A DNA stretch of 64,000 nt from contig NZ_JADMSO010000001.1 of assembly GCF_015560805.1 (NCBI RefSeq), forward strand, positions 372,001 through 436,000. The letters run 5' to 3'. The notes under the pieces were generated by a model that was given only the letters and a program-made list of their open reading frames with translations, was not told the origin of the DNA and made no database searches. Below, piece after piece: positions 1-64,000 of the stretch. How positions within the stretch are numbered: the first letter of the stretch is position 1; each line of letters begins with the position of its first letter. This stretch comes from Mediterraneibacter glycyrrhizinilyticus. Its GTDB lineage: Bacteria; Bacillota; Clostridia; Lachnospirales; Lachnospiraceae. Both the position numbers and the translations under genes were made by a program.

Positions 1-562
1 CCATGCAGGACAGATACCGATTTATTATAATCATGCAAATGGTTCTGCATGGCATCAAAGCGGCAGCATCGGTTTTGCAAATTACGTTGATCTTCCGCAC
101 AGACCAAGGTACTTTTTCGGGCATGGACTTTCTTATACCACGTTTGAGTATAGTGAGTTGAAATTGAATAAAACGGAAGTTGAACCGGAAGAAACGATTT
201 GTATAGAAGCAATGATCAAAAACACCGGAAAAGTAGTGGGAGATGAAGTTGTTCAACTATATTTGGTTGATCGGTATGCAAGTATGACACGACCTGTAAA
301 AGAATTAGCCGGATTTAAAAGAATAACATTACAGCCGGGAGAGGCGAAAAAAGTAATCTTTGAGGTAGAGGCAAGCCAGATGGCATTTTTAGATTTGGAG
401 ATGAAGTGGAAAGTTGAAAAGGGAATGATCGGCGTGGAAGTAGGAAGTTCTTCGGAAGATATTAGATTGAACGGAGAGTTTGAAATTAAGAACAGCCGTT
501 GGATTTCAGGAAAAGACAGAGGATTTTATGCGAAAGTAAAAATGGAGAGTGAGACCTTATGA
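1..562 (+). CDS. GH3 beta-glucosidase-like protein, C-terminal part (5' truncated by window edge)
   Basis: The open frame runs from base 2 with no start codon, so the gene begins upstream of the window. The visible part has the end of a glycoside hydrolase family 3 C-terminal domain (GQIPIYY, then RYFFGHGLSYTTF) followed by the fibronectin type III-like domain usual at GH3 C-termini (VVQLYLVDRYAS, RPVKELAGFKRI). The family removes terminal sugars, usually beta-linked glucose or xylose, from glycosides. The catalytic N-terminal barrel is outside the window, so specificity cannot be judged. Its stop codon overlaps the start of the next GH3 gene by 4 bases (ATGA), so the two are translationally coupled. 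Family call is firm; substrate is unknown. Confidence 0.85.
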   Translation, partial: HAGQIPIYYNHANGSAWHQSGSIGFANYVDLPHRPRYFFGHGLSYTTFEYSELKLNKTEVEPEETICIEAMIKNTGKVVGDEVVQLYLVDRYASMTRPVKELAGFKRITLQPGEAKKVIFEVEASQMAFLDLEMKWKVEKGMIGVEVGSSSEDIRLNGEFEIKNSRWISGKDRGFYAKVKMESETL

Positions 563-2967
563 ATAAACAGGCAGTTGCAAAAAAAATTGCAGAAGAATCG
601 ATGGTATTGTTGAAAAATGAAGAAAATGTACTTCCGTTGGATCTGAATACAACAACTGCAGTTTTTGGAAGGGCACAAATAGATATGATTTATTCGGGAA
701 ACGGTTCCGGAGCTGCTTATGTAGAAGGAAAGAAAAATATATTGGAAGCATTGGAAGAGGCGGGAATCAATACAGTTAAAAGTTTGAAGTCCTTCTATTT
801 AAAAAGTATTGAAGAAGATAGGAAAGAACCAAAAGACACGATTGACTGGTCGAAGCTGGAGAAGATGTCGAATTGCGGATGGATGTATGAGATTTTCGGG
901 AAGTATCATGCGCCGGAAAAAGAATTTTCGGTACCGGAAAAATTACTTCAAGATGCCGGCAGACAGACAAAAACAGCAATGATCGTATTAGGACGAAATG
1001 CCGGAGGGGAAGAGTGTGACAGACATTTACAAGAAGATTATTATTTGACGGAGTCGGAACAGCAATTAATCGATCAAGTATGCGAAAATTTTTCTACGGT
1101 TATTTTAATTTTAAATATAAATGGACTTATAGACCTCTCATGGACAGAAAAAAAGCAGATAAAGGGAATACTGTTTATCGGTATTCCTGGAGAAGAGGGG
1201 GCAGGAGCGTTAGCGGATCTTATAGTGGGAAAGGCAAATCCATCCGGAAAACTGCCCTTTACGATTGCAAAGACATATCATGATTATCCGGCATGGAAGG
1301 ATTTTAGTTGGAATAAAGATGATCCGGGACAGTTGCTTACCTATGAAAGTTATGGACTGGATGCGGCTGAAAACGGAAGTGTGAAATATGAAAAAAGTCC
1401 GGTGACGGTTTATCGTGAAAATATATATCTTGGCTATCGATATTTTGATTCTTTTCAGGTAGAACCATTGTTTCCGTTTGGATATGGTTTATCCTATACA
1501 GAGTTTTCGGTTCGGTTGGAAAATATTTACACGTCAAATGAAAATATATCTTTAGAAGTTGCAGTAAAAAATACCGGAACCAGAATGGGGAAGGAGGTCG
1601 TACAAGTTTACGTATCAAAATGTAAATGCGAAAGCGAGCAAGTATATCAGGAATTGAAAGGATTTGAAAAGACAGAAATTATTCAGCCGGAAGAAGAAAC
1701 GAGGATATATATAAAAATTCCTTGGGAGGAAATGGCTACTTATGTAGAAGAAAAAGCATCTTATATAATAGAAAAGGGAACTTACTTTTTAAGAGTCGGA
1801 ACTTCTTCTAAAAAAACAGAACCAATGGTTGAAATTGAATTAAAAGAAGATATTCTGACAGAAAAATGTTCAAATAAGTTAATGCCGCAACCATGTAATC
1901 AGGGGAAAGTACCATTTATTGTGGCAAAACAGAAAGAGCAGACATGTACATGTAAATATAAGATAAACTTAGAAAAGGTTGTCGGAAAAAGCCGGGATAA
2001 GAAATCACATAAGAAAGATAAAATCGTAACAGAATTAACAATGGAACAGCTTATGGCGTTATGTGTCGGATATGGACCGGGAATTCCTTTTTCAGCATAT
2101 GCAGAACAACATGATCCTGAAACAATTACAGATTCCAAGGGAAATCCGGTAACAGTGAACAGTCATCCAACAGGTGTAAATGGATATGTATCGCCAGCAA
2201 TTCCGGAAAAGGGAATTTATTCTGTGTTTTATAAAGATGGTCCGGCAGGAATTGGTGAGATAAGCTGGCCGACAGAAATGTTGATTTCTTGTTCTTTTGA
2301 TCGAAAATTATGGTATTTGTTTGGCAATGCTGTCGGAGCGGAATGTGAAAAACAAAAAGTTGATGTCTGGTTAGCTCCTGCGGTAAATTTACAGCGAAAT
2401 CCGTTAGGGGGAAGAAATTTTGAATATTTTTCAGAAGATCCTTTTTTGACAGGAACATGTGCTTGTGAAATTTCGAAAGGGGTTCAGGAAAATCATCGTG
2501 TATTGGTGTGCCCGAAACATTTTGCTGTGAATGAACAGGAAACATATCGGAGGGGAAATACAATAAAGAATTATGATGCGGTGGACTCAATCATTACAGA
2601 GCGTGCTGCAAGAGAATTATATTTAAAACCGTTTAAAATGTTAGTGCAGGAAGCAGGTATTGTATGTCTGATGACAGCATTTAACAAAATTAATGGGATT
2701 TTTTCAGGAGGAAATAAGGATTTGTGTACTGATATTCTGCGGAAAGAGTGGGGATTTCAAGGTGTTGTGGTGACAGATTGGGGGGATATGGACATTGTTG
2801 TGGATGGAGCCGATGCAATTGCGGCAGGAAATGATATTATTATGCCGGGCGGTCCACCGGTCATTCAACAGATAAGGAAAGGATATGAAGAAAACAGAAT
2901 TACAAAAGAAATGTTAGAATGTGCGGTACAGAACTTAGTGTTTATGCTCAAAAAAATAAATAAGTAG
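559..2967 (+). CDS. GH3 glycosidase with permuted domain order
   Basis: An 802-residue glycoside hydrolase family 3 enzyme whose domains are in reversed order. Residues ~1-280 resemble the GH3 C-terminal sandwich (EESMVLLKNEENVLPL near the start, FPFGYGLSYTEF around 305-317). A fibronectin III-like domain follows to ~430. The TIM-barrel domain is last, with DGPAGI, GRNFEYFSEDP, KHFAVNEQE and the nucleophile motif VVVTDWGD, the predicted nucleophile being Asp740. This order is known for some rumen and gut clostridial beta-glucosidases. No signal peptide is seen, so it probably acts in the cytoplasm on imported glycosides. It overlaps the preceding GH3 gene by 4 bases and is followed by a strong terminator. 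Glucosidase versus xylosidase activity cannot be decided. Confidence 0.9.
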   Translation: MNKQAVAKKIAEESMVLLKNEENVLPLDLNTTTAVFGRAQIDMIYSGNGSGAAYVEGKKNILEALEEAGINTVKSLKSFYLKSIEEDRKEPKDTIDWSKLEKMSNCGWMYEIFGKYHAPEKEFSVPEKLLQDAGRQTKTAMIVLGRNAGGEECDRHLQEDYYLTESEQQLIDQVCENFSTVILILNINGLIDLSWTEKKQIKGILFIGIPGEEGAGALADLIVGKANPSGKLPFTIAKTYHDYPAWKDFSWNKDDPGQLLTYESYGLDAAENGSVKYEKSPVTVYRENIYLGYRYFDSFQVEPLFPFGYGLSYTEFSVRLENIYTSNENISLEVAVKNTGTRMGKEVVQVYVSKCKCESEQVYQELKGFEKTEIIQPEEETRIYIKIPWEEMATYVEEKASYIIEKGTYFLRVGTSSKKTEPMVEIELKEDILTEKCSNKLMPQPCNQGKVPFIVAKQKEQTCTCKYKINLEKVVGKSRDKKSHKKDKIVTELTMEQLMALCVGYGPGIPFSAYAEQHDPETITDSKGNPVTVNSHPTGVNGYVSPAIPEKGIYSVFYKDGPAGIGEISWPTEMLISCSFDRKLWYLFGNAVGAECEKQKVDVWLAPAVNLQRNPLGGRNFEYFSEDPFLTGTCACEISKGVQENHRVLVCPKHFAVNEQETYRRGNTIKNYDAVDSIITERAARELYLKPFKMLVQEAGIVCLMTAFNKINGIFSGGNKDLCTDILRKEWGFQGVVVTDWGDMDIVVDGADAIAAGNDIIMPGGPPVIQQIRKGYEENRITKEMLECAVQNLVFMLKKINK

Positions 2968-2987
2968 TAGAGGGAAATGCATAATGA

Positions 2988-3037
2988 GGGTATCTTCACG
3001 CTGTCTGGTGGATGGCGGGAAGATACCCTTGTTTTTT
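2988..3037 (+). terminator. Intrinsic terminator after the GH3 pair
   Basis: A perfect 10-bp stem, GGGTATCTTC (2988-2997) with GAAGATACCC (3019-3028), is followed by a T-rich run (TTGTTTTTT). It ends the GH3 operon and separates it from the GntR gene. Confidence 0.85.
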
Positions 3038-3050
3038 GTTTGAAATGAAG

Positions 3051-3080
3051 TTGTATTTGAACAGGGCGGTAGTATATAAT
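3051..3080 (+). promoter_or_regulatory. Probable sigma-A promoter for the GntR gene
   Basis: TTGTAT (3051-3056) and a perfect TATAAT (3075-3080) are separated by 18 bp, 40 bases before the regulator start. Confidence 0.6.
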
Positions 3081-3120
3081 GATTTCAAAATACTGCATCT
3101 ACTTGAAATGAGGAATCAAT

Positions 3121-3822
3121 ATGAGTGAACTAAAGAATTTAAAAGGAAAACTGTTGGTGGAACAGGTTGAGGAGGAGCTGTGGGAACTGATCCGGCGGAC
3201 ACCCTATCGTGCAGGGCAGAAACTTCCGAACGAATACCGGTTGTCCGAACAGTTCGGTGTGAGCAGAAGCACCATAAGAGAGGCAATCCGGAGCTTGAGT
3301 TCCAAAGGGATTTTGGAAGTGCGGAGAGGATCGGGAACATATGTGGTGGAGGCGATGCTCCCGGAAAATGATCCGCTTGGAATCAAAGATTTTGAAGATA
3401 AAGAAGTGATCGCTCTGGATTTGGTAGAGGTACGTCTGATGATAGAACCGGCTATGGCAGAGGCAGCGGCGCGAAACGCAACAGAAACGGAAATCGAAGA
3501 ATTGAAGCGACTCTGTGATCTTGTGGAAGAAAAGGGGCTTCACGGAGAGAATTATATTGAAGAAGATATTGCATTTCATTGTTATGTGGCGGAATGCTCC
3601 AGAAATAAGGTTGTAGAACAGTTGATTCCGATCATCGACACTGCGGTAATGATGTTTGTGAACATTACGCATAAAGGATTGCTGAACGAGACGATCCGCA
3701 CCCACAGGGAGGTGGTGGATGCGATTGCCGCTCGCGATCCGGTAGGCGCGAGAAATTCGATGCAGATGCATATGACGTATAACAGAAGTTTGATCTTAAA
3801 GCAGATCAAAGAAAGAAAATAA
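3121..3822 (+). CDS. GntR family regulator, FadR subfamily (FCD domain)
   Basis: A 233-residue DNA-binding regulator. Residues ~8-78 form the GntR winged helix (GQKLPNEYRLSEQFGVSRSTIREAIRSL, then GILEVRRGSGTYV). Residues ~95-225 look like the all-helical FCD ligand-binding domain, with the usual metal-ligand pattern of acidic and histidine residues (EEDIAFHCYVAECS, RTHREVVDAI). FCD regulators commonly respond to sugar acids or other organic acids. It has its own promoter and lies just upstream of a dehydratase, an esterase and a permease in the same direction, so it most likely controls that cluster. The effector is not known. Confidence 0.9.
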   Translation: MSELKNLKGKLLVEQVEEELWELIRRTPYRAGQKLPNEYRLSEQFGVSRSTIREAIRSLSSKGILEVRRGSGTYVVEAMLPENDPLGIKDFEDKEVIALDLVEVRLMIEPAMAEAAARNATETEIEELKRLCDLVEEKGLHGENYIEEDIAFHCYVAECSRNKVVEQLIPIIDTAVMMFVNITHKGLLNETIRTHREVVDAIAARDPVGARNSMQMHMTYNRSLILKQIKERK

Positions 3823-3856
3823 TATAAAACAAATAATAGAAAGCAAAGTGATTTGT

Positions 3857-3894
3857 AAAAAGGTGTTTGGCAAAAGTTGTCTGACATCTTTTTT
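3857..3894 (+). terminator. Possible intrinsic terminator after the GntR gene
   Basis: AAAGGTGT (3859-3866) pairs with ACATCTTT (3884-3891), one G-T pair, and runs into six T residues. The loop is long (17 nt), so the call is moderate. Confidence 0.5.
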
Positions 3895-4092
3895 CGCGTT
3901 TTTAAGAAAATATGTAAAATTAGTGAAAAATAGACAAGAAAAAGAAGCAAAATGCCGCGAAAAACAAGTTTTATATTGCAAAAAGTAGAACACAAGGTAT
4001 CCGTCTTGTCTGATAAGTTGGTATATGATATCGTTTGATACAAACAAAGGCGCTGTTTGTTTTAAGAGAAAGTAATGAGGAGATATGTTGAG

Positions 4093-5817
4093 ATGAAAGA
4101 ACTGCATAGTCAGGAAGTACGAAAACTGGCACCGGAAAATGATCCGTTAAAAATCGGCATGGGTTGGACTGTTGAAGATCTGGAAAAACCGCAGATTTTG
4201 GTGGAGAGTACATTTGGAGACAGTCATCCGGGAAGTGCACACCTGAATCTTTTTGTGGAAAGAGCCATAGAGGGAATTTCCAAAGAGGGAGGCAAGGGAG
4301 CAAGATATTTTGCAACGGATATTTGTGACGGAATCGCGCAGGGACATGACGGGATCAATTATTCTCTGGCTTCCAGAGATATGATTGCAAACATGATTGA
4401 AATTCACGGAAATGCGACCGGGTTTGATGCGGGAGTGTTCATTGCAAGCTGTGATAAATCCGTGCCGGCGATTTTGATGGGGATCGGGCGGTTGAATCTT
4501 CCGGCTGTGGTTGTTACCGGCGGCGTAATGGAAGCAGGACCGGATCTGTTGACGTTGGAACAGATCGGTATGTATTCTGCGATGTATCAGAGAGGGGAGA
4601 TTTCCGAGGATAAGTTCCTCTATTATAAACATCATGCCTGTCCGTCCTGCGGAGCATGTTCGTTTATGGGAACAGCATCAACCATGCAGATCATGGCGGA
4701 AGCCCTGGGACTTATGATCCCGGGAACGGCGCTGATGCCTGCGACTTGTGACGAATTGAAAACGGCAGCATATCAGGCCGGAGAATTGGCTGTGAAGCTG
4801 GCGAGATCCGGTCTGAGCGCAAGGGATATTGTGACGAAAGAATCCTTTGAAAATGCGATCATGGTGCATGCGGCCATTTCGGGTTCGACAAACTCCTTAC
4901 TGCATATTCCGGCGATCGCACATGAATTTGGAATTGAAATCGATGCGGATACATTTGACAGAATGCACAGGAATGCACATTATTTGCTGGATATCAGACC
5001 AGCGGGAAAATGGCCGGCACAATTTTTCTATTATGCGGGCGGCGTTCCGAGAATTATGGAAGAAATCAAATCCATGCTGCATTTGGATGCAAAGACGGTC
5101 AACGGAAAGACGGTCGGGGAGAATCTGGAAGCATTAAAGAAGCAAGGGTTCTATGAGAAATGTGAAGCTTATCTGAAGCCGTGGGGACTGAAAGCAACGG
5201 ATGTGATCCGCACATTTGAAGAACCGATCGGAACGAACGGAACGGTAGCGATTTTAAGGGGCAATCTGGCGCCGGACGGGGCAGTTGTGAAACATTCGGC
5301 GGTACCGAAAGAAATGTTCCGCGCAGTACTTCGGGCACGCCCGTTTGATTCCGAAGAGGAGGCGATCGATGCGGTTCTGACGCATAAGATCCGTCCCGGA
5401 GATGCGGTGATCATCCGGTATGAGGGACCGGTTGGTTCGGGAATGCCGGAGATGTTTTATACGACGGAAGCGATCGCTTCGGATGAAGAACTTGCCAAGA
5501 GTATCGCGCTGATCACGGACGGAAGATTTTCGGGAGCGTCCAAAGGACCTGCAATCGGACATGTTTCCCCGGAGGCGGCTGCGGGAGGACCGATCGCACT
5601 TTTGGAAACAGATGATTTGATCTTGTTAAATATTGAAGAACGAAAGTTGGAAATTGTCGGTGTGAAAGGGCGTGAACTTGCAGAGGAAGAAATAGAAAAA
5701 ATTCTTGAAGAGAGAAAGCGGGCATGGAGACCGAAAGAGGAAAAATATAAAAGCGGCGTATTGAAGATTTATTCGGAACATGCGGTATCTCCGATGAAAG
5801 GCGGATATATGAAGTAG
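4093..5817 (+). CDS. IlvD/Edd family dehydratase, probable sugar-acid dehydratase
   Basis: A ~574-residue member of the dihydroxy-acid / phosphogluconate dehydratase family, which removes water from hydroxy acids using an iron-sulfur cluster. Family motifs: GDSHPGSAHL, CDKSVPA, CPSCGACSFMGTASTM, SGSTNSLLHIPAIAHE, DGRFSGASKGPAIGHVSPEA. The cysteine of the usual PCNxHL motif is replaced (PGSAHL), while extra cysteines occur in TDICDG and CPSCGAC, so cluster binding may differ from biosynthetic IlvD. The neighbours (FCD-type GntR regulator, esterase, SLC13-like permease, no ilv genes) point to catabolism of a sugar acid rather than branched-chain amino acid synthesis. The start at 4093 is chosen because AGGAG lies 10 bases upstream; an in-frame ATG at 4075 is the alternative. 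Substrate unknown. Confidence 0.85.
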   Translation: MKELHSQEVRKLAPENDPLKIGMGWTVEDLEKPQILVESTFGDSHPGSAHLNLFVERAIEGISKEGGKGARYFATDICDGIAQGHDGINYSLASRDMIANMIEIHGNATGFDAGVFIASCDKSVPAILMGIGRLNLPAVVVTGGVMEAGPDLLTLEQIGMYSAMYQRGEISEDKFLYYKHHACPSCGACSFMGTASTMQIMAEALGLMIPGTALMPATCDELKTAAYQAGELAVKLARSGLSARDIVTKESFENAIMVHAAISGSTNSLLHIPAIAHEFGIEIDADTFDRMHRNAHYLLDIRPAGKWPAQFFYYAGGVPRIMEEIKSMLHLDAKTVNGKTVGENLEALKKQGFYEKCEAYLKPWGLKATDVIRTFEEPIGTNGTVAILRGNLAPDGAVVKHSAVPKEMFRAVLRARPFDSEEEAIDAVLTHKIRPGDAVIIRYEGPVGSGMPEMFYTTEAIASDEELAKSIALITDGRFSGASKGPAIGHVSPEAAAGGPIALLETDDLILLNIEERKLEIVGVKGRELAEEEIEKILEERKRAWRPKEEKYKSGVLKIYSEHAVSPMKGGYMK

Positions 5818-5884
5818 AAATACTGATAACAGTAGTAGCAGAAATACGAGAAGTCGGATAAAAAAGAAAAACGGGAGGGCAATT

Positions 5885-6706
5885 ATGGCATCAATTAGTT
5901 TAAAAATCTATTCAGCAGCGTTAAAAACGAGAACAAATGTGAATGTGATCATACCGACGCTTTTGCCGGCACAGGATGGGATGAATAAAAGAGAACATGA
6001 ATTTTCAAGATTCTATGAAACACATGGATGTTATCCGGTGTTGTATCTGCTTCACGGAACTTATGGTGATGAGGGGGACTGGCAGAGATTTTCCAGAATC
6101 GAAGATTATGCCCGTCACCACAATGTAGTTGTGGTTATGCCGTATGGTGAAAATGGAGCTTACCGGAATGCGAAATCAGGAAAAGATTATGAAGTATATA
6201 TTACGGAAGAACTTCCGAAAGTGATACAGTGGATGTTCCCTGTTTCTAAGAAACGGGAAGATACCTATATTGCCGGACTTTCCATGGGAGGTGGAGGCGC
6301 TGTGAGATTGGGGCTCTCCCATCCGGAAATATATGGATATACGATCGGGCTTTCCGCTGACTTCGGACTGATCACAGAGAACGTAAAGAATAATGAATTT
6401 ACGGTCTGGTCACATGCATTTGAAGGAGTAGATCTGGATGCAGACGAGACATTAAACAGTTATAAACTTGCAGAAAAAGCGATGACGGAGGAAAGAAACA
6501 GAACAAGGCTGTATCTTGCATGCGGTACAGAAGACTTTCTTTATCAGGAGAACTGCCGTTTTCATGAATATTTGGATGAAATCGGATATGAGCATGCGTT
6601 TTCGACGAGAGAGGGCAACCATAATTGGGATTTCTGGGACAGTGAGATAAAAAAAGTATTGGACTGGCTTCCGCTTACGCCGATTGAGCAGGAACTGGGC
6701 TTTTAA
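5885..6706 (+). CDS. Esterase of the PF00756 (esterase D-like) alpha/beta hydrolase group
   Basis: A 273-residue predicted serine esterase. The fold markers are PVLYLLHGTYGDEGDW (oxyanion region, residues 51-66), nucleophile elbow GLSMGG with Ser133, a likely acid at Asp217 (GTEDFLY) and catalytic His246 (GNHNWDFW). There is no signal peptide, so it is cytoplasmic. Relatives include S-formylglutathione hydrolases and acetyl-xylan or feruloyl esterases. It follows the dehydratase by 67 bases with a GGGAGGG ribosome site and precedes a permease, so it may deacylate or open a lactone of the imported substrate. That role is inferred only from position. Confidence 0.8.
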   Translation: MASISLKIYSAALKTRTNVNVIIPTLLPAQDGMNKREHEFSRFYETHGCYPVLYLLHGTYGDEGDWQRFSRIEDYARHHNVVVVMPYGENGAYRNAKSGKDYEVYITEELPKVIQWMFPVSKKREDTYIAGLSMGGGGAVRLGLSHPEIYGYTIGLSADFGLITENVKNNEFTVWSHAFEGVDLDADETLNSYKLAEKAMTEERNRTRLYLACGTEDFLYQENCRFHEYLDEIGYEHAFSTREGNHNWDFWDSEIKKVLDWLPLTPIEQELGF

Positions 6707-6739
6707 AAAGATGGAGAGGAAAAGAGGAGGATATCAGGA

Positions 6740-8014
6740 ATGGATGCTTATATTGTGATCGGGGTTATGATCTTGATGATCGTTGCCTTTGTAATGAATA
6801 AATGGCCTTTTGGACTTATCACAATGTCATGTTGTATCATTTTAGGAGTGACAGGCGTTTTGGATGCATCCGGCACATTTGCGGGATTCTGCAATCCGTT
6901 TGTCGTTATGCTGGCAGGTTCATTTGTTGTTACAAATGCGCTTGCAAAAACAAGTTTTATTTCAAATGTCCAGAAAAGGATCATACAGCTCCAAAATGGA
7001 AAATCCGGATTTCGCCTGATGGCAATCTTTGTGATCGCGATCATTGTGTTGTCAACATTCATGCCGGGACCGGCAATGCTTGCAATTATCATTGTAATGG
7101 CGAGAAACTTAAGTGATGCGGGAGAAGTGAATGCGGCGCGAATCATATTTCCGGCAGCGGCGCTGACTACGCTCTGGAATGGAAGAATCCCGTTTGGAAT
7201 CGGAGCCGGAAATTTTGCGATTCTGAATGGATTTCTGGAACCGTATGGAGATCAGTATGTAGTTGAGATGTTTGACCCGATGAAAGCGGGACTGATACCG
7301 GGAATTTTGCTCGCACTTTATACGATTTTCTGTTATAAATTGCTTCCGCATAAAAGTGTAGACCGCAGTGTGGAAAATGAAGCGGCGGCAGCAGGTATAG
7401 CGGAAGTGAAGATGTCAAAACGGGATGAAATGATTACATACATTACATTCTGTGTGATGCTTGCATTTATGGTATTGAATCAGTTTACAGGGAATCTGTT
7501 GTATATCGGACCGGCATTGTGTGCGGTGTTCCTTGTATTTATGAAGATTATTACAGTAGAAGACGTAAAACAAGGTATCACGGTAGACTTGATCTTTATG
7601 CTTGCGGGTATCTTTACATTGACGACTGCATTGTCAGAGACGGGAGCAGGACAACTGATCGGAGAGTCGATCTTGTCACTGTTCGGCGGTGCCTCGACTC
7701 AATTTGGATTGATTGCTCTGTTTGGCGGTATTACGATTGTGATCACCAACTTTATGAGTAACAATGCATCGATGTATTCCGTGATCCCGGTGGCGATCAC
7801 AACGGCTTTGGCAGCCGGATTGAATCCGATCCCGGTGATCCTTACTGTTGACGTAACTGCAAAATGCGCATGTCTGCTGCCTTGTTCTTCGGGAGAAGCG
7901 GCAATGTGTCACGGGGCAAGTGGATATACATTAAAAGAAACATGGAAGTTTACACTTCCGGCATGTGCAATTTTCTATGTCGGAACACTTGTTGGAACGT
8001 ATCTCTTCTTTTAA
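6740..8014 (+). CDS. SLC13/DASS-type anion permease
   Basis: A 424-residue membrane protein with about 10-12 hydrophobic segments and no signal peptide. The N-terminal pattern (short helix pair, then NPFVVMLAGSFVVTNAL) and the paired half-repeats with NFMSNNASMYSVIPVAI fit the SLC13/CitT family of sodium-coupled di- and tricarboxylate or sulfate carriers. It is the last gene of the GntR-dehydratase-esterase run and is followed by a clear terminator, so it probably imports the acid that the dehydratase acts on. Anion specificity cannot be read from the sequence. ArsB/NhaD-type carriers share the superfamily and remain possible. Confidence 0.75.
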   Translation: MDAYIVIGVMILMIVAFVMNKWPFGLITMSCCIILGVTGVLDASGTFAGFCNPFVVMLAGSFVVTNALAKTSFISNVQKRIIQLQNGKSGFRLMAIFVIAIIVLSTFMPGPAMLAIIIVMARNLSDAGEVNAARIIFPAAALTTLWNGRIPFGIGAGNFAILNGFLEPYGDQYVVEMFDPMKAGLIPGILLALYTIFCYKLLPHKSVDRSVENEAAAAGIAEVKMSKRDEMITYITFCVMLAFMVLNQFTGNLLYIGPALCAVFLVFMKIITVEDVKQGITVDLIFMLAGIFTLTTALSETGAGQLIGESILSLFGGASTQFGLIALFGGITIVITNFMSNNASMYSVIPVAITTALAAGLNPIPVILTVDVTAKCACLLPCSSGEAAMCHGASGYTLKETWKFTLPACAIFYVGTLVGTYLFF

Positions 8015-8050
8015 ATAAGAAGAAAACAATAAAATATAAGAGGGAAAAAA

Positions 8051-8077
8051 GGTGAGCGGTGAAGCGCTCACCTTTTT
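8051..8077 (+). terminator. Intrinsic terminator after the permease
   Basis: A perfect 8-bp stem, GGTGAGCG (8051-8058) with CGCTCACC (8065-8072), 6-nt loop, then TTTTT. Confidence 0.9.
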
Positions 8078-8093
8078 GATTTCAAAAGGAATG

Positions 8094-8121
8094 TTGCTTT
8101 TTATAGGAGATTATTTATAAT
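8094..8121 (+). promoter_or_regulatory. Probable sigma-A promoter for the surface protein gene
   Basis: TTGCTT (8094-8099) and TATAAT (8116-8121) with a 16-bp spacer, about 50 bases before the start codon. Confidence 0.6.
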
Positions 8122-8170
8122 AAAAGGAAGAGATTATTTACAGATCAAGAGAGAGAAAGGGAGATTTTAC

Positions 8171-9826
8171 ATGAAAAGAAATATGAAAAAAACATTGGTA
8201 TCCGGACTGGTCTTGTCGATGCTTCTTCCGCTTGTTCCGATGGAGCCCGCTGAGGCAGCAGGCTGGAAGCAGGACGGTGCAGGCTGGTGGTGGCAGGAAG
8301 ACAACGCGTCTTATCCGGTGAACACATGGAAACAGATTTATGGTCAGTGGTATTATTTTGACAATAACGGCTACATGCTGGATGAGGGATGGCATTGGAT
8401 TGACGGAAATTGTTACTATATGTATGCGAGCGGAGCAATGGCGTCGAATACATGGATCGGCGGAAGTTATGTGAATGCAAGCGGAGCATGGGTGACGGAT
8501 CATTGGGTATCGTCAGCAAACGGCTGGTGGTATCAGCATGCGGACGGAAGTTATCCGGTGAATGCATGGGAAATGATCGGTGGTTCCTGGTATTATTTTG
8601 ACAACAGTGGCTACATGCTGGATGAGGGATGGCATTGGATCAACGGCAGTTGTTATTATATGTATGCGGGCGGAGCAATGGCGTCGAATACATGGATCGG
8701 CGGAAGTTATGTGAATGCAAGCGGAACATGGGTGACGGATCATTGGGTATCGTCAGCAAACGGCTGGTGGTATCAGCGCGCGGACGGAAGTTATCCGGCA
8801 AATGTATGGGAAATGATCGGCGGTTCTTGGTATTATTTTGACAGTAACGGTTATATGCTGGATAAAGGATGGCATTGGATCAACGGAAATTATTATTATA
8901 TGTATGCAGGCGGAGCGATGGCATCGAATACATGGATCGGCGATTATTATCTGCGTGCGGATGGTTCTATGGCGACGAATCAGTGGATCGGAAATTGTTG
9001 GGTAGGTGCGGATGGAAAATGGGTTCCGGGAAAGGATCAGAATGACAGACAACCGGAGTATTCTTATGAGGTGTATGCACTGAAACCGTTTGAAACAACG
9101 TATACCGGTGAATTTTGTATGGTATATTTAAAAACCGAAAATCCGAATGAAGAAGATATTGAATTTACGAATGCAGGTTCTTCTTGGAATTTTGACGATG
9201 TGGATTATACTTATGACGATAATCTCATTTCTTACATTGAAAAAGTTGACGGCGGATATCTGCTCTCAATTTATACAGGCAAAGCAGGCAGTGTGCCGGT
9301 TAAGATTTATGAAAAGGATCTTCTCGTAAAAGAGTTTTCGATTGAAGTACTGGATTATTCAGCTGCCAATGAGGCTTATATGAAGCAGATATTAGATAAG
9401 GTTACAACACCGGACATGACGCCGATTGAAAAGATGGAGAAAGTATCAGAATATTTGCTTGCGAATTTTGACTATTATACCTGTTTTACAGATGAAAATG
9501 GAGGACAGGGCGGTTATGCATGGCTGATGACCGAATCCGGAGTATGGTGGGAGAACTACCAGTTGAATTCTTATGATTCACCGGCTTTATTATGTAAATT
9601 TGCAGAAATGATAGGAGGGTTTGAAGATATACATAATTGTTATGGTGACTATCCATATGGAACGGCAGAATGGTATATGTGGCATTATACATGCAGAGTG
9701 AAATATCAAGGGAAAGAATATAATTTCCAGGGGTGCCCGTATTCCGGAAATCTGGTAGATAAAGATAATATGGAGTATGTCAGCTTCGCACCCGGATCGG
9801 ATGTATTCGGGGAACGGCTTGCATAG
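8171..9826 (+). CDS. Secreted cell-wall-binding repeat protein with degenerate transglutaminase-like domain
   Basis: A 551-residue secreted protein. It starts with a signal peptide (MKRNMKKTL, hydrophobic core, likely cut near AEAAG at ~30). Residues ~31-290 hold aromatic choline/glucan-binding-type repeats (WYYFDNNGYMLDEGWHWI, WWYQHADGSYPVN) that usually attach proteins to wall polymers. Residues ~300-400 look like a beta-sandwich. The C-terminal ~150 residues resemble a transglutaminase-like fold (IEKMEKVSEYLLANFDYY, SYDSPALLCKFAEMIG, MWHYTCRVKYQGKEYNF). The expected catalytic Cys and Asp positions appear substituted, so it may be a binding rather than enzymatic domain. A good promoter precedes it. 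The AraC-GH39 gene starts 17 bases after its stop, so the two may be co-transcribed. Function unknown. Confidence 0.8.
   Translation: MKRNMKKTLVSGLVLSMLLPLVPMEPAEAAGWKQDGAGWWWQEDNASYPVNTWKQIYGQWYYFDNNGYMLDEGWHWIDGNCYYMYASGAMASNTWIGGSYVNASGAWVTDHWVSSANGWWYQHADGSYPVNAWEMIGGSWYYFDNSGYMLDEGWHWINGSCYYMYAGGAMASNTWIGGSYVNASGTWVTDHWVSSANGWWYQRADGSYPANVWEMIGGSWYYFDSNGYMLDKGWHWINGNYYYMYAGGAMASNTWIGDYYLRADGSMATNQWIGNCWVGADGKWVPGKDQNDRQPEYSYEVYALKPFETTYTGEFCMVYLKTENPNEEDIEFTNAGSSWNFDDVDYTYDDNLISYIEKVDGGYLLSIYTGKAGSVPVKIYEKDLLVKEFSIEVLDYSAANEAYMKQILDKVTTPDMTPIEKMEKVSEYLLANFDYYTCFTDENGGQGGYAWLMTESGVWWENYQLNSYDSPALLCKFAEMIGGFEDIHNCYGDYPYGTAEWYMWHYTCRVKYQGKEYNFQGCPYSGNLVDKDNMEYVSFAPGSDVFGERLA
8281..9000 (+). 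repeat. Three tandem 240-bp coding repeats
   Basis: Units 8281-8520, 8521-8760 and 8761-9000 align in register. The stretch 8460-8537 and its partner 8700-8777 differ at only a couple of bases. Each unit encodes 80 residues of the wall-binding module. The last third of unit 3 has diverged. Confidence 0.9.
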
Positions 9827-9843
9827 AGAAAGGTTAACGAAAG

Positions 9844-12237
9844 ATGGAAAACGAAAGAAAATTGATGCAGTTCCATTTTATAAAGAATGATGAGATCTCC
9901 ACACATTATCACCAGAACCCGGAACTGTTCTATGTGCTGAAAGGAACGCTTGAAGTGCAGATCGATGATGCGTCATTTGTCCTGAAACACGGAGATATGA
10001 TCGTGATCAACGCAAATAAGCGGCACAAGATGATCGGAAGCGAAGAACTTTTAGGCGCCCGGTTTGAAATTGACTTTCATCTGCTGGCGGAAGAGCTGGG
10101 GACATTGCAGTTGTTATTCTGGTGTAATACCGTGGCGGACCGGAACGAGGCGTACCGTGATCTCAGAAAGACGCTGGACAAGATATTGGAACGGCATTTT
10201 GAGCGGGAGCAGAAAGGCGCGCTTCATCTGAATGCTCTGTGTTACGAGGCGCTTTATATCCTGACAAGTAATTTTCTTGTGAAAGCGGACGACTCGAGAC
10301 TTCATATGGAAGATTCTCAGGACAGGATCAGGATCCAGCAGATCCAGAATTATATTCAGGCGAATTATCAGAGCCAGATCAGCTTGAACGATCTGGCAGA
10401 CCGGCTTTATCTTTCCAATGCGTATTTGTCGAAATATGTCAAAAAACATCTTAGTATGACGTTTATGGAATATCTGAACAATGTACGGCTATTTCATGCG
10501 GTAGACGAACTGCTATACACGAAGAAAAATATCACGCGGATCGCGTTGGACAACGGTTTTCCGACGTCGGCGGCATTTACGAAAGCATTCCGGGAAATTT
10601 ACCGGGAAGCGCCGAGCGAATACCGGAAAAAGATGCAGAAAGAGGAAAATCTGGGAGAGACACAGACCGAACTTGCGGAGAGCGAGCGGACGCAGATCAT
10701 AGAATATCTGAATTACCGGGAACAAAAGCAGGAAGTTGCGGCAAAAGAGGGACGTGTCTGCCGGATGGACGTGACAAAGTACGAGAAAATGCGGGGGATC
10801 GCCAGCCGTGCGATCTGTGTCGGAGACGCGTACACGATCCTGCAGTCGGAAGTACAGGAACAGCTCCGGGAGATCAAGCGGAAAACAGGATTTCGGTATG
10901 CGCGTATCTGGAATATATTGTCGCGGGAGGAGTGTTTCGACGGACAGGACGGCTACAATTTCCGGAAACTGGATCTTGTGCTGGACTTCCTATTGGAAAA
11001 CGGATGGACGCCGTATTTGGAACTGGGGCATAAACCGACGCTGTTTATGTATACGCCGGAGCGGAGCGTGCGGGAAATGGAAGAGCAGGGGATGTATACT
11101 TATGATACATTTCAGGGGATCATCCGGGCGCTTTGCGTGCATCTTGCCAATCGGTATGGGGCAGAAGAACTGGAACGATGGTATTTTGAATATTGGAACG
11201 ACCCGAAACACCGGATCGCAGAGGAAGATGGGACTTATTTCCCTTATTTTGAAGTGATTTATCGGACATTGAAATCCATCTCGCCGGAAATCCGCGTGGG
11301 CGGCGCCGGATTTATCTTAGGATTTGAAACGCTCTGGTGTAAGGACGTATTTCTGAAATGGAAAGAGCGGGAGATACAGCCGGATTTCCTTTCGTTCTGT
11401 TCTTATCAGTATATTGCGATTTATGAAAATGGAAAACGTTACGGCAGAAAATCCATTGACAGCAGTTACATGCGGAATCAAGTTGCGATTATGAAAGATA
11501 TGATGAAGAGCACCGGATTTGATGTTCCGGAATTTCATATTGACGAGTGGAACTTTACGATCTCCAATCGGAATCTTTTGAACGACAGTTGTGAGCAAGG
11601 CGCATATATCGTGAAAAACTGCATCGATATGGCAGGCGATATCGATCTGATGGCGTACTGGCATGCGCTGGATGTTTATTCCGAATATTACGATACGGAT
11701 ATGATCTTAAACGGGGATTCCGGTCTGATCTCCAGAGACGGAGTTACAAAGCCGTCTTATTATGCGTTTGTCTTTTTGAATAAATTGCTGCCGAATGTCA
11801 TTGCAAAGGAGGAAAATCTGCTTGCGACGACGAACGGAAAGGGACGGTATGTGATCACCTGTCACAATTTCAAGAGACTGTCTTCCCAGTATGTATTTAC
11901 GGAAGAAGATCAGATCAAAGTTGAAGATTTAAATAATTATACCGAAGATTCCGAACCTCTCAAATTGAAATTCGTACTGGATCATGTGCGTAACGGAAGT
12001 TATCTTGTGAAATGCTTCTATATTAACAGAGAAAATGGAAGCGCGCAGGATATTTGGAAACGGATGGAGTATGCAAAAGGGCTTGCGAAAGACGAGATGG
12101 AATATCTGAAACGGAGCGCATCGCCTCGTGTGGAAATGAAAAATATCGTAGTCGATCAGGAAAAGCTGAAATTGGAATATGTGCTTTTGGAGCAGGAGAT
12201 CCGACTGCTTGATATTCAGTATCGATATGATTTTTGA
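9844..12237 (+). CDS. AraC family regulator fused to a GH39-like domain
   Basis: A 797-residue fusion. Residues ~1-130 are a cupin-like sensor (STHYHQNPELFYVLKG, HGDMIVINANKRH). Residues ~165-270 are an AraC double helix-turn-helix (ISLNDLADRLYLSNAYLSKYVKK, ITRIALDNGFPTSAAFTKAFREIY). Residues ~300-700 match glycoside hydrolase family 39 (beta-xylosidase/iduronidase), with GFRYARIWNILS and YWNDP. Glu568 in the IDEWN motif corresponds to the GH39 nucleophile. The acid/base Glu of the usual WNEP motif is Asp453 here, so hydrolysis may be weak and the domain may instead sense a glycoside. No signal peptide or membrane segment is present, so it is cytoplasmic. Likely targets are the nearby transporter and sugar genes, by inference from position. 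Confidence 0.88.
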   Translation: MENERKLMQFHFIKNDEISTHYHQNPELFYVLKGTLEVQIDDASFVLKHGDMIVINANKRHKMIGSEELLGARFEIDFHLLAEELGTLQLLFWCNTVADRNEAYRDLRKTLDKILERHFEREQKGALHLNALCYEALYILTSNFLVKADDSRLHMEDSQDRIRIQQIQNYIQANYQSQISLNDLADRLYLSNAYLSKYVKKHLSMTFMEYLNNVRLFHAVDELLYTKKNITRIALDNGFPTSAAFTKAFREIYREAPSEYRKKMQKEENLGETQTELAESERTQIIEYLNYREQKQEVAAKEGRVCRMDVTKYEKMRGIASRAICVGDAYTILQSEVQEQLREIKRKTGFRYARIWNILSREECFDGQDGYNFRKLDLVLDFLLENGWTPYLELGHKPTLFMYTPERSVREMEEQGMYTYDTFQGIIRALCVHLANRYGAEELERWYFEYWNDPKHRIAEEDGTYFPYFEVIYRTLKSISPEIRVGGAGFILGFETLWCKDVFLKWKEREIQPDFLSFCSYQYIAIYENGKRYGRKSIDSSYMRNQVAIMKDMMKSTGFDVPEFHIDEWNFTISNRNLLNDSCEQGAYIVKNCIDMAGDIDLMAYWHALDVYSEYYDTDMILNGDSGLISRDGVTKPSYYAFVFLNKLLPNVIAKEENLLATTNGKGRYVITCHNFKRLSSQYVFTEEDQIKVEDLNNYTEDSEPLKLKFVLDHVRNGSYLVKCFYINRENGSAQDIWKRMEYAKGLAKDEMEYLKRSASPRVEMKNIVVDQEKLKLEYVLLEQEIRLLDIQYRYDF

Positions 12238-12260
12238 ATGAAATACGATGATTTGTTTTA

Positions 12261-12337
12261 AAATCACCGGAAGTGCCAAAAGGCACATTCCGGGATTGTA
12301 AGCAGTCGCCAAGGTCTCGGGCAAGCCCGGACTTTGG
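12261..12337 (+). repeat. 77-nt interspersed repeat, copy 1 (two hairpins)
   Basis: This 77-base block recurs at 24807-24883 with 2 mismatches. It can form two hairpins: CCGGAAGTGCC with GGCACATTCCGG (one bulge, AAAA loop), and CCAAGGTCTCGGGC with GCCCGGACTTTGG (AA loop). It lies just after the AraC-GH39 stop codon and before an intrinsic terminator. No transposase is nearby. Confidence 0.85.
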
Positions 12338-12354
12338 CTCGTTGTCTATACAAG

Positions 12355-12402
12355 AAAAGGTGGGGACAAAAAATGTGCAATGTTTTTTGTCCCCACCTTT
12401 TT
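12355..12402 (+). terminator. Strong intrinsic terminator after repeat copy 1
   Basis: A long stem, AAAAGGTGGGGACAAAAAA (12355-12373) with the matching TTTTTTGTCCCCACCTTTT (12383-12401), ends in T residues. It is A-rich upstream and T-rich downstream, so it could work in both directions. The 120 bases from here to the next gene hold no clear feature. Confidence 0.9.
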
Positions 12403-12523
12403 GCTGGTGAAAAAGATAACAAATATTACGGCCGTATCACGTCATGCACAGGAAAGCAAAAAATACTCGAATCCTGTAAATTAATAGGCATAAGAAACAA
12501 GTTAGATTTATGGAGGGAACAAG

Positions 12524-13486
12524 ATGAAAGTATTAGGGATTTCTTTCGGAAGAAAGAACCAGAGAAGTGACGTCATGGTGAAAGAGGCGTTGTTTGCAGC
12601 AAAGGCAGCAGGCGCTGACGTACAGTTCATCAACACTGTCCGCATGGACATCGGACACTGCCGTGCCTGCGATTACTGCAGCCGTATGCGTGACAACGGG
12701 GAGACAGAGATCCACTGCTGTATGAAAGATGACTATCACATTCTCGAGGAGGCATGTCTGGAAGCGGACGGAATCATCATTGCCGCACCGGTATATGCAG
12801 TCGGAATCGTCGGACAGTTTAAGAACTTCGTTGACCGTTTCGGACCGTCTCACGACCGTGCAGCTCTGATCGAGGAGAACAAAAAACGGAAAGCGGAAGG
12901 TAAACCGGAACTGGATCCGAGATACTTTAAAGACCGTTACACCGGATTTATTTCCGTAGGCGGAGCTGAGACTCACAACTGGGTATCTTTAGGTCTTCCG
13001 ATGCTGGATCTGTTCAGTTTCTCTTTCTGCATGAAATGTGTGGGACATGTAGACGCGTACGATCAGGGAAGAACCGGTCATCCGCTGTTTGACCCGGCGC
13101 TGATGGAGAAATGTGCGGAACTCGGAAAAGCAGTTGCGGAATCACTCGGAAAACCGTACGACGAAGTAGATACATGGGTAGGCGACGAGGGCGTATGTCC
13201 GGTATGTCACAATCCGCTGTTGAGCATGAACGGAACAACACATGTAGAATGCCCGATCTGCGGTATCTGGGGAGATCTTTCCGTGGACGGAGACAAGGTG
13301 AAGGTAGAGTGGTCCGAGAAAGAGATCGCGCGTGCGAGAAATACAAATATCGGAATTTACGAACATTATAATGAAATCCAGAACATGATCAAGGTTTGCG
13401 TACCGAAGCTGGTTGCCAACAAAGATACGCTTCCGAAGATGATGGAAAAATACGAAAAGTTTGACGAGACGATTGCAAATATGTAA
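12524..13486 (+). CDS. Flavodoxin-fold NAD(P)H-dependent oxidoreductase with C-terminal zinc-ribbon
   Basis: A 320-residue protein. Residues ~1-180 fit the NADPH-dependent FMN reductase / flavodoxin family (MKVLGISFGRKNQRSD at the phosphate loop, IIIAAPVYAVGIVGQFKNFVDR). A cysteine cluster C46-C49-C52 follows the second strand and may bind a metal or cluster. Residues ~222-262 carry a CPVC...CPIC pair (C225, C228, C243, C246) typical of a zinc ribbon or rubredoxin-like knuckle. It is cytoplasmic. The sugar symporter starts 15 bases downstream, so the two are co-transcribed. A paralogue of the same architecture is at 25120. It could reduce a quinone, aglycone or metal; the substrate is unknown. 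Confidence 0.82.
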   Translation: MKVLGISFGRKNQRSDVMVKEALFAAKAAGADVQFINTVRMDIGHCRACDYCSRMRDNGETEIHCCMKDDYHILEEACLEADGIIIAAPVYAVGIVGQFKNFVDRFGPSHDRAALIEENKKRKAEGKPELDPRYFKDRYTGFISVGGAETHNWVSLGLPMLDLFSFSFCMKCVGHVDAYDQGRTGHPLFDPALMEKCAELGKAVAESLGKPYDEVDTWVGDEGVCPVCHNPLLSMNGTTHVECPICGIWGDLSVDGDKVKVEWSEKEIARARNTNIGIYEHYNEIQNMIKVCVPKLVANKDTLPKMMEKYEKFDETIANM

Positions 13487-13501
13487 TGTCAAAGGAATGA
13501 C

Positions 13502-14932
13502 ATGGAGGGAATCATGAAAGAACAAAAATTAAATGCATACAGTATGGCGCCGTTGACTGCAAAACATTATTTTGTATATGGAATGGGTAACTTTGCATCA
13601 CAGCTCTCCTGGACAATGGTAAGTACATATCTGTCTATTTTCTACACAGACGTGTTCGGACTTGGTACCGGAGCAGTAGCGCTGTTGATGTTGATCGCAA
13701 AAGTATGGGACGGAATCAATGACCCGATGATGGGAACTTTGATGGAGCGTACGCATACAAAATACGGAAGATTCAGACCTTACATTTTCGTAGGTGCGAT
13801 CTTCCTCGTAATCTTTACGATTTTGACATTTACAGTACCGGGATTCGGCGGACCGGCAAAATTGGTTTACGCGTATATCACTTATATCGGACTGGGAATG
13901 TCCTACACAGTAACAAACGTACCGTATTTGGCTTTGCCGGTTGTTATGACCCGTGACCCAAAAGAGATCAACAAACTGAATGCGGCACAGATGATGGGTA
14001 TGACGATTGGTCAGATTATCCTCAATCTGTTCGTATTGAAACTGGTTCTCTGGTTTGGTAAAGGCGATGAAGCCGCAGGGTATCAGTCTACGGCAATTCT
14101 GCTGGCATTACTTGCACTGCCGATGTTCTGGGCAGTTGCAATCATGTCAAAAGAAAGAATTACCGTAAAGAAAGAAGACCAGGGAAGAATCATAGATGGT
14201 CTGAAACTGGTGTTCAAGAACAAGAACCTTGTATGTGCGATGTTCTATTCATTCTTTAATATGTTTGGTATTCTTGGACGTATTTCCGTGGCGGTATATT
14301 TCTATCTGCACTGCGTACAGAACTTTGCATTCATCACGATCTTTATGATGATGCAGATGATCGTCGGAACATTGATCATGCCGTTCACACCAAAGGTGAT
14401 CGATAAATTCGGAAAGAAGAATACAGCGATCCTTTCCATGGTAATCCAGGGATCCGCGCTGATCATCCTCTTCTTCGGACCGTATGAAAATATCGTATTT
14501 GATTTCGTTGTACTTGTATACTACGGACTTGGATATGTAGCAGGACCGTGTGGAGCCGGTATGATGGTTGATGCCATCGATGATTTCGATGACAAATACG
14601 GATATAGAAACGATGGTATGGCATTCTCATTCCAGGGAACTGCTATTAAGATCGCAACAGCAATTGCAAACTCTCTGTTCCTTGTAGTTATGGGAGCATT
14701 CGGATATCAGGGTGGTGTTGACATCACACCGCATATCCAGCAGGGTATCAACATTGCAGCAAACTTACTTCCGGGACTTGTATTCTTGATTGGAATTATC
14801 CCGCTGGCTATGTACAAACTGGACAAACCGGGATACATGGACGGTGTTCGTGAAAGACTGACTGCAAGAGATAAAGCAAAAAGAGAAGCGGAAGCAGCAG
14901 CTCAGGAAGAAAAAGCAGCAGTAACTGAATAA
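13502..14932 (+). CDS. GPH family sugar:cation symporter
   Basis: A 476-residue, 12-helix transporter of the glycoside-pentoside-hexuronide:cation symporter family within the major facilitator superfamily. Supporting features are the N-terminal YGMGNFASQLSWTM helix, the DGINDPMMGTLMERTHTKYGRFRPYI segment in the first cytoplasmic loop (the GPH signature) and a charged Ala/Glu/Lys-rich C-tail. GPH carriers import disaccharides, pentosides or hexuronides with Na+ or H+. It follows the flavodoxin-like gene by 15 bases and ends at a strong terminator. In context it may bring in the glycoside used by the isomerase-kinase operon beyond the arsenic genes. An alternative start is ATG 13514. Confidence 0.88.
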   Translation: MEGIMKEQKLNAYSMAPLTAKHYFVYGMGNFASQLSWTMVSTYLSIFYTDVFGLGTGAVALLMLIAKVWDGINDPMMGTLMERTHTKYGRFRPYIFVGAIFLVIFTILTFTVPGFGGPAKLVYAYITYIGLGMSYTVTNVPYLALPVVMTRDPKEINKLNAAQMMGMTIGQIILNLFVLKLVLWFGKGDEAAGYQSTAILLALLALPMFWAVAIMSKERITVKKEDQGRIIDGLKLVFKNKNLVCAMFYSFFNMFGILGRISVAVYFYLHCVQNFAFITIFMMMQMIVGTLIMPFTPKVIDKFGKKNTAILSMVIQGSALIILFFGPYENIVFDFVVLVYYGLGYVAGPCGAGMMVDAIDDFDDKYGYRNDGMAFSFQGTAIKIATAIANSLFLVVMGAFGYQGGVDITPHIQQGINIAANLLPGLVFLIGIIPLAMYKLDKPGYMDGVRERLTARDKAKREAEAAAQEEKAAVTE

Positions 14933-14955
14933 GAAAAATAAGAAATTATAAAGGG

Positions 14956-15017
14956 AAAAGTCCTGTAAAGAGTGTAGATCGTCATTGGTGATGATAAGGC
15001 TCTTTGCAGGACTTTTC
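14956..15017 (+). terminator. Intrinsic terminator after the GPH transporter
   Basis: A 17-bp stem joins AAAAGTCCTGTAAAGAG (14956-14972) and CTCTTTGCAGGACTTTT (15000-15016) with one G-T pair. The T-rich 3' arm ends the transcript. Confidence 0.8.
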
Positions 15018-15051
15018 ATATGTGAGCATGTCAACAGACGGCGGATATTAT

Positions 15052-15067
15052 ATCAAAATATTTTGAT
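15052..15067 (+). promoter_or_regulatory. ArsR operator 1
   Basis: A perfect 16-bp palindrome, ATCAAAATATTTTGAT, upstream of the -35 box. It is identical to operator 2, 59 bases downstream. Confidence 0.75.
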
Positions 15068-15075
15068 ACGATTTA

Positions 15076-15126
15076 TTGACAAACTTCTATGTAAGGTTTA
15101 TGATATATACATCAAAATATTTTGAT
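15076..15126 (+). promoter_or_regulatory. arsR promoter with operator 2 at the transcription start
   Basis: A near-consensus sigma-A promoter: TTGACA (15076-15081), 17-bp spacer, TATGAT (15099-15104). The second perfect ATCAAAATATTTTGAT palindrome (15111-15126) covers the expected transcription start, so bound ArsR would block initiation. Confidence 0.85.
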
Positions 15127-15142
15127 GTGAGGAGCGATAACG

Positions 15143-15448
15143 ATGACTGATTTTTCTAAAGATGTGAAAATTTTTAAGGCTCTTTGTGATACAAAAAGAC
15201 TTACGATTTTAGACTACTTAAAGAGTGGGGAAAAATGTGCGTGTGTTCTGATTGAAAACATGAATATAGGACAATCGGCTTTATCATACCATATGAAAAT
15301 ACTTTGCGACTCCGGTATGGTCAATGCAAGACAAGAGGGGAAATGGACGCATTACAGTCTAAGTAAAAGCGGAAGTGAATATGCGGCAAAACGATTGATG
15401 GAATTAACAACACCAAATACTGAAAATCAACCGAATTGTTGTAAATAA
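15143..15448 (+). CDS. arsR: ArsR/SmtB family metalloregulator
   Basis: A 101-residue winged-helix repressor of the ArsR/SmtB family. The DNA-reading helix is GQSALSYHMKILCDSGMV (residues 43-60). The preceding helix carries a CxC pair (KCACVL, Cys32 and Cys34), matching the arsenite-sensing ELCxC site of classical ArsR, and two more cysteines sit at the C-terminus (NCCK). Two perfect palindromes flank its own promoter and a third lies before the downstream permease, so it is probably autoregulated and released by trivalent arsenic. It is the first gene of arsR-arsP-thioredoxin-arsC. Confidence 0.92.
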   Translation: MTDFSKDVKIFKALCDTKRLTILDYLKSGEKCACVLIENMNIGQSALSYHMKILCDSGMVNARQEGKWTHYSLSKSGSEYAAKRLMELTTPNTENQPNCCK

Positions 15449-15485
15449 AGGTCATCGAAAGATGGCTTTTATATAACTTTATCAC

Positions 15486-15501
15486 ATCAAAAAAAATTGA
15501 T
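15486..15501 (+). promoter_or_regulatory. Third ArsR-like operator, before arsP
   Basis: ATCAA and TTGAT arms enclose six A residues, giving the same arm sequence and 16-bp size as the two upstream operators. It lies 24 bases before the arsP start. No strong promoter hexamers surround it. Confidence 0.55.
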
Positions 15502-15525
15502 ATATTATGTAAAGGAGGGAATTTT

Positions 15526-16539
15526 TTGGAAGCGGTAAATTCAATATGGTTATTTTTTCAAGACCAGATATTAGGTATGAAATGGTTGAATGGCTTAATT
15601 GGTAATGGACTATCATTGCTGGGGCTAGACATTAACAGTGGTTTAGGTGGAAGTATTCAATTCTTTTTATACGATGTAATCAAAATCACGATCTTATTAT
15701 GTTTACTGATTTTCGGTATTTCGTATATTCAAAGCTATTTTCCACCTGAACGAAGTAAGAAAATTTTAGGGCGATTTCATGGTATCGGAGCAAATATCAT
15801 ATCCGCATTGTTGGGAACGGTCACGCCATTTTGTTCATGTTCTTCTATCCCGTTGTTTATAGGCTTTACAAGTGCGGGATTACCGCTGGGGGTAATGTTT
15901 TCCTTTTTGATTTCTTCACCTATGGTTGATTTGGGAAGTCTTGTATTGCTAATGAGTATTTTCGGGGCCAAAGTAGCCTTTGCCTATGTGATTGTAGGCT
16001 TGATAATCGCTGTAATTAGCGGTACTTTAATTGAAAAATTGCACATGGAAAAATATGTGGAAGATTTTGTGAAAAATGCGAGTAATGTGGATATTCAATC
16101 TCCTGCTTTAACCAAAAAGGACAGAGTTCAATATGCAAAAGAACAAGTTATAGGAACATTTAAGAAAGTATTTCCATATATTTTGATCGGTGTGGGGATC
16201 GGAGCAATGATCCATAACTGGATACCTGAAACATGGATTGAAAATATTTTGGGAAGCAATAACCCGTTTGGTGTTATCTTAGCCACTCTTGTCGGAGTTC
16301 CTATGTATGCTGATATTTTCGGTACAATTCCGGTAGCAGAAGTATTACTTTCAAAGGGTGCACAATTAGGTACGATCTTGTCATTTATGATGGCTGTAAC
16401 AACATTGAGTTTACCGTCTTTGATCATGCTGAAAAAAGCGGTAAAGCCTAAACTATTGACCCTTTTTATTGCCATTTGTACGTTTGGCATTATTATTGTA
16501 GGTTATCTCTTTAATATTTTTAGTACGTTATTTATTTAA
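15526..16539 (+). CDS. arsP: ArsP-type permease (organoarsenical/arsenite efflux)
   Basis: A 337-residue permease of the ArsP/DUF318 family with about eight membrane helices. The diagnostic motif TPFCSCSSIPLFIGF (Cys103 and Cys105) follows the second helix, then SFLISSPMVDLGSL and a second half with GVPMYADIFGTIPVAEVL. ArsP proteins export trivalent methylated or aromatic arsenicals, and some act with thioredoxin-like partners. The start is TTG at 15526, supported by AAAGGAGGG nine bases upstream. It sits between arsR and a small thioredoxin-like gene. Whether it moves inorganic arsenite or organoarsenicals cannot be told. Confidence 0.88.
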   Translation: MEAVNSIWLFFQDQILGMKWLNGLIGNGLSLLGLDINSGLGGSIQFFLYDVIKITILLCLLIFGISYIQSYFPPERSKKILGRFHGIGANIISALLGTVTPFCSCSSIPLFIGFTSAGLPLGVMFSFLISSPMVDLGSLVLLMSIFGAKVAFAYVIVGLIIAVISGTLIEKLHMEKYVEDFVKNASNVDIQSPALTKKDRVQYAKEQVIGTFKKVFPYILIGVGIGAMIHNWIPETWIENILGSNNPFGVILATLVGVPMYADIFGTIPVAEVLLSKGAQLGTILSFMMAVTTLSLPSLIMLKKAVKPKLLTLFIAICTFGIIIVGYLFNIFSTLFI

Positions 16540-16555
16540 AAGGAGCGAATAAGAA

Positions 16556-16888
16556 ATGAAATTATTTGGAAAGAAAAAAGAAACAAAATCATGCTGTTGT
16601 GGTGGGAATTGTACATCAGAAACAATGCAAAATGCAGAAAACAAGAAACAAGAGCAAGGCATTAAAATATTAGGTTCGGGCTGTGCAAAATGTATGGAAT
16701 TGGAAAAAGCAACTAGAACAGCAATATCGGAACTTCAATTAGATTATGAGATTGAACACATTACAGATTTTGCAGAAATCGCCAGTTACGGAGTAATGTC
16801 TACACCTGCATTGGTGTTGAATGGTGAAGTAATATCCTATGGAAAAGTATTGAACGTAGACGAAGTAAAAGCATTATTGGGCAAATAA
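16556..16888 (+). CDS. Small thioredoxin-family protein with Cys-rich N-terminus
   Basis: A 110-residue protein with a C-terminal thioredoxin-like domain (residues ~35-110): ILGSGCAKCMELEKA carries the CxxC pair Cys43/Cys46, and the cis-proline region is MSTPALVLNGE. The first 30 residues hold a dense cysteine cluster (SCCCGGNC, Cys13-15 and Cys19) that could bind arsenite or another thiophilic metal. This 'redox-active disulfide' class often travels with ArsP permeases. It starts 16 bases after arsP and precedes the reductase, which needs thioredoxin-type electrons, so it may recycle ArsC or hand arsenic to ArsP. The role is inferred. Confidence 0.85.
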   Translation: MKLFGKKKETKSCCCGGNCTSETMQNAENKKQEQGIKILGSGCAKCMELEKATRTAISELQLDYEIEHITDFAEIASYGVMSTPALVLNGEVISYGKVLNVDEVKALLGK

Positions 16889-16917
16889 TAAAACGAAGAA
16901 AGGTTGGTAATTCATTT

Positions 16918-17340
16918 ATGAAAAAACCTAAAGTAGCCTTTGTCTGTGTGCATAATTCCTGTCGCAGCCAAATTGCGGAGGCATTGGGGAAGTATCTTTC
17001 TTCAAATGTTTTCGAGAGTTATTCCGCAGGCACAGAAACAAAGCCTCAGATCAATCAAGATGCAGTTCGCCTAATGAAAGAAATGTATCAGATCAACATG
17101 GAGGAAACACAATATTCTAAATTGTTATCAGAGATACCGGAGGTAGATATTGTGATCACGATGGGGTGTAATGTGAAATGTCCCGCTATACCGTGCAAAT
17201 ATAGAGAGGATTGGGGATTGAATGACCCTACGGGGAAAAATGATGCTGAATTTTCAAAAATAATCCATTCAATCCACACAAAAATCCTCGAATTGACAGA
17301 GAAAATAGAAAAGGGAGAGTTGATTACAGAGAGTGATTAG
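16918..17340 (+). CDS. arsC: Thioredoxin-coupled arsenate reductase
   Basis: A 140-residue arsenate reductase of the low-molecular-weight tyrosine phosphatase fold. The P-loop CVHNSCRS (Cys10, Cys15, Arg16) holds the arsenate. The relay cysteines are Cys84 and Cys88/Cys93 in TMGCNVKCPAIPCKYREDW, and the general acid is in LNDPTGK (Asp103). It reduces arsenate to arsenite, with thioredoxin regenerating the disulfide. Length and motifs match the Gram-positive type. It is the last gene of the ars operon and ends 16 bases from the convergent LacI gene, with no obvious terminator between them. Confidence 0.93.
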   Translation: MKKPKVAFVCVHNSCRSQIAEALGKYLSSNVFESYSAGTETKPQINQDAVRLMKEMYQINMEETQYSKLLSEIPEVDIVITMGCNVKCPAIPCKYREDWGLNDPTGKNDAEFSKIIHSIHTKILELTEKIEKGELITESD

Positions 17341-17356
17341 ATGAAACAATCCGTAT

Positions 17357-18364
17357 TTATACACTCTTCCTCTCGACCAGCTGTGTGGAGATCTCGATCT
17401 TGACCGGCTGCGTCCCTTTTTCTGTCAATAATGTGATCAGTCTCTGTACCGCGATCTTTCCCATATATTGCTTCGGGACATGGATGGTCGTGAGCGCCGG
17501 TTCGATGATGGTACTCATCGGAATATTGTCAAATCCGACGATCGCAATATCTTCGGGAATCCGATAGCCGTATTCTTTCAGCGCTTTCATGGCTCCGACT
17601 GCGATCAGGTCATTGTCGGCGAAATAGCAAGGAGCGAGCTTTTCCCCTGCGTTTAAAATCTCTTTCATATCGGCGTAAGCGCCGTCGATGGAGGGCGTAA
17701 GCGCATGAACGATACTTTTGGATGAGGACATGCCGTAGGCGCGCACCGCTTTGAAAAACCCGGAGTTGCGTTCGGCAAAGTTACCGATGGCGTAGGAGGA
17801 TTTTAAATATCCGGGCTGCTTTCGCGTCTTTTTGATCAGATGACTTGTGGCAAGGTAAGCGCCCTGCACGTTGTTGATGAGCACATAGTCGCAGGCGACC
17901 GTTTCAAAATAAGTGTCCAGAAGAACAAAAGGAACGGAAAGATGTTGAAATAAAAGAGCGTCTTCTTTCTGCATTTCGGTTCCGAGCAAAATGATCCCGA
18001 TGCAGTCGGAATATTGGATCTCTTCGATCTGCGGCAGCAGTTCGTCATTTTCTCCGAGCAGATAGAGGATCTTTAATTTATATCCGGACTGTTGGCAGGC
18101 GTCGGTGATCCCCTCGGAAAGTTGTGAAAAAAACGGCGTGTCATCGACGATCGCGCCGTGCTTTTTATAGATGACGAGATAAATCGTTCCGGCGGCATTT
18201 TGCTTTTCCGTAATGCGCGTGAAATCATAACCGTACCGGTCGGCGGCGTCTAAAATCCGTCTTCGCGTGTCGGTGCTGACACCGGGCTTGTTGTTTAAAG
18301 CCATAGAGACGGCCGCCGCGGAAAGATTCAGTTTCTTGGCAAGTTCTTTTGCTGTGATCGACAT
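17357..18364 (-). CDS. LacI family transcriptional regulator
   Basis: A 335-residue LacI/GalR regulator. The N-terminal helix-turn-helix is ITAKELAKKLNLSAAAVSMALNNKPGVS (residues 3-30), with the hinge helix after RRILDAADRYGYD. The rest is a periplasmic-binding-protein-like sugar sensor (DYVLINNVQGAYLATSHLI, CYFADNDLIAVGAMKAL, IPEDIAIVGFDNIPMS). It is divergent from the isomerase-transketolase-kinase-apiosidase operon, so it most likely represses that operon and itself. A perfect inverted repeat lies 22 bases upstream of its start. The inducer is probably a pathway sugar. Confidence 0.92.
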   Translation of the reverse strand: MSITAKELAKKLNLSAAAVSMALNNKPGVSTDTRRRILDAADRYGYDFTRITEKQNAAGTIYLVIYKKHGAIVDDTPFFSQLSEGITDACQQSGYKLKILYLLGENDELLPQIEEIQYSDCIGIILLGTEMQKEDALLFQHLSVPFVLLDTYFETVACDYVLINNVQGAYLATSHLIKKTRKQPGYLKSSYAIGNFAERNSGFFKAVRAYGMSSSKSIVHALTPSIDGAYADMKEILNAGEKLAPCYFADNDLIAVGAMKALKEYGYRIPEDIAIVGFDNIPMSTIIEPALTTIHVPKQYMGKIAVQRLITLLTEKGTQPVKIEISTQLVERKSV

Positions 18365-18385
18365 CTTGATCCTCCTTTGGAAATG

Positions 18386-18436
18386 TTTTATTTCATTATC
18401 AAATAAAATCCCTTAAAAATCAAGAATTAAGCTTGA
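18386..18436. promoter_or_regulatory. Candidate LacI operators in the divergent intergenic region
   Basis: Two dyads lie between lacI and the isomerase. TTTTATTT-7nt-AAATAAAA (18386-18408) is perfect, and TCAAG-7nt-CTTGA (18420-18436) is shorter. Both have the size of LacI-family sites, but neither has a clear promoter assignment. Confidence 0.45.
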
Positions 18437-18535
18437 AATTAAGTAAAATATTCTTAATAGTATGATGATATTAAGTTGATAAAAATCTATAATTTAGGAA
18501 ACGAAACAGAAATAAGACAAACGGAGGAGTATGTC

Positions 18536-19936
18536 ATGAAAAAAATCAAATTAGGTTATGTACCGACAAGAAGAAGTATTTTCAGCGCGCCGGATGCGGT
18601 CAAATACCGCGGACTGACCGCGGACCGGCTGACGGAACTTGGAATTGACTTTGTTGATATCACGGACATCAACGAAGAGGGTCTTTTATATGACGATCAG
18701 GATGTGGAGAAGATCGCGGAGAAATTTGAAAAAGAGGGCGTGGACGGTCTGATGCTCGCACATTGCAATTTCGGAACCGAGTATGTCTGTGCAAGACTGG
18801 CAAAACGGCTCGGACTTCCGGTACTGCTCTGGGGACCGCTGGACGAGCGCCCGGAACCAAACGGGGAGCGTCTTCGCGATACGCAGTGCGGTTTGTTCGC
18901 GACCGGAAAGGTGCTGCGGCGATTCCGGGTGCCGTTTACATACTTGACGAACTGCCGTTTGAGTGATCCGGTCTTCGAGCGCGGCGTACGGGATTTTCTG
19001 GCAGTCTGCAATGTTGCAAAAACATTTAAAAATATCCGGATCCTGCAGATTTCGACGCGTCCGTTCGATTTCTGGACGACGATGTGCAACGAGGGAGAGC
19101 TGCTGGAGAAGTTTAATATCCAGTTGTCGCCGATCCCGATGACGGAACTCATTGAAGAGATCAAGGCAGTCAAAGAGGAAAAGACAAAACTAAATGAAAT
19201 GCTCGATGTGATCCATGAGACGATGGAAGTGCAGATCAAAGAAAATGAGGTGGAAAATGTAGCGGCTCTTGCGGCGGCAATGAAAAACCTCGTGGAAAAA
19301 TACGGATGTCAGGCAGCGGCGATCCAGTGCTGGAATGCATTGCAGACGGAAATCGGGATCATGCCTTGCGCAGCCAATGCGATTTTAAATGAAGAGGGCA
19401 TTCCGGTCGTCTGTGAGACGGACATTCACGGAGCTGTGACGGCGTTGCTTGTGGAAGCGGCCGGGATGGGAGAAGTGCGCAGCTTCTTCGCGGACTGGAC
19501 GATCCGCCATCCGGATCTGGACAACGGAGAATTACTGCAGCATTGCGGACCATGGCCGGTATCGGTAGCTGCGGAGAAACCAAAACTGACCTATCCGCTT
19601 GCGTTTGATCATCCGGGAAGCCTGACAGCCGAAGCAAAACACGGGGATGTGACATTGTGCAGATTTGACGGTGACAACGGAGAATATTCGCTGCTGCTCG
19701 GACGTGCAAAAAGCGTGGACGGACCGAAAGGAATGGGAACGTATCTCTGGGTGGAAGTGGAGAACATCAAACGTCTGGAAGCGAAGATCGTGGAGGGACC
19801 GTATATCCATCACTGTGTCGGAATCCACAAAGACGTTGTTCCGGTGTTGTATGAAGCATGCAAATATATCGGCGTCGCACCGGATCTTTATGATCCGATC
19901 GAAGAAGAAGTGAAAGCTTATCTGAGAGGAGAATGA
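18536..19936 (+). CDS. L-fucose isomerase-fold sugar isomerase
   Basis: A ~466-residue protein of the L-fucose/L-arabinose isomerase superfamily, which converts aldoses to ketoses with a divalent metal. Features include the Rossmann-like N-terminal domain (GVDGLMLAHCNFGTEYVCARLAKRLGLPVLLWGP), the conserved stretch AAIQCWNALQTEIGIMPCAANAILNEEGIPVVCETDIHGAVTALL split by this fold's metal-binding Glu/Asp positions, and a C-terminal barrel with YIHHCVGIH. The start at 18536 has GGAGG 8 bases upstream; an earlier in-frame ATG (18476) has no ribosome site. It heads the operon with split transketolase, FGGY kinase and a GH140-like enzyme, which suggests D-apiose or a related aldose as substrate. That specificity is inference. 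Confidence 0.82.
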   Translation: MKKIKLGYVPTRRSIFSAPDAVKYRGLTADRLTELGIDFVDITDINEEGLLYDDQDVEKIAEKFEKEGVDGLMLAHCNFGTEYVCARLAKRLGLPVLLWGPLDERPEPNGERLRDTQCGLFATGKVLRRFRVPFTYLTNCRLSDPVFERGVRDFLAVCNVAKTFKNIRILQISTRPFDFWTTMCNEGELLEKFNIQLSPIPMTELIEEIKAVKEEKTKLNEMLDVIHETMEVQIKENEVENVAALAAAMKNLVEKYGCQAAAIQCWNALQTEIGIMPCAANAILNEEGIPVVCETDIHGAVTALLVEAAGMGEVRSFFADWTIRHPDLDNGELLQHCGPWPVSVAAEKPKLTYPLAFDHPGSLTAEAKHGDVTLCRFDGDNGEYSLLLGRAKSVDGPKGMGTYLWVEVENIKRLEAKIVEGPYIHHCVGIHKDVVPVLYEACKYIGVAPDLYDPIEEEVKAYLRGE

Positions 19937-19940
19937 GGGG

Positions 19941-20816
19941 ATGAGAGAAGAAAACGGGCAGAAAAGAGCGGAATATGAGCAGATAAAAGCGGAAAAGAAT
20001 CTGAAAAGACTGGCATATGATTTGCGGGAAGACACGGTCGATCTGATCTGCGCCGGAAAAGCAGGGCATATCGGCGGCGACATGAGTGTGATGGAAATTC
20101 TTGTGGAACTGTATTTCAGACAGATGAATATCAGTCCGGAAAATCAGGAGGATAAAAACAGAGATCTGTTTGTGCTAAGTAAAGGGCATTCGGTAGAAGC
20201 TTATTATTCCGTGCTTGCGGAGAAAGGTTTTTTTTCAAAAGAAGAACTGCACCGCACGTTCAGTAAATTTGGCTCGAAATTCATCGGTCATCCGAACAAT
20301 AAACTTCCGGGGATCGAAATGAATTCCGGTTCTCTCGGACACGGGCTTCCGGTCTGTGTCGGCATGGCGAAAGCCGGAAAAATGGATGGAAGAACGTATC
20401 GGGTCTATACCGTGATGGGAGACGGCGAGCTGGCGGAGGGATCCGTCTGGGAGGGCGCGATGGCGGCAAGCCATTATAAGCTGGATAATCTCTGTGCAAT
20501 AGTAGACCGGAACCGGCTGCAGATTTCGGGAAATACGGAAGATGTGATGGCGCACGACGATCTGTGCGAACGGTTCCGCAGTTTCGGATGGTATGTGATC
20601 GATGTGGCAGACGGCAATGACATTGACGAACTCCATGCCGCATTTGAGGAGGCAAAGACCGTCAAAGGGAAACCGACGATGCTGATCGCCAACACGATCA
20701 AAGGAAAAGGATCTTCCGTGATGGAAAATCAAGTCTCCTGGCATCACAAAGTGCCGAGTGCAGAGGAATATACACAGATCATGGAAGATTTCAAACGGGC
20801 AAAGGAGGCATTTTAG
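19941..20816 (+). CDS. Transketolase, N-terminal (thiamine diphosphate) subunit
   Basis: A 291-residue N-terminal half of a split transketolase. The thiamine-diphosphate motif GDGELAEGSVWEGAMAASHYKLDN...DRN is at ~156-185, with GHSVEAYYSVL and the histidine loop KFIGHPNNKLPGIEMNSGSLGHGLP before it. Transketolases move two-carbon ketol units between sugar phosphates. It starts 4 bases after the isomerase stop, and the C-terminal partner follows 2 bases after its stop. In known D-apiose pathways a split transketolase (AptA/AptB) cleaves apulose 4-phosphate. The operon context supports that role, but a general pentose-phosphate role is possible. Confidence 0.9.
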   Translation: MREENGQKRAEYEQIKAEKNLKRLAYDLREDTVDLICAGKAGHIGGDMSVMEILVELYFRQMNISPENQEDKNRDLFVLSKGHSVEAYYSVLAEKGFFSKEELHRTFSKFGSKFIGHPNNKLPGIEMNSGSLGHGLPVCVGMAKAGKMDGRTYRVYTVMGDGELAEGSVWEGAMAASHYKLDNLCAIVDRNRLQISGNTEDVMAHDDLCERFRSFGWYVIDVADGNDIDELHAAFEEAKTVKGKPTMLIANTIKGKGSSVMENQVSWHHKVPSAEEYTQIMEDFKRAKEAF

Positions 20817-20818
20817 GA

Positions 20819-21751
20819 ATGGGAAATACAGCGAATAAGCAGATGATCTGCGAAGTGCTGATGGAAGCGGCAAAAACAGATAAAAATATCGTGGCGCTGT
20901 GCAGCGATTCCAGAGGAAGCGGATCTTTCACACCGTTTGCTCAAAACTACCCGGAGCAGTTCGTGGAGACCGGAATCGCAGAACAGAATCTGGTCAGTAT
21001 TGCCGCAGGTCTTGCAAAATGCGGGAAAAAAGCATATGCGGTCTCTCCCGCGTGTTTTCTCTCCACGAGAAGCTATGAGCAGTGCAAGATCGACGTGGCA
21101 TATTCCGACACGAATGTGAAACTGATCGGGATCAGCGGCGGCGTCAGTTACGGAGCGCTCGGCATGAGCCATCATTCCGCGCAGGATATTGCGGCGCTGA
21201 GCGCGATCCCGAATATGCGCGTTTACATTCCAAGCGATGCATATCAGACCGAAGCGTTGACAAAGGCATTATTGAAAGATGAAAAACCGGCTTATATCCG
21301 GGTCGGAAGAAATGCGGTCGATCCGGTTTATGAGGAGGGAAACGTTCCGTTTGAAATGGATCATGCGACCGTTGTGTGCGACGGAAGTGATGCGGCGATC
21401 GTGGCGTGCGGCGAGATGGTAAAACCGGCAAAAGACGCGGCAAAACTGTTGGGGCAGGAGGGCATTTCCGTCCGGGTACTGGACATGTACTGTGTGAAAC
21501 CACTGGATCGTGAGGCTGTGATCGAGACAGCGAAGAATGTGAAAGCAATCGTGACGGTGGAAGAACATGCGCCGTTCGGCGGACTCGGTTCCATGGTCGC
21601 GCAGGTAGTCGGGGAGCATTGTCCGAAAAAAGTGGTGAACCTTTCTCTGCCGGATGCACCGGTCATCACCGGAACATCGAAAGAGGTATTCGATCATTAC
21701 GGTCTGAACGCGGAGGGGATCGCAGCGAAAGTGCGGGAGATTTTGGACTGA
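20819..21751 (+). CDS. Transketolase, C-terminal subunit
   Basis: A 310-residue partner of the preceding gene. It holds the pyrimidine-binding domain (FVETGIAEQNLVSIAAGLAKCGKKAYAV, with the catalytic Glu in GIAEQN) and the C-terminal domain (VRVLDMYCVKPLDREAVIE, TVEEHAPFGGLGSMVAQVV). Together the two proteins make a full transketolase active site. The gene directly abuts the N-subunit, and the kinase follows 15 bases later. Split transketolases in sugar operons are usually dedicated to one catabolic route rather than the central pentose phosphate pathway. Confidence 0.9.
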   Translation: MGNTANKQMICEVLMEAAKTDKNIVALCSDSRGSGSFTPFAQNYPEQFVETGIAEQNLVSIAAGLAKCGKKAYAVSPACFLSTRSYEQCKIDVAYSDTNVKLIGISGGVSYGALGMSHHSAQDIAALSAIPNMRVYIPSDAYQTEALTKALLKDEKPAYIRVGRNAVDPVYEEGNVPFEMDHATVVCDGSDAAIVACGEMVKPAKDAAKLLGQEGISVRVLDMYCVKPLDREAVIETAKNVKAIVTVEEHAPFGGLGSMVAQVVGEHCPKKVVNLSLPDAPVITGTSKEVFDHYGLNAEGIAAKVREILD

Positions 21752-21766
21752 TCGGAGGAAATGGTG

Positions 21767-23305
21767 ATGATTGAAAACAGGAAAGAGACGGGCCGGAAAT
21801 CCGATGGACTGCAGCCGAAGAGGCAGGACATGGCGCCGCGTTATCTCATCGGGATCGACCAGAGCACGCAGGGAACGAAAGCGATCCTGCTGGATGACTT
21901 CGGGCAGCTTCTGATTCGGACCGATCTGTCCCATCGGCAGATCATAAGCGAGAAAGGCTGGGTTTCCCACGATCCGGAGGAAATCTATGCCAATACGATC
22001 CGGGTCGTAGAAACTCTGCTGGAAAAAGCGCAGATCCCAGCCGAACAGATTGCCGGTGTCGGGATCAGCAATCAACGCGAGACGAGTATGATCTGGGAAA
22101 AAGAGAGCGGACGTCCGATGGCGGATGCGGTCGTCTGGCAGTGCGCGCGAGCCGAAGAAATCTGTGCGCGTCCGGAAGTAGAAGCGCATGCCGATGAAAT
22201 TTATGAAAAGACAGGATTGAAATTGTCCCCGTATTTTCCGGCGGCGAAATTTGCCTGGCTTCTGGAACATACGGAGGGCGCGAAAGAAAAAGAAGCGGCG
22301 GGCGAATTGTGTATGGGAACGATGGATGTCTGGCTCGTGTACAAACTGACCGGAGGTCTTTCTTACAAGACGGATTATTCCAATGCATCGCGGACACAGC
22401 TTTTTCACCTTTCCGAGTTAAAATGGGATGAAAAGATCTGTGGGCTGTTCGGGATCCATACGTCGTCGCTTCCGGAAGTATGTGATTCGGATTCTTGTTT
22501 CGGGATGACGGATTTTGAGGGACTCCTGCCGCATCCGGTTCCGATCCACGGCGTGCTGGGGGATTCTCATGCGGCATTGTTCGGACAGGGATGTCTGCTT
22601 CCGGGAACAGGAAAAGCGACATACGGAACCGGTTCGTCGATCATGATGAACACCGGCGATACGCCGATCCGAAGCAAAAACGGTCTTGTCTCCTCGATTG
22701 GCTGGAAATTAGGCGGAAAACTTGTGTATGTGTTGGAGGGGAATATCAATTATACGGGAGCGGCGATCAGCTGGCTGAAAGATCAGGTGAGACTGATCGA
22801 CAGCGCCGGAGAGACCGAACATTTATGCCGGGCGGCAGTCAAAGACGACGATCTTTATTTTGTCCCGGCATTTACCGGACTCGGCGCGCCGTATTGGAAC
22901 AGCGCATGCAGAGGCTCCTTAAGCGGGATCGGCAGGACGACCGGGCGGGAAGAAATCGTCCGTGCCTGTGTGGAAAGCATTGCGTATCAGATCCGGGACG
23001 TTGTCGATGCAATGGGAGCGGACGCCGGGATCTGTCCGGAGTCTCTTCGCGTGGACGGAGGACCTACAAAAAATACATATCTGATGCAGTTCCAGAGCGA
23101 TATGCTCGGCAGTGAAGTCCTCGTATCCGATTCGGAAGAAATGTCCGCGATCGGCGCGGCATGTGCGGCAGGGATCGTGCTTGGCATATTGCCGGCAGAT
23201 GTGACGGAGCAGATCAAAAGGACGGCATATCATCCGCAGATGGACGAAGAATTGCGGATAAAAAAATGGAACGGCTGGAAACGAGCCGTCGTATCGATTT
23301 TGTAA
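21767..23305 (+). CDS. FGGY family carbohydrate kinase (candidate apulose or ketose kinase)
   Basis: A ~512-residue sugar kinase of the FGGY family. Motifs: phosphate-1 LIGIDQSTQGTKAILLDD, GISNQRETSMIWE (glycerol-kinase-like), YGTGSSIMMNTG, FVPAFTGLGAPYW, and adenosine motif RVDGGPTKNTYLMQFQ. It transfers phosphate from ATP to a polyol or ketose. A 26-residue non-conserved N-terminal extension precedes the fold. The start at 21767 is preferred (GGAGG 8 bases upstream) over ATG 21761. Downstream of an isomerase and split transketolase, it would phosphorylate the ketose product. With the GH140-like gene next, apulose is a plausible substrate, while xylulose-type sugars remain possible. Confidence 0.87.
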   Translation: MIENRKETGRKSDGLQPKRQDMAPRYLIGIDQSTQGTKAILLDDFGQLLIRTDLSHRQIISEKGWVSHDPEEIYANTIRVVETLLEKAQIPAEQIAGVGISNQRETSMIWEKESGRPMADAVVWQCARAEEICARPEVEAHADEIYEKTGLKLSPYFPAAKFAWLLEHTEGAKEKEAAGELCMGTMDVWLVYKLTGGLSYKTDYSNASRTQLFHLSELKWDEKICGLFGIHTSSLPEVCDSDSCFGMTDFEGLLPHPVPIHGVLGDSHAALFGQGCLLPGTGKATYGTGSSIMMNTGDTPIRSKNGLVSSIGWKLGGKLVYVLEGNINYTGAAISWLKDQVRLIDSAGETEHLCRAAVKDDDLYFVPAFTGLGAPYWNSACRGSLSGIGRTTGREEIVRACVESIAYQIRDVVDAMGADAGICPESLRVDGGPTKNTYLMQFQSDMLGSEVLVSDSEEMSAIGAACAAGIVLGILPADVTEQIKRTAYHPQMDEELRIKKWNGWKRAVVSIL

Positions 23306-23330
23306 CAGCATGATACAGGAGGAAATGACA

Positions 23331-24794
23331 ATGGAAAAATTGCAGATATCGAAAAACGGCAGGTATTTTACCTATCCGGACGGCACACCGTTCGTGTGGC
23401 TTGCCGATACGGCATGGACGATGCCGCAGCGAATGAAGTGGGACGACGTGACCTATTTTATGGAAGAGAGAAAACGCCAGGGATTTACCGTGCTTCAGAT
23501 CGTGGCGCTGGATCCGGAGCGGGATATCGAGATGCGAAATCCCACAGGAGAAAAAGCGCTCCTCGACGACGATCTTCTGACGCCGAATGAGCGGTATTTT
23601 TCGTATCTGGACTGGATTCTGGACAAGGCGGCGGAATATGGATTTTATGTTCTGCTGCTTCCGGTCTGGGGACAGCTCGTAGTCGGACATGACTGGGGCG
23701 GTAAAACTTACGAAAAAACAGTGACCGAAGCCAATGCATATCAATATGGAAAATGGATCGGCGAGCGTTACAAAAATAAGAATCATATTTTATGGTGTCT
23801 GGGCGGAGACCGTCAGCCGATCCATCTCGGAGTGGATTATCGTCCTGTATGGAGAAAAATGGCAGAGGGACTTGCAAAAGGGATCACCGGAAAGGATCTG
23901 CATTATAATAGGAAAGATCCGGCGTGGGAAAAACTGATGATTACCTATCATGCCTGCCACGAACGGGAGACCGGGGAATGTTCGACAATGTCGTACTGGA
24001 CGGACGAAGAAGCGTGGATCCGTTTTATCATGCTGCAGTCCGGACATGGACTGGAACCGAAGAACTACGAACTTGTGAAAAAAGAATATGACCGGCAGCA
24101 GGTAATGCCGGTGTGGGACGGAGAACCGGCATATGAAATGATGCCTACAAGCTGGCCTCCGGTGAACGCGTCGTTCCATGGATCATGGATGGTGAGAAAA
24201 CGGGCGTATTGGAGTCTGTTTGCAGGTTCCTTTGGGCATACTTACGGACATTGTTCCGTATGGTGTTCGATTGCCGAAAAAGAAAAAAATGCGATGAGCA
24301 GACTGACCTGGTATGAGGCGCTGAAATGCGAGGGCGCCGAGCAGATGAAATATTTGCGTGCGCTGATGGAAGATCTCCGGATCATGACATACCGTCCGGC
24401 ACAGGATCTGCTTCCGGAAGAAAATGATTCCGTGGAAATGGATCTGCACCGGCAGTGTTGTTTGAATGAAGCGGACAAAACCGTCTGTGTTTATCTGCCA
24501 AGCGGCGGTACGGCAGAAGTGGATCTTAGAAAAGCCGGGTATGGAGATGTCGCTTATATCTGGTGGTATGATCCGCGAGACGGAAAATTCTATACATCTG
24601 ACGGAAAAGAAACGGAAAATGCGCAGAAGATGATAGTGTCAGCCGGAAAACTGCAGGCGGAATCGCCGGAAGCAGGGAAAGAGAAAGACTGGGTTTTAAT
24701 CGTGAAGAAAGAGGACGGAGAAAATCCGATCTGTGACAAAGTATATTTCGACGCGGAAAAAGAGGGACAATTAAAGAAAGTGTTTGTTTGGTAA
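23331..24794 (+). CDS. GH140-like (DUF4038) apiosidase-family glycosidase
   Basis: A ~487-residue protein of the apiosidase-like family (DUF4038, glycoside hydrolase family 140). Features: the N-terminal barrel start FTYPDGTPFVWLADTAWTM, the ERKRQGFTVLQIVAL strand, ILWCLGGDRQP, ITYHACHERETGE and PVWDGEPAYEMMP with a likely catalytic acidic residue, then a small C-terminal beta domain. Characterised GH140 enzymes release D-apiose from rhamnogalacturonan II side chains. No signal peptide is present, so it acts inside the cell on an imported glycoside. The start at 23331 has AGGAGG 8 bases upstream; ATG 23310 lies before that site. It is the last gene of the operon, followed by the 77-nt repeat and a terminator. 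Confidence 0.82.
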   Translation: MEKLQISKNGRYFTYPDGTPFVWLADTAWTMPQRMKWDDVTYFMEERKRQGFTVLQIVALDPERDIEMRNPTGEKALLDDDLLTPNERYFSYLDWILDKAAEYGFYVLLLPVWGQLVVGHDWGGKTYEKTVTEANAYQYGKWIGERYKNKNHILWCLGGDRQPIHLGVDYRPVWRKMAEGLAKGITGKDLHYNRKDPAWEKLMITYHACHERETGECSTMSYWTDEEAWIRFIMLQSGHGLEPKNYELVKKEYDRQQVMPVWDGEPAYEMMPTSWPPVNASFHGSWMVRKRAYWSLFAGSFGHTYGHCSVWCSIAEKEKNAMSRLTWYEALKCEGAEQMKYLRALMEDLRIMTYRPAQDLLPEENDSVEMDLHRQCCLNEADKTVCVYLPSGGTAEVDLRKAGYGDVAYIWWYDPRDGKFYTSDGKETENAQKMIVSAGKLQAESPEAGKEKDWVLIVKKEDGENPICDKVYFDAEKEGQLKKVFVW

Positions 24795-24806
24795 AGTAAA
24801 AGGATG

Positions 24807-24883
24807 AAATCACCGGAAGTGCCAAAAGGTACATTCTGGGATTGTAAGCAGTCGCCAAGGTCTCGGGCAAGCCCGGACTTTGG
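24807..24883 (+). repeat. 77-nt interspersed repeat, copy 2
   Basis: Matches 12261-12337 at 75 of 77 positions by eye. The two changes fall in the 3' arm of the first hairpin. It sits 12 bases after the stop of the GH140-like gene and just before a terminator, the same arrangement as copy 1. Confidence 0.85.
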
Positions 24884-24889
24884 GTATAC

Positions 24890-24928
24890 AAAAAGACAAG
24901 AATCAATGACGGATTCTTGTCTTTTCTT
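24890..24928 (+). terminator. Intrinsic terminator after repeat copy 2
   Basis: AAAAGACAAGAATC (24891-24904) pairs perfectly with GATTCTTGTCTTTT (24912-24925) and runs into further T residues. The 138 bases from here to the next promoter contain nothing recognisable. Confidence 0.9.
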
Positions 24929-25066
24929 TTCGTCGGCATTGTAAAAAATAGCGAAAAACAAACTATTTTGAAAAGAATAGATAAGAACGGGAGAGAAAAA
25001 ATAAAGAGAAACATTTATAATAAATGATAAATTTCCACAGTGTGTGGACTGCGGAGGCGGAATTTT

Positions 25067-25094
25067 TTGCCGAAGTAAGAAATTTTAGTACAAT
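25067..25094 (+). promoter_or_regulatory. Probable promoter of the second flavodoxin-like gene
   Basis: TTGCCG (25067-25072), 16-bp spacer, TACAAT (25089-25094), 25 bases before the start codon. Confidence 0.5.
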
Positions 25095-25119
25095 GAATTG
25101 AAGAGAAAGAGGAGAGATC

Positions 25120-26085
25120 ATGGAGAAGAAAAAGGTAGTCGGTTTTTCATTCGGACGAAAAATGTCCAATACAGAAGTGATGATCAAAGAAGCATTGCTT
25201 GAGTGTGAAAGAGCCGGAATGGAGATTGAGTTTATTCGCTGCGATGAATTAAATATTCATATCTGTACAGGATGCTGTGCCTGCGTAGGCGGGCTGATGT
25301 CCGGAAGAGGAAGAGGCGCCTGCGTACATAAAGATGACGATTTCCATATCATCGAAGAAGCGCTGATGTCAGCAGATGCAGTGATCGTCGGATCTCCGAC
25401 CTACGAGTTTGCACCGACAGGAAACTTTAAAGTAGTCTGCGACAGAATCGGACCTGCACACGATAAGACATTCCGCGGACCGGCGATCGAACAGGGAATC
25501 GCAGAGGGAAAAGATCCGAGTCAGTATCCGGATGTGCGCAGTACAAAACCGCGTGTCGGAGCATTGATCACAGTCGGAGGAGCAAGAACAGAGAACTGGC
25601 TGTCCTTATCCCTGCCAAACATGCATGAATTTACATTCCCGATGGGAATCGACGTGATCGATCAGTATAAATATTTCGGAGCGATGAATATTGAACATGT
25701 ACTCGGACGCCCGGACGTTATGGATCGGATGAAAACATTGGGATCTCATATCGTAGAAGCGCTGAACGCAGAGACAGAAGAAGAGCGTATCCGCTATCGT
25801 GGCGACGAACAGGGAATCTGCCCGGTTTGTCATCAGGATCTTCTGACAGTCGGATTCGGCGGAAATAAAGTGGAATGTCCGGTCTGCGGAATCGAGGGAA
25901 CACTGGATATCGTGGACGGAGAGATCAAAGTGGAATTCTCCGAAGAACAGCAGAACCGTTCCAGACTGCGCGACGGCGGAAAATGGGAACACTCCAATGA
26001 GATCCGCGACGGTGCGATGACACAGAAAAAAGTGGAGAACTTAAAAGAACTGAAAATGAAATATATCGGCGTCGGTGAAAAATAA
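25120..26085 (+). CDS. Flavodoxin-fold oxidoreductase with C-terminal zinc-ribbon, paralogue of 12524
   Basis: A 321-residue paralogue of the protein at 12524 with the same layout. The FMN-binding flavodoxin-like domain shows VVGFSFGRKMSNTEVM and AVIVGSPTYEFAPTGNFKVVCDR. A cysteine cluster after strand 2 is denser here (CTGCCAC: Cys49, 52, 53, 55), with another cysteine at 68. The CPVC...CPVC zinc-ribbon has Cys234, 237, 253 and 256. It is cytoplasmic. It stands alone with its own promoter downstream of the apiosidase operon. The shared cysteine sets suggest redox chemistry beyond simple flavin reduction. Substrate unknown. Confidence 0.82.
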   Translation: MEKKKVVGFSFGRKMSNTEVMIKEALLECERAGMEIEFIRCDELNIHICTGCCACVGGLMSGRGRGACVHKDDDFHIIEEALMSADAVIVGSPTYEFAPTGNFKVVCDRIGPAHDKTFRGPAIEQGIAEGKDPSQYPDVRSTKPRVGALITVGGARTENWLSLSLPNMHEFTFPMGIDVIDQYKYFGAMNIEHVLGRPDVMDRMKTLGSHIVEALNAETEEERIRYRGDEQGICPVCHQDLLTVGFGGNKVECPVCGIEGTLDIVDGEIKVEFSEEQQNRSRLRDGGKWEHSNEIRDGAMTQKKVENLKELKMKYIGVGEK

Positions 26086-26088
26086 GAA

Positions 26089-26116
26089 TTGACATTTTGA
26101 ACGGATGTGGTAGAAT
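26089..26116 (+). promoter_or_regulatory. mntP promoter
   Basis: Consensus TTGACA (26089-26094) and TAGAAT (26111-26116) with a 16-bp spacer, beginning right after the stop codon of the flavodoxin-like gene. Confidence 0.75.
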
Positions 26117-26120
26117 TGAT

Positions 26121-26286
26121 AAAGATTCCTACGAGGGAGTAATCGGCATGATCGCGTGTCCGGGCAAAAGCCTGAAAAGATGACGGATTATGCAGTATGA
26201 TCGACATAATGGTGAGAAACACCCGGTGATACTTGAAATGATGAGACTCATGGACAGCTTATGAGAGGCTGTCTGTGAGTTTTTTT
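26121..26286 (+). ncRNA. yybP-ykoY type manganese riboswitch with terminator
   Basis: The leader between promoter and mntP carries the two conserved loops of the yybP-ykoY family: GAGGGAGTAATCGG (26133-26146) matching the L1 GGGAGTA core, and TCGACATAATGG (26201-26212) matching the L3 GACATA element, followed by a GGTG-AGAA-ACACC hairpin. It ends with a 13-bp stem (26246-26258 with 26268-26280, two G-T pairs) and seven T residues, a classical intrinsic terminator. Known members bind Mn2+ and prevent termination. The downstream manganese exporter fits exactly. Fold and gene context agree, but pairing was checked only by eye. Confidence 0.82.
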
Positions 26287-26314
26287 GTTGCATGGGAAGT
26301 GGAAAGGAGAAAAT

Positions 26315-26872
26315 ATGGGAACAGCAGAATTGTTTATTTTAGCGGTAGGATTATCAATGGATGCATTTGCGGTGTCTGTCTGTAAAGGACTTTCATTAGG
26401 AAAGATCAATTGGAAGCATATGGGAATTGCAGGCGCGTGGTTTGGAGGATTTCAAGCATTGATGCCGCTGATCGGATATTTGCTTGGAAGTATGTTTACG
26501 GATCTGATCACAAGTGTGTCGCACTGGATCGCATTTGTTCTTCTTCTCCTGATCGGAGGCGGTATGATCCGGGAAGCACGCAGCGATGCGGAGTGCGTGG
26601 ATGCGTCGATGGATATGAAGTCCATGTTCCTGCTTGCGATTGCGACAAGCATCGATGCACTGGCAGTCGGCGTTTCGTTTGCCTTTCTCAAGGTCGCGAT
26701 CGTTCCGGCAGTCTGTCTGATCGGGATCATCACGTTTGTCTGTTCAGCGGCTGGAGTGAAGATCGGAAGTCTGTTTGGTGTGCGGTATCGATCGAAAGCA
26801 GAGTTGTGCGGCGGTGTGATCTTGATCCTGATCGCAGTGAAAACGCTGGCAGAGGGGATGGGGAGTATCTGA
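26315..26872 (+). CDS. mntP: Manganese efflux pump MntP
   Basis: A 185-residue six-helix membrane protein of the MntP (YebN) family that exports Mn2+. The two half-repeats each carry the family's acidic motif: [14 protein letters not shown] near the start and [16 protein letters not shown] in the second half, with the conserved Asp residues within the membrane. The start at 26315 follows AAAGGAGA by 6 bases; an upstream in-frame ATG at 26285 lies on the riboswitch terminator tail and has no ribosome site. The Mn riboswitch in its leader would switch it on when manganese is high. Confidence 0.92.
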
Positions 26873-27216
26873 ATATAGAAAGTTGATCAGAGAATTTGAT
26901 GATTAGATTAATGCGGTCAATTGAATTAATGCTGACTTGAAATTTTGGAATGGTGTAGCTTTTTTAGTTTATCTGTGCTATCATACAGGAAAAGCATTAT
27001 ATTTCTGACGGATTTCGTTCTAAGCGGTACGAACCGCGTCCAACATTCTATTGACACATCCGGAAAATCTCAATGCTTTTGGTTTCATTTACAACAGCAG
27101 AGAGAATTTTTCGGAAAGAAAGCGACGTACTTGCTGCTATTTGAAGCGGCGAAATGTTTTCGATATATCCAACTATTGATTCTTTCTGCACGATCATTAC
27201 ACAGGAGGAATTGCAT
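26873..27216 (+). other. 344-base gap with no supported gene
   Basis: AT-rich sequence between mntP and a broken nuclease gene. No convincing terminator, promoter pair, RNA fold or coding frame was found. Only the AGGAGG ribosome site at the right end, serving the broken gene, is clear. Confidence 0.6.
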
Positions 27217-28121
27217 ATGGAAAACAATGAAAACATGGTAACAAGCAGCAACGCTGCGACAAATGGAAACATGGCACAAAATGATCATGTAGAAAAAAGT
27301 AAGGCGACGATGCCGGCAGTCAACCGGACATTCAAATCAACGGTATTCATTATGCTGTTTGAGGACAAGAAAAATCTGTTGGAACTTTATAATGCAATTA
27401 GTGGAAAACATTATACAGACCCGGAACTTTTGGAAATCAATACACTGGAAAATGCCATTTACATGTCGATCAAGAATGATGTTTCGTTTCTGATTGACGG
27501 CAGGCTTTCTCTCTATGAGCATCAGTCGACGTATACAATTTGTACGGAACAAGGCTCGTGGAGATTCCGACGCCGGAGTTTATTATTTTCTATAATGGCA
27601 GAAAAGACTGTCCGGATCGCCAGGTGCTGCGTCTATCTGATATGTATACGGTGAAAGAGAAGTCCTATAAGTTGGAGTTGGAAGCGACGATGCTGAATAT
27701 CAACGGAACACATAATCAGAATTTGAAAGAAGCTTGTCGGACGCTGAAAGAATATGCGATTTACACAGATAAGATCCGTAAGTATACAGAGAAAATGAGT
27801 CTGGAAGATGCGGTGGAGCTGGCAATTTGCGAGTGTATAGAAGAGGGAATCTTAAAAGAATTTCTGGAGAAACACAGAGCGGAGGCAAAAGCGATGAGTA
27901 TCTTTGAATATGATCAGGAAAAGCATATACGGATGGAACGTGAAGAGGCATGGGAAGAGGGACGACGTGAAGGAAGAGAATCCGGTCTCCGTGAAGGAGA
28001 GGAGAAAGCGTTACTTCTTGCAAAACGGATTTTTAAGTTGGCGCAGACAGGAAAGTCTTCGAAAGAAATTGCCGAAATTTGCGGAATCAGCGAGGAGAAA
28101 GTAAAGCAGATTTTGGAATAG
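27217..28121 (+). pseudogene. Rpn-family recombination-promoting nuclease / PD-(D/E)XK transposase-like gene, broken
   Basis: Two overlapping frames together make one protein of the Rpn (PDDEXK-type transposase-like nuclease) family. Frame 1, from ATG 27217 behind AGGAGG, encodes the N-terminal half with FKSTVFIMLFEDKKNLLELYNA and VSFLIDGRLSLYEHQSTY. The frame then shifts near 27535-27545 and continues in another frame as LYGTRLVEIPTPEFIIFYNGRKDCPD to a long charged C-tail with a GREEGR-like repeat and a small helix-turn-helix (SSKEIAEICGISEEKV). The ~20-25 residues normally between YEHQSTY and YGTRLVEIPTPEF are missing, so a small deletion plus frameshift has inactivated it. Such genes are usually multicopy and mobile. 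Active product unlikely. Confidence 0.82.
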
Positions 28122-28152
28122 AGATAATAAGGGAATATGAGGAAAAGAAAGG

Positions 28153-28192
28153 AGAGGTGCATGCCGTAAAATGAATTGCGGCAGACACCTCT
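28153..28192 (-). terminator. Possible terminator of ohyA
   Basis: AGAGGTG-(2)-TGCCG pairs with CGGCA-(2)-CACCTCT. On the minus strand the stem is followed by a T-rich CCTTTCTTTT run. No T-run exists on the plus side. Confidence 0.5.
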
Positions 28193-28240
28193 GGCAAAAA
28201 GGGAGGGAAGCGTCAGCAGATCCAACGCTCTATCAAGTAT

Positions 28241-30208
28241 TTACATATAATCTTTCAGAACTTGATGATCGCGCAGCACTTTTTCAATGACGGTGCCTTT
28301 TACAAGTTTGATCAGTGGTTTCTTCAAGGCATTCAATGGACCGGGGAGTTGGATTTCCAGCGGTGACATTCCGTCCATCAGTTTTACGGAGCTGTCCAGC
28401 AGTTCGCGGATATCATAGACGCTGCCCCAGACTTCCGGCACGCCGCGATCCACGCCGAGCAGTCCGTAAACGGCTTCCATTGCGGTACGTACCGAATATT
28501 CGGTTGTAAATACCGTATCCCGCGGCGTATCGGCAAACTGACCGAGGAACGCAAAGTTGACGCAGCCATCCGGAATGACGTCCGGGCGGTCGCCCTTTGT
28601 GCGCGGCATGAAGAATGCAGTGATATACGGCATCATGGTCGGTACGCAGACTGCGCTGTTTTCTGCGAGATCTTCAATCTGATCAGTCGGTACGCCAAGA
28701 TGATACAGCCATTCCTCGGTGATCTCTTTTCCGGTACAGTCTTTCATCGGTTTTTTAATAAAATCACCGGGAACATCGGTAAACAATCCGTAAACCCAGA
28801 CGCAGACTTTGTCTTTGTCCTGTGTTTTAAATTGTCCCTGTCGGTTGATCGTCCAACTCATCAGCCATTTGGAGTCCATACAGCTGACGATGCCTCCGGT
28901 CACTACTTTTCCGGTGCGGGGATCACGTTTGCAGATGTTGGTGATATAAGGAATGATCTTTTCATCCAGCGTGGTGATCGTTGCGGATTCCCAGTTTGTT
29001 TTGGCGATATCGGAGCAGAACTTTTCCGGGTGTCCGAATGAGGGATCCTGTCTGGCGATATTTTTCCAGAGATTCCAGCAGCCGCTTGTGCGTACTTCGG
29101 CGTCGCCGTTCGGAGCGTGGTTCTGATCGCCGTAGATCGTCCCCTCTGTACAGCTTCCGTTTGTGACAAAGACAAGATCGTTTTCTGTCAGAAGAATGCC
29201 CTTTTCGACACCTTTGACTTTACACTCGATCGCGCTTGCAATCTTTTTGCCGTCTTTAAATTCAAAGACTACATTCGTCACTTCGGTATTGAATTGAAAA
29301 TCAACACCGGCATTTTCCAGATACTTCTGCATGGGAAGGATCAGGGATTCATACTGATTATATTTGGTAAATTTCAATGCGCTGAAATCCGGAAGTCCGG
29401 CGATATGGTGGATAAAACGTTGGAAGTAGAGTTTCATTTCCAATGCGCTGTGCCAGTTCTCAAATGCGAACATCGTCCGCCAGTACAGCCAGAATGTGGA
29501 ACTGAATACCTCATCGTCAAACACGTCTTCGATGGTTTTGTCATAGAGATCTTCGTCTTTTGTCATGAACAATTTCATGATCTCCATACAGCCTTTCTGG
29601 CTCAAATTGAACTTCCCGTCGGTGTGTGCATCCTGACCGCGGTTTATCGTAGCGCGGCAGAGCGAATAGTTCGGATCGTGTTTGTTCAGCCAGTAATATT
29701 CATCCAGAACCGACACACCGGGAGTTTCGAGGGAGGGAATACTGCGGAACAGATCCCAAAGGCACTCGAAATGATTTTCCATTTCACGTCCGCCGCGCAT
29801 GACATAACCGCGGGTCGGATCTTCGATTCCGTCGCAGGCACCTCCGGCTACATCCATTGCTTCCAGAATATGGATGTGAGATCCCGGCATCTGTCCGTCG
29901 CGGACGAGGAAGCAGGCTGCGGAGAGTGCGGCAAGACCGCTGCCGACGATGTAAGCATTTTTCTCATCGACGCCTTCCGGCTTTTCCGGACGGGCAAATG
30001 CTTCGTAATTGCCGTTTGTATAATAAATTCCCTTTTTGTTTTTCTCATGTTTCCCAAGTTCTGTGTTGCGGTAATTCGAATCCTTTCTCACTGCTGATTC
30101 CGAATGAGATGTTGCTTCATTCTGTGATTTTTTCTTCAAAAGTGCTGCAGCACCGACACCGGCAGCGGCAAGTGTGGCAGCGCCGACCGCGATATTTTTC
30201 TTTTTCAT
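28241..30208 (-). CDS. ohyA: Oleate hydratase with N-terminal hydrophobic anchor
   Basis: A ~655-residue FAD-dependent fatty-acid hydratase ('myosin-cross-reactive antigen' family) that adds water to the double bond of oleate or linoleate, giving hydroxy fatty acids. Clear features: the family N-term YYTNGNYEAFARPEKPEGVD, dinucleotide motif AYIVGSGLAALSAACFLVRDG, ILEAMDVAGGACDG, RGGREMENHFECLWDLF, and late FAD-contact FAFLGQFADTPRDTVFTTEYS. Unlike typical cytosolic members, ~70 extra residues precede the conserved start, including a positively charged, Ala-rich hydrophobic helix (KKKNIAVGAATLAAAGVGAAALLKKK trimmed), so it may be membrane-tethered. The start at 30208 has a GGCGG-type ribosome site. 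A TetR gene lies directly upstream. Confidence 0.93.
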   Translation of the reverse strand: MKKKNIAVGAATLAAAGVGAAALLKKKSQNEATSHSESAVRKDSNYRNTELGKHEKNKKGIYYTNGNYEAFARPEKPEGVDEKNAYIVGSGLAALSAACFLVRDGQMPGSHIHILEAMDVAGGACDGIEDPTRGYVMRGGREMENHFECLWDLFRSIPSLETPGVSVLDEYYWLNKHDPNYSLCRATINRGQDAHTDGKFNLSQKGCMEIMKLFMTKDEDLYDKTIEDVFDDEVFSSTFWLYWRTMFAFENWHSALEMKLYFQRFIHHIAGLPDFSALKFTKYNQYESLILPMQKYLENAGVDFQFNTEVTNVVFEFKDGKKIASAIECKVKGVEKGILLTENDLVFVTNGSCTEGTIYGDQNHAPNGDAEVRTSGCWNLWKNIARQDPSFGHPEKFCSDIAKTNWESATITTLDEKIIPYITNICKRDPRTGKVVTGGIVSCMDSKWLMSWTINRQGQFKTQDKDKVCVWVYGLFTDVPGDFIKKPMKDCTGKEITEEWLYHLGVPTDQIEDLAENSAVCVPTMMPYITAFFMPRTKGDRPDVIPDGCVNFAFLGQFADTPRDTVFTTEYSVRTAMEAVYGLLGVDRGVPEVWGSVYDIRELLDSSVKLMDGMSPLEIQLPGPLNALKKPLIKLVKGTVIEKVLRDHQVLKDYM

Positions 30209-30258
30209 TGTATAAGACCGCCTTTCTGATAGAAGTATGTTTTTTAATGGTTGCACTG

Positions 30259-30287
30259 ATCATAAGATAGTCTGTACACATTTACAA
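30259..30287 (-). promoter_or_regulatory. ohyA promoter
   Basis: On the minus strand: TTGTAA (30287-30282), 17-bp spacer, TATGAT (30264-30259). The -35 box directly abuts a 20-bp inverted repeat. Confidence 0.6.
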
Positions 30288-30340
30288 TTTACAAAACAGG
30301 GGAAATGTAAAGATTTTGATCATTTCCCCTGTTTTGTAAA
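30288..30340 (-). terminator. 20-bp perfect inverted repeat: tetR terminator and/or operator
   Basis: Two identical 20-base arms (30288-30307 and 30321-30340) face each other across a 13-base loop. The minus strand reads A-run, GGGG stem, T-run, as in an intrinsic terminator. The 3' part of the TetR coding region enters the stem. Its position against the ohyA -35 box also suits a TetR operator. Confidence 0.75.
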
Positions 30341-30883
30341 GTTCTGTATGGAATTGAAAATATTGCCGTGCATCGTCGTGCTGATATGATCGACAAGTTC
30401 GTCATAATCAGCTTTCATACCTTGTTTGATCCAGTCCAGCATGACGCCGACGAAACTGTATTTATAAAAATCGGCGATAAATTTTGTGGCGTCCTCGGAA
30501 AGTCCGGTTCCCTCTGCCTGCTCCCGGACAATATCGGCAATCAGCGCGTAGGTCAGTTTGAACAGATAATTTTCGATCTGTTCCCGACTGATGGAATGGT
30601 AGGCGTTCAGGATAAACGGCTTATTTGCCAGAACGGCTTCAAAAATCTGCCGCAATCCCTCCTGCCATGTGGCATATGTCTTTTTTCCCTGGAGCGCTTT
30701 GGTCGCGTCCTCCAGACAGGACCATTCCACCAGATCGTAAATATCTTTGAAATGATAATAAAAAGCCATACGGCTGATGCCGCAGTCGTTGGTCAGATCC
30801 TGGATCGTGATCTTATCCAACGGTTTTTCAAGAAGAAGCTTTTTTAAGGACGCTTCCAGATCCTGTTTGGTCGTATGTGACAT
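30320..30883 (-). CDS. TetR/AcrR family regulator
   Basis: A 187-residue TetR-type regulator. The N-terminal helix-turn-helix (residues ~8-50) reads KITIQDLTNDCGISRMAFYYHFKDIYDLVEW. The C-terminal ligand domain resembles the DhaS-like TetR_C_8 group (FSVGVMLDWIKQGM-type helix near the end). It lies upstream of ohyA in the same direction with a 20-bp dyad and a promoter between them, so control of oleate hydratase, perhaps in response to fatty acids, is a reasonable inference. It is separated from mgtE by 17 bases and may be co-transcribed with it. Confidence 0.88.
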   Translation of the reverse strand: MSHTTKQDLEASLKKLLLEKPLDKITIQDLTNDCGISRMAFYYHFKDIYDLVEWSCLEDATKALQGKKTYATWQEGLRQIFEAVLANKPFILNAYHSISREQIENYLFKLTYALIADIVREQAEGTGLSEDATKFIADFYKYSFVGVMLDWIKQGMKADYDELVDHISTTMHGNIFNSIQNFTKQGK

Positions 30884-30900
30884 GTAAAAACCTCCGGACT

Positions 30901-32232
30901 TTACAGATGGAAAATCAAAGTGGCGATCCGGAAATAGATGATGATCGAGCAGGCGTCCACGATCGTAGTGATCAGCGGAGCGGCCATGATCGCCGGGTCG
31001 CAGTGCAGTTTTTTCGCAAAGAGTGGCAGAAGTCCTCCGATCAGTTTGGAAATGATGATCGTCGCCATGAGTGACAGCGACACAACGACCGCGAGCGTTA
31101 CGCTTTTGTACATGATCCAGATACGCAGACCATTTGCAAGGGAAAGCGCCGCGCCTACGATTAGGGAAATGCGGAACTCTTTGAACAGCACACGAAATAC
31201 GTCACTCAGCTTAATCTCGTCCAGTGCAAGCCCGCGGATGATCAGCGTGGAACTCTGAGAACCGCAGTTTCCACCGGTGTCCATCAGCATCGGAATGAAA
31301 GAAACAAGGAGAGGCACGACGGCAAACGCATCCTCATATCGGGTGATCACCATGCCGGTAAATGTGGAGGAGATCATCAGTACGAGCAGCCAGACGATAC
31401 GATTTTTCGCGTGTTCCAACGTGGAAGTCTCGAAGTAAGGCTTTTCACTCGGTGTAACGGCGCCCATCAATGCCATATCCTCGGTGGTCTCTTCTTCGAT
31501 CACGTCCATGGCGTCGTCAAATGTGACGATGCCGACCATCAGTCCGTCCAGATCCAGTACCGGGAGCGCCAGCAGACCATATTTGGAAAAAAGCCGGCCG
31601 ACTTCTTCCTGATCGGTATGGGTGGATACGGAGATGATCTCAGTCTCCATCAGTTCTTCCATTGTCAGATCGTCATCCATGGTCATCAGATCTTTGGCGG
31701 TGACGATTCCGAGCAGACGGCGGTTTTCCAGAATATAGCAAGTGTAGATCGTTTCCTTGTGTATCCCGGTCTGCTTGATATGTGCTAATGCTTCCCGCAC
31801 CGTAGTATGCTTCCGAAGATCGACATATTCTGTTGTCATGACACTTCCGGCGCTGTCCTCCGGATAATTCAGCAGCTGGTTGATACGGTTGCGCTTCTCA
31901 CTGTCCACATTTTCCAGGATCCTTGTGACAAGGTTTGCCGGGAGGTCTTCCAATAAGTCGACCGTATCGTCCAGAAACAGTTCGTTTAACAGATCCTTTA
32001 ATTCGTCTTCCGTAAATATTTTTACAAGGTAAGACTGCATCGAACTGTTCATCTCCGCAAAAACATCAGCGGCTTTCGATTTGGGTATCAGGCGAAATGC
32101 CTGGGCGAGTTCTTTATCTTCCAGTTCGGTCATGAGAGCAGCAATGTCTACAGCATTCATGACATTCAAAATACTCCTTACAGCCTTGAACTCGCGGGCG
32201 TGTAAGAGTTCCATGAAAATTGTCTTGTCCAT
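30901..32232 (-). CDS. mgtE: MgtE family magnesium transporter
   Basis: A 443-residue magnesium channel. The order is: N-terminal helical superhelix (residues ~1-125, with LLEDLPANLVTRILENV), paired CBS domains (~130-250, YPEDSAGSVMTTEYVDLRKHTTVREAL and LPVLDLDGLMVGIVTFDDAMDVI), a plug helix, and five membrane helices from ~280 with the pore motif FIPMLMDTGGNCGSQSSTLIIRGL. The cytoplasmic domains sense Mg2+ and close the channel when it is high. The start has AAAGGAG 8 bases upstream. A promoter lies in the end of the DUF3783 gene. A short ORF with a better ribosome site overlaps its 5' end in another frame. Confidence 0.95.
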   Translation of the reverse strand: MDKTIFMELLHAREFKAVRSILNVMNAVDIAALMTELEDKELAQAFRLIPKSKAADVFAEMNSSMQSYLVKIFTEDELKDLLNELFLDDTVDLLEDLPANLVTRILENVDSEKRNRINQLLNYPEDSAGSVMTTEYVDLRKHTTVREALAHIKQTGIHKETIYTCYILENRRLLGIVTAKDLMTMDDDLTMEELMETEIISVSTHTDQEEVGRLFSKYGLLALPVLDLDGLMVGIVTFDDAMDVIEEETTEDMALMGAVTPSEKPYFETSTLEHAKNRIVWLLVLMISSTFTGMVITRYEDAFAVVPLLVSFIPMLMDTGGNCGSQSSTLIIRGLALDEIKLSDVFRVLFKEFRISLIVGAALSLANGLRIWIMYKSVTLAVVVSLSLMATIIISKLIGGLLPLFAKKLHCDPAIMAAPLITTIVDACSIIIYFRIATLIFHL

Positions 32233-32302
32233 AATGAATACTCCTTTTCGATCTTAGATTGTTAAATAAAGTCCACGAGTGATAACTGGCTCCTGCATCC
32301 AT
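32114..32302 (-). CDS. Possible upstream ORF overlapping the mgtE start
   Basis: A 62-codon frame (start MDAGASYHSWTLFNN) begins 70 bases before the mgtE ATG, runs through it in another frame and ends 119 bases inside mgtE. It is preceded by GGGAGG with 8-base spacing, stronger than the mgtE site. It matches no family recognised here and its C-terminal part shadows mgtE codons. It may be a regulatory leader ORF controlling access to mgtE, or spurious. Confidence 0.3.
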   Translation of the reverse strand: MDAGASYHSWTLFNNLRSKRSIHYGQDNFHGTLTRPRVQGCKEYFECHECCRHCCSHDRTGR

Positions 32303-32355
32303 GCTGCTCACCTCCCTTTTATGATCATTTTTAGAATAAAATCTCTTGAAAACTC

Positions 32356-32385
32356 ATTTTAGCGCAAAAAGGTAAAAAGTGTCAA
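32356..32385 (-). promoter_or_regulatory. mgtE promoter
   Basis: On the minus strand: consensus TTGACA (32385-32380), 18-bp spacer, TAAAAT (32361-32356). It begins at the last base of the DUF3783 gene. Confidence 0.65.
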
Positions 32386-32811
32386 TCAATTTTTCGGCAG
32401 ATTGACAGACAGATCGGTCGGTTGATTCATCGGTGTTTCTGTGTGCATCAATTCGTGCTCCCGGGCTATTTCCGCAAAACATTCCGGTGCAGTCCAGAAT
32501 TGATTGGTCGGGGTCAGGATCGCTTTATAAGGAAAGGTTCCGGATTTGCTGCGGCGTAAGGCCAACAGAACCTGGTTCAGTCTTGCATCGGAGAGACCGG
32601 CAAAAACCAACATCGTGTCGGGAAGTTCTTCCCCCTCATAACATGCTTCGCAGGGTGGGACGTCGCCAAGCCCGGCAAGGGCGCCGAGAGGCTGGTTATA
32701 CTGATCCTTTGGAATATAACGCAGACGTAGTTTGAGTGGAAACAATGCAAGTTCCACTTTGCGGCGTGTTTGTTTATCTGCAAGGTTGAATAATAAAATC
32801 GTTTCTTTCAT
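32386..32811 (-). CDS. DUF3783 family protein
   Basis: A 141-residue cytoplasmic protein matching the clostridial DUF3783 family: KETILLFNLADKQTRRKVELALFPLKLRL at the start, QYNQPLGALAGL, then LPDTMLVFAGLSDARLNQVLLALRRS and the strongly conserved FPYKAILTPTNQFW. The family has no established function. It lies upstream of mgtE in the same direction, but mgtE has its own promoter. No membrane segment or catalytic motif is seen. Confidence 0.75.
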   Translation of the reverse strand: MKETILLFNLADKQTRRKVELALFPLKLRLRYIPKDQYNQPLGALAGLGDVPPCEACYEGEELPDTMLVFAGLSDARLNQVLLALRRSKSGTFPYKAILTPTNQFWTAPECFAEIAREHELMHTETPMNQPTDLSVNLPKN

Positions 32812-32914
32812 AAATCAAGATACTCCTTTTCTTTTTTGGGAAGATCAAATCGGTTGGGATCTTATCCTGATAGTATTGTAATGGATTTGAAAGGGAAAGA
32901 AAAGGGCTGAGATC

Positions 32915-32957
32915 CGGAAAGAAACAATTTGGAAAGAACAATTCGGAAAGAACAGTC
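32915..32957 (+). repeat. Short tandem repeat, three GGAAAGAACAATT-like units
   Basis: CCGGAAAGAAACAATTT, GGAAAGAACAATT and CGGAAAGAACAGT follow one another in the intergenic region between the DUF3783 and YlmC genes. No known binding motif is recognised. Confidence 0.5.
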
Positions 32958-33013
32958 ACAAACGACTTCGGAGGTTCATATTCTGAAAGAAAGGGAAAGC
33001 AGGAGCAAAGGGA

Positions 33014-33274
33014 ATGCGTTTGTGCGAACTCCGGGAAAAAGAAGTGATCAATATCTGTGACGGCAAGAGACTCGGGTGTATTGTAGATCTGGAGTTTGAC
33101 GTCTGCACGGGGAAGATCGAAGCCGTGATCATTCCGGGTCCGGGGAAAATATGGGGATTTCTCGGAACGGAATGTGAATATGTCATTCCGTTTGCGTGCA
33201 TCCGGAAGATCGGACCGGATATCGTGTTGGTGGAGATTCAGGAAGAGAAATTTCTTCATAAAAATTCGTCTTAA
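33014..33274 (+). CDS. YlmC/YmxH family PRC-barrel protein
   Basis: An 86-residue PRC-barrel protein of the YlmC/YmxH family: MRLCELREKEVINICDGKRLGCIVDLEFD at the start and the barrel strands IIPGPGKIWGFLG, EYVIPFACIRKIGPDIVLV. The family is widespread in spore-forming Firmicutes, where YmxH/YlmC genes are linked to sporulation or division clusters, but its molecular job is unclear. It precedes nrdR by 82 bases, a common clostridial pairing. Cytoplasmic. Confidence 0.82.
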   Translation: MRLCELREKEVINICDGKRLGCIVDLEFDVCTGKIEAVIIPGPGKIWGFLGTECEYVIPFACIRKIGPDIVLVEIQEEKFLHKNSS

Positions 33275-33288
33275 AAAGATGAAATATT

Positions 33289-33317
33289 TTGCAAAAAGCA
33301 AAGACCTTGTGTATAAT
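33289..33317 (+). promoter_or_regulatory. nrdR promoter
   Basis: TTGCAA (33289-33294), 17-bp spacer, consensus TATAAT (33312-33317), 40 bases before the nrdR start. Confidence 0.7.
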
Positions 33318-33356
33318 CAGTTTATAGCAAACAAAGGAGAAAGGCGGAGCAAATTT

Positions 33357-33806
33357 ATGAAGTGCCCTTATTGCGGAAATCCGGATACGCGGGTCATCGA
33401 CTCCAGACCGGCTGACGATAACAATTCGATTCGCAGAAGACGTTCCTGCGACGAATGCGGAAAACGTTTTACGACATATGAAAAGGTAGAGACGATTCCT
33501 CTGATCGTGATCAAAAAGGACAACAACCGGGAGGCATTCGACCGTTCCAAGATCGAGGCTGGCGTACTGCGAGCCTGCTATAAGCGTCCTGTTTCAGCGG
33601 AAGACATCAAACGGACGGTGGATGAGATCGAGCTGGAAGTTGTGAACCGGGAGGAAAAGGAGATCCCGAGCAATCTGATCGGTGAGATCGTGATGGACAA
33701 GCTGAAATTGCTGGATCCGGTTGCTTATGTCCGGTTTGCATCGGTATACCGTGAGTTTAAAGATGTGAACACATTTATGGATGAATTGAAAACATTTTTG
33801 GAATAA
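33357..33806 (+). CDS. nrdR: Ribonucleotide reductase repressor NrdR
   Basis: A 149-residue regulator. The N-terminal zinc ribbon is MKCPYCGNPDTRVIDSRP...RRRSCDECGKRFTTYE (Cys3, Cys6, Cys31, Cys34). The ATP-cone follows from ~46 (PLIVIKKDNNREAFDRSKIEAGVLRACYKRPVS). NrdR binds dATP/ATP and represses ribonucleotide reductase genes. Length and motifs are canonical. The start at 33357 matches the conserved MKCPYC; a longer in-frame extension back to 33174 crosses the YlmC gene and is not used. Confidence 0.96.
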   Translation: MKCPYCGNPDTRVIDSRPADDNNSIRRRRSCDECGKRFTTYEKVETIPLIVIKKDNNREAFDRSKIEAGVLRACYKRPVSAEDIKRTVDEIELEVVNREEKEIPSNLIGEIVMDKLKLLDPVAYVRFASVYREFKDVNTFMDELKTFLE

Positions 33807-33862
33807 TAAAAATAAGTGTTGGTGCGGGCGGGATTTCATCGATTTGCCCGAACCTGCGCTGT

Positions 33863-33906
33863 AAATGCCGCAGAATAACTGGAAAAGAGTTGTTGCGGCA
33901 TTTTTG
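33863..33906 (+). terminator. Intrinsic terminator after nrdR
   Basis: AATGCCGCA (33864-33872) pairs with TGCGGCATT (33894-33902), the inner bases also pair, and a T-run follows. Confidence 0.8.
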
Positions 33907-33964
33907 CGTTGAACTCGATCGGCGTGTGTCCGGCACGCTTTAAGTTAAGGCAGGTGAAAGAAAT

Positions 33965-34606
33965 ATGACAGAGATTTGGACAGGGATCCGGATGTATTTT
34001 GAGACAAACGGCGCAGAATATTTATTGTGTGTCAAAGAACATTTTATGATCAGTGTGCTGGCGCTTCTGACTGCGTCCGTGATCGGGATTCCGTTGGGAT
34101 ATTTATGTGTATGCCGGAAAAAATGGGAACGGTGGATCACCGGAGCATTTCAGGTGCTTCGGATCATTCCGAGCGTTGCGATCCTGATCCTTTTGATCCC
34201 GGTGATTGGAACCGGCGTGCGCCCGGCGATGACGGCGCTGGTTTTACTGGCTGTACCGCCGATATTGATGAATACGGCAGCAGGATTTTCGGAAGTTCCG
34301 GCATTTATGCTGGAGACCGCAGAGGGGCTGGGGATGACAGAACGGCAGATGTTCTGGAAAGTAAAAGTGCCGCTTGCGATGCCGATGATCCTGACCGGAA
34401 TGCGGACTGCGGCGATTGAGATCATCGCCAGCGCGACGATCGCGGCGAAGATCGGAGCCGGAGGGCTGGGCGGTATCATATTGACGGGGCTCGGGCTGAA
34501 CCGGACGGATCTGCTTTTGATCGGCGGGATCTCGGTGGCACTGCTGTCACTGGCAGCGGGGATGGTGTTCCGGCTTTTGATGAAGCTACAGCCGGCAGCG
34601 GCGTAA
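33965..34606 (+). CDS. opuCB: Osmoprotectant ABC transporter permease, first subunit
   Basis: A 213-residue membrane permease of the OpuC/ProW type for glycine betaine, carnitine or choline import. It has about five to six helices and the inner-membrane ABC loop (EVPAFMLETAEGLGMTERQMFWKVKVPLAMPMILTGMRTAAIE). It opens a four-gene set with binding protein, ATPase and second permease. A long 107-base gap precedes the binding-protein gene, so expression of the subunits may be uneven. Substrate is by family; the exact osmolyte is not known. Confidence 0.88.
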   Translation: MTEIWTGIRMYFETNGAEYLLCVKEHFMISVLALLTASVIGIPLGYLCVCRKKWERWITGAFQVLRIIPSVAILILLIPVIGTGVRPAMTALVLLAVPPILMNTAAGFSEVPAFMLETAEGLGMTERQMFWKVKVPLAMPMILTGMRTAAIEIIASATIAAKIGAGGLGGIILTGLGLNRTDLLLIGGISVALLSLAAGMVFRLLMKLQPAAA

Positions 34607-34713
34607 ACGTTGAAAATGCAGAATTTCAGATGCGGCAAGGGAACAGTCGGGGAACTTCCGGACATGGGATATAAGCCGCGGCAGAGAGAAGAAGAGAACA
34701 TCAAGGAGGTACG

Positions 34714-35655
34714 ATGGATATGAGAAAAAGAGAGAAAGAGAAGAAGATCAATGGAAAGAAAATCGGAAAACGGATCGCGGCCGCCGCGCTTGGCGGCGTG
34801 ATGGTATTGTCACTGGCGGCGTGCGGAGATTCCGGAAAAGAGGATGTGATCCGTGTCGGATCGAAAGATTTTACAGAGGGGCTGATCGTTGCGGAGATTT
34901 ACGCATTGGCATTGGAAGATGCAGGCTACGAGGTGGATCGGGTCTTTAATATCGCGGGATCGGTTGTCCATACGTCGCTGATCAATGATGAGATCGATCT
35001 GTATCCGGAGTATACCGGGACGGGACTGCTTTCCGTGCTCGGGATGGATATGATCACCGATCCGCAGGAAGTATATGACACGGTAAAAGAAGAATATGAA
35101 AAGCAGTTTCAGCTGACATGGCTGGATTATTCAAAGGCAAGCGATGGGCAGGGACTGGCAGTGCGTACGGAAGTGGCGGAAGAACTCGGGATCCGGACAA
35201 TCTCCGATCTGCAGAAACATGCGTCAGAACTCCGGTTTGCGTCGCAGGGAGAATTTGACGAGCGGGAGGACGGGCTTCCGGGACTGGAAAAAGTATACGG
35301 CGCGTTTGACTGGCAGTCGTCGAAAGTATATGACAGCGGTCTGAAATACGAAGTTTTGAAAAATGATGAAGCAGACGTGACCCCGGTCTATACAACGGAC
35401 GGACCGCTGGCGCAGACGGAATTGTATACACTGCTGGAAGATGATCAGCATGCATGGCCGCCATACAATCTGGCTCCGGTCGTGCGGGATGAAGTTCTGG
35501 AGGCGCATCCGGATGTTGCGGATGTACTGAATGAAGTCAGCGCAGCGCTGGATACAGAGACTGTGACACAGCTGAACGCGAAAGTCGATGTGGAGAAAGA
35601 AGAATACGAGGACGTTGCGGAAGCGTTTTTTGAGGAGAACCTGAGCGGAGAATAG
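34714..35655 (+). CDS. opuCC: Osmoprotectant-binding lipoprotein
   Basis: A 313-residue substrate-binding protein of the OpuAC/ProX-like family. The signal peptide ends in a lipobox VLSLAAC with the lipidated Cys37, anchoring it outside the membrane. The mature part starts IRVGSKDFTEGLIVAEIYALALEDAGYEV, typical of glycine betaine/choline binders, and continues with DLYPEYTGTGLLSVL and TPVYTTDGPLAQ. It lies between permease and ATPase genes. The aromatic-cage residues cannot be assigned with certainty by eye. Confidence 0.9.
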   Translation: MDMRKREKEKKINGKKIGKRIAAAALGGVMVLSLAACGDSGKEDVIRVGSKDFTEGLIVAEIYALALEDAGYEVDRVFNIAGSVVHTSLINDEIDLYPEYTGTGLLSVLGMDMITDPQEVYDTVKEEYEKQFQLTWLDYSKASDGQGLAVRTEVAEELGIRTISDLQKHASELRFASQGEFDEREDGLPGLEKVYGAFDWQSSKVYDSGLKYEVLKNDEADVTPVYTTDGPLAQTELYTLLEDDQHAWPPYNLAPVVRDEVLEAHPDVADVLNEVSAALDTETVTQLNAKVDVEKEEYEDVAEAFFEENLSGE

Positions 35656-35693
35656 AAAGAAAGCAGAATACAGGAAAATAAGGAACAAAAGAA

Positions 35694-36464
35694 ATGAAAG
35701 ATACAGCAATTGAATTTCGACAGGTAAGTAAAAAATTTAAAGGGGCGGGAAAACCGGCGGTTTCCGATGTGTCGCTTACGATTAGGGAGGGCGAGTTTAT
35801 CACGATCCTCGGCTCTTCCGGCTGCGGAAAGACGACGCTTCTGAAAATGGTCAACCGTCTGTATGAACCGGATTCCGGGGAGATCCTGCTGTTCGGGAAA
35901 CCGATCGCAAAGGAGAATCCGATGGAGCTGCGCCGGAAAATCGGTTATGTGATCCAGCAAGTCGGACTGTTTCCTCATATGACGGTTGCGGAAAATGTGA
36001 GTATCGTACCGAAGATGCTGAAATGGGAACCGGGAAAGATCAAGGAGCGTGTGGAAGCACTGCTGACGATGGCGGGGCTGGATCCGGAGCAATATGGAAA
36101 ACGCTATCCAAGACAGCTCTCCGGCGGGCAGCAGCAAAGGGTAGGACTTGCGAGGGCTCTGGCGGCAGATCCGAAGATCCTGCTGCTGGATGAGCCGTTC
36201 GGAGCGCTGGATGCGATCACGCGGTCGGTACTGCAGGATGAACTTTTGAAAGTCCATCAGGAGATGCCGAAGACCTTTCTGCTCGTGACCCATGACATCA
36301 ACGAAGCATTAAAACTCGGAAACCGGATCCTTGTGATGAACGAGGGAAAAGTGTGTCAGTTTGGAACACCCCGGGAGATCGTACAACATCCGGAGGATCC
36401 GTTTGTGGAAACGCTGATCCGTTCCGCAAGAGAACAGGAGCGGCTTTGGGAGGAATTGTTATGA
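35694..36464 (+). CDS. opuCA: Osmoprotectant ABC transporter ATPase
   Basis: A 256-residue ABC ATPase: Walker A GSSGCGKTT, Q-loop VIQQVGLFPHMTVAENV, signature LSGGQQQRVGLARAL, Walker B ILLLDEPFGALD, H-loop LVTHDINEAL. It energises the permease pair. It is shorter than OpuCA/ProV proteins that carry C-terminal CBS domains, so ionic-strength gating through CBS is absent here. Its stop overlaps the next permease start by 4 bases (ATGA). Confidence 0.9.
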   Translation: MKDTAIEFRQVSKKFKGAGKPAVSDVSLTIREGEFITILGSSGCGKTTLLKMVNRLYEPDSGEILLFGKPIAKENPMELRRKIGYVIQQVGLFPHMTVAENVSIVPKMLKWEPGKIKERVEALLTMAGLDPEQYGKRYPRQLSGGQQQRVGLARALAADPKILLLDEPFGALDAITRSVLQDELLKVHQEMPKTFLLVTHDINEALKLGNRILVMNEGKVCQFGTPREIVQHPEDPFVETLIRSAREQERLWEELL

Positions 36465-37075
36465 TCCAGTATTTGACACGCCATTATGACGATCTGCTGC
36501 GCGCGCTTGCGGAACATCTGCAGATTTTGGCGGTGACATTGGTGTTCTCTCTTTTGATCGCGGCGGTATTGACCATTCTGGCAGTGTATTTTCGGAGATT
36601 CGGGGAAGCATTGATCCAGATTTTTTCGGTGATCTATTCGATTCCGAGTCTGGCGTTGTTTGCGCTTCTGATTCCACTGACCGGGCTGGGAATGACGACG
36701 ACGGTGATCGTTCTGACTGCTTACAACCAATATCTTCTGCTCGGTAATTTTACGGCGGGGATCTTCGGCGTCGATTCCGGAGTGACCGAGGCGGCGCGCG
36801 GGATCGGGATGAGTACGTTTCAGATTCTTGTGAAAGTACAGATCCCGCTGGCAAAAAAGGCATTGTTTACCGGCATAGAACTTTCCGTCGTGTCGACGAT
36901 CGGGATCGCAACGATCGCTGCGATGATCAATGCGGGCGGATTGGGAACCTTATTGTTTGACGGACTCCGCACAATGAATTTTAACAAGATCATTTTAGGA
37001 AGCATTCTTTCGGCAGTGCTGGCTCTTGGAGTCAATGCGGTGCTGAAATGTCTGGAAAAGAGGCTGGAAAGTTAA
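36461..37075 (+). CDS. opuCD: Osmoprotectant ABC transporter permease, second subunit
   Basis: A 204-residue permease paralogous to the one at 33965, with the same fold and coupling loop (GVTEAARGIGMSTFQILVKVQIPLAKKALFTGIELS, then TIAAMINAGGLGTLLFDGL). The start is taken at 36461, inside the end of the ATPase gene. It completes the permease heterodimer. The gene order permease-binding protein-ATPase-permease differs from the Bacillus opuC order. Confidence 0.88.
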   Translation: MIQYLTRHYDDLLRALAEHLQILAVTLVFSLLIAAVLTILAVYFRRFGEALIQIFSVIYSIPSLALFALLIPLTGLGMTTTVIVLTAYNQYLLLGNFTAGIFGVDSGVTEAARGIGMSTFQILVKVQIPLAKKALFTGIELSVVSTIGIATIAAMINAGGLGTLLFDGLRTMNFNKIILGSILSAVLALGVNAVLKCLEKRLES

Positions 37076-37096
37076 CCGTTGAGGTTAAATGTTAAC
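37071..37096 (+). promoter_or_regulatory. GTTAAC dyad upstream of bioY, possible biotin operator
   Basis: Two GTTAAC blocks (37071-37076, 37091-37096) are 14 bases apart, just upstream of the bioY -35 box. Firmicute BirA operators have two such blocks about 15 bases apart, so this is a near match with imperfect outer bases. The left block overlaps the opuCD stop codon. Confidence 0.4.
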
Positions 37097-37113
37097 TTAT
37101 GGAGAGAAATGGG

Positions 37114-37142
37114 TTGACAATCGAAAGGGCGGATTGTATACT
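37114..37142 (+). promoter_or_regulatory. bioY promoter
   Basis: Consensus TTGACA (37114-37119), 17-bp spacer, TATACT (37137-37142). Confidence 0.75.
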
Positions 37143-37180
37143 ATCCTCAGACTTAGGAAGTACAGTGGAGGAAAATTTAT

Positions 37181-37750
37181 ATGAAGACAACGAAACAAAC
37201 AACAACCCGTTCCGGATTTTCAATTCAGGATATATGCAGTGTGGCGATCATGGCTGCATTGACGGCAGTCATGGCACAGATCTCCATTCCGATGCCGATG
37301 GGAGTGCCGATGACGATGCAGACATTTGCCGTGACTTTGGCGGGCGTGATCTTAGGTTCAAAACGCGGCGCGGTTTCCATGGTCGTATATCTGCTGATCG
37401 GTTCGGTCGGCGTTCCGGTCTTTTCCAATATGGGCGGAGGCGTTCAGTATCTCATCGGACCGACCGGCGGATTTCTGCTGTCGTTCCCGATCATGGCGTA
37501 TTTGATCGGATTGGGTGTGGAAAAGAAAAAGCAGAAAGGGATGTTTTCTCTGTTTTTGGTTCTCGGAACCGTGGCAAATTATGCGGTCGGCGTTGCAATG
37601 TATTGTGTGTTGATGGACGCTTCGGTATGGACCGGAATTACAGCGTGCGTACTGCCGTTTATCCCGACAGCCGTGATCAAAGCCGTGGCGGCAGCGATAC
37701 TCGGGCTTCAGGTGAGGAGCCGGCTTGCGGCAGTTTTGCAGACGGCATAA
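37181..37750 (+). CDS. bioY: BioY biotin transporter S-component
   Basis: A 189-residue six-helix protein of the BioY family, the substrate-binding S-component of biotin ECF transporters. Motifs: IMAALTAVMAQISIPMPMGVPMTMQTFAVTLAGVILG and VYLLIGSVGVPVFSNMGGG...LIGPTGGFLLSFPI, the canonical BioY segments. It binds biotin and either works alone or with the general EcfAT module encoded elsewhere. It is monocistronic, with its own promoter, a GTTAAC dyad upstream and a strong terminator downstream. Confidence 0.93.
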   Translation: MKTTKQTTTRSGFSIQDICSVAIMAALTAVMAQISIPMPMGVPMTMQTFAVTLAGVILGSKRGAVSMVVYLLIGSVGVPVFSNMGGGVQYLIGPTGGFLLSFPIMAYLIGLGVEKKKQKGMFSLFLVLGTVANYAVGVAMYCVLMDASVWTGITACVLPFIPTAVIKAVAAAILGLQVRSRLAAVLQTA

Positions 37751-37783
37751 AAATGAGCCGTATATAAGTGAGAGATAAGTGTG

Positions 37784-37834
37784 AAAAAATCGGGGAAAAA
37801 TCCGCAAAATTGTGGATTTTTCCCCGATTTTTTT
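37784..37834 (+). terminator. Strong intrinsic terminator after bioY
   Basis: A perfect 20-bp stem, 37784-37803 with 37814-37833, GC core CGGGG/CCCCG, flanked by A- and T-runs. It could act in both directions. Confidence 0.95.
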
Positions 37835-38013
37835 GATGGGATGTGGATAACGATTTGCGGACGTTTTCTTTACATTGTCCGGTTTTCCAAGTATAATAAG
37901 TTGCGTAATGTCAGTGCACAAGGGGATATCCGCGGCTGGGCTCTGCGAGCCGAGAAGCGCATGTTCTTGATACATTGATGTTGGTATGCGTACATAGAGA
38001 AAGGAGAAATACT

Positions 38014-38991
38014 ATGCCGATGAACCATGCAGCACGTATGATTTTGAAAGCATTGTCTTTTGACGGGATCGAGGTGGAGGCGTCGCGCCATCTGGCGGAT
38101 CTGAAGCGTCTGGATCCGATGAAGATTTTTTATAAAACAACCGATGAAAAGATATACAACGGAGAACATGAAGTGCCGGTGCGGCTTTTCTTTTCGGACG
38201 AAGAAATGAAAAATGCATATGAAAATAAAATCCTGGTGAACCCGGATGTTTTACTGTTCTTTCACGGTGGCGGATGGGTGACGGAGAGTATCGATACTTA
38301 TGAGCGGATCTGTGCGCGGCTTGCCGGTGAGACAGGGCATCTTGTTGCGGCGGTGGAGTATCGTCTTGCACCGGAACATAAATTTCCGGCAGGTTTGGAA
38401 GATTGTTATGCGGCGGCGAAGCGGCTTTTTACCGATTACCGGGAACTGCGTCTGGATCCGGAGCGGATCACGCTGATCGGCGACAGCGCCGGGGGGAATC
38501 TGGCAGCCGCGGTGTCGCTTCTGGCGAGAGACCGGGGAGATTTTTTCCCGAAACGACAGATTTTGATGTACCCGGCGACATACAATGATTATTCCGAAGC
38601 GTCGCCGTTTCCGTCGGTGAAAGAAAATGGAAGCGACTATCTTTTGACGGCGGGCAAGATGCAGGATTATATACATTTGTATGCGGGAAAGGAAGCAGAT
38701 TTTCAAAACCCGTATTTTGCGCCGTATCTGGAAGAAAATCTGGAAGACCAGCCGGATACATTGATCTTGACGGCGGAATTCGATCCGCTCAGAGATGAGG
38801 GCGAGGCATACGGAAACAGACTGGAAGAGGCGGGGAATCAAGTGGAAATGCATCGGATCAAGGATGCGCTGCATGGATATTTTGCACTGGGAGTCCGGCA
38901 TCAGGCAGTCAGGGAGAGCCTTGAGTATATCAAGGCATTTTTAAGGAGGGACGACAGTGAATCAGAAAAGGGCACGCTGGAGAAAGCTTGA
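38014..38991 (+). CDS. Alpha/beta hydrolase, HSL (hormone-sensitive lipase-like) family
   Basis: A 325-residue predicted carboxylesterase. The oxyanion HGGGW motif is at residues 84-88, the nucleophile is Ser158 in GDSAGG, and the likely acid and base are Asp257 (AEFDPLRDEG) and His287 (DALHGYF), a complete HSL-type triad. It is cytoplasmic. The start at 38014 follows AAGGAG by 8 bases. Its 3' end overlaps the next gene by 35 bases, so it is tightly coupled to a membrane acyltransferase-like protein. The pair may handle one acyl ester, one making and one cleaving it; that is inference. Confidence 0.87.
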   Translation: MPMNHAARMILKALSFDGIEVEASRHLADLKRLDPMKIFYKTTDEKIYNGEHEVPVRLFFSDEEMKNAYENKILVNPDVLLFFHGGGWVTESIDTYERICARLAGETGHLVAAVEYRLAPEHKFPAGLEDCYAAAKRLFTDYRELRLDPERITLIGDSAGGNLAAAVSLLARDRGDFFPKRQILMYPATYNDYSEASPFPSVKENGSDYLLTAGKMQDYIHLYAGKEADFQNPYFAPYLEENLEDQPDTLILTAEFDPLRDEGEAYGNRLEEAGNQVEMHRIKDALHGYFALGVRHQAVRESLEYIKAFLRRDDSESEKGTLEKA

Positions 38992-40774
38992 CAATGCGGC
39001 AAAGCTCTTTCTGGCAGCGAGCACAAAGCGGGATACCCGTGTGTTTCGGTTTTACTGTGAGCTAAAGGAAGAGGTAAAAAAGGAGATCCTGCAGAAAGCG
39101 CTGGATCAGACGGTGGAGACATATCCGGTGTTTCTGTCAGTGATACGGAAAGGGTTGTTCTGGAGTTATCTGGAAATGAGCAGTCTTCATCCGGAAGTGA
39201 GGGAGGAGTATAAAGAACCGTGCAGCCGTCTTTATATCCGGGATAAAAAGAGCCTGCTGTTTGAAGTGACATATTATAAGAAGCGGATCAATTTTGAAGT
39301 GTTCCATGTGCTGACCGACGGGACCGGAGCAACGGAATTTTTGCGGGAGCTGGTGAAAAATTATCTGTATCTGGCGCACAAAGACGACGGGCTTACGGAC
39401 GTAAAACTCCGGGCGGAGGACGTGACGGTACAGGATCAGGAAAATGACGGATTTGTAAAATACTATACAAAGAATACAAAGAAACCGCGGCAGAAGAAAG
39501 AGAGAGCGTATCAGCTGAAAAAACCGCGGAAAGAAAACGGACCGCTGCAGGTGAGGGAGCGGATCTTGTCGGTCTCGGAAGTGCTGAAGCGGTCGAGGGA
39601 ATTGGGGGTATCGATGACGGTGCTGCTCTCGGCGGCGATGATCCAGGCAATCCACGAGGAAATGACAAGACTTCAGGAGAAAGATCCGGTCGTCCTGATG
39701 GTACCGGTCAATCTCAGGAAATTTTTCCCGTCCGATTCGATGCTGAACTTTTTCAGCTGGATCGAATCAGGGTATCATTTTGGGGAGAAAGCGGGGACAT
39801 TTGAAGAGATCCTCGCAAAGGTGAAAACAGATTTTAAAGACAAGCTGACAAAGGAGAAGATCGCGGAGCATATGAACGAACTGATCGCGCTGGAAATGCA
39901 TCCGGTTCTGAAATTTGCGCCGGCGGAACTGAAAAACCTCTGCATCCACGCGGGAGCAAAATTCTCGGAGAAGAACACGACGGCGATCTTTTCCAATATG
40001 AGTTCCGTCGTCATGCCCGGAGAATATGTTCCGTATATTGAACGGTTCGGAGTGTACACAAGCACACCGAAGATGGAACTTTGTGTCTGTTCGTTCGGCG
40101 ATCAGCTGTCGCTTGGATTTACCTCACGATTTGACACGGAAAATATCCAGCGTAATTTTTACCGGATCTTAAAAGAGCAGGGGATTTCATCCAGATCGGT
40201 GGAGGAGGAATTCCCGGAGCCGGAGACACCGCGGGAACTGGAAATGCGGATTTACAAGATTTTCACGTTTCTTTGTCTTGCTGCGATCGTGTTTATGATC
40301 GACTTGGATTTCAGCTACAAACCGACCGTTCGCTGGACGTTGTTTACGGCGGGAGGTACGGCGAGTATGTGGCTTGCCACGACGATCGGATTTTTTAAGC
40401 GGCATAATCTTTTAAAAAATGCGATGTGGCAGCTCGTGATCGTAACGGGGGTCAGTATCCTTTGGGATTATTTGACCGGATGGCGCGGATGGTCGGTGGA
40501 TTTTGTGCTTCCGATCGTGAGTATGGGAATCTTGCTGGCAATGGTCGTGATCTCTGCGATCCGGCGTTATCCTGCGAAAGAATATATGATCTATCTCGTC
40601 ATGGCGGCGGGATATGGTTTGGTCGTGCCGCTTCTGCTTCTTGTATTCGGGGCGGTTCAGCTGGAATGGCCGAGTCTGATCGGAATCGGAGTCTGCTTCC
40701 TGTTCCTGATCGGGATCGTGCTGTTCAAATGGAAAGAATTCCGGGAAGAGATGCATAAGAAGTTTCATGTATAA
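38957..40774 (+). CDS. CoA-acyltransferase-like domain fused to DUF6320-type membrane domain
   Basis: A 605-residue protein. Residues ~1-420 look like a condensation/alcohol-acyltransferase-type domain of the CoA-dependent acyltransferase superfamily, with the catalytic HxxxDG motif HVLTDG (His117, Asp121) and a second-half segment MVPVNLRKFFPSDSMLNFFSW. Residues ~425-600 are about six membrane helices matching a DUF6320-like tail. It has no signal peptide, so the catalytic domain is probably cytoplasmic on a membrane anchor. It would transfer an acyl group from CoA to an unknown hydroxyl or amine. It overlaps the upstream esterase gene. The acceptor is unknown. Confidence 0.72.
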   Translation: MNQKRARWRKLDNAAKLFLAASTKRDTRVFRFYCELKEEVKKEILQKALDQTVETYPVFLSVIRKGLFWSYLEMSSLHPEVREEYKEPCSRLYIRDKKSLLFEVTYYKKRINFEVFHVLTDGTGATEFLRELVKNYLYLAHKDDGLTDVKLRAEDVTVQDQENDGFVKYYTKNTKKPRQKKERAYQLKKPRKENGPLQVRERILSVSEVLKRSRELGVSMTVLLSAAMIQAIHEEMTRLQEKDPVVLMVPVNLRKFFPSDSMLNFFSWIESGYHFGEKAGTFEEILAKVKTDFKDKLTKEKIAEHMNELIALEMHPVLKFAPAELKNLCIHAGAKFSEKNTTAIFSNMSSVVMPGEYVPYIERFGVYTSTPKMELCVCSFGDQLSLGFTSRFDTENIQRNFYRILKEQGISSRSVEEEFPEPETPRELEMRIYKIFTFLCLAAIVFMIDLDFSYKPTVRWTLFTAGGTASMWLATTIGFFKRHNLLKNAMWQLVIVTGVSILWDYLTGWRGWSVDFVLPIVSMGILLAMVVISAIRRYPAKEYMIYLVMAAGYGLVVPLLLLVFGAVQLEWPSLIGIGVCFLFLIGIVLFKWKEFREEMHKKFHV

Positions 40775-40840
40775 GACATTCCATGTCTATGAAAATTGTG
40801 GTAAACTAGAAAAAGAGAACTCAATCAGGAGGATAAGAAA

Positions 40841-41767
40841 ATGATTAACAAACTGGTAGAAAATATTAAAAAGACAGGCGCGCCGATTGTAGTCGGACTG
40901 GATCCGATGCTGAACTACATTCCGGAGCATGTACAGAAAAAGGCATTTGCCGAATTTGGCGAGACTTTGGAGGGCGCGGCTGAGGCTGTATGGCAGTTTA
41001 ATAAAGAAATCGTGGACAAGACGTATGATTTGATCCCGGCAGTGAAACCGCAGATCGCGATGTATGAGCAGTTCGGGATCCCGGGACTTCAGGCGTTCAA
41101 AAAGACCGTGGATTACTGTAAATCAAAAGGGCTTGTCGTGATCGGAGACATTAAGCGCGGAGACATCGGCTCCACTTCCGCGGCTTATGCGGTCGGACAT
41201 CTCGGAAAAGTAAAAGTGGGAAGCAAAGAATATGTTCCGTTTGATGAAGATTTCGTGACAGTCAACCCATATCTTGGTTCCGATGGCGTGAATCCGTTTA
41301 TCGACGTCTGCAAAGAAGAAAAGAAAGGACTTTTTATCCTTGTGAAGACGTCAAATCCATCCAGCGGAGAGTTCCAGGATCGCCTGATCGACGGTCGTCC
41401 GCTGTACGAACTGGTCGGCGAGAAAGTTGCCGAGTGGGGCGCGGAGTGTATGGGAGATTCTTACAGCTATATCGGCGCAGTTGTGGGCGCGACTTATCCG
41501 GAGATGGGAAAAGTCCTCAGAAAAGTAATGCCGAAATCATTCATCCTTGTGCCGGGATACGGCGCGCAGGGCGGACAGGGAAAAGATCTGGTACATTTCT
41601 TCAATGAAGACGGACTGGGGGCGATCGTCAATTCATCCAGAGGGATCATTGCGGCATACAAGCAGGAAGCCTATGCGAAATTCGGAACAGAGAACTTCGG
41701 TGATGCTTCCAGGGCAGCAGTAGAAGCGATGGTTGCTGATATTCGCGGTGCATTGGAGCAGAAATAA
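40841..41767 (+). CDS. pyrF: Orotidine 5'-phosphate decarboxylase
   Basis: A 308-residue OMP decarboxylase of the longer (type 2) class. It makes UMP, the last step of de novo pyrimidine synthesis. Motifs: PIVVGLDPML at the start, DIKRGDIGSTSAAYA (catalytic Lys/Asp array), VNPYLGSDGVNPF, and FILVPGYGAQGGQGKDL for the phosphate loop. It heads pyrF-pyrK-pyrD, whose start codons follow closely. No convincing promoter hexamers were seen in the short upstream gap. Confidence 0.95.
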   Translation: MINKLVENIKKTGAPIVVGLDPMLNYIPEHVQKKAFAEFGETLEGAAEAVWQFNKEIVDKTYDLIPAVKPQIAMYEQFGIPGLQAFKKTVDYCKSKGLVVIGDIKRGDIGSTSAAYAVGHLGKVKVGSKEYVPFDEDFVTVNPYLGSDGVNPFIDVCKEEKKGLFILVKTSNPSSGEFQDRLIDGRPLYELVGEKVAEWGAECMGDSYSYIGAVVGATYPEMGKVLRKVMPKSFILVPGYGAQGGQGKDLVHFFNEDGLGAIVNSSRGIIAAYKQEAYAKFGTENFGDASRAAVEAMVADIRGALEQK

Positions 41768-41789
41768 AGCAGGCGGGAGAAGAGTGAAG

Positions 41790-42572
41790 ATGGAAAGACA
41801 GAGAGAACAGGCTGTTGTCGTATTGCAGGAACAGCTTGCAGATGGAATTTTTAGTATGTGGATCCGCTGTCAGGCGGCGGAGACGGCGAAGCCGGGACAG
41901 TTTATCTCCATGTATACAAATGACGGAAGTAAACTGCTTCCGCGTCCGATCAGCATTTGCGAGATCGATAAAGAACAGGGGATGCTCCGGGTCGTTTATC
42001 GTGTGACCGGGGAGAACACCGGGACAAAGCAGTTTTCCGAGATGAAAGCGGGAGATACGCTTCCGATTATCGGACCGCTCGGAAACGGATTCCCGTACGA
42101 ACTGGCAGACGGAAAACGGGTATTCCTGATGGGCGGCGGAATCGGCGTTCCGCCAATCTTGGAGCTTGCAAAGCAGATGAGATGTGAGAAAAAGCAGATC
42201 GTTGTCGGCTATCGGGACTCGCAGACATTTCTGAAAGAGGAGTTTGAGCAGAACGGCGAGGTTTATATTTCCACAGAAGACGGAAGCGTCGGCACAAAAG
42301 GAAATGTGATGGATGCGATCCGGGAACAGGCGCTGGAAGCGGATATGATCTATGCCTGCGGACCGACTCCAATGCTGCGTGCGATCAAGCAGTATGCCGA
42401 GGAAAATAATATTGTATGCTATATTTCTTTGGAAGAGCGCATGGCGTGCGGGATCGGAGCATGTCTGGCGTGCGTCTGCAAATCCAAAGAAAAAGATCAT
42501 CACACAAATGTCAACAATAAGCGGATCTGTAAGGACGGTCCGGTATTCTTGTCAACGGAGGTGGAACTCTGA
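41790..42572 (+). CDS. pyrK: Dihydroorotate dehydrogenase B electron-transfer subunit
   Basis: A 260-residue ferredoxin-reductase-like subunit that carries electrons from the PyrD flavin to NAD+. Features: FAD site RPISICEID, NAD-binding GGGIGVPPILELAKQM and YACGPTPMLRAI, and the C-terminal [2Fe-2S] ligands ACGIGACLACVCKS...RICKDGPVF. The start at 41790 is the first methionine of the conserved fold; the frame extends upstream through the end of pyrF. Its stop overlaps the pyrD start (TGATG). Confidence 0.95.
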   Translation: MERQREQAVVVLQEQLADGIFSMWIRCQAAETAKPGQFISMYTNDGSKLLPRPISICEIDKEQGMLRVVYRVTGENTGTKQFSEMKAGDTLPIIGPLGNGFPYELADGKRVFLMGGGIGVPPILELAKQMRCEKKQIVVGYRDSQTFLKEEFEQNGEVYISTEDGSVGTKGNVMDAIREQALEADMIYACGPTPMLRAIKQYAEENNIVCYISLEERMACGIGACLACVCKSKEKDHHTNVNNKRICKDGPVFLSTEVEL

Positions 42573-43474
42573 TGGATATGAAAGTAAATATTGCCGGAGT
42601 GGAGTGGAACAATCCGGTGACGGTTGCGTCAGGTACATTTGGTTCCGGCGCGGAGTTTGCGGAGTTTGCGGATCTGAACCGGATCGGTGCGGTGACGACA
42701 AAAGGCGTTGCGAATATCCCGTGGGCAGGAAATCCGACTCCGCGTGTGGCAGAGACTTACGGCGGAATGATGAATGCGGTCGGTCTGCAGAATCCGGGGA
42801 TCGATCTGTTCTGTGAGCGGGATATTCCGTTCCTGCGCAAGTATGACACGAAGATCATTGTGAATGTATGCGGTAAATCAACGGAAGATTATTGTGAAGT
42901 TGTGGAACGTCTTGCAGACGAAGATGTGGACATGCTGGAGATCAATATTTCCTGTCCGAACGTAAAAGAGGGCGGCATCGCATTCGGTCAGGATCCGAAA
43001 GCTGCCGAGGCGATCACAAAAGCGGTGAAAAAATATGCAAAACAGCCGGTAATTATGAAACTGAGCCCGAACGTCACAAGCATTGCGGAGATGGCGAAAG
43101 CGGTCGAAGCGGGCGGAGCCGATGCGGTATCCCTGATCAATACGTTGACCGGAATGAAAGTGGATATTCAGAGAAAAGCATTTGTGCTGGCAAATAAGAC
43201 CGGCGGCGTGTCGGGACCGGCAATCCATCCGATCGCAGTCCGCATGGTGTATGAAGCGGTAAATGCAGTAAACGTTCCGATCATCGGAATGGGCGGTATC
43301 GCGACGGCAGAGGATGCGATCGAGATGCTTCTTGTAGGGGCAAGCGCGGTATCGGTCGGAACCGCCAATTTCTACAATCCGGCAGTGACGATGGAGATCG
43401 TGGATGGAATTGAAAAATATATGGAAGCGCAGGGATTTGCATCCGTGGCAGATATGGTTGGAATTGTAAAATAA
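42572..43474 (+). CDS. pyrD: Dihydroorotate dehydrogenase B catalytic subunit
   Basis: A 300-residue class 1B enzyme that oxidises dihydroorotate to orotate with FMN. Motifs: NPVTVASGTFGSGAEFAEF, the catalytic-cysteine stretch LEINISCPNVKEGG, NTGGVSGPAIHPIAVR (trimmed here by one residue either side in the protein as KTGGVSG) and the FMN phosphate site GMGGIATAEDAIEMLLVGASAV. It pairs with pyrK, overlapping it by one base, and ends at a terminator. Confidence 0.95.
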   Translation: MDMKVNIAGVEWNNPVTVASGTFGSGAEFAEFADLNRIGAVTTKGVANIPWAGNPTPRVAETYGGMMNAVGLQNPGIDLFCERDIPFLRKYDTKIIVNVCGKSTEDYCEVVERLADEDVDMLEINISCPNVKEGGIAFGQDPKAAEAITKAVKKYAKQPVIMKLSPNVTSIAEMAKAVEAGGADAVSLINTLTGMKVDIQRKAFVLANKTGGVSGPAIHPIAVRMVYEAVNAVNVPIIGMGGIATAEDAIEMLLVGASAVSVGTANFYNPAVTMEIVDGIEKYMEAQGFASVADMVGIVK

Positions 43475-43492
43475 TTGTTTGGGAAAGACAGG

Positions 43493-43523
43493 ACAGGGAG
43501 AGCGTTTGGCTCTCCCTGTTTTA
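43493..43523. terminator. Bidirectional terminator between pyrD and the XRE-Uma2 gene
   Basis: ACAGGGAGAGC (43493-43503) pairs perfectly with GCTCTCCCTGT (43509-43519). T-run on the plus side; the minus-strand side is less T-rich. The two genes converge here. Confidence 0.85.
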
Positions 43524-43530
43524 TCTTGGA

Positions 43531-44328
43531 TCAGCGGTCTTCGTATAGAAATTGGATATGATCGCTTGCTTCCCGGAAGTCCAGTACTAACTTTTCCTCC
43601 CAGATGCGGACAGGGATCTGGCTGTCGAATCCGTAAATGATCGGGAAATTGTTGTGCTCAAAATCGTAAACAAGCACCAAGCGTTTCTCCGGATCGACGA
43701 CCCAGTACTCCCGCACTCCGGCATTCATATACTTGTTCAGCTTGATGATGGAATCTTTCTTCCGGCTGGACGGGGAAAGGATTTCCAGGACAAAGTCCGG
43801 CGCGCCGTACACACAGCGGTGGACGACTTTTTTGCGGTCGCATACGATCACTACATCCGGCTGAAGCATGGTGCGGTCGTCGCAGTCCAACTGTACGTCG
43901 ATCGGCGAGACGATCGGAAGACAGCTTCCTTTTTCTTTCATAACATGATTCATAAATTGTGTGAAAAGGAAGCCGGTGAGCAGCTGGTGAACGGAAGTCG
44001 GGGCGGACATATCGTAGATCACGCCGTCGATCAGTTCCACACGGATGTCGTCCGGAATGGCATAATAATCTTCCAGTGTATAGTCTCCCTGCTTTTTGAC
44101 GAAATAGGGGGCGGAAGCTTCCCGGATCATGTCGGTAGGCTTCTTCGGTTCGTCAAAAGAAAGCTGAAATACTTTCTCCAATGCGCGCAGCGTATCGTAG
44201 CGCGGTGAGGATGTGGAGCCGTTGAAAATCTTCTGGACTGTGCCCAAAGGGACGCCGGATAACTCCGCAATCTGTGAATAGGTGTAGCCGATCTCTTTCT
44301 TTTTCTCTTTCATTTCCTGAATGGTCAT
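43531..44328 (-). CDS. XRE helix-turn-helix fused to a Uma2-family (DUF820) nuclease-like domain
   Basis: A 265-residue fusion. Residues ~1-55 are an XRE-type helix-turn-helix (YTYSQIAELSGVPLGTVQKIFNGSTSSPRYDTLRALEKVF). Residues ~80-255 match the Uma2 / DUF820 PD-(D/E)XK-like fold: YAIPDDIRVELIDGVIYDMSAPT, LQPDVVIVCD and APDFVLEILSPSSRKKDSIIKLNKY, which keep the Glu, Asp and Glu-x-Ser-Pro positions of the putative active site. Uma2 proteins are predicted nucleases, common in cyanobacteria and mobile regions. The fused DNA-binding head suggests site-directed action or autoregulation. No partner gene is adjacent. Function not established. Confidence 0.85.
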   Translation of the reverse strand: MTIQEMKEKKKEIGYTYSQIAELSGVPLGTVQKIFNGSTSSPRYDTLRALEKVFQLSFDEPKKPTDMIREASAPYFVKKQGDYTLEDYYAIPDDIRVELIDGVIYDMSAPTSVHQLLTGFLFTQFMNHVMKEKGSCLPIVSPIDVQLDCDDRTMLQPDVVIVCDRKKVVHRCVYGAPDFVLEILSPSSRKKDSIIKLNKYMNAGVREYWVVDPEKRLVLVYDFEHNNFPIIYGFDSQIPVRIWEEKLVLDFREASDHIQFLYEDR

Positions 44329-44476
44329 AAAATCCCTCCCGGTAAAATTTAAAAATCTCCTGTGAATACTATAACCATATAATAACCGAAAAAGAATAAA
44401 AAATCAACCGAAAACAAGTAAAAAAATAACCAAAAAGAAAAATGGAGAGGAAAAGAAAGGAAAAATAAAATCCAAG

Positions 44477-44506
44477 TCACCTTTTGAATATCCGGCGCGT
44501 GTATAA
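44477..44506 (+). promoter_or_regulatory. Probable ECF-sigma autoregulatory promoter
   Basis: TCACCTTTT (44477-44485) and CGTGTATAA (44498-44506), with 16 bases between ACC and CGTG, resemble ECF sigma promoters (AACC-16-CGTCTA). The same layout precedes the second ECF gene at 54604. Confidence 0.55.
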
Positions 44507-44528
44507 GGTGAAAGAGGAGGATAACCTT

Positions 44529-44990
44529 ATGGAGAAGAAACATATCGATGACATAATAAAGAAATATGGAAATCTGCTTTACCGCGCGGTATATGTTCAG
44601 GTCGGAAACCGGCACGATACGCAGGATATCCTTCAGGAAGCGTTCATCCGCTATCTGGAAAAGGCTCCTGTATTTGCAGATGAAGAACATGAAAAAGCGT
44701 GGCTTTTGCAGGTGACACATCATTTGTGCCTTGATTTTTTCAGATTCAGGAAACGGCACAGTTATCTGGAACTGGGCGAGATCGAAGAACTGATCGCCGG
44801 TCCGGAAGATGAGAATATATTGCGGGAATTATTTGCCCTCCCGGCGCAGCAAAAAAGTATTCTTGTCCTTTATTATCTGGAGGGGTATCGGATCAAAGAG
44901 ATTTCAGGGATCACAGGGTTATCCGAAAACGCCGTGAAGAAACGGCTGCAGCGCGGGAGAGAAGCGCTGCGGGCGAAGTTGACCGAGTAG
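44529..44990 (+). CDS. ECF-type RNA polymerase sigma factor
   Basis: A 153-residue ECF sigma factor. Region 2 is YRAVYVQVGNRHDTQDILQEAFIRYLEKAPVFADEEHEKAWLLQVTHHLCLDFFR (shown in part), and region 4 is LPAQQKSILVLYYLEGYRIKEISGITGLSENAVKKRLQRGRE. It directs RNA polymerase to a stress regulon. The start at 44529 has GAGGAGG upstream. The next gene, 17 bases on, is a membrane protein with an anti-sigma-like N-terminus, so the pair is probably a sigma/anti-sigma module, autoregulated from the ECF-like promoter. Confidence 0.9.
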   Translation: MEKKHIDDIIKKYGNLLYRAVYVQVGNRHDTQDILQEAFIRYLEKAPVFADEEHEKAWLLQVTHHLCLDFFRFRKRHSYLELGEIEELIAGPEDENILRELFALPAQQKSILVLYYLEGYRIKEISGITGLSENAVKKRLQRGREALRAKLTE

Positions 44991-45007
44991 GGAAAGGAGC
45001 GAAAACA

Positions 45008-45514
45008 ATGACAGAAAAACAATTAAAATCTGTGATGGATTCTATTACGATGCCGGAGGCGATGGCGCAGGAACTTCGAAAAAACGTAAGCGGAAAGAAA
45101 CAAAAAAACCGTACATTCCGGTATCCGAAAATTGCCGCGGCTGTGATAGCGGGGGCGTTGATCCTGTCGGTCGGAACGACCTCTTATGCCGTCTATCAGG
45201 CGAAAAATCTCCGGGTATTTTTTGAAGCGGATGTGACGGAAGAACAGCTTAAGAAAGCGGGGGAGGCATTCCGGGCGATCGAGGGTGTTTCCGAAGTGGA
45301 ATATGTGCCGGGAGAGCAGGCGTGGGCGGATTTCCAGGCAGAATATTTTGCGGACGATCCGGAACTGGCACAGGAATTTGACGAAAATCCTTTGGCGGAC
45401 TCTTTTAACTATAAATTAACGGTTGAATTGAGCGCGAATACAAAGGAAGTGCGGGAGGCGATCGAAAATGTAGAGGGAGTCCGGATGGTCTCCGATCTGA
45501 GTGAATTGAAATAA
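45008..45514 (+). CDS. Membrane protein with FtsX-like extracellular domain, putative anti-sigma factor
   Basis: A 168-residue protein. Residues 1-40 are cytoplasmic and could bind the sigma factor. One membrane helix spans ~41-63 (KIAAAVIAGALILSVGTTSY). The external part, ~68-165, resembles the FtsX extracellular domain: VFFEADVTEEQLKKAGEAFRAIEGVSEVEYVPGEQAWADFQAEY, then NPLADSFNYKLTV and VREAIENVEGVRMV. In FtsX that domain binds cell-wall hydrolases. Placed after an ECF sigma gene, this suggests an anti-sigma sensor that reads the cell-wall hydrolase or envelope state. Role inferred from context and topology. Confidence 0.7.
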   Translation: MTEKQLKSVMDSITMPEAMAQELRKNVSGKKQKNRTFRYPKIAAAVIAGALILSVGTTSYAVYQAKNLRVFFEADVTEEQLKKAGEAFRAIEGVSEVEYVPGEQAWADFQAEYFADDPELAQEFDENPLADSFNYKLTVELSANTKEVREAIENVEGVRMVSDLSELK

Positions 45515-45554
45515 GTTTTCCACTTGTATACCGACGCTAAATATGTAAAACAAA

Positions 45555-45599
45555 AAACGGGAGAGAGCAGACGAAAATATTGCTTTCTCCCGTTTCGTT
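45555..45599. terminator. Bidirectional terminator between the ECF pair and deoC
   Basis: AAACGGGAGAGAGCA (45555-45569) pairs with TGCTTTCTCCCGTTT (45581-45595) with one mismatch, and both sides have A/T tracts suitable for the convergent genes. Confidence 0.8.
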
Positions 45600-45636
45600 G
45601 TGTACGACTTAAAAAATATCCCGGATCAAAAACCGC

Positions 45637-46272
45637 TTACAGCAGGATCACACCGTTTCCCGCACCGATCCGGTCCGCGCCGGCTTCGATCAGTTCTTCC
45701 GTAAATTCCCGTGTGCGGATGCCGCCGCTGGCTTTCACCTCCAGACGATCGCCGACGGTCTCTTTCATCAGCCGGATATCCTCGACGGTGGCGCCGCCGG
45801 TGGAAAATCCGGTGGACGTCTTTACAAATGCGGCGCCGGCTTCCTCGGAAAGCTGGCAAGTCTTTACTTTTTCTTCATCAGTCAGCAGACAAGTCTCGAT
45901 GATGACTTTTACGATCGCCGGTTTGGATGCTTCCACGACTGCGCGGATATCTTCTCTTACAAAATCCCAGTCCTTATCTTTCACAGCGCCGACATTGATC
46001 ACCATGTCTACTTCCTGAGCTCCGGCTTTGACCGCTTCCGCCGCTTCAAAAGCCTTGGCAGAAGTGAGCATTGCTCCAAGTGGGAAACCGACAACACAGC
46101 ATGTCTTTACATTGCTTCCTTTCAATTCAGACGCAACGAGCGCGGTGTGGCAGGTGTTGACGCAGACGGAAGCAAATCCATATTCCTTTGCTTCCTTACA
46201 GTAGCGGATGACGGTTTCTTTCGTAGCGTCCGCTTTTAATACGGTATGGTCGATTCTTTCTGCGATGTTCAT
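45637..46272 (-). CDS. deoC: Deoxyribose-phosphate aldolase
   Basis: A 211-residue class I aldolase that splits 2-deoxyribose 5-phosphate into glyceraldehyde 3-phosphate and acetaldehyde. Active-site motifs: [14 protein letters not shown] near the start, [12 protein letters not shown], the Schiff-base lysine stretch [15 protein letters not shown], and the second lysine in VKASGGIRT. It is divergent from a ribokinase-like gene across a 355-base regulatory region with shared operator-like sites, which links it to the pentose uptake operon. Confidence 0.95.
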
Positions 46273-46627
46273 AATGTACCTCCTAATAAAAATGATGGAT
46301 TAAAAAGATAGAATATGTAAAGAATGAGTTTCTTCTTTACTTGATATTGCAATTATAGCATAGGTTATCCTAAAATACAATTGAAACCGGTTTGATAAAT
46401 AAAAATCGAAAATATATGTGCGAAATGCACTAAAAATATATGAAAAAGATGGTGAAATTGACGTTTCTATCACAAAAGAAATAAAAAAGATTGACTATCG
46501 GAAAAAGCAGTGCTATTGTGAGATTAGAAAATATGAAAGCGGTTTTATAAAAAGTTTCATAAATTTTGTCGGTTATAAATAAAACGACCGACGAAAGAAG
46601 AGACGGAGCAGACAGGAGGAAAAGAAA
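46273..46627. promoter_or_regulatory. 355-base divergent regulatory region, deoC / ribokinase operon
   Basis: This gap holds a minus-strand promoter for deoC (TTGTAT 46380-46375, 17-bp spacer, TATAAT 46357-46352) and a plus-strand promoter for the kinase operon (TTGACT 46491-46496, 17-bp spacer, TATTGT 46514-46519). Two related 14-bp dyads, TGAAACCGGTTTGA (46382-46395) and TGAAAGCGGTTTTA (46534-46547), abut the deoC -35 box and follow the kinase -10 box. They fit LacI/CcpA-type sites. The rest is AT-rich with no other signal. Confidence 0.65.
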
Positions 46628-47551
46628 ATGGGCAAAGTTGTTGTATTTGGTAGCTTTGTAGTCGATCTGATGGCAAGAAGTCCGCATCTTCCGGTATCGG
46701 GAGAGACGGTGAAAGGTTCTATGTTCAAGATGGGACCGGGAGGAAAAGGATTTAATCAGTGCGTTGCGGCGCACAAGGCAGGCGCGGATGTTGTGATGGT
46801 GACAAAACTCGGAAAAGACAGTTTTGCAAATGTTGCAACGGATGCGATGGATGAGTTGGGTATGCCGAAAGACAGTCTCTTTTTTACGGAGGAGACGGAG
46901 ACCGGCATCGCGTTGATCCTTGTAGATGAGAATACAAGTCAGAATGAGATCATCATTGTTCCGGGTGCCTGCAATACGATCACGGATGCGGAAGTTGACA
47001 GCATCGAGGAACAGATCAAAGAAAGCGAATACGTACTGCTTCAATTAGAAGTAAATCAGGACGCCAATGAACGGGTTGTGGATATGGCAAATCGTTACGG
47101 ATGTAAGGTGATCGTCAATACCGCGCCATATTCCAAAATATCCGATGAATTTCTCTCCAAGGTTTATATGGTGACGCCGAATGAAGTGGAGGCGGAGGAA
47201 CTGACCGGAGTCCATGTGGAAGATCTGGAATCCGCACACAAAGCGGCGGAATATTTCTACAAAAAAGGTGTGGAAAAAGTGATCATCACACTGGGATCCA
47301 GAGGCGTGTTTGTTTCCTCGGACGGTAAGGAAGAGATCGTTCCGGCATTTAAAGTGGATGCGGTGGATACGACCGGAGCAGGAGACGCATTCAACGGCGG
47401 TCTGCTGGCGGCATTGTCGAAAGGAAAAGATATATGGGAAGCGGTTCGGTTTGCAAACGGACTGGCGGCGCTCTCGGTACAAAAATTAGGAACAACGCCG
47501 TCGATGCCGAAACTGGAAGAGATCGAAGCATTTTTGGAAGAGCACAAATAG
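46628..47551 (+). CDS. rbsK: Ribokinase-like PfkB sugar kinase
   Basis: A 307-residue PfkB kinase. Motifs: VVFGSFVVDLMARSPHLPVSGETVKGSMFKMGPGGKGFNQCVAAHKAG (signature 1, shown in part) and VDAVDTTGAGDAFNGGLLAAL (signature 2, with the GAGD catalytic Asp). It phosphorylates ribose or a close relative. It is the first gene of an operon with a mutarotase, ABC transporter and LacI regulator. With deoC divergent, deoxyribose is an alternative substrate. Specificity cannot be fixed from the motifs. Confidence 0.88.
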   Translation: MGKVVVFGSFVVDLMARSPHLPVSGETVKGSMFKMGPGGKGFNQCVAAHKAGADVVMVTKLGKDSFANVATDAMDELGMPKDSLFFTEETETGIALILVDENTSQNEIIIVPGACNTITDAEVDSIEEQIKESEYVLLQLEVNQDANERVVDMANRYGCKVIVNTAPYSKISDEFLSKVYMVTPNEVEAEELTGVHVEDLESAHKAAEYFYKKGVEKVIITLGSRGVFVSSDGKEEIVPAFKVDAVDTTGAGDAFNGGLLAALSKGKDIWEAVRFANGLAALSVQKLGTTPSMPKLEEIEAFLEEHK

Positions 47552-47598
47552 AAAATAAAGTCGGCGGACTTTAGAATAAAAAGAAAGGGGAAAAAGAG

Positions 47599-48042
47599 AT
47601 GTTAAAAGGAATACCTACAAGAATCGGATCGGATCTGTTGAAAGCGCTTGCGGATATGGGGCACGGAGATCTGATCATCATCGCGGATGATTTTTATCCG
47701 CCGGTCACAAAGACGCCGGGAGGGATCAGTATTCAGGCGAAAGGAAATACTGCGGCGGAGATGATCGACGCGATCCTGCAGCTGATGCCGCTGGATGCCG
47801 ATTATTGCGAACATCCGGTAGAGTATATGGTTCCGGATAAAGACGCGGGGATCACGATCGAACGTCCGAAAGTGTGGGACGACGCGATCGCAGCGGTGGA
47901 GAAAAACGGTTACAGCGTCAAACAGGTAGGAGAGATCGAGCGGACAAAATTTTATGAAAAAGCAGGAAAAGCATATGTGACGGTATGTACAAGCGAAAGA
48001 CAGCCGTATGGATGCTTTATCATGCAGAAAGGCGTTTTATAA
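47599..48042 (+). CDS. RbsD/FucU family sugar mutarotase
   Basis: A 147-residue mutarotase of the RbsD/FucU family that interconverts sugar anomers. The N-terminus LKGIPTRIGSDLLKALADMGHGD with His22, and the terminal region YVTVCTSERQPYGCFIMQKGVL, look closer to the FucU branch. It follows the kinase by 47 bases and precedes the sugar-binding lipoprotein. It would supply the anomer used by the transporter or kinase. Confidence 0.88.
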   Translation: MLKGIPTRIGSDLLKALADMGHGDLIIIADDFYPPVTKTPGGISIQAKGNTAAEMIDAILQLMPLDADYCEHPVEYMVPDKDAGITIERPKVWDDAIAAVEKNGYSVKQVGEIERTKFYEKAGKAYVTVCTSERQPYGCFIMQKGVL

Positions 48043-48073
48043 ACAAAGAAAAACAAAAAAGGAGGAAAGATTT

Positions 48074-49150
48074 ATGAAGATGAAAAAAGTGTTGGCAGCG
48101 GTACTTGCAGGAACGATGGTGCTCTCTCTTGCGGCATGCAGCAAAGGCGGCGATTCCGGTGAAGCTCCCGAAAAAGGCGGCGACGGCGGAAAAGGCGAGA
48201 AGTATACGATCGTATATCTGACGCCGTCCACAGCGTCGCAGTTCTGGACTTATGTAGGGATCGGAATTGAAAATGCGATGAAAGATATGGAAGAAGAACA
48301 TGGCGTTACCATTGATTTTTCAACTGTAGGACCGGCAGAAGAAAGCCAGACGGAAGAGTATGTAACCGCATTTGAACAGTGTATCGCAAAACAGCCGGAT
48401 GCGATCGTGACGGCAACGCTGGCGATCGACGCGACTGTGCCGAAAGCACAGGAAGCGACCAATGCAGGGATTGTACTGAACTTCGTAAACTGCGGTCTCG
48501 GCGTTGGCGATGACGGTGCAAATGAAGAAACTTATAACCAGTTCTATTACTGCTCCAACGATACGATCGGCGAGATGGCAGCGGAAGCGTTCCTTGAAAT
48601 CGCAGAGCAAAAAGGAATTTCCACAGACTCGGGTGTGCTTGGTATGAATACAAACGTAGAAAATGAAGCGTTGAACCATCGTGTAGACAGTTTCCGTTCC
48701 TATATGGAAAAGAATGCGCCGGGACTGGAACTGACCGATACATATTATAATGGAAACGTTGTTGAGACGGCACAGTCCAATGCGGAAAATATCATTTCTA
48801 CATACGGCGACAAGCTGATGGGAATGTATTCCGGAAATAACATCACAGGCGACGGTGTGTGCCTGGCAGTGCAGGGATCCGGAATTGCGGACAAGATCGT
48901 GAACGTGGCTGTTGACTCCGATGATACAGAGATCACCGCGCTCCGCGACGGATACCTGGATGCGATCGTTGTACAGGACGCATATGCACAGGGATATAAA
49001 TGTATGGAAAATGCAATCCTTACACTGATCAACGGAGAGAATCCGGAGAGTGAAAAACAGGTGAACTGCCCGCCGGTTGTCATTACAAAAGACAATATGG
49101 ACGACGTCGAGATGCAGGATCTGTTAGATCCGACACGTCTGAAAAAATAG
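48074..49150 (+). CDS. rbsB: Sugar ABC transporter substrate-binding lipoprotein
   Basis: A ~358-residue periplasmic-binding-protein-like lipoprotein of the ribose/RbsB type. The lipobox LSLAAC puts the lipidated cysteine at position 22. The mature protein shows TIVYLTPSTASQFWTYVGIGIENAMKD, NRDSFRSYMEKNAPG-type hinge and MGMYSGNNITGDGVCLAVQ. The start at 48074 has GGAGG 9 bases upstream. It captures the sugar for the ATPase and permease that follow. A hairpin just after it may favour its higher expression. Confidence 0.87.
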   Translation: MKMKKVLAAVLAGTMVLSLAACSKGGDSGEAPEKGGDGGKGEKYTIVYLTPSTASQFWTYVGIGIENAMKDMEEEHGVTIDFSTVGPAEESQTEEYVTAFEQCIAKQPDAIVTATLAIDATVPKAQEATNAGIVLNFVNCGLGVGDDGANEETYNQFYYCSNDTIGEMAAEAFLEIAEQKGISTDSGVLGMNTNVENEALNHRVDSFRSYMEKNAPGLELTDTYYNGNVVETAQSNAENIISTYGDKLMGMYSGNNITGDGVCLAVQGSGIADKIVNVAVDSDDTEITALRDGYLDAIVVQDAYAQGYKCMENAILTLINGENPESEKQVNCPPVVITKDNMDDVEMQDLLDPTRLKK

Positions 49151-49191
49151 AACAGAGGAAAGTGTTGAAAAGAGAGTTTGAGTGAGACTTA

Positions 49192-49237
49192 AACGGGAGG
49201 CTGCAGGAGAGTTGTAAGATTTGCCGCGCCTCCCGTT
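49192..49237 (+). terminator. Hairpin between the binding protein and ATPase genes (attenuator-like)
   Basis: AACGGGAGGC (49192-49201) pairs perfectly with GCCTCCCGTT (49228-49237). The tail TGTCAAT is not a T-run, so it is more likely an mRNA-stabilising or partial-termination stem than a full terminator. Confidence 0.6.
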
Positions 49238-49259
49238 GTCAATCAGAGAGGATGGAATT

Positions 49260-50768
49260 ATGAGCGAGACAATTATGAAAATTGACCACATCAGCAAATT
49301 TTATCCTGGCGTCACTGCATTAAACGATGTGAGTTTTGAGATCAAGAAAGGCGAAGTTCATGCGCTGTGCGGTGAAAACGGAGCCGGAAAATCAACACTG
49401 ATCAAATGTATTATGGGTGTTGAAAAGCCGGATAAAGGAAAAGTGCAGATGAATTACAATGGAGAATGGGTTGTGAATTCCAATGCGCTTGAAGCACAGA
49501 GCCATGGTGTGTTTGCGAATTATCAGCATGTAAATATCGCACAGGACTTGAGCATTGCGGAAAATTATTTCCTGGGCAGACAGCCGAAGACGAAGCTGGG
49601 ACTTGTGGACTGGAAAAAGATGCAGGACGATACCCGGAAGATCATTGATAAATTTGAGATGAATGTCAATCCGAACGAAAAGATCAAGACACTTCCGATC
49701 GCAATGCAGGCGATGGTTACGATCAGTAAGATTTCGGTCAATGACGATATCCGTGTAGTGATCTTTGATGAGCCGACGGCTCTTCTGGAAAATGAAAAAG
49801 TAGAGATTCTCTTTAAGTTTATAGCGGAACTGAAAGAAAAAGGCGTCAGCATTATTTATATTTCTCACCGTCTGGAAGAGGTGATGGACATCTGCGACAC
49901 AGTAACCGTATTGAAAGACGGTACTTATGTCGATACGAAACCGATCAGCGCGGTGACGAAAGATTCCCTGATCGCGATGATGGTAGGACGTGAGATGTCG
50001 GATATTTACAATATCGGACACCAGAAACCGGGAGAAGAAGTGCTGAGGGTGGAAAATTTCAGCGACAGTTCTCATTTTAAAGACATTAACTTCAATCTGA
50101 AAAAAGGAGAGATCTTAGGGTTTGTCGGGCTTGTCGGAGCCGGAAGAAGCGAAGTGATGCGGGCGATGTGCGGCGTGGAAAAACGTTTGACGGGCGATGT
50201 GTACGTCAAAGGCGAGAAAGTCAATATCAAAAATCCGAGCGACGCCATGCGGTACGGGATCAGCTTTTTGACCGAGGACCGCAGAACGGACGGACTTGCG
50301 CTTCAGCTTCCGATCAAGACGAATATCAATATGAATTCTTATGCGATGATCAGCAAGGGCGGCGTGATCTCTCTGAAAGCGGAACAGGACCGCGCAGTGG
50401 ATTATTCAAAGCGGGTCAATGTAAAGACGCCGAGCGTGATGCAGCTTGTGGGTAATCTTTCCGGAGGAAATCAGCAGAAAGTCGTTATCGCAAAATTGTT
50501 ATGCTGCGATCCGGATGTTCTGATCTTCGATGAACCGACAGTCGGCGTGGACGTTGGGGCAAAAGAGGAGATATACAAGATCATGGAAGAACTGACGGCA
50601 CAGGGTAAATCGATCATACTGATCTCCTCATATCTGCCGGAAGTGATGGGACTGTCCGATCGGCTGATCGTGATGGCGCAGGGAAAGATCACTGGAGAAT
50701 TTGCATCGGAAGAACTGAAAAATCTGAGAGAAGAAGATGTTCTGAAACGGGCGTCTATTGAAAGTTAG
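49260..50768 (+). CDS. rbsA: Sugar ABC transporter ATPase, duplicated domains
   Basis: A 502-residue double ABC ATPase of the RbsA/MglA class. The first domain has Walker A GENGAGKST and DEPTALLENEKVE; the second has GLVGAGRSE (degenerate Walker A), LTEDRRTDGLAL, signature LSGGNQQKVVIAKLL and DEPTVGVDVGAKEE. The start at 49260 is the first methionine behind GAGAGGAT. It drives the permease encoded next. Confidence 0.92.
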   Translation: MSETIMKIDHISKFYPGVTALNDVSFEIKKGEVHALCGENGAGKSTLIKCIMGVEKPDKGKVQMNYNGEWVVNSNALEAQSHGVFANYQHVNIAQDLSIAENYFLGRQPKTKLGLVDWKKMQDDTRKIIDKFEMNVNPNEKIKTLPIAMQAMVTISKISVNDDIRVVIFDEPTALLENEKVEILFKFIAELKEKGVSIIYISHRLEEVMDICDTVTVLKDGTYVDTKPISAVTKDSLIAMMVGREMSDIYNIGHQKPGEEVLRVENFSDSSHFKDINFNLKKGEILGFVGLVGAGRSEVMRAMCGVEKRLTGDVYVKGEKVNIKNPSDAMRYGISFLTEDRRTDGLALQLPIKTNINMNSYAMISKGGVISLKAEQDRAVDYSKRVNVKTPSVMQLVGNLSGGNQQKVVIAKLLCCDPDVLIFDEPTVGVDVGAKEEIYKIMEELTAQGKSIILISSYLPEVMGLSDRLIVMAQGKITGEFASEELKNLREEDVLKRASIES

Positions 50769-50778
50769 GAGGGGCATT

Positions 50779-51753
50779 ATGAATCAGGCAAAAAAAGGAA
50801 AAAATGGTTCGTTGACCAGCGTATTCCAACAGACGGAATTTACGCTCGGCATTATCATTGTGGCACTGTTTATCGTTGCATCCGTGGGAACCGATAACTT
50901 TTGTACCGTATACAACATCACAAACCTGATGAAACAGTGTGCGATCATCGGTGTTCTGGCGGTAGCGCAGACGATGGTGATCATCACCGGAGGGATTGAT
51001 ATCAGCTGCGGTGCGATCACGGGATTGTCCTGTATGGTACTGGCGCTTTTGCAGAGAGATACCAATGTGAATTTTTATCTGACGCTTGTAATTGCGGTAG
51101 TTGTTTCCGTATTGTGCGGTCTGCTCAACGGCATTATCGTTCATGAGTTCCGTGTTCCTGCGATGATCGCGACACTCGGAACACAGACGATCATTTATGG
51201 AATCGTAAAGATCATCAGCGGCGCGCTTACAGTCAGCGGACTGGATCAGCGGCTTTTGGATATGGGAAATACCAACATCGGAGGTTTGTTCCCGGTATTG
51301 GCGATCTTTTGGATCATCGTGTCGGTCGTGATCTTCCTTGTGTTGAAATTTACGATCTTCGGAAGAAACTTATATGTGATCGGAAGCGGTGTGGAAGTAG
51401 CGAAGCTTTGCGGTATCAAAGTACGGGCGATGTTCTATTCGGTTTACGCATTTGCAGGTCTGCTGTATGGTATTGCGGGTATCATGCTGGCAGCCCGTGT
51501 ACAGAGTGCGCTTCCGACCGGCGGCGAGGGATACGAAATGAATGCGATCGCGGCAGCGGTTATCGGCGGTGCATCTCTGACAGGAGGACGCGGAGCTGTA
51601 GCCGGAACGATCCTTGGAACTATTTTGATGACGCTGATCAACAATGCCGGCGTACAGTTCGGACTGAACACACATGTGCTCGAGATCACAAGCGGTGTCC
51701 TGATCATTTTTGCGGTGACGATGGATATGCTCAAAGCAAGAAAGAAAGGTTGA
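50779..51753 (+). CDS. rbsC: Sugar ABC transporter permease
   Basis: A 324-residue permease of the RbsC family with about eight to ten helices. Conserved pieces: QTMVIITGGIDISCGAITGLSCM (the GGIDLS family motif), LNGIIVHEFRVPAMIATLGT and the cytoplasmic-loop region AVAGTILGTILMTLINNAGVQ. It starts 10 bases after the ATPase stop. With the ATPase and lipoprotein it forms the ribose-type importer. Confidence 0.92.
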   Translation: MNQAKKGKNGSLTSVFQQTEFTLGIIIVALFIVASVGTDNFCTVYNITNLMKQCAIIGVLAVAQTMVIITGGIDISCGAITGLSCMVLALLQRDTNVNFYLTLVIAVVVSVLCGLLNGIIVHEFRVPAMIATLGTQTIIYGIVKIISGALTVSGLDQRLLDMGNTNIGGLFPVLAIFWIIVSVVIFLVLKFTIFGRNLYVIGSGVEVAKLCGIKVRAMFYSVYAFAGLLYGIAGIMLAARVQSALPTGGEGYEMNAIAAAVIGGASLTGGRGAVAGTILGTILMTLINNAGVQFGLNTHVLEITSGVLIIFAVTMDMLKARKKG

Positions 51754-51825
51754 CATCTCTGCAAATTGTTGCTACCATTCTGAAAGATGATCCGTGTAGG
51801 AACTACGGAAAGAAAGAGGAATGTC

Positions 51826-52854
51826 ATGAATATTTATGATGTAGCAAAAGAAGCGGGGGTTTCCCCATCAACCGTGTCCAGAGTGCTGAACAACAAGTCC
51901 AATGTGAAGAGCTCGACGCGGGAAAAAGTCATGCGTGTGATCGAGGGGACTTCGTATAAGCCAAATGCGCTCGCCCGGGAACTGAGTGTGGGAAAATCCA
52001 GAAATATCGCGTTTCTTGTGCCGGATATTGAGAATCCTTTTTTCAGCAAAATTCTGCATGGCATTTCAGATTGTGCGATTGAAAATGATTACAATGTATT
52101 TATGTTCGGAACAGATGATGATCTGGAACGGGAACATAAGATTTTGCGGAATCTGGAGAACAGCATCGTACGCGGTGTGATCATCACACCGATTTCAGAG
52201 GAAGACGACGCGACATTGCAGCTGCTCCGGCAGTTTGAACAGGATGGGATCCCTGTCGTGCTGATCGACCGTGATGTCCGTGAGCATCAGTTTGACGGAG
52301 TGTTTTCCAACGATATCGAGGGGGCGTGCGAAGCGGTGGAATGTCTGATCCAAGAGGGACATGAGCGGATCGGCGTGATCACCGGACCGAGTACGTCCAA
52401 ACCGGGAAACGACCGGTGCATCGGTTATCGGCGGGCGCTGGAGAAACATGGGATCAAGGTGGATGAAAGTTACATTGTAAGCGGCAGATTCAAAGAGGAG
52501 GGTTCTTATCAGGCGATGAGGACGCTGATGGAACGGAAAGATCCGCCGACGGCAGTATTTACCTGCAACAATATGACGACGCTTGGATGTCTTCGGTATA
52601 TGCAGGAACATCATCTGAAAGTATCTAAGGATATTGCGCTTGTCTGTTTTGATGATATCAAAGAACTGGAATATGCGGACATGCATCTGACTTCGGTTCT
52701 GCGGCCGATCTACGAGATGGGGTATGAGGCGATGAATATTCTGGAGAGACGGTTCGAGGATAAGGAGAGAAGCGGGACGATCCGGCATATCACGCGCAGA
52801 CATTATGTGAATCCCTGGCTGGAAGTGAGAGGATCGGAAAAATTAATACAGTAA
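51826..52854 (+). CDS. LacI family regulator of the pentose operon
   Basis: A 342-residue LacI-type repressor. The helix-turn-helix NIYDVAKEAGVSPSTVSRVLNNKSNVKSSTREKV is at the start; the sensor domain has IAFLVPDIENPFFSKILHGI, FSNDIEGACEAVECLI, and IALVCFDDIKELEY. It is the last gene of the operon, co-directional with the transporter, and likely acts on the two dyads in the deoC/rbsK intergenic region. The start at 51826 has GAGGA upstream. Confidence 0.92.
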   Translation: MNIYDVAKEAGVSPSTVSRVLNNKSNVKSSTREKVMRVIEGTSYKPNALARELSVGKSRNIAFLVPDIENPFFSKILHGISDCAIENDYNVFMFGTDDDLEREHKILRNLENSIVRGVIITPISEEDDATLQLLRQFEQDGIPVVLIDRDVREHQFDGVFSNDIEGACEAVECLIQEGHERIGVITGPSTSKPGNDRCIGYRRALEKHGIKVDESYIVSGRFKEEGSYQAMRTLMERKDPPTAVFTCNNMTTLGCLRYMQEHHLKVSKDIALVCFDDIKELEYADMHLTSVLRPIYEMGYEAMNILERRFEDKERSGTIRHITRRHYVNPWLEVRGSEKLIQ

Positions 52855-52879
52855 GAAAAATGAATAGGTTAAGAAGAAC

Positions 52880-52917
52880 AAGAGACAGGAGGTTTTGACA
52901 TGCCTCTGTCTCTTTTC
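52880..52917 (+). terminator. Intrinsic terminator of the pentose operon
   Basis: AAGAGACAGGAGG (52880-52892) pairs with CCTCTGTCTCTT (52903-52914) with one bulge, followed by TTTTC. Confidence 0.8.
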
Positions 52918-52959
52918 TATTGCGTTGGATGCGGTCTCTGCATTTACAGAAATGTGATC

Positions 52960-54081
52960 TTACGGCAGTTCCGGGTGGATCACGATCTTCTGAACGGAAA
53001 TGCTCTCGAGATATTCCCGAAGCTGAGGCTGGAAAGTCTCGTCGCGAAGTTTTTCCTGAATGGCAACGTAAGTGGCGTCGTCCGGCGTCGCAAAATAATA
53101 TTTTGTGATTTCCGCCAGATTGTAGTCCGTCGTCGGAAACATACCGACCTTGTCGCGGATCACCTTGCCGTCGGCGTCGAGCATAACGCTTTGGACGCTG
53201 TCGAACGCTTCGTAACCGGGCTGGATCTTCGCTTCGTCATACCCAAGACGGAACGTTGCTTCATAAGGGGTGACGACAAGCGACTGAACGACTTCTCCGT
53301 TCGGACCGCTCTCATTGATCTCGGTGATCGCCGTATTGCTTAAATCCATGGCGACGTCGGTCTCAAACGTCCATGGACCGGTGAGGGATTCGCTGTGAGT
53401 TGCGAGTTCGTCAACCGTCAGTTTCCAGTGGAAAGATTCCGGGGTTTCTGTTTCCAGAGCCAGCGGATAAAGATTAAAGTCCACGCGGAAAGAGCCGATA
53501 AACGTGGAGTCGTCCGTAAATTCACCGCGCAGGGCAACCGGCGTCCATTGGAAGTGATCGGGATCTTCATTGTCGATCTCGTATTCGGCAGGCGTTTTTA
53601 AGAAATCATATTCCTGTGAGTTTGCAAGATAAAATTCGTGGACGATCCCCTCTCCGGTATCCTGTTCCGTCCCTTTTTTGAGTTCTTCGGAAAACGGTTT
53701 CGTTGATTCGAGCATGACGGAGACGTACAGGGCCTGCGTATCACAGTATACTTCGGAGAGCGTGACTGTGACATCGTTTGCGGTGCAGACGTTTCCGTTT
53801 GTCAGCGGCTCGGCGACTTCGTCAAAGTTTCCGGTATAGCGCTGTTCGTCCTGTACTTCTTTAAAAATACTTCCGATCAGCGGGATTTTGGAAGCAAGCA
53901 CGGGATTGGAAATGCAGAATGCGGAAAATGCGGTGATCAGTACAGCCGCCGCAGCGCCGCTTGCAAAAATCCGGTGTTGTTTCTTTTTGCGGGACTGTTT
54001 TTTGATTGCGTCGAGATTTTCGGAGACGATGTTGTCTAATTTATCGGATGGGATTGGGATTTCATCAAAATTAATTAGCAT
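52960..54081 (-). CDS. DUF4179 family membrane protein, probable anti-sigma factor
   Basis: A 373-residue protein: a cytoplasmic head (~1-38) with many Lys/Arg, one membrane helix (~40-60, FASGAAAAVLITAFSAFCIS), then a large external domain of the DUF4179 type (VTVTLSEVYCDTQALYVSVML, and a C-terminal immunoglobulin-like part). DUF4179 proteins are usually encoded directly after ECF sigma factors and are thought to be anti-sigma or envelope-stress sensors. It overlaps the upstream sigma gene by 11 bases. Confidence 0.82.
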   Translation of the reverse strand: MLINFDEIPIPSDKLDNIVSENLDAIKKQSRKKKQHRIFASGAAAAVLITAFSAFCISNPVLASKIPLIGSIFKEVQDEQRYTGNFDEVAEPLTNGNVCTANDVTVTLSEVYCDTQALYVSVMLESTKPFSEELKKGTEQDTGEGIVHEFYLANSQEYDFLKTPAEYEIDNEDPDHFQWTPVALRGEFTDDSTFIGSFRVDFNLYPLALETETPESFHWKLTVDELATHSESLTGPWTFETDVAMDLSNTAITEINESGPNGEVVQSLVVTPYEATFRLGYDEAKIQPGYEAFDSVQSVMLDADGKVIRDKVGMFPTTDYNLAEITKYYFATPDDATYVAIQEKLRDETFQPQLREYLESISVQKIVIHPELP

Positions 54082-54604
54082 AAAGATAGTCCTCCTTTAA
54101 TATATTTTTCAGTTCACTTCGGGCGCGGCTTAAGTAGGCTTTTACCGAACCCTCCGGAATATTCATGACAAATGCGATTTCCCGGACGGAAAAGCCGCTG
54201 AAATATTTTAAAACGATCACGGTCTGGTAACGTTCGGAGAGTTGGTCGATGGCAGAGTACAGATCGTGCTTTTCTTCCAGTGAAACGCCGTTGTACCGCT
54301 CGGAAATCTGGATTTCGTCTGCGGAATCAAAATAGATGACTTTCTTCAATTCGTCCTGTGCGGTGCGGATCAATATTTTCGTGATCCATGTCTTGAACCA
54401 ATCCGGATTTTTCAGCGTGTGGATGTTCTGAAATCCTTTTAAAATGGTTGTTCCTACAATGTCCAGCGCATCCTGTTCGTTTTTCATATATAAGTACGCC
54501 ATTTTGTAGAGATATTCTTTGTATTCAGTGATGAGCGCGCCGTAAGCATCCGGATTTTTCCGGATCGCTTTCCTGGCAAGCTTTCTTTTTTCTGATGGAT
54601 CCAT
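54071..54604 (-). CDS. ECF-type RNA polymerase sigma factor, second
   Basis: A 177-residue ECF sigma factor: region 2 EYLYKMAYLYMKNEQDALDIVGTTILKGFQNI, region 4 LSERYQTVIVLKYFSGFSVREIAFVMNIPEGSVKAYLSRAR. The start at 54604 has AAGGGGG upstream; a longer frame back to 54826 crosses the promoter. A canonical ECF promoter precedes it, so it is autoregulated. The DUF4179 gene overlaps its end and is its probable antagonist. It is divergent from the AGCS symporter gene. Confidence 0.9.
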   Translation of the reverse strand: MDPSEKRKLARKAIRKNPDAYGALITEYKEYLYKMAYLYMKNEQDALDIVGTTILKGFQNIHTLKNPDWFKTWITKILIRTAQDELKKVIYFDSADEIQISERYNGVSLEEKHDLYSAIDQLSERYQTVIVLKYFSGFSVREIAFVMNIPEGSVKAYLSRARSELKNILKEDYLYAN

Positions 54605-54664
54605 AGATCGGATTCCCCCTTTCGTTTCAAACATGCTGCATGTACTGTAAACCAGCTTACACTG

Positions 54665-54694
54665 ATTAGACGGAAATTCACAGAGAAAGGTTAC
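54665..54694 (-). promoter_or_regulatory. ECF promoter of the second sigma factor
   Basis: On the minus strand: GTAACCTTT (54694-54686) and CGTCTAAT (54672-54665), with 16-17 bases between AAC and CGTC, a typical ECF sigma promoter. Confidence 0.75.
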
Positions 54695-54785
54695 AATTTT
54701 GTTTGAGTTGTTTGTAAACATATGATAAAATAATCCGGTTACTACGAAAAAGAGGAAAGATAGGATTGAGGAGAGAAAACAAGAG

Positions 54786-56186
54786 ATGAACGATATTCTT
54801 ACAAAACTGAATGATTTTATGTACACTTATGTGCTGATCATCATGCTCGTGGCAGTAGGCGTATATTTTACCATCCGGACAAGAGGCGTGCAGATCCGTC
54901 TGTTAAAAGACGGGATCAAAAGCCTGATGGAAAAGAATACCGAGGAAGAGAACGGAAAGAAAAAAGTGTCGTCTTTTCAGGCGCTGATGATTTCAACAGC
55001 TTCCCGTGTCGGGACAGGAAATATTGCGGGAATTGCGACTGCGATTGCCGCAGGAGGACCGGGCGCGGTATTTTGGATGTGGCTGATGGCTGTGATCGGC
55101 GGAGCTTCGGCATTTGCGGAGAGTACACTGGCGCAGGTTTATAAAGTGAAAGAGAACGGGGAGTTCCGCGGAGGACCGTCCTACTATATGGAACGGGCGC
55201 TCGGCAAACGTTGGATGGGAGTTTTGTTTTCCGTACTTCTGATCATCTGTTTCGCATATGGATTCAACGGACTGCAGTCGTATAATATGTCTTCGGCGTT
55301 GGAATATTATATTCCGAACTATACGGAGTCGATCTGGCCGATGATAGTCGGACTTGTTCTGGCGGCGGCAACCGCGGTCGTGATCTGGGGTGGATCCCAC
55401 CGGATCGGTGTGATCACGTCGGTGATCGTTCCGATCATGGCAATCTCTTATATTTTGATCGGAATCGTGACGATGATCATGAATGTATCCGAACTGCCGA
55501 AAGTTTTCGCGCTGATTTTTGAAAATGCGTTTGATTTTCAGGCGATGGCAGGAGGATTGGCAGGAAGCGCGGTCGTGATCGGAATCAAGCGGGGACTGTT
55601 TTCTAATGAAGCCGGAATGGGTAGCGCGCCGAATGCATCGGCGTCGGCAGATGTGGCACACCCGGTCAATCAGGGACTTGTACAGACGATCTCCGTATTT
55701 ATCGATACACTGTTGATCTGTTCCAGTACGGCGATGATGTTGCTTGTGTCCGGCGTGGAGGGAAAGAGCGGCGTTCTTGACGGGATCCCGTATGTGCAGG
55801 CGGCGATCAGTTCCAATGTGGGACAGTGGGGAATCCATTTTATTACGTTTTCTATTTTTGCGTTTGCGTTCAGCAGCCTTGTAGGAAATTATTTCTACGC
55901 AGAATCTAATATTTTGTTCATTAAGAATAATAAGGCACTGTTGTTCGTATTTCGGATCACCTGTATCGTGGCGATCTTCCTCGGCGCGCAGGCAGACTTT
56001 TCGCTTGTGTGGAATCTGGCGGACGTGACGATGGGACTGATGGCAATCGTAAATATCATCGCGATCTTCCTGCTTAGCGGAACGGTCGTCAAGGTACTCA
56101 ATGATTATGAGAAACAGAAAAAGCAAGGGATCAAACCGGTGTTCCATGAGAAAAATGTGGGAATCAAAAATACAGTCTGGAAGTAA
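54786..56186 (+). CDS. AGCS family sodium:alanine (amino acid) symporter
   Basis: A 466-residue transporter of the alanine-or-glycine:cation symporter family, about ten to eleven helices. Motifs: GNIAGIATAIAAGGPGAVFWMWLMAVIGGASAFAE (with the AGCS substrate site), GGPSYYMERALGKRWMG and KRGLFSNEAGMGSAPNASASADVAHPV. It imports alanine or glycine with Na+. It is divergent from the ECF sigma gene and followed by pyrE with its own promoter. Substrate by family. Confidence 0.92.
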   Translation: MNDILTKLNDFMYTYVLIIMLVAVGVYFTIRTRGVQIRLLKDGIKSLMEKNTEEENGKKKVSSFQALMISTASRVGTGNIAGIATAIAAGGPGAVFWMWLMAVIGGASAFAESTLAQVYKVKENGEFRGGPSYYMERALGKRWMGVLFSVLLIICFAYGFNGLQSYNMSSALEYYIPNYTESIWPMIVGLVLAAATAVVIWGGSHRIGVITSVIVPIMAISYILIGIVTMIMNVSELPKVFALIFENAFDFQAMAGGLAGSAVVIGIKRGLFSNEAGMGSAPNASASADVAHPVNQGLVQTISVFIDTLLICSSTAMMLLVSGVEGKSGVLDGIPYVQAAISSNVGQWGIHFITFSIFAFAFSSLVGNYFYAESNILFIKNNKALLFVFRITCIVAIFLGAQADFSLVWNLADVTMGLMAIVNIIAIFLLSGTVVKVLNDYEKQKKQGIKPVFHEKNVGIKNTVWK

Positions 56187-56198
56187 GGCGTTCCTTGA

Positions 56199-56227
56199 TT
56201 GAAATAACAGGAAATATATGATAAAAT
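56199..56227 (+). promoter_or_regulatory. pyrE promoter
   Basis: TTGAAA (56199-56204), 17-bp spacer, TAAAAT (56222-56227). The ~160-base leader to pyrE has a small GGCTT-GAAA-AAGCC hairpin near its end, but no recognised riboswitch. Confidence 0.6.
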
Positions 56228-56387
56228 TAGGAAGATTTAGAGATCCTTTTCTCATTTTTACCGGAAAAGGCGGCGGTGAGGAGGAATCTCTTATGAATCG
56301 AACAGTCTGATGATGTAACAGTGGTGTAGCGGAGAGTGAAAAGAAAAAGGCTTGAAAAAGCCTGTAAATACAGGAGGTTTTAAGAAG

Positions 56388-57074
56388 ATGGAAGCTTACA
56401 AGCAGGAATTTATTGAATTTATGGTGGAAAGCGACGTGCTGAAATTCGGCGAGTTTACGCTGAAAAGCGGAAGAAAGTCTCCGTTTTTCATGAACGCGGG
56501 CGCATATGTGACCGGAACACAGTTGAAAAAGCTGGGCGAGTATTACGCAAAAGCAATCCACAGCACTTACGGAGATGATTTTGACGTCCTGTTCGGACCG
56601 GCGTACAAAGGAATCCCGCTTGCGGTCGTGACGGCAATGGCATACAGCGAATTATACGGAAAAGAGATCCGTTACTGTTCGGACCGGAAAGAGGAAAAAG
56701 ATCACGGTGCAGATAAGGGAAGCTTCCTTGGAAGTAAGTTGAAAGACGGAGACCGTGTTGTGATGATCGAAGACGTTACGACGTCCGGAAAATCCATGGA
56801 AGAGACCGTTCCGAAAGTAAAAGGAGCGGCAGACGTGGAGATCGTAGGACTGATGGTGTCCTTGAACCGTATGGAAGTCGGAAAAGGCGGGGAGAAATGC
56901 GCGCTGGATGAAGTGAAAGATCTGTATGGATTTGAGACGGCGGCGATCGTGACGATGGAAGATGTTGTAGAGTGTCTGTACAACAAAGAATGCAGCGGAA
57001 AAGTTGTGATCGACGATACATTGAAACAGGCGATCGACGCATATTATGAAACATACGGTGCAAAGCAGAACTAA
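56388..57074 (+). CDS. pyrE: Orotate phosphoribosyltransferase
   Basis: A 228-residue PRTase making OMP from orotate and PRPP. Motifs: FGEFTLKSGRKSPFFMNAG (orotate site), FGPAYKGIPLAVVTAMAY, and the PRPP loop VVMIEDVTTSGKSMEE. The start at 56388 follows AGGAGG by 11 bases. It lies apart from pyrF-pyrK-pyrD and is transcribed from its own promoter. Confidence 0.95.
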   Translation: MEAYKQEFIEFMVESDVLKFGEFTLKSGRKSPFFMNAGAYVTGTQLKKLGEYYAKAIHSTYGDDFDVLFGPAYKGIPLAVVTAMAYSELYGKEIRYCSDRKEEKDHGADKGSFLGSKLKDGDRVVMIEDVTTSGKSMEETVPKVKGAADVEIVGLMVSLNRMEVGKGGEKCALDEVKDLYGFETAAIVTMEDVVECLYNKECSGKVVIDDTLKQAIDAYYETYGAKQN

Positions 57075-57104
57075 GTTTTTCGGGCGGAAACGGAGTGGAT
57101 GTAG

Positions 57105-57254
57105 ATGGAAAAGGCATATAAGACAATGACAGCTTCCGGTGCGATCGGGATCGTCGTGGGAGTGATCATGGTTGTGACAGGCGTTGCAGCGGGGATCCTT
57201 TCGATCGTAAGCGGAGCGCGTCTTTTGAAAAACAGAAATGTAATTACATTTTAA
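57105..57254 (+). CDS. Small membrane protein (49 residues)
   Basis: A 49-codon frame after pyrE: a charged head (MEKAYKTMTAS), a long hydrophobic segment (GAIGIVVGVIMVVTGVAAG then ILSIVSG) and a basic tail (LLKNRNVITF). The single-span, glycine-rich pattern suits a small inner-membrane protein. No family recognised. The TTG-start VanZ-like gene follows after a possible terminator. Confidence 0.5.
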   Translation: MEKAYKTMTASGAIGIVVGVIMVVTGVAAGILSIVSGARLLKNRNVITF

Positions 57255-57343
57255 ATGTGAAACGGGAATCAGATGAGAAGCGGAAAATTTATGCGGATCT
57301 GCTTCTCGTTTTCCGTTTTTTGAGCAAAGTAAGGGGTAATGAT

Positions 57344-57808
57344 TTGAATCAGAAACAAGTGAGAAAAGTCCGGATGCTCGGGAAAATATTGTTTGTATTG
57401 TACATTGTTTTTCTCGTATATTTTCTGTGCTTTTCCGAGTTGTATGGACGTACCGGTACTGTGGAAGAATATCGGTATAATCTTGTACTTTTTAAGGAGA
57501 TAAGCCGCTTTATCGAATACCGCGAGGAGCTGGGAACATTTGCGGTATTTGCCAATTTATTCGGAAATATATTGATCTTTGTGCCATATGGATTTTTTAT
57601 ATCCGTGGCGAGCCACAGCAGAGGCTTTTTGAAAACGGTATTCTACAGTTTTGTACTCTGCTTCGGGGTGGAGATATTCCAGCTTTTTACAAGAGTCGGA
57701 AGCTTTGATGTGGATGATATTCTTCTGAACACGCTCGGCGGTGTTCTGGGGTATATTTTGTTTATGATCTGCAATAGAATAAGGAGAAAACATGATGTTC
57801 GGAAATAA
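57344..57808 (+). CDS. VanZ family membrane protein
   Basis: A ~154-residue protein with four membrane helices of the VanZ-like family: NLVLFKEISRFI, FGNILIFVPYGFFI and the conserved GVEIFQLFTRVGSFDVDDILLNTLGGVLGY. VanZ proteins were found near glycopeptide resistance genes, but most have unknown roles. The start is TTG at 57344, seven bases after AAGGGG; a longer frame from 57257 runs over a hairpin with a T-run. It overlaps the next gene by 17 bases. Confidence 0.82.
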   Translation: MNQKQVRKVRMLGKILFVLYIVFLVYFLCFSELYGRTGTVEEYRYNLVLFKEISRFIEYREELGTFAVFANLFGNILIFVPYGFFISVASHSRGFLKTVFYSFVLCFGVEIFQLFTRVGSFDVDDILLNTLGGVLGYILFMICNRIRRKHDVRK

Positions 57809-58163
57809 AAAAAGTGCTCAGGAGAAAGCGTTGGAAAAAGAACGTAAAAAATATGGGACAAGAAAATACGGACAGACAGTGCTGAAACATTCCCGCATGG
57901 GAATCTGGTCCTGCTGGTATGCCGCGGGAGCGTTCCTGCTTCTTGTTGCTGCGATTTTGGCTGCGTTTATCCTGCGCGGACAGACGGTCGGGTTTGTCGG
58001 AGGAATGGGCGTGCTCGCGGTTATTTTGGCAGGCATGGGGATCCGGGCTTCGGTGAAAGGAAGACGGGAACGCGAGAAGAACTATCTGACATGTAAAGTC
58101 GGCGTCGTGCTGAATATACTGATACTGATCTGTCTGCTCATGATCTTTGTGATGGGATTCTAG
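57792..58163 (+). CDS. Small three-helix membrane protein, DUF6142-like
   Basis: A 123-residue protein with a charged N-terminal ~35 residues, then three hydrophobic helices (WYAAGAFLLLVAAILAAFIL, VGFVGGMGVLAVILAGMGI, VVLNILILICLLMIFVMGF). The spacing (KHSRMGIWS, then a short loop before the last helix) resembles DUF6142 proteins of Lachnospiraceae. No function known. It overlaps the VanZ-like gene, so the two are coupled. Confidence 0.6.
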   Translation: MMFGNKKSAQEKALEKERKKYGTRKYGQTVLKHSRMGIWSCWYAAGAFLLLVAAILAAFILRGQTVGFVGGMGVLAVILAGMGIRASVKGRREREKNYLTCKVGVVLNILILICLLMIFVMGF

Positions 58164-58225
58164 GCGCACATCAAAAGACAGGGAAGACTGACAGAAAATA
58201 AGTTTAGACGGGAGGGTGTTTGTTT

Positions 58226-60316
58226 ATGACACAAAGTGAATGGAACAGAGAATGGCAGAGCGAGCGAAATGCACAGTGCGAGGAACGGCATGCGCTTTCT
58301 CTGGAACGTATCAGAAGAATTGCGGTGGAAGAAAGTGTAACAGATCCGTTTCGGGATTATTTTCAGAAAACCGCAGTTTTTTTATTGGAAATAGAATCCG
58401 TGAGACAAAAAGTTGCTTCCGGTGAGTGGGAAACTTTGTCTTTGGAAGAAATGTGGGAGATCAACCGTCGGCTTTATTCGGATATTTTGCCGGAATGTTA
58501 CGGGGGGAGCTATGCCAACCCGGAGTATGCGGTTCGGGTGCTCGGAGAGTCTTACGGTCAGATTTTAAGTTTTCTGTACGCGGAGCTGCGCGGCGGTATT
58601 GCCTGCGCTTATGAAGCGCGGCTCGACTATCTGACGATTCTTCAGGAATTGTTCATTGAGATTTATAACTGTTTTGAAGAGGAGATACCGGAGTACAAGA
58701 CGCTGAAAGAGATCGTTTACTGGTATGCCAGCGATTACTGTGATGTGTTTCTGGCAGACCGGATCGAAGAACAGCTTTATCCGGAATTATCGTTTGCAGC
58801 AAGGATCATTATGGAGTCGGATTTAACGGATCTGCGGTATTTGTACCGTTTTGGGGAATATATTACGGACAACGAGATCCGGACGGCGAAGCATCTGGCG
58901 TCGCTTCCGGAGGAAACGCTGCGGAAAATGGCGGACGTTTACACAGAGGGGTACCGGATCGGATTTGTCAATACCGGAAAAGATCTGTCTAAAAAATCAG
59001 TTGTCAATATCCGGTATTGCCTTGGATTTGAACGGGTTGTCCGGCTTGCTGTGGAGAATTTTGAAAAAATGGGACTGAAGCCGGTCATTTACCGCGCGGC
59101 ATCCAGCGTGATCACGAAAAAAGAACAGATCAAGATCGGATATTACGGTGCGATCGCCAACAAACAATATGAGTACGATCATCGATCGGATCAGGCGTTG
59201 TTTTTGGATAAGCGTTATGTGGAGCGGAAACTGGACGTGCTCAAAAATGTATACGAGAAGAATAAAGAGCAGGCGGCACAATTTGCAGGACCTGCGGTGA
59301 TGGAAATTTTCGGAGAACAGCCGTTTTCACCGGAGGTAAAAGAGGAATCACTTTCATATTCGGGCGTGCAGCAGGAGCTGGTGCGTTTATATGACAGTAA
59401 ATCGGGGCAGCTTGTGAACCGGTATATCAAAGGGGAGGAGCGGAGTTTTACGATCGTGGCGTATCCGGTGCCGGAGATCGGAGAGCGGTACAGCGAGATT
59501 TTCGACGATGTGATCCGGATCAATACGCTGGACGCCGGTTTGTACGAACGGGTGCAGCAGACGATCATTGACGCGCTGGATCAGGGTGTTTATGTGCGGG
59601 TCAAGGGAAAAGGCGCGAATCAGACTGATTTGAAAATACAGCTTCATGAACTGCGGGATCCGGAGAAAGAGACGATTTTTGAAAACTGTGTGGCAGACGT
59701 AAATATTCCGGTAGGTGAAGTATTTACATCTCCGGTACTTTCGGGGACGGAGGGCGTTCTTCACGTCAGCAGAGTCTATCTGAACGAATTGCAGTATATC
59801 GATCTGAAACTGACGTTTGCAGACGGAAAGATCACAGATTATACATGCGCAAACTTCGAGAAAGAAGAAGAGAACCGGAAATATATTTACGACAATGTGC
59901 TGCATAATCATGAGACGCTTCCGCTCGGTGAATTTGCGATCGGCACGAATACGACAGCTTATGTGACGGGAAAAAAATATCAGATCGAGGATAAGATGCC
60001 GATTCTGATCGCGGAGAAAACAGGACCTCACTTTGCGGTGGGAGACACCTGTTACAGTTGGAGTGAAGACATCAAAGTATACAATCCGAACGGGAAAGAA
60101 ATCATTGCCAGAGACAACGAAATTTCGCTTCTCAGAAAAGAAGATCCGGCGAAAGCATACTTCCAGTGCCACACAGATATAACCATACCTTATGAAGAGT
60201 TAGAAGAAATAAGTGTAGTGACAAAAAATGGAGAACAGATTATACTATTGGAAGACGGACGGTTCGTTCTTCCGGGGACGGAAGTGCTCAATGAACCTCT
60301 GGATCAACTGAACTGA
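58226..60316 (+). CDS. M29-type aminopeptidase domain with long N-terminal extension
   Basis: A 696-residue protein, much longer than the ~410 residues of typical M29 thermophilic-type aminopeptidases. The C-terminal ~250 residues keep M29 metal-site motifs: VADVNIPVGEVFTSP (Glu498), LPLGEFAIGTN (Glu569), TGPHFAVGDTCYSW (His602, Asp607). The N-terminal ~370 residues are helical with no recognised domain. The start at 58226 has GGAGGG 9 bases upstream. purE follows 22 bases later, so they may share a transcript. It probably trims peptides in the cytoplasm; the extension's role is unknown. Confidence 0.8.
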   Translation: MTQSEWNREWQSERNAQCEERHALSLERIRRIAVEESVTDPFRDYFQKTAVFLLEIESVRQKVASGEWETLSLEEMWEINRRLYSDILPECYGGSYANPEYAVRVLGESYGQILSFLYAELRGGIACAYEARLDYLTILQELFIEIYNCFEEEIPEYKTLKEIVYWYASDYCDVFLADRIEEQLYPELSFAARIIMESDLTDLRYLYRFGEYITDNEIRTAKHLASLPEETLRKMADVYTEGYRIGFVNTGKDLSKKSVVNIRYCLGFERVVRLAVENFEKMGLKPVIYRAASSVITKKEQIKIGYYGAIANKQYEYDHRSDQALFLDKRYVERKLDVLKNVYEKNKEQAAQFAGPAVMEIFGEQPFSPEVKEESLSYSGVQQELVRLYDSKSGQLVNRYIKGEERSFTIVAYPVPEIGERYSEIFDDVIRINTLDAGLYERVQQTIIDALDQGVYVRVKGKGANQTDLKIQLHELRDPEKETIFENCVADVNIPVGEVFTSPVLSGTEGVLHVSRVYLNELQYIDLKLTFADGKITDYTCANFEKEEENRKYIYDNVLHNHETLPLGEFAIGTNTTAYVTGKKYQIEDKMPILIAEKTGPHFAVGDTCYSWSEDIKVYNPNGKEIIARDNEISLLRKEDPAKAYFQCHTDITIPYEELEEISVVTKNGEQIILLEDGRFVLPGTEVLNEPLDQLN

Positions 60317-60338
60317 AAGCGAGAAAGGTGGACGTGAT

Positions 60339-60851
60339 ATGCCAAAAGTAGGAATCGTAATGGGCAGTGACTCTGACTTGAAAGTGATGAGCAAAGCCGC
60401 AAAGATGTTGGAAAAATTAGGGGTCGATTATGAGATGACGATCATTTCGGCGCACAGAGAGCCGGATGTATTTTTTGAGTGGGCAAAAGCAGCAGAGGGA
60501 AAAGGGATCAAGGTGATCATTGCAGGCGCCGGTATGGCGGCTCACCTCCCGGGAATGTGCGCGGCACTGTTTCCGATGCCGGTTGTCGGCGTTCCGATGT
60601 CCGGAAAGAATCTTGCGGGTGAGGACGCGCTGTTTTCAATCGTACAGATGCCGCCGGGAATCCCGGTTGCGACAGTTGCCATCGACGGCGGCATGAACGC
60701 GGCGATCCTGGCAGCGAAGATACTCGCGGTTTCCGATGCGGATCTTTTGGAGAAGCTGAAAGCGTATACACAGGAGATGAAAGAGACCGTTCAGGGCAAA
60801 GCCGCAAAGCTGGATGAGATCGGCTACGAAGCATATCTGGAAAATAAATAA
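60339..60851 (+). CDS. purE: 5-(carboxyamino)imidazole ribonucleotide mutase
   Basis: A 170-residue class I PurE that converts N5-CAIR to CAIR in purine synthesis. The motifs VGIVMGSDSDLKVMSKAA, ISAHREPD and AGAGMAAHLPGMCAAL with GVPMSGKNLAGEDAL are complete. It begins the purE-purM-purN-purD run, spaced 71 bases from purM, the only sizeable gap in the set. Confidence 0.96.
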   Translation: MPKVGIVMGSDSDLKVMSKAAKMLEKLGVDYEMTIISAHREPDVFFEWAKAAEGKGIKVIIAGAGMAAHLPGMCAALFPMPVVGVPMSGKNLAGEDALFSIVQMPPGIPVATVAIDGGMNAAILAAKILAVSDADLLEKLKAYTQEMKETVQGKAAKLDEIGYEAYLENK

Positions 60852-60922
60852 GGAACGCGAACAAAAAAAGTTGGGCGGCAGGTCCGTGCGACCGGAACAA
60901 CCGATGAAAGGGAGATACGATT

Positions 60923-61954
60923 ATGGCAATGGATTATAAGACAGCCGGAGTGGATATTGAGGCCGGGTATCAGTCAGTGGAATTGATGAAAAAATATGTG
61001 AAGGGGACGATGCGTCCCGAGGTGCTTGGAGGACTTGGAGGATTTTCAGGTGCATTCTCACTGGAAAAGATCAAAGAGATGGAAGAGCCGGTGCTGCTGT
61101 CCGGAACAGACGGATGTGGTACAAAGGTGAAACTTGCGATGGTGATGGACAAGCACGATACGATCGGGATCGATGCGGTTGCAATGTGTGTCAATGACAT
61201 TGCCTGCGCAGGCGGAGAACCACTGTTTTTCCTCGATTATATCGCATGCGGAAAGAATTACCCGGAGAAGATCGCTTCGATCGTAAAGGGAGTTGCGGAG
61301 GGATGCAAGCAGTCCGACGCGGCGCTGATCGGCGGAGAGACGGCGGAACATCCGGGACTGATGCCGGAGGACGAATACGATCTTGCCGGATTTGCCGTAG
61401 GTGTCTGTGACAAAAAAGAGATGATCACAGGGGAGGATCTTGCAGAGGGAGACGTGCTGATCGGTATGGCGTCCAGCGGAGTGCACAGTAATGGATTTTC
61501 ACTTGTGCGGAAGATTTTCGAGATCACAAAAGAATCTCTCGACACCTATTATGACTGTCTGGGAACGACGTTGGGAGAGGCACTTCTCGCACCGACGAGA
61601 ATTTATGTGAAAGCGCTGAAAAATGTGAAGAATGCGGGTGTCGTTGTGAAAGCATGCAGTCATATTACTGGAGGCGGTTTCTATGAGAATATCCCGAGAA
61701 TGTTAAAAGATGGAACGCATGCCGTGATCGAGAAAGACAGTTACCCGATCCCGCCGATCTTTACATTGATGGCAGAAAAAGGTCAGGTGGAAGAGCAGAT
61801 GATGTACAACACCTACAATATGGGACTTGGAATGGTCCTCGCAGTGGCTCCGGCAGATGTGGATAAAGCAATGGAAGCGATCCGACAGGCAGGAGATACC
61901 CCGTATGTGGTAGGACGGATTGAGAATGGAGAAAAAGGAGTTACCTTATGCTAA
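60923..61954 (+). CDS. purM: Phosphoribosylformylglycinamidine cyclo-ligase
   Basis: A 343-residue AIR synthetase using ATP to close the imidazole ring. Motifs: VDIEAGYQSVELMKKYVKGT, LSGTDGCGTKVKLAM, GIDAVAMCVNDIACAGGEPLFFLDYIA and LIGGETAEHPGLMPEDEYDLAG. Its 3' end overlaps purN by 7 bases. Confidence 0.96.
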   Translation: MAMDYKTAGVDIEAGYQSVELMKKYVKGTMRPEVLGGLGGFSGAFSLEKIKEMEEPVLLSGTDGCGTKVKLAMVMDKHDTIGIDAVAMCVNDIACAGGEPLFFLDYIACGKNYPEKIASIVKGVAEGCKQSDAALIGGETAEHPGLMPEDEYDLAGFAVGVCDKKEMITGEDLAEGDVLIGMASSGVHSNGFSLVRKIFEITKESLDTYYDCLGTTLGEALLAPTRIYVKALKNVKNAGVVVKACSHITGGGFYENIPRMLKDGTHAVIEKDSYPIPPIFTLMAEKGQVEEQMMYNTYNMGLGMVLAVAPADVDKAMEAIRQAGDTPYVVGRIENGEKGVTLC

Positions 61955-62571
61955 AGGTATTGGTGATGGTGTCCGGAGGTGGAACGAACCTGCAGGCGAT
62001 CATTGACAGTGTGGAAAACGGAACGGTCACAAATACGAAGATCGTAGGTGTGATCAGCAATAATCAAAATGCATACGCGTTGAAGCGCGCCGACAAACAT
62101 GGAATCGCGGCGGAATGTGTTTCGCCGAAAAATTTTGAAAATCGGGCTGCGTTCAATGAGAAATTATTGGAGCGTGTCAATTCTTACGAGCCGGATCTGA
62201 TCGTACTGGCCGGATTCCTTGTGGTGATCCCGCCGGAGATGATCGCAGCGTACAGAAACCGGATGATCAATATTCATCCGTCTTTGATCCCGGCTTTTTG
62301 CGGAACCGGATACTACGGGCTGAAAGTGCACGAAGCGGCGCTTGCGCGCGGTGTGAAAGTAGTCGGCGCAACGGTGCATTTTGTGGATGAGGGAACGGAT
62401 ACCGGTCCGATCCTCCTGCAGAAAGCGGTGGAAGTGGAAAACGGCGATACGCCGGAAATCCTGCAGAGGCGCGTGATGGAGCAGGCGGAGTGGAAGATTC
62501 TTCCGCAGGCGATCGATCTGATCGCAAACGGCAGAGTCGAAGTGAAAGACGGAAAGACAGTAATTCAATAG
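61948..62571 (+). CDS. purN: Phosphoribosylglycinamide formyltransferase
   Basis: A 207-residue formyltransferase using 10-formyl-tetrahydrofolate. Motifs: VMVSGGGTNLQAIID, the catalytic pair in NIHPSLIPAF and GATVHFVDEGTDTGPIL. It overlaps the end of purM, and purD follows 11 bases later. Confidence 0.95.
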   Translation: MLKVLVMVSGGGTNLQAIIDSVENGTVTNTKIVGVISNNQNAYALKRADKHGIAAECVSPKNFENRAAFNEKLLERVNSYEPDLIVLAGFLVVIPPEMIAAYRNRMINIHPSLIPAFCGTGYYGLKVHEAALARGVKVVGATVHFVDEGTDTGPILLQKAVEVENGDTPEILQRRVMEQAEWKILPQAIDLIANGRVEVKDGKTVIQ

Positions 62572-62582
62572 AGGAGGCAGTC

Positions 62583-63854
62583 ATGAAAGTATTGATCGTA
62601 GGCGGCGGCGGAAGAGAGCATGCTATTGCCGCATGTGTGGCAAAAAGCCCGAAAGCAGATCAGATCTACTGCGCGCCGGGAAATGCAGGAATCGCAGAGT
62701 ATGCAGTCTGTGTTCCGATCGGCGCGATGGAGTTTGACAAACTGGTTGCGTTTGCAAAAGAAAAGGAAATCGATCTGGTGATCGTAGGAATGGATGATCC
62801 GCTTGTTGCCGGACTGGTGGATGAGATGGAAGCCGCGGGGATCCGCACATTCGGACCTCGGAAAAATGCAGCGATCCTGGAGGGGTCTAAAGCATTTTCC
62901 AAAGATCTGATGAAAAAATATAACATTCCGACAGCGGGGTATGAGAATTTTACGGATCCGGAGGCGGCGCTTGCTTATCTGGAAAATGCTTCCTATCCGA
63001 TCGTTTTGAAAGCAGACGGTCTTGCTCTTGGAAAGGGCGTTCTGATCTGTCAGGATTTAGAAGAGGCAAAAGAAGGCGTGAAGACGATCATGCTGGATAA
63101 GAAATTCGGTACGGCCGGAAATGAGATGGTGATCGAGGAATTTATGACCGGGCGCGAAGTATCGGTGCTGTCATTTGTGGACGGTAAGACGATCAAGACG
63201 ATGACGTCCGCACAGGATCACAAGCGTGCGGGTGACGGAGATACCGGATTGAATACAGGCGGAATGGGAACGTTTTCTCCGAGTCCGTTCTATACAAAAG
63301 AAGTGGAAGCATTTTGTGAGCAGTATATTTATCAGGCAACTGTTGACGCGATGGCAGCGGAGGGACGCGAGTTCAAAGGCGTGATCTTTTTCGGGCTGAT
63401 GCTGACTGCGGACGGACCGAAAGTGCTGGAATATAATGCACGTTTCGGAGATCCGGAAGCACAGGTTGTCCTGCCGAGAATGAAAAATGATATTATTGAA
63501 GTGATGGAAGCATGCATTGACGGAACGCTGGATCAGGTGGATCTGCAGTTTGAGGACAATGCCGCAGTTTGCGTTGTGTTGGCATCCGACGGATACCCGG
63601 TGAGCTATGAAAAAGGATATGAGATCACAGGTCTGGAAGAGTTCAAGAAGCATGACGGATATTATTGTTTCCATGCCGGTACGAATTTCGACGGCGACCG
63701 GATCGTGACGAACGGCGGACGCGTGCTCGGGGTCACAGCCAAGGGAAAAGATTTAAAAGAAGCGCGGGAGAATGCCTATGCGGCGACCGAGTGGGTACAG
63801 TTTGAGAACAAATATATGCGCCATGATATCGGAAAAGCAATTGACGAGGCGTAA
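62583..63854 (+). CDS. purD: Phosphoribosylamine-glycine ligase
   Basis: A 423-residue ATP-grasp ligase joining glycine to phosphoribosylamine. Motifs: VLIVGGGGREHAIAACVAKSP, VKADGLALGKGVLIC, DHKRAGDGDTGLNTGGMGTFSPSP and YNARFGDPEAQVVLPRM. The start at 62583 follows GAGGAGG by 6 bases; a longer frame back into purN is not used. The terminator follows 40 bases later. Confidence 0.96.
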   Translation: MKVLIVGGGGREHAIAACVAKSPKADQIYCAPGNAGIAEYAVCVPIGAMEFDKLVAFAKEKEIDLVIVGMDDPLVAGLVDEMEAAGIRTFGPRKNAAILEGSKAFSKDLMKKYNIPTAGYENFTDPEAALAYLENASYPIVLKADGLALGKGVLICQDLEEAKEGVKTIMLDKKFGTAGNEMVIEEFMTGREVSVLSFVDGKTIKTMTSAQDHKRAGDGDTGLNTGGMGTFSPSPFYTKEVEAFCEQYIYQATVDAMAAEGREFKGVIFFGLMLTADGPKVLEYNARFGDPEAQVVLPRMKNDIIEVMEACIDGTLDQVDLQFEDNAAVCVVLASDGYPVSYEKGYEITGLEEFKKHDGYYCFHAGTNFDGDRIVTNGGRVLGVTAKGKDLKEARENAYAATEWVQFENKYMRHDIGKAIDEA

Positions 63855-63894
63855 AAGGCATCATAAGAGAACCATGAAAATGTGATCGGGAAAG

Positions 63895-63923
63895 AGACAG
63901 GGGCGGAGTGCCTCTGTCTTTTT
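63895..63923 (+). terminator. Intrinsic terminator of the pur operon
   Basis: AGACAGGGGC (63895-63904) pairs with GCCTCTGTCT (63910-63919) with one G-T pair, followed by TTTT. The last 77 bases of the window hold only the start of an AT-rich upstream region. Confidence 0.88.
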
Positions 63924-64000
63924 CGGTTGTGAGAGTATTTTGAGGTTGGAGGAAGTTGCATCTGGCGGGAAAAGAAATTGTTTGTTAAAATAGAAGAGAT

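Follow-up and report, generated by a model that had tools for sequence, protein, structure and literature searches.

A candidate membrane anti-sigma factor with an FtsX extracellular domain encoded beside an ECF sigma factor gene in Lachnospiraceae

Pairs of an ECF sigma factor and an anti-sigma factor are one of the main routes by which outside signals reach bacterial genes, and many of their sensor domains have no known ligand. ECF sigma factors contain regions 2 and 4 without region 3 and are about 150–200 amino acids long. FtsX has a permease domain with four membrane helices and is paired with FtsE; the known partners of its extracellular domain are PcsB, EnvC, and RipC. In the pneumococcal protein, a helical lobe of this domain binds the coiled coil of PcsB (PMC6355983).

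We compared a two-gene locus, in which an ECF sigma factor gene is followed by a gene for a small membrane protein (here called the partner), with these systems. Like the partner, RsiV, which belongs to sigmaV in Bacillus subtilis and Clostridioides difficile, is a single-pass protein with its N-terminus inside, encoded beside an ECF sigma gene and beginning with a short cytoplasmic head. Signal peptidase cuts RsiV at a site after the membrane helix only when lysozyme is bound, and RasP finishes the anti-sigma factor (PMC6066255). The partner has such a site just past its membrane helix in the form of a sequence motif, and we propose that its outer domain, as in RsiV, is a receptor for a wall-cutting enzyme. 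The two differ in their domains: RsiV has DUF4179 and a domain that binds lysozyme, and none of the 26 members of the partner family matched either of them in Pfam, whereas the outer domain of the partner is the Pfam domain FtsX_ECD; the head of the partner resembled the RsiV model at an E-value of 0.07 only. RsiP, the anti-sigma factor of sigmaP in Bacillus thuringiensis, is likewise cleaved by signal peptidase and responds to beta-lactams; the abstract on it mentions no FtsX domain. With FtsX of the FtsEX–PcsB/CwlO/RipC systems the partner has the fold and the lobe residues of the extracellular domain in common, but it has one membrane helix, no permease helices, and no linked FtsE, is encoded beside an ECF sigma gene, and falls into a separate domain clade.

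The sigma factor operon and its promoter

The window is the 64,000-nucleotide stretch of Mediterraneibacter glycyrrhizinilyticus DNA that we analyzed, and the host genome is 3.0 Mb. On the plus strand of the window, a gene for a sigma factor of 153 amino acids (44529–44990, ATG at 44529) is preceded by a ribosome-binding site, AGGAGG, read directly from the sequence (44515–44520), and its stop is separated by 17 bases from the start of the gene for the 168-amino acid partner (45008–45514). The original prediction of an ECF sigma factor and an FtsX-domain protein lying 17 bases apart was correct; the start it had assigned, 44477, falls in the -35 element of the promoter and is not the beginning of the sigma gene. 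The sigma protein matched Sigma70_r2 (E 6e-12) and Sigma70_r4_2 (E 9.4e-16), both above the Pfam cut-offs, and is an ECF sigma factor by these matches and its length. Downstream of the two genes lies a hairpin (45555–45595) with 15-base arms, one G-T pair, and an 11-base loop, likely a bidirectional terminator between the operon and a converging deoC-like gene; it was found by direct reading, as a simple hairpin scan allows loops of 3–8 bases only and misses it. Divergent from the operon, on the minus strand (43531–44328), is a gene encoding an HTH_3 DNA-binding domain fused to Uma2 (putative restriction endonuclease).

The predicted ECF-type promoter (44476–44503, plus strand) consists of the -35 element GTCAC (44476–44480), a 17-base spacer, and the -10 element CGTGTA (44498–44503). 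Of the 26 distinct loci encoding such a pair, 25 had GTCAC-N17-CGTRTA or a close variant (23 strict, 2 loose) ahead of the sigma gene, with distances to its start ranging from 53 to about 213 bases; shuffled upstream regions gave 0.005 strict matches for the whole set. A conserved promoter in this position is the arrangement expected of an ECF operon that regulates itself. Within the window genome (G000), the promoter of the sigma gene itself was the only convincing genome-wide site. Two further sites with 2 mismatches were discarded as unconvincing, one being antisense within the S41 peptidase gene and the other antisense to the neighbors of the short gap that contains it. When four carrier genomes were searched, the strict matches beyond the own promoter, taken together, did not exceed a reversed-pattern control, and a 3-mismatch search of carrier genomes returned fewer matches than that control.

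The FtsX extracellular domain and its family

The match of residues 68–161 of the partner to Pfam FtsX_ECD spanned the full domain (68.8 bits, cut-off 23.5; E 6.5e-19), and all 26 aligned family members matched FtsX_ECD as well. A search of the PDB with the family profile returned almost only FtsX. The outer domain (residues 66–163; 45203–45496) was modeled confidently by AlphaFold, and a Foldseek search with this model gave FtsX entries as its best twelve matches. After structural re-alignment, the top eight were FtsX chains: the best, 6tpi_B, reached Z 12.8 over 97 residues at 3.4 Å, and others included 8ymc_C (Z 11.5), 4n8n (Z 11.0), and 6mk7 (Z 10.4), whereas the best non-FtsX chain stood at Z 9.2, the level at and below which an unrelated ferredoxin-like background was found. 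The outer domain of the partner is a genuine FtsX extracellular domain; its predicted assignment, for which a missing structural match would have been fatal, was borne out by sequence, profile, and fold.

The outer domain is conserved more strongly than the head (mean identity within the family 55% vs 39%), and dN/dS values of 0.07–0.18 place it under purifying selection. Given dN/dS values of 0.07–0.16, an FtsX_ECD match in all 26 members, and an ECF sigma gene immediately upstream in all 28 loci that were fetched, whose outer flanking genes vary, we exclude a chance association. Columns conserved both in the family and in FtsX of Lachnospiraceae comprise S101, E104, A105, W106, F109, Y113, F124, N127, P128, L129, S132, N134, and Y135; many of them sit in the lobe region and the adjoining NPL segment (residues 101–135; 45308–45412), which correspond to the hydrolase-binding region of FtsX (PMC6355983).

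Besides that of the window, about 25 distinct loci encode the same partner protein, giving 26 distinct members. In a scan of genome contigs, the single protein as query yielded no match, and a profile search of the species collection from a three-row alignment yielded 24 further full-length loci. A sample of 397 Lachnospiraceae genomes contained four carriers besides the window genome, with some of the strains already represented in the collection; among 391 genomes of the class, the only carriers were the window genome and one already known; and among 398 genomes of the phylum, the window genome was the only one. In the genus of the window, the remaining 11 genomes had true FtsX only and no partner with an FtsX extracellular domain. 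From these counts the distribution, as far as sampled, is patchy and confined to Lachnospiraceae or close kin.

With the family profile, members scored 184–276 bits and FtsX proteins 68–102 bits, with no overlap. In a tree of 131 domains (26 distinct members and 105 from FtsX), a branch supported at 99/97 set the members apart from FtsX. With all 26 on the same side of it, the tree fits a single, old capture of an FtsX domain. The divergence of sigma factor and partner was correlated (Mantel r 0.86–0.88; 0 of 5000 permutations), a correlation that shared descent also yields. One of the member loci (L129:963–1947, in G363) encodes a divergent partner with an FtsX extracellular domain on a long branch; its sigma factor lies outside the main sigma clade, among other ECFs, and the GTCAC-N17-CGTRTA promoter is missing. 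Possibly the sensor was captured a second time here, or the sigma factor was exchanged.

The surroundings of the pair include two recurrent neighbors. About eleven loci (L049, L050, L051, L054–L057, L061, L063, L065, and L069) have in common a second ECF operon, upstream on the minus strand, which comprises a sigma gene, a gene for a membrane protein of ~300 amino acids without a Pfam match, and in several cases a gene for a vWA/YfbK_C protein; no such operon is present in the window. Downstream, on the minus strand, a gene for a membrane protein with a transglutaminase core is frequent (L049, L050, L053, L056–L058, L061, L065, and L069), mostly followed by a glycoside-hydrolase-like gene.

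Membrane topology and the cytoplasmic head

The partner has a sole hydrophobic segment, residues 42–60 (45131–45187), flanked by a net charge of +6 on its N-terminal side and 0 on its C-terminal side, which places the N-terminus inside. Hydropathy and positive-inside charge indicated one membrane helix in 25 of 26 members, so that the predicted single-pass topology with a cytoplasmic head held. Directly past the helix is a signal-peptidase-like site, S59-Y60-A61 (45182–45190); this small residue-x-Ala site is S-x-A in 25 of the 26 members and V-Y-A in the remaining one. The motif may also be no more than the cleavage site of an ordinary signal peptide. The window genome encodes an S2P protease as well as two signal peptidases of type I.

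The head (residues 1–41; 45008–45130), the candidate sigma-binding part, is positively charged; it is conserved across the family, where it has 36–59 residues, and it carries a conserved motif of the ITMP..(M/L)...L..(N)C type (ITMPxxM...L..N in the family alignment). The head matched no curated anti-sigma model above its cut-off. For two relatives, a stretch comprising the head and the membrane helix matched NCBIfam anti-sigma models at E-values of 3e-4 and 7e-4, short of the curated thresholds, and most others had no match. AlphaFold predicted two helices in the head, with a pLDDT of 57–62 when the partner was modeled by itself. In Parablautia intestinalis, sigma factor and partner are naturally in frame, and when the two were modeled as one read-through chain the head helices reached a pLDDT of 77–79, although both target and alignment differ from those of the partner-alone model; the higher value is only suggestive of a contact with the sigma factor.

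Another locus of P. intestinalis (L211:7723–9348, minus strand; G264:C32) contains an ECF sigma gene followed by a gene for a protein of 388 amino acids. Its sigma factor is sister to the clade of paired sigma factors, its promoter is similar, and the first 55 residues of the 388-amino acid protein align with the family head, although weakly (27% identity; hhalign E 0.00095, probability 22%). In contrast, its outer part of ~330 amino acids belongs to no Pfam family and gave no match to FtsX. The protein is likely an anti-sigma factor with another sensor, as far as such an alignment can tell, and the combination of a similar head with a different outer domain suggests that sensors have been swapped on one anti-sigma chassis.

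Function of the partner protein

The partner is encoded next to and together with the sigma gene, under a common promoter upstream of the latter, and consists of an N-terminal cytoplasmic head, a single membrane helix, and an outer domain, as expected for a membrane anti-sigma factor. We consider it highly probable that it acts as the anti-sigma factor of the adjacent sigma factor, as had been predicted; this part of the original prediction is well supported, though indirectly, by the obligate gene order across the family, the conserved promoter, the co-varying divergence, the conserved head, and the sister system. The suggested sensing of wall-hydrolase status has one basis, the retained hydrolase-binding lobe.

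In the explanation that we favor, and to which we give an even chance as a whole, the two genes form a self-contained, autoregulated unit with an exapted FtsX domain as outer sensor, a hydrolase-type ligand, and a release of the RsiV type. At rest, residues 1–41 would hold the sigma factor at the membrane. Outside, the FtsX-like domain would bind its ligand through the same helical lobe as FtsX does, the likeliest ligand being either the FtsEX–hydrolase assembly or an M23 wall hydrolase of the PcsB/CwlO type, bound at its coiled coil. Binding or loss of the ligand would expose the S-x-A site to signal peptidase, and intramembrane proteolysis of the RasP type would then free the sigma factor, which would activate its own promoter, GTCAC-N17-CGTRTA, and further targets. 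Taken by itself, RsiV-like cleavage, for which RsiV serves as the model, is a proposition with evenly balanced prospects.

A hydrolase or hydrolase complex as the ligand is a more tentative proposal. We favor a hydrolase or the FtsEX–hydrolase assembly because the lobe residues have been kept, the domain is under purifying selection, and the window genome encodes four PcsB-type coiled-coil proteins (C25:204787, C7:16254, C25:72882, and C8:5947) against a single FtsX, so that most of them would lack a dedicated FtsX partner. The lobe residues may, on the other hand, have been kept for folding. No hydrolase gene adjoins the operon in the window, and carriers did not encode more PcsB-type proteins than non-carriers. 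More tentatively still, an FtsX domain as anti-sigma sensor might couple transcription directly to the occupancy of the FtsX-binding surface of a hydrolase, with proteolysis of the RsiV type and an ECF response setting in when hydrolase is free or has not been engaged by FtsEX.

The main rival to a hydrolase ligand is an anti-sigma factor whose FtsX-like domain senses something else. Candidates are the state of the membrane or its lipids, antimicrobials that act on the envelope, and host molecules directed against FtsX, for example the chemokine CXCL10. In the last case the domain would be a decoy FtsX that reports the attack, as RsiV, a lysozyme receptor (PMC4183432, PMC5014341), reports lysozyme. 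CXCL10 kills Bacillus anthracis partly via FtsX (PMC4959661, PMC5406473), the assembly titles of some carriers name animal gut sites, and the common lobe would suit a decoy equally well. However, CXCL10 is known to act on the FtsX of B. anthracis alone, not on that of Lachnospiraceae, and the sequences contain no pointer to a host ligand. We regard a non-hydrolase ligand as possible, though rather unlikely.

That the partner is no anti-sigma factor at all appears improbable. It would then be an effector under the control of the sigma factor, cleaved by signal peptidase, secreted or tethered to the membrane, which competes with FtsX for the hydrolase and so restrains wall cutting. The retained hydrolase-binding lobe, the S-x-A site directly past the hydrophobic segment, and co-expression from a sigma-type promoter would agree with such a protein, but a conserved head of 36–59 residues far exceeds the n-region of an ordinary signal peptide, the sister system keeps a similar head while changing the outer domain, and the operon encodes no other anti-sigma candidate. 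Nor do we give much credence to an FtsX-like domain that is a relic of gene fusion, an inert extracellular anchor with regulation taking place in the cytoplasm or at the membrane. The lack of a ligand gene linked to the operon would accord with this very improbable alternative, whereas purifying selection on the outer domain, its better conservation than that of the head, and the kept lobe residues speak against it.

NCBIfam FtsX models are the best partial matches of the partner and automatic annotation could use the name FtsX, but we reject a truncated or mis-annotated FtsX with near certainty, since the 168-amino acid protein has no permease domain (no PF02687 match) and no further membrane helices, forms its own clade with separate profile scores, and cannot be a broken ftsX when a complete FtsX is encoded elsewhere in the genome (in the gene order ftsE, ftsX, a coiled-coil M23 hydrolase, and an S41 peptidase). 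As the best curated matches are to FtsX, automatic annotation could miss an anti-sigma factor of this kind. The original prediction knew of no described anti-sigma factor with this domain, and we found none in the open-access full text searched, where the one paper that mentions both the FtsX extracellular domain and anti-sigma factors only cites an FtsX title; the main ECF reclassification lies outside that text, and a prior mention there is possible. ECF/anti-sigma pairs and FtsX domains are each well known by themselves.

The two genes give some gut Lachnospiraceae a probable switch: the partner, with its FtsX outer domain, probably keeps the sigma factor bound at the membrane. Because the partners of the FtsX domain are known, the hypothesis on its ligand is unusually concrete. 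If it is true, a second copy of the hydrolase docking site, placed on an anti-sigma factor, would let the cell watch its own division hydrolases; the pair would be a dedicated sensor of division hydrolases, and FtsX_ECD would join the list of anti-sigma sensor domains.
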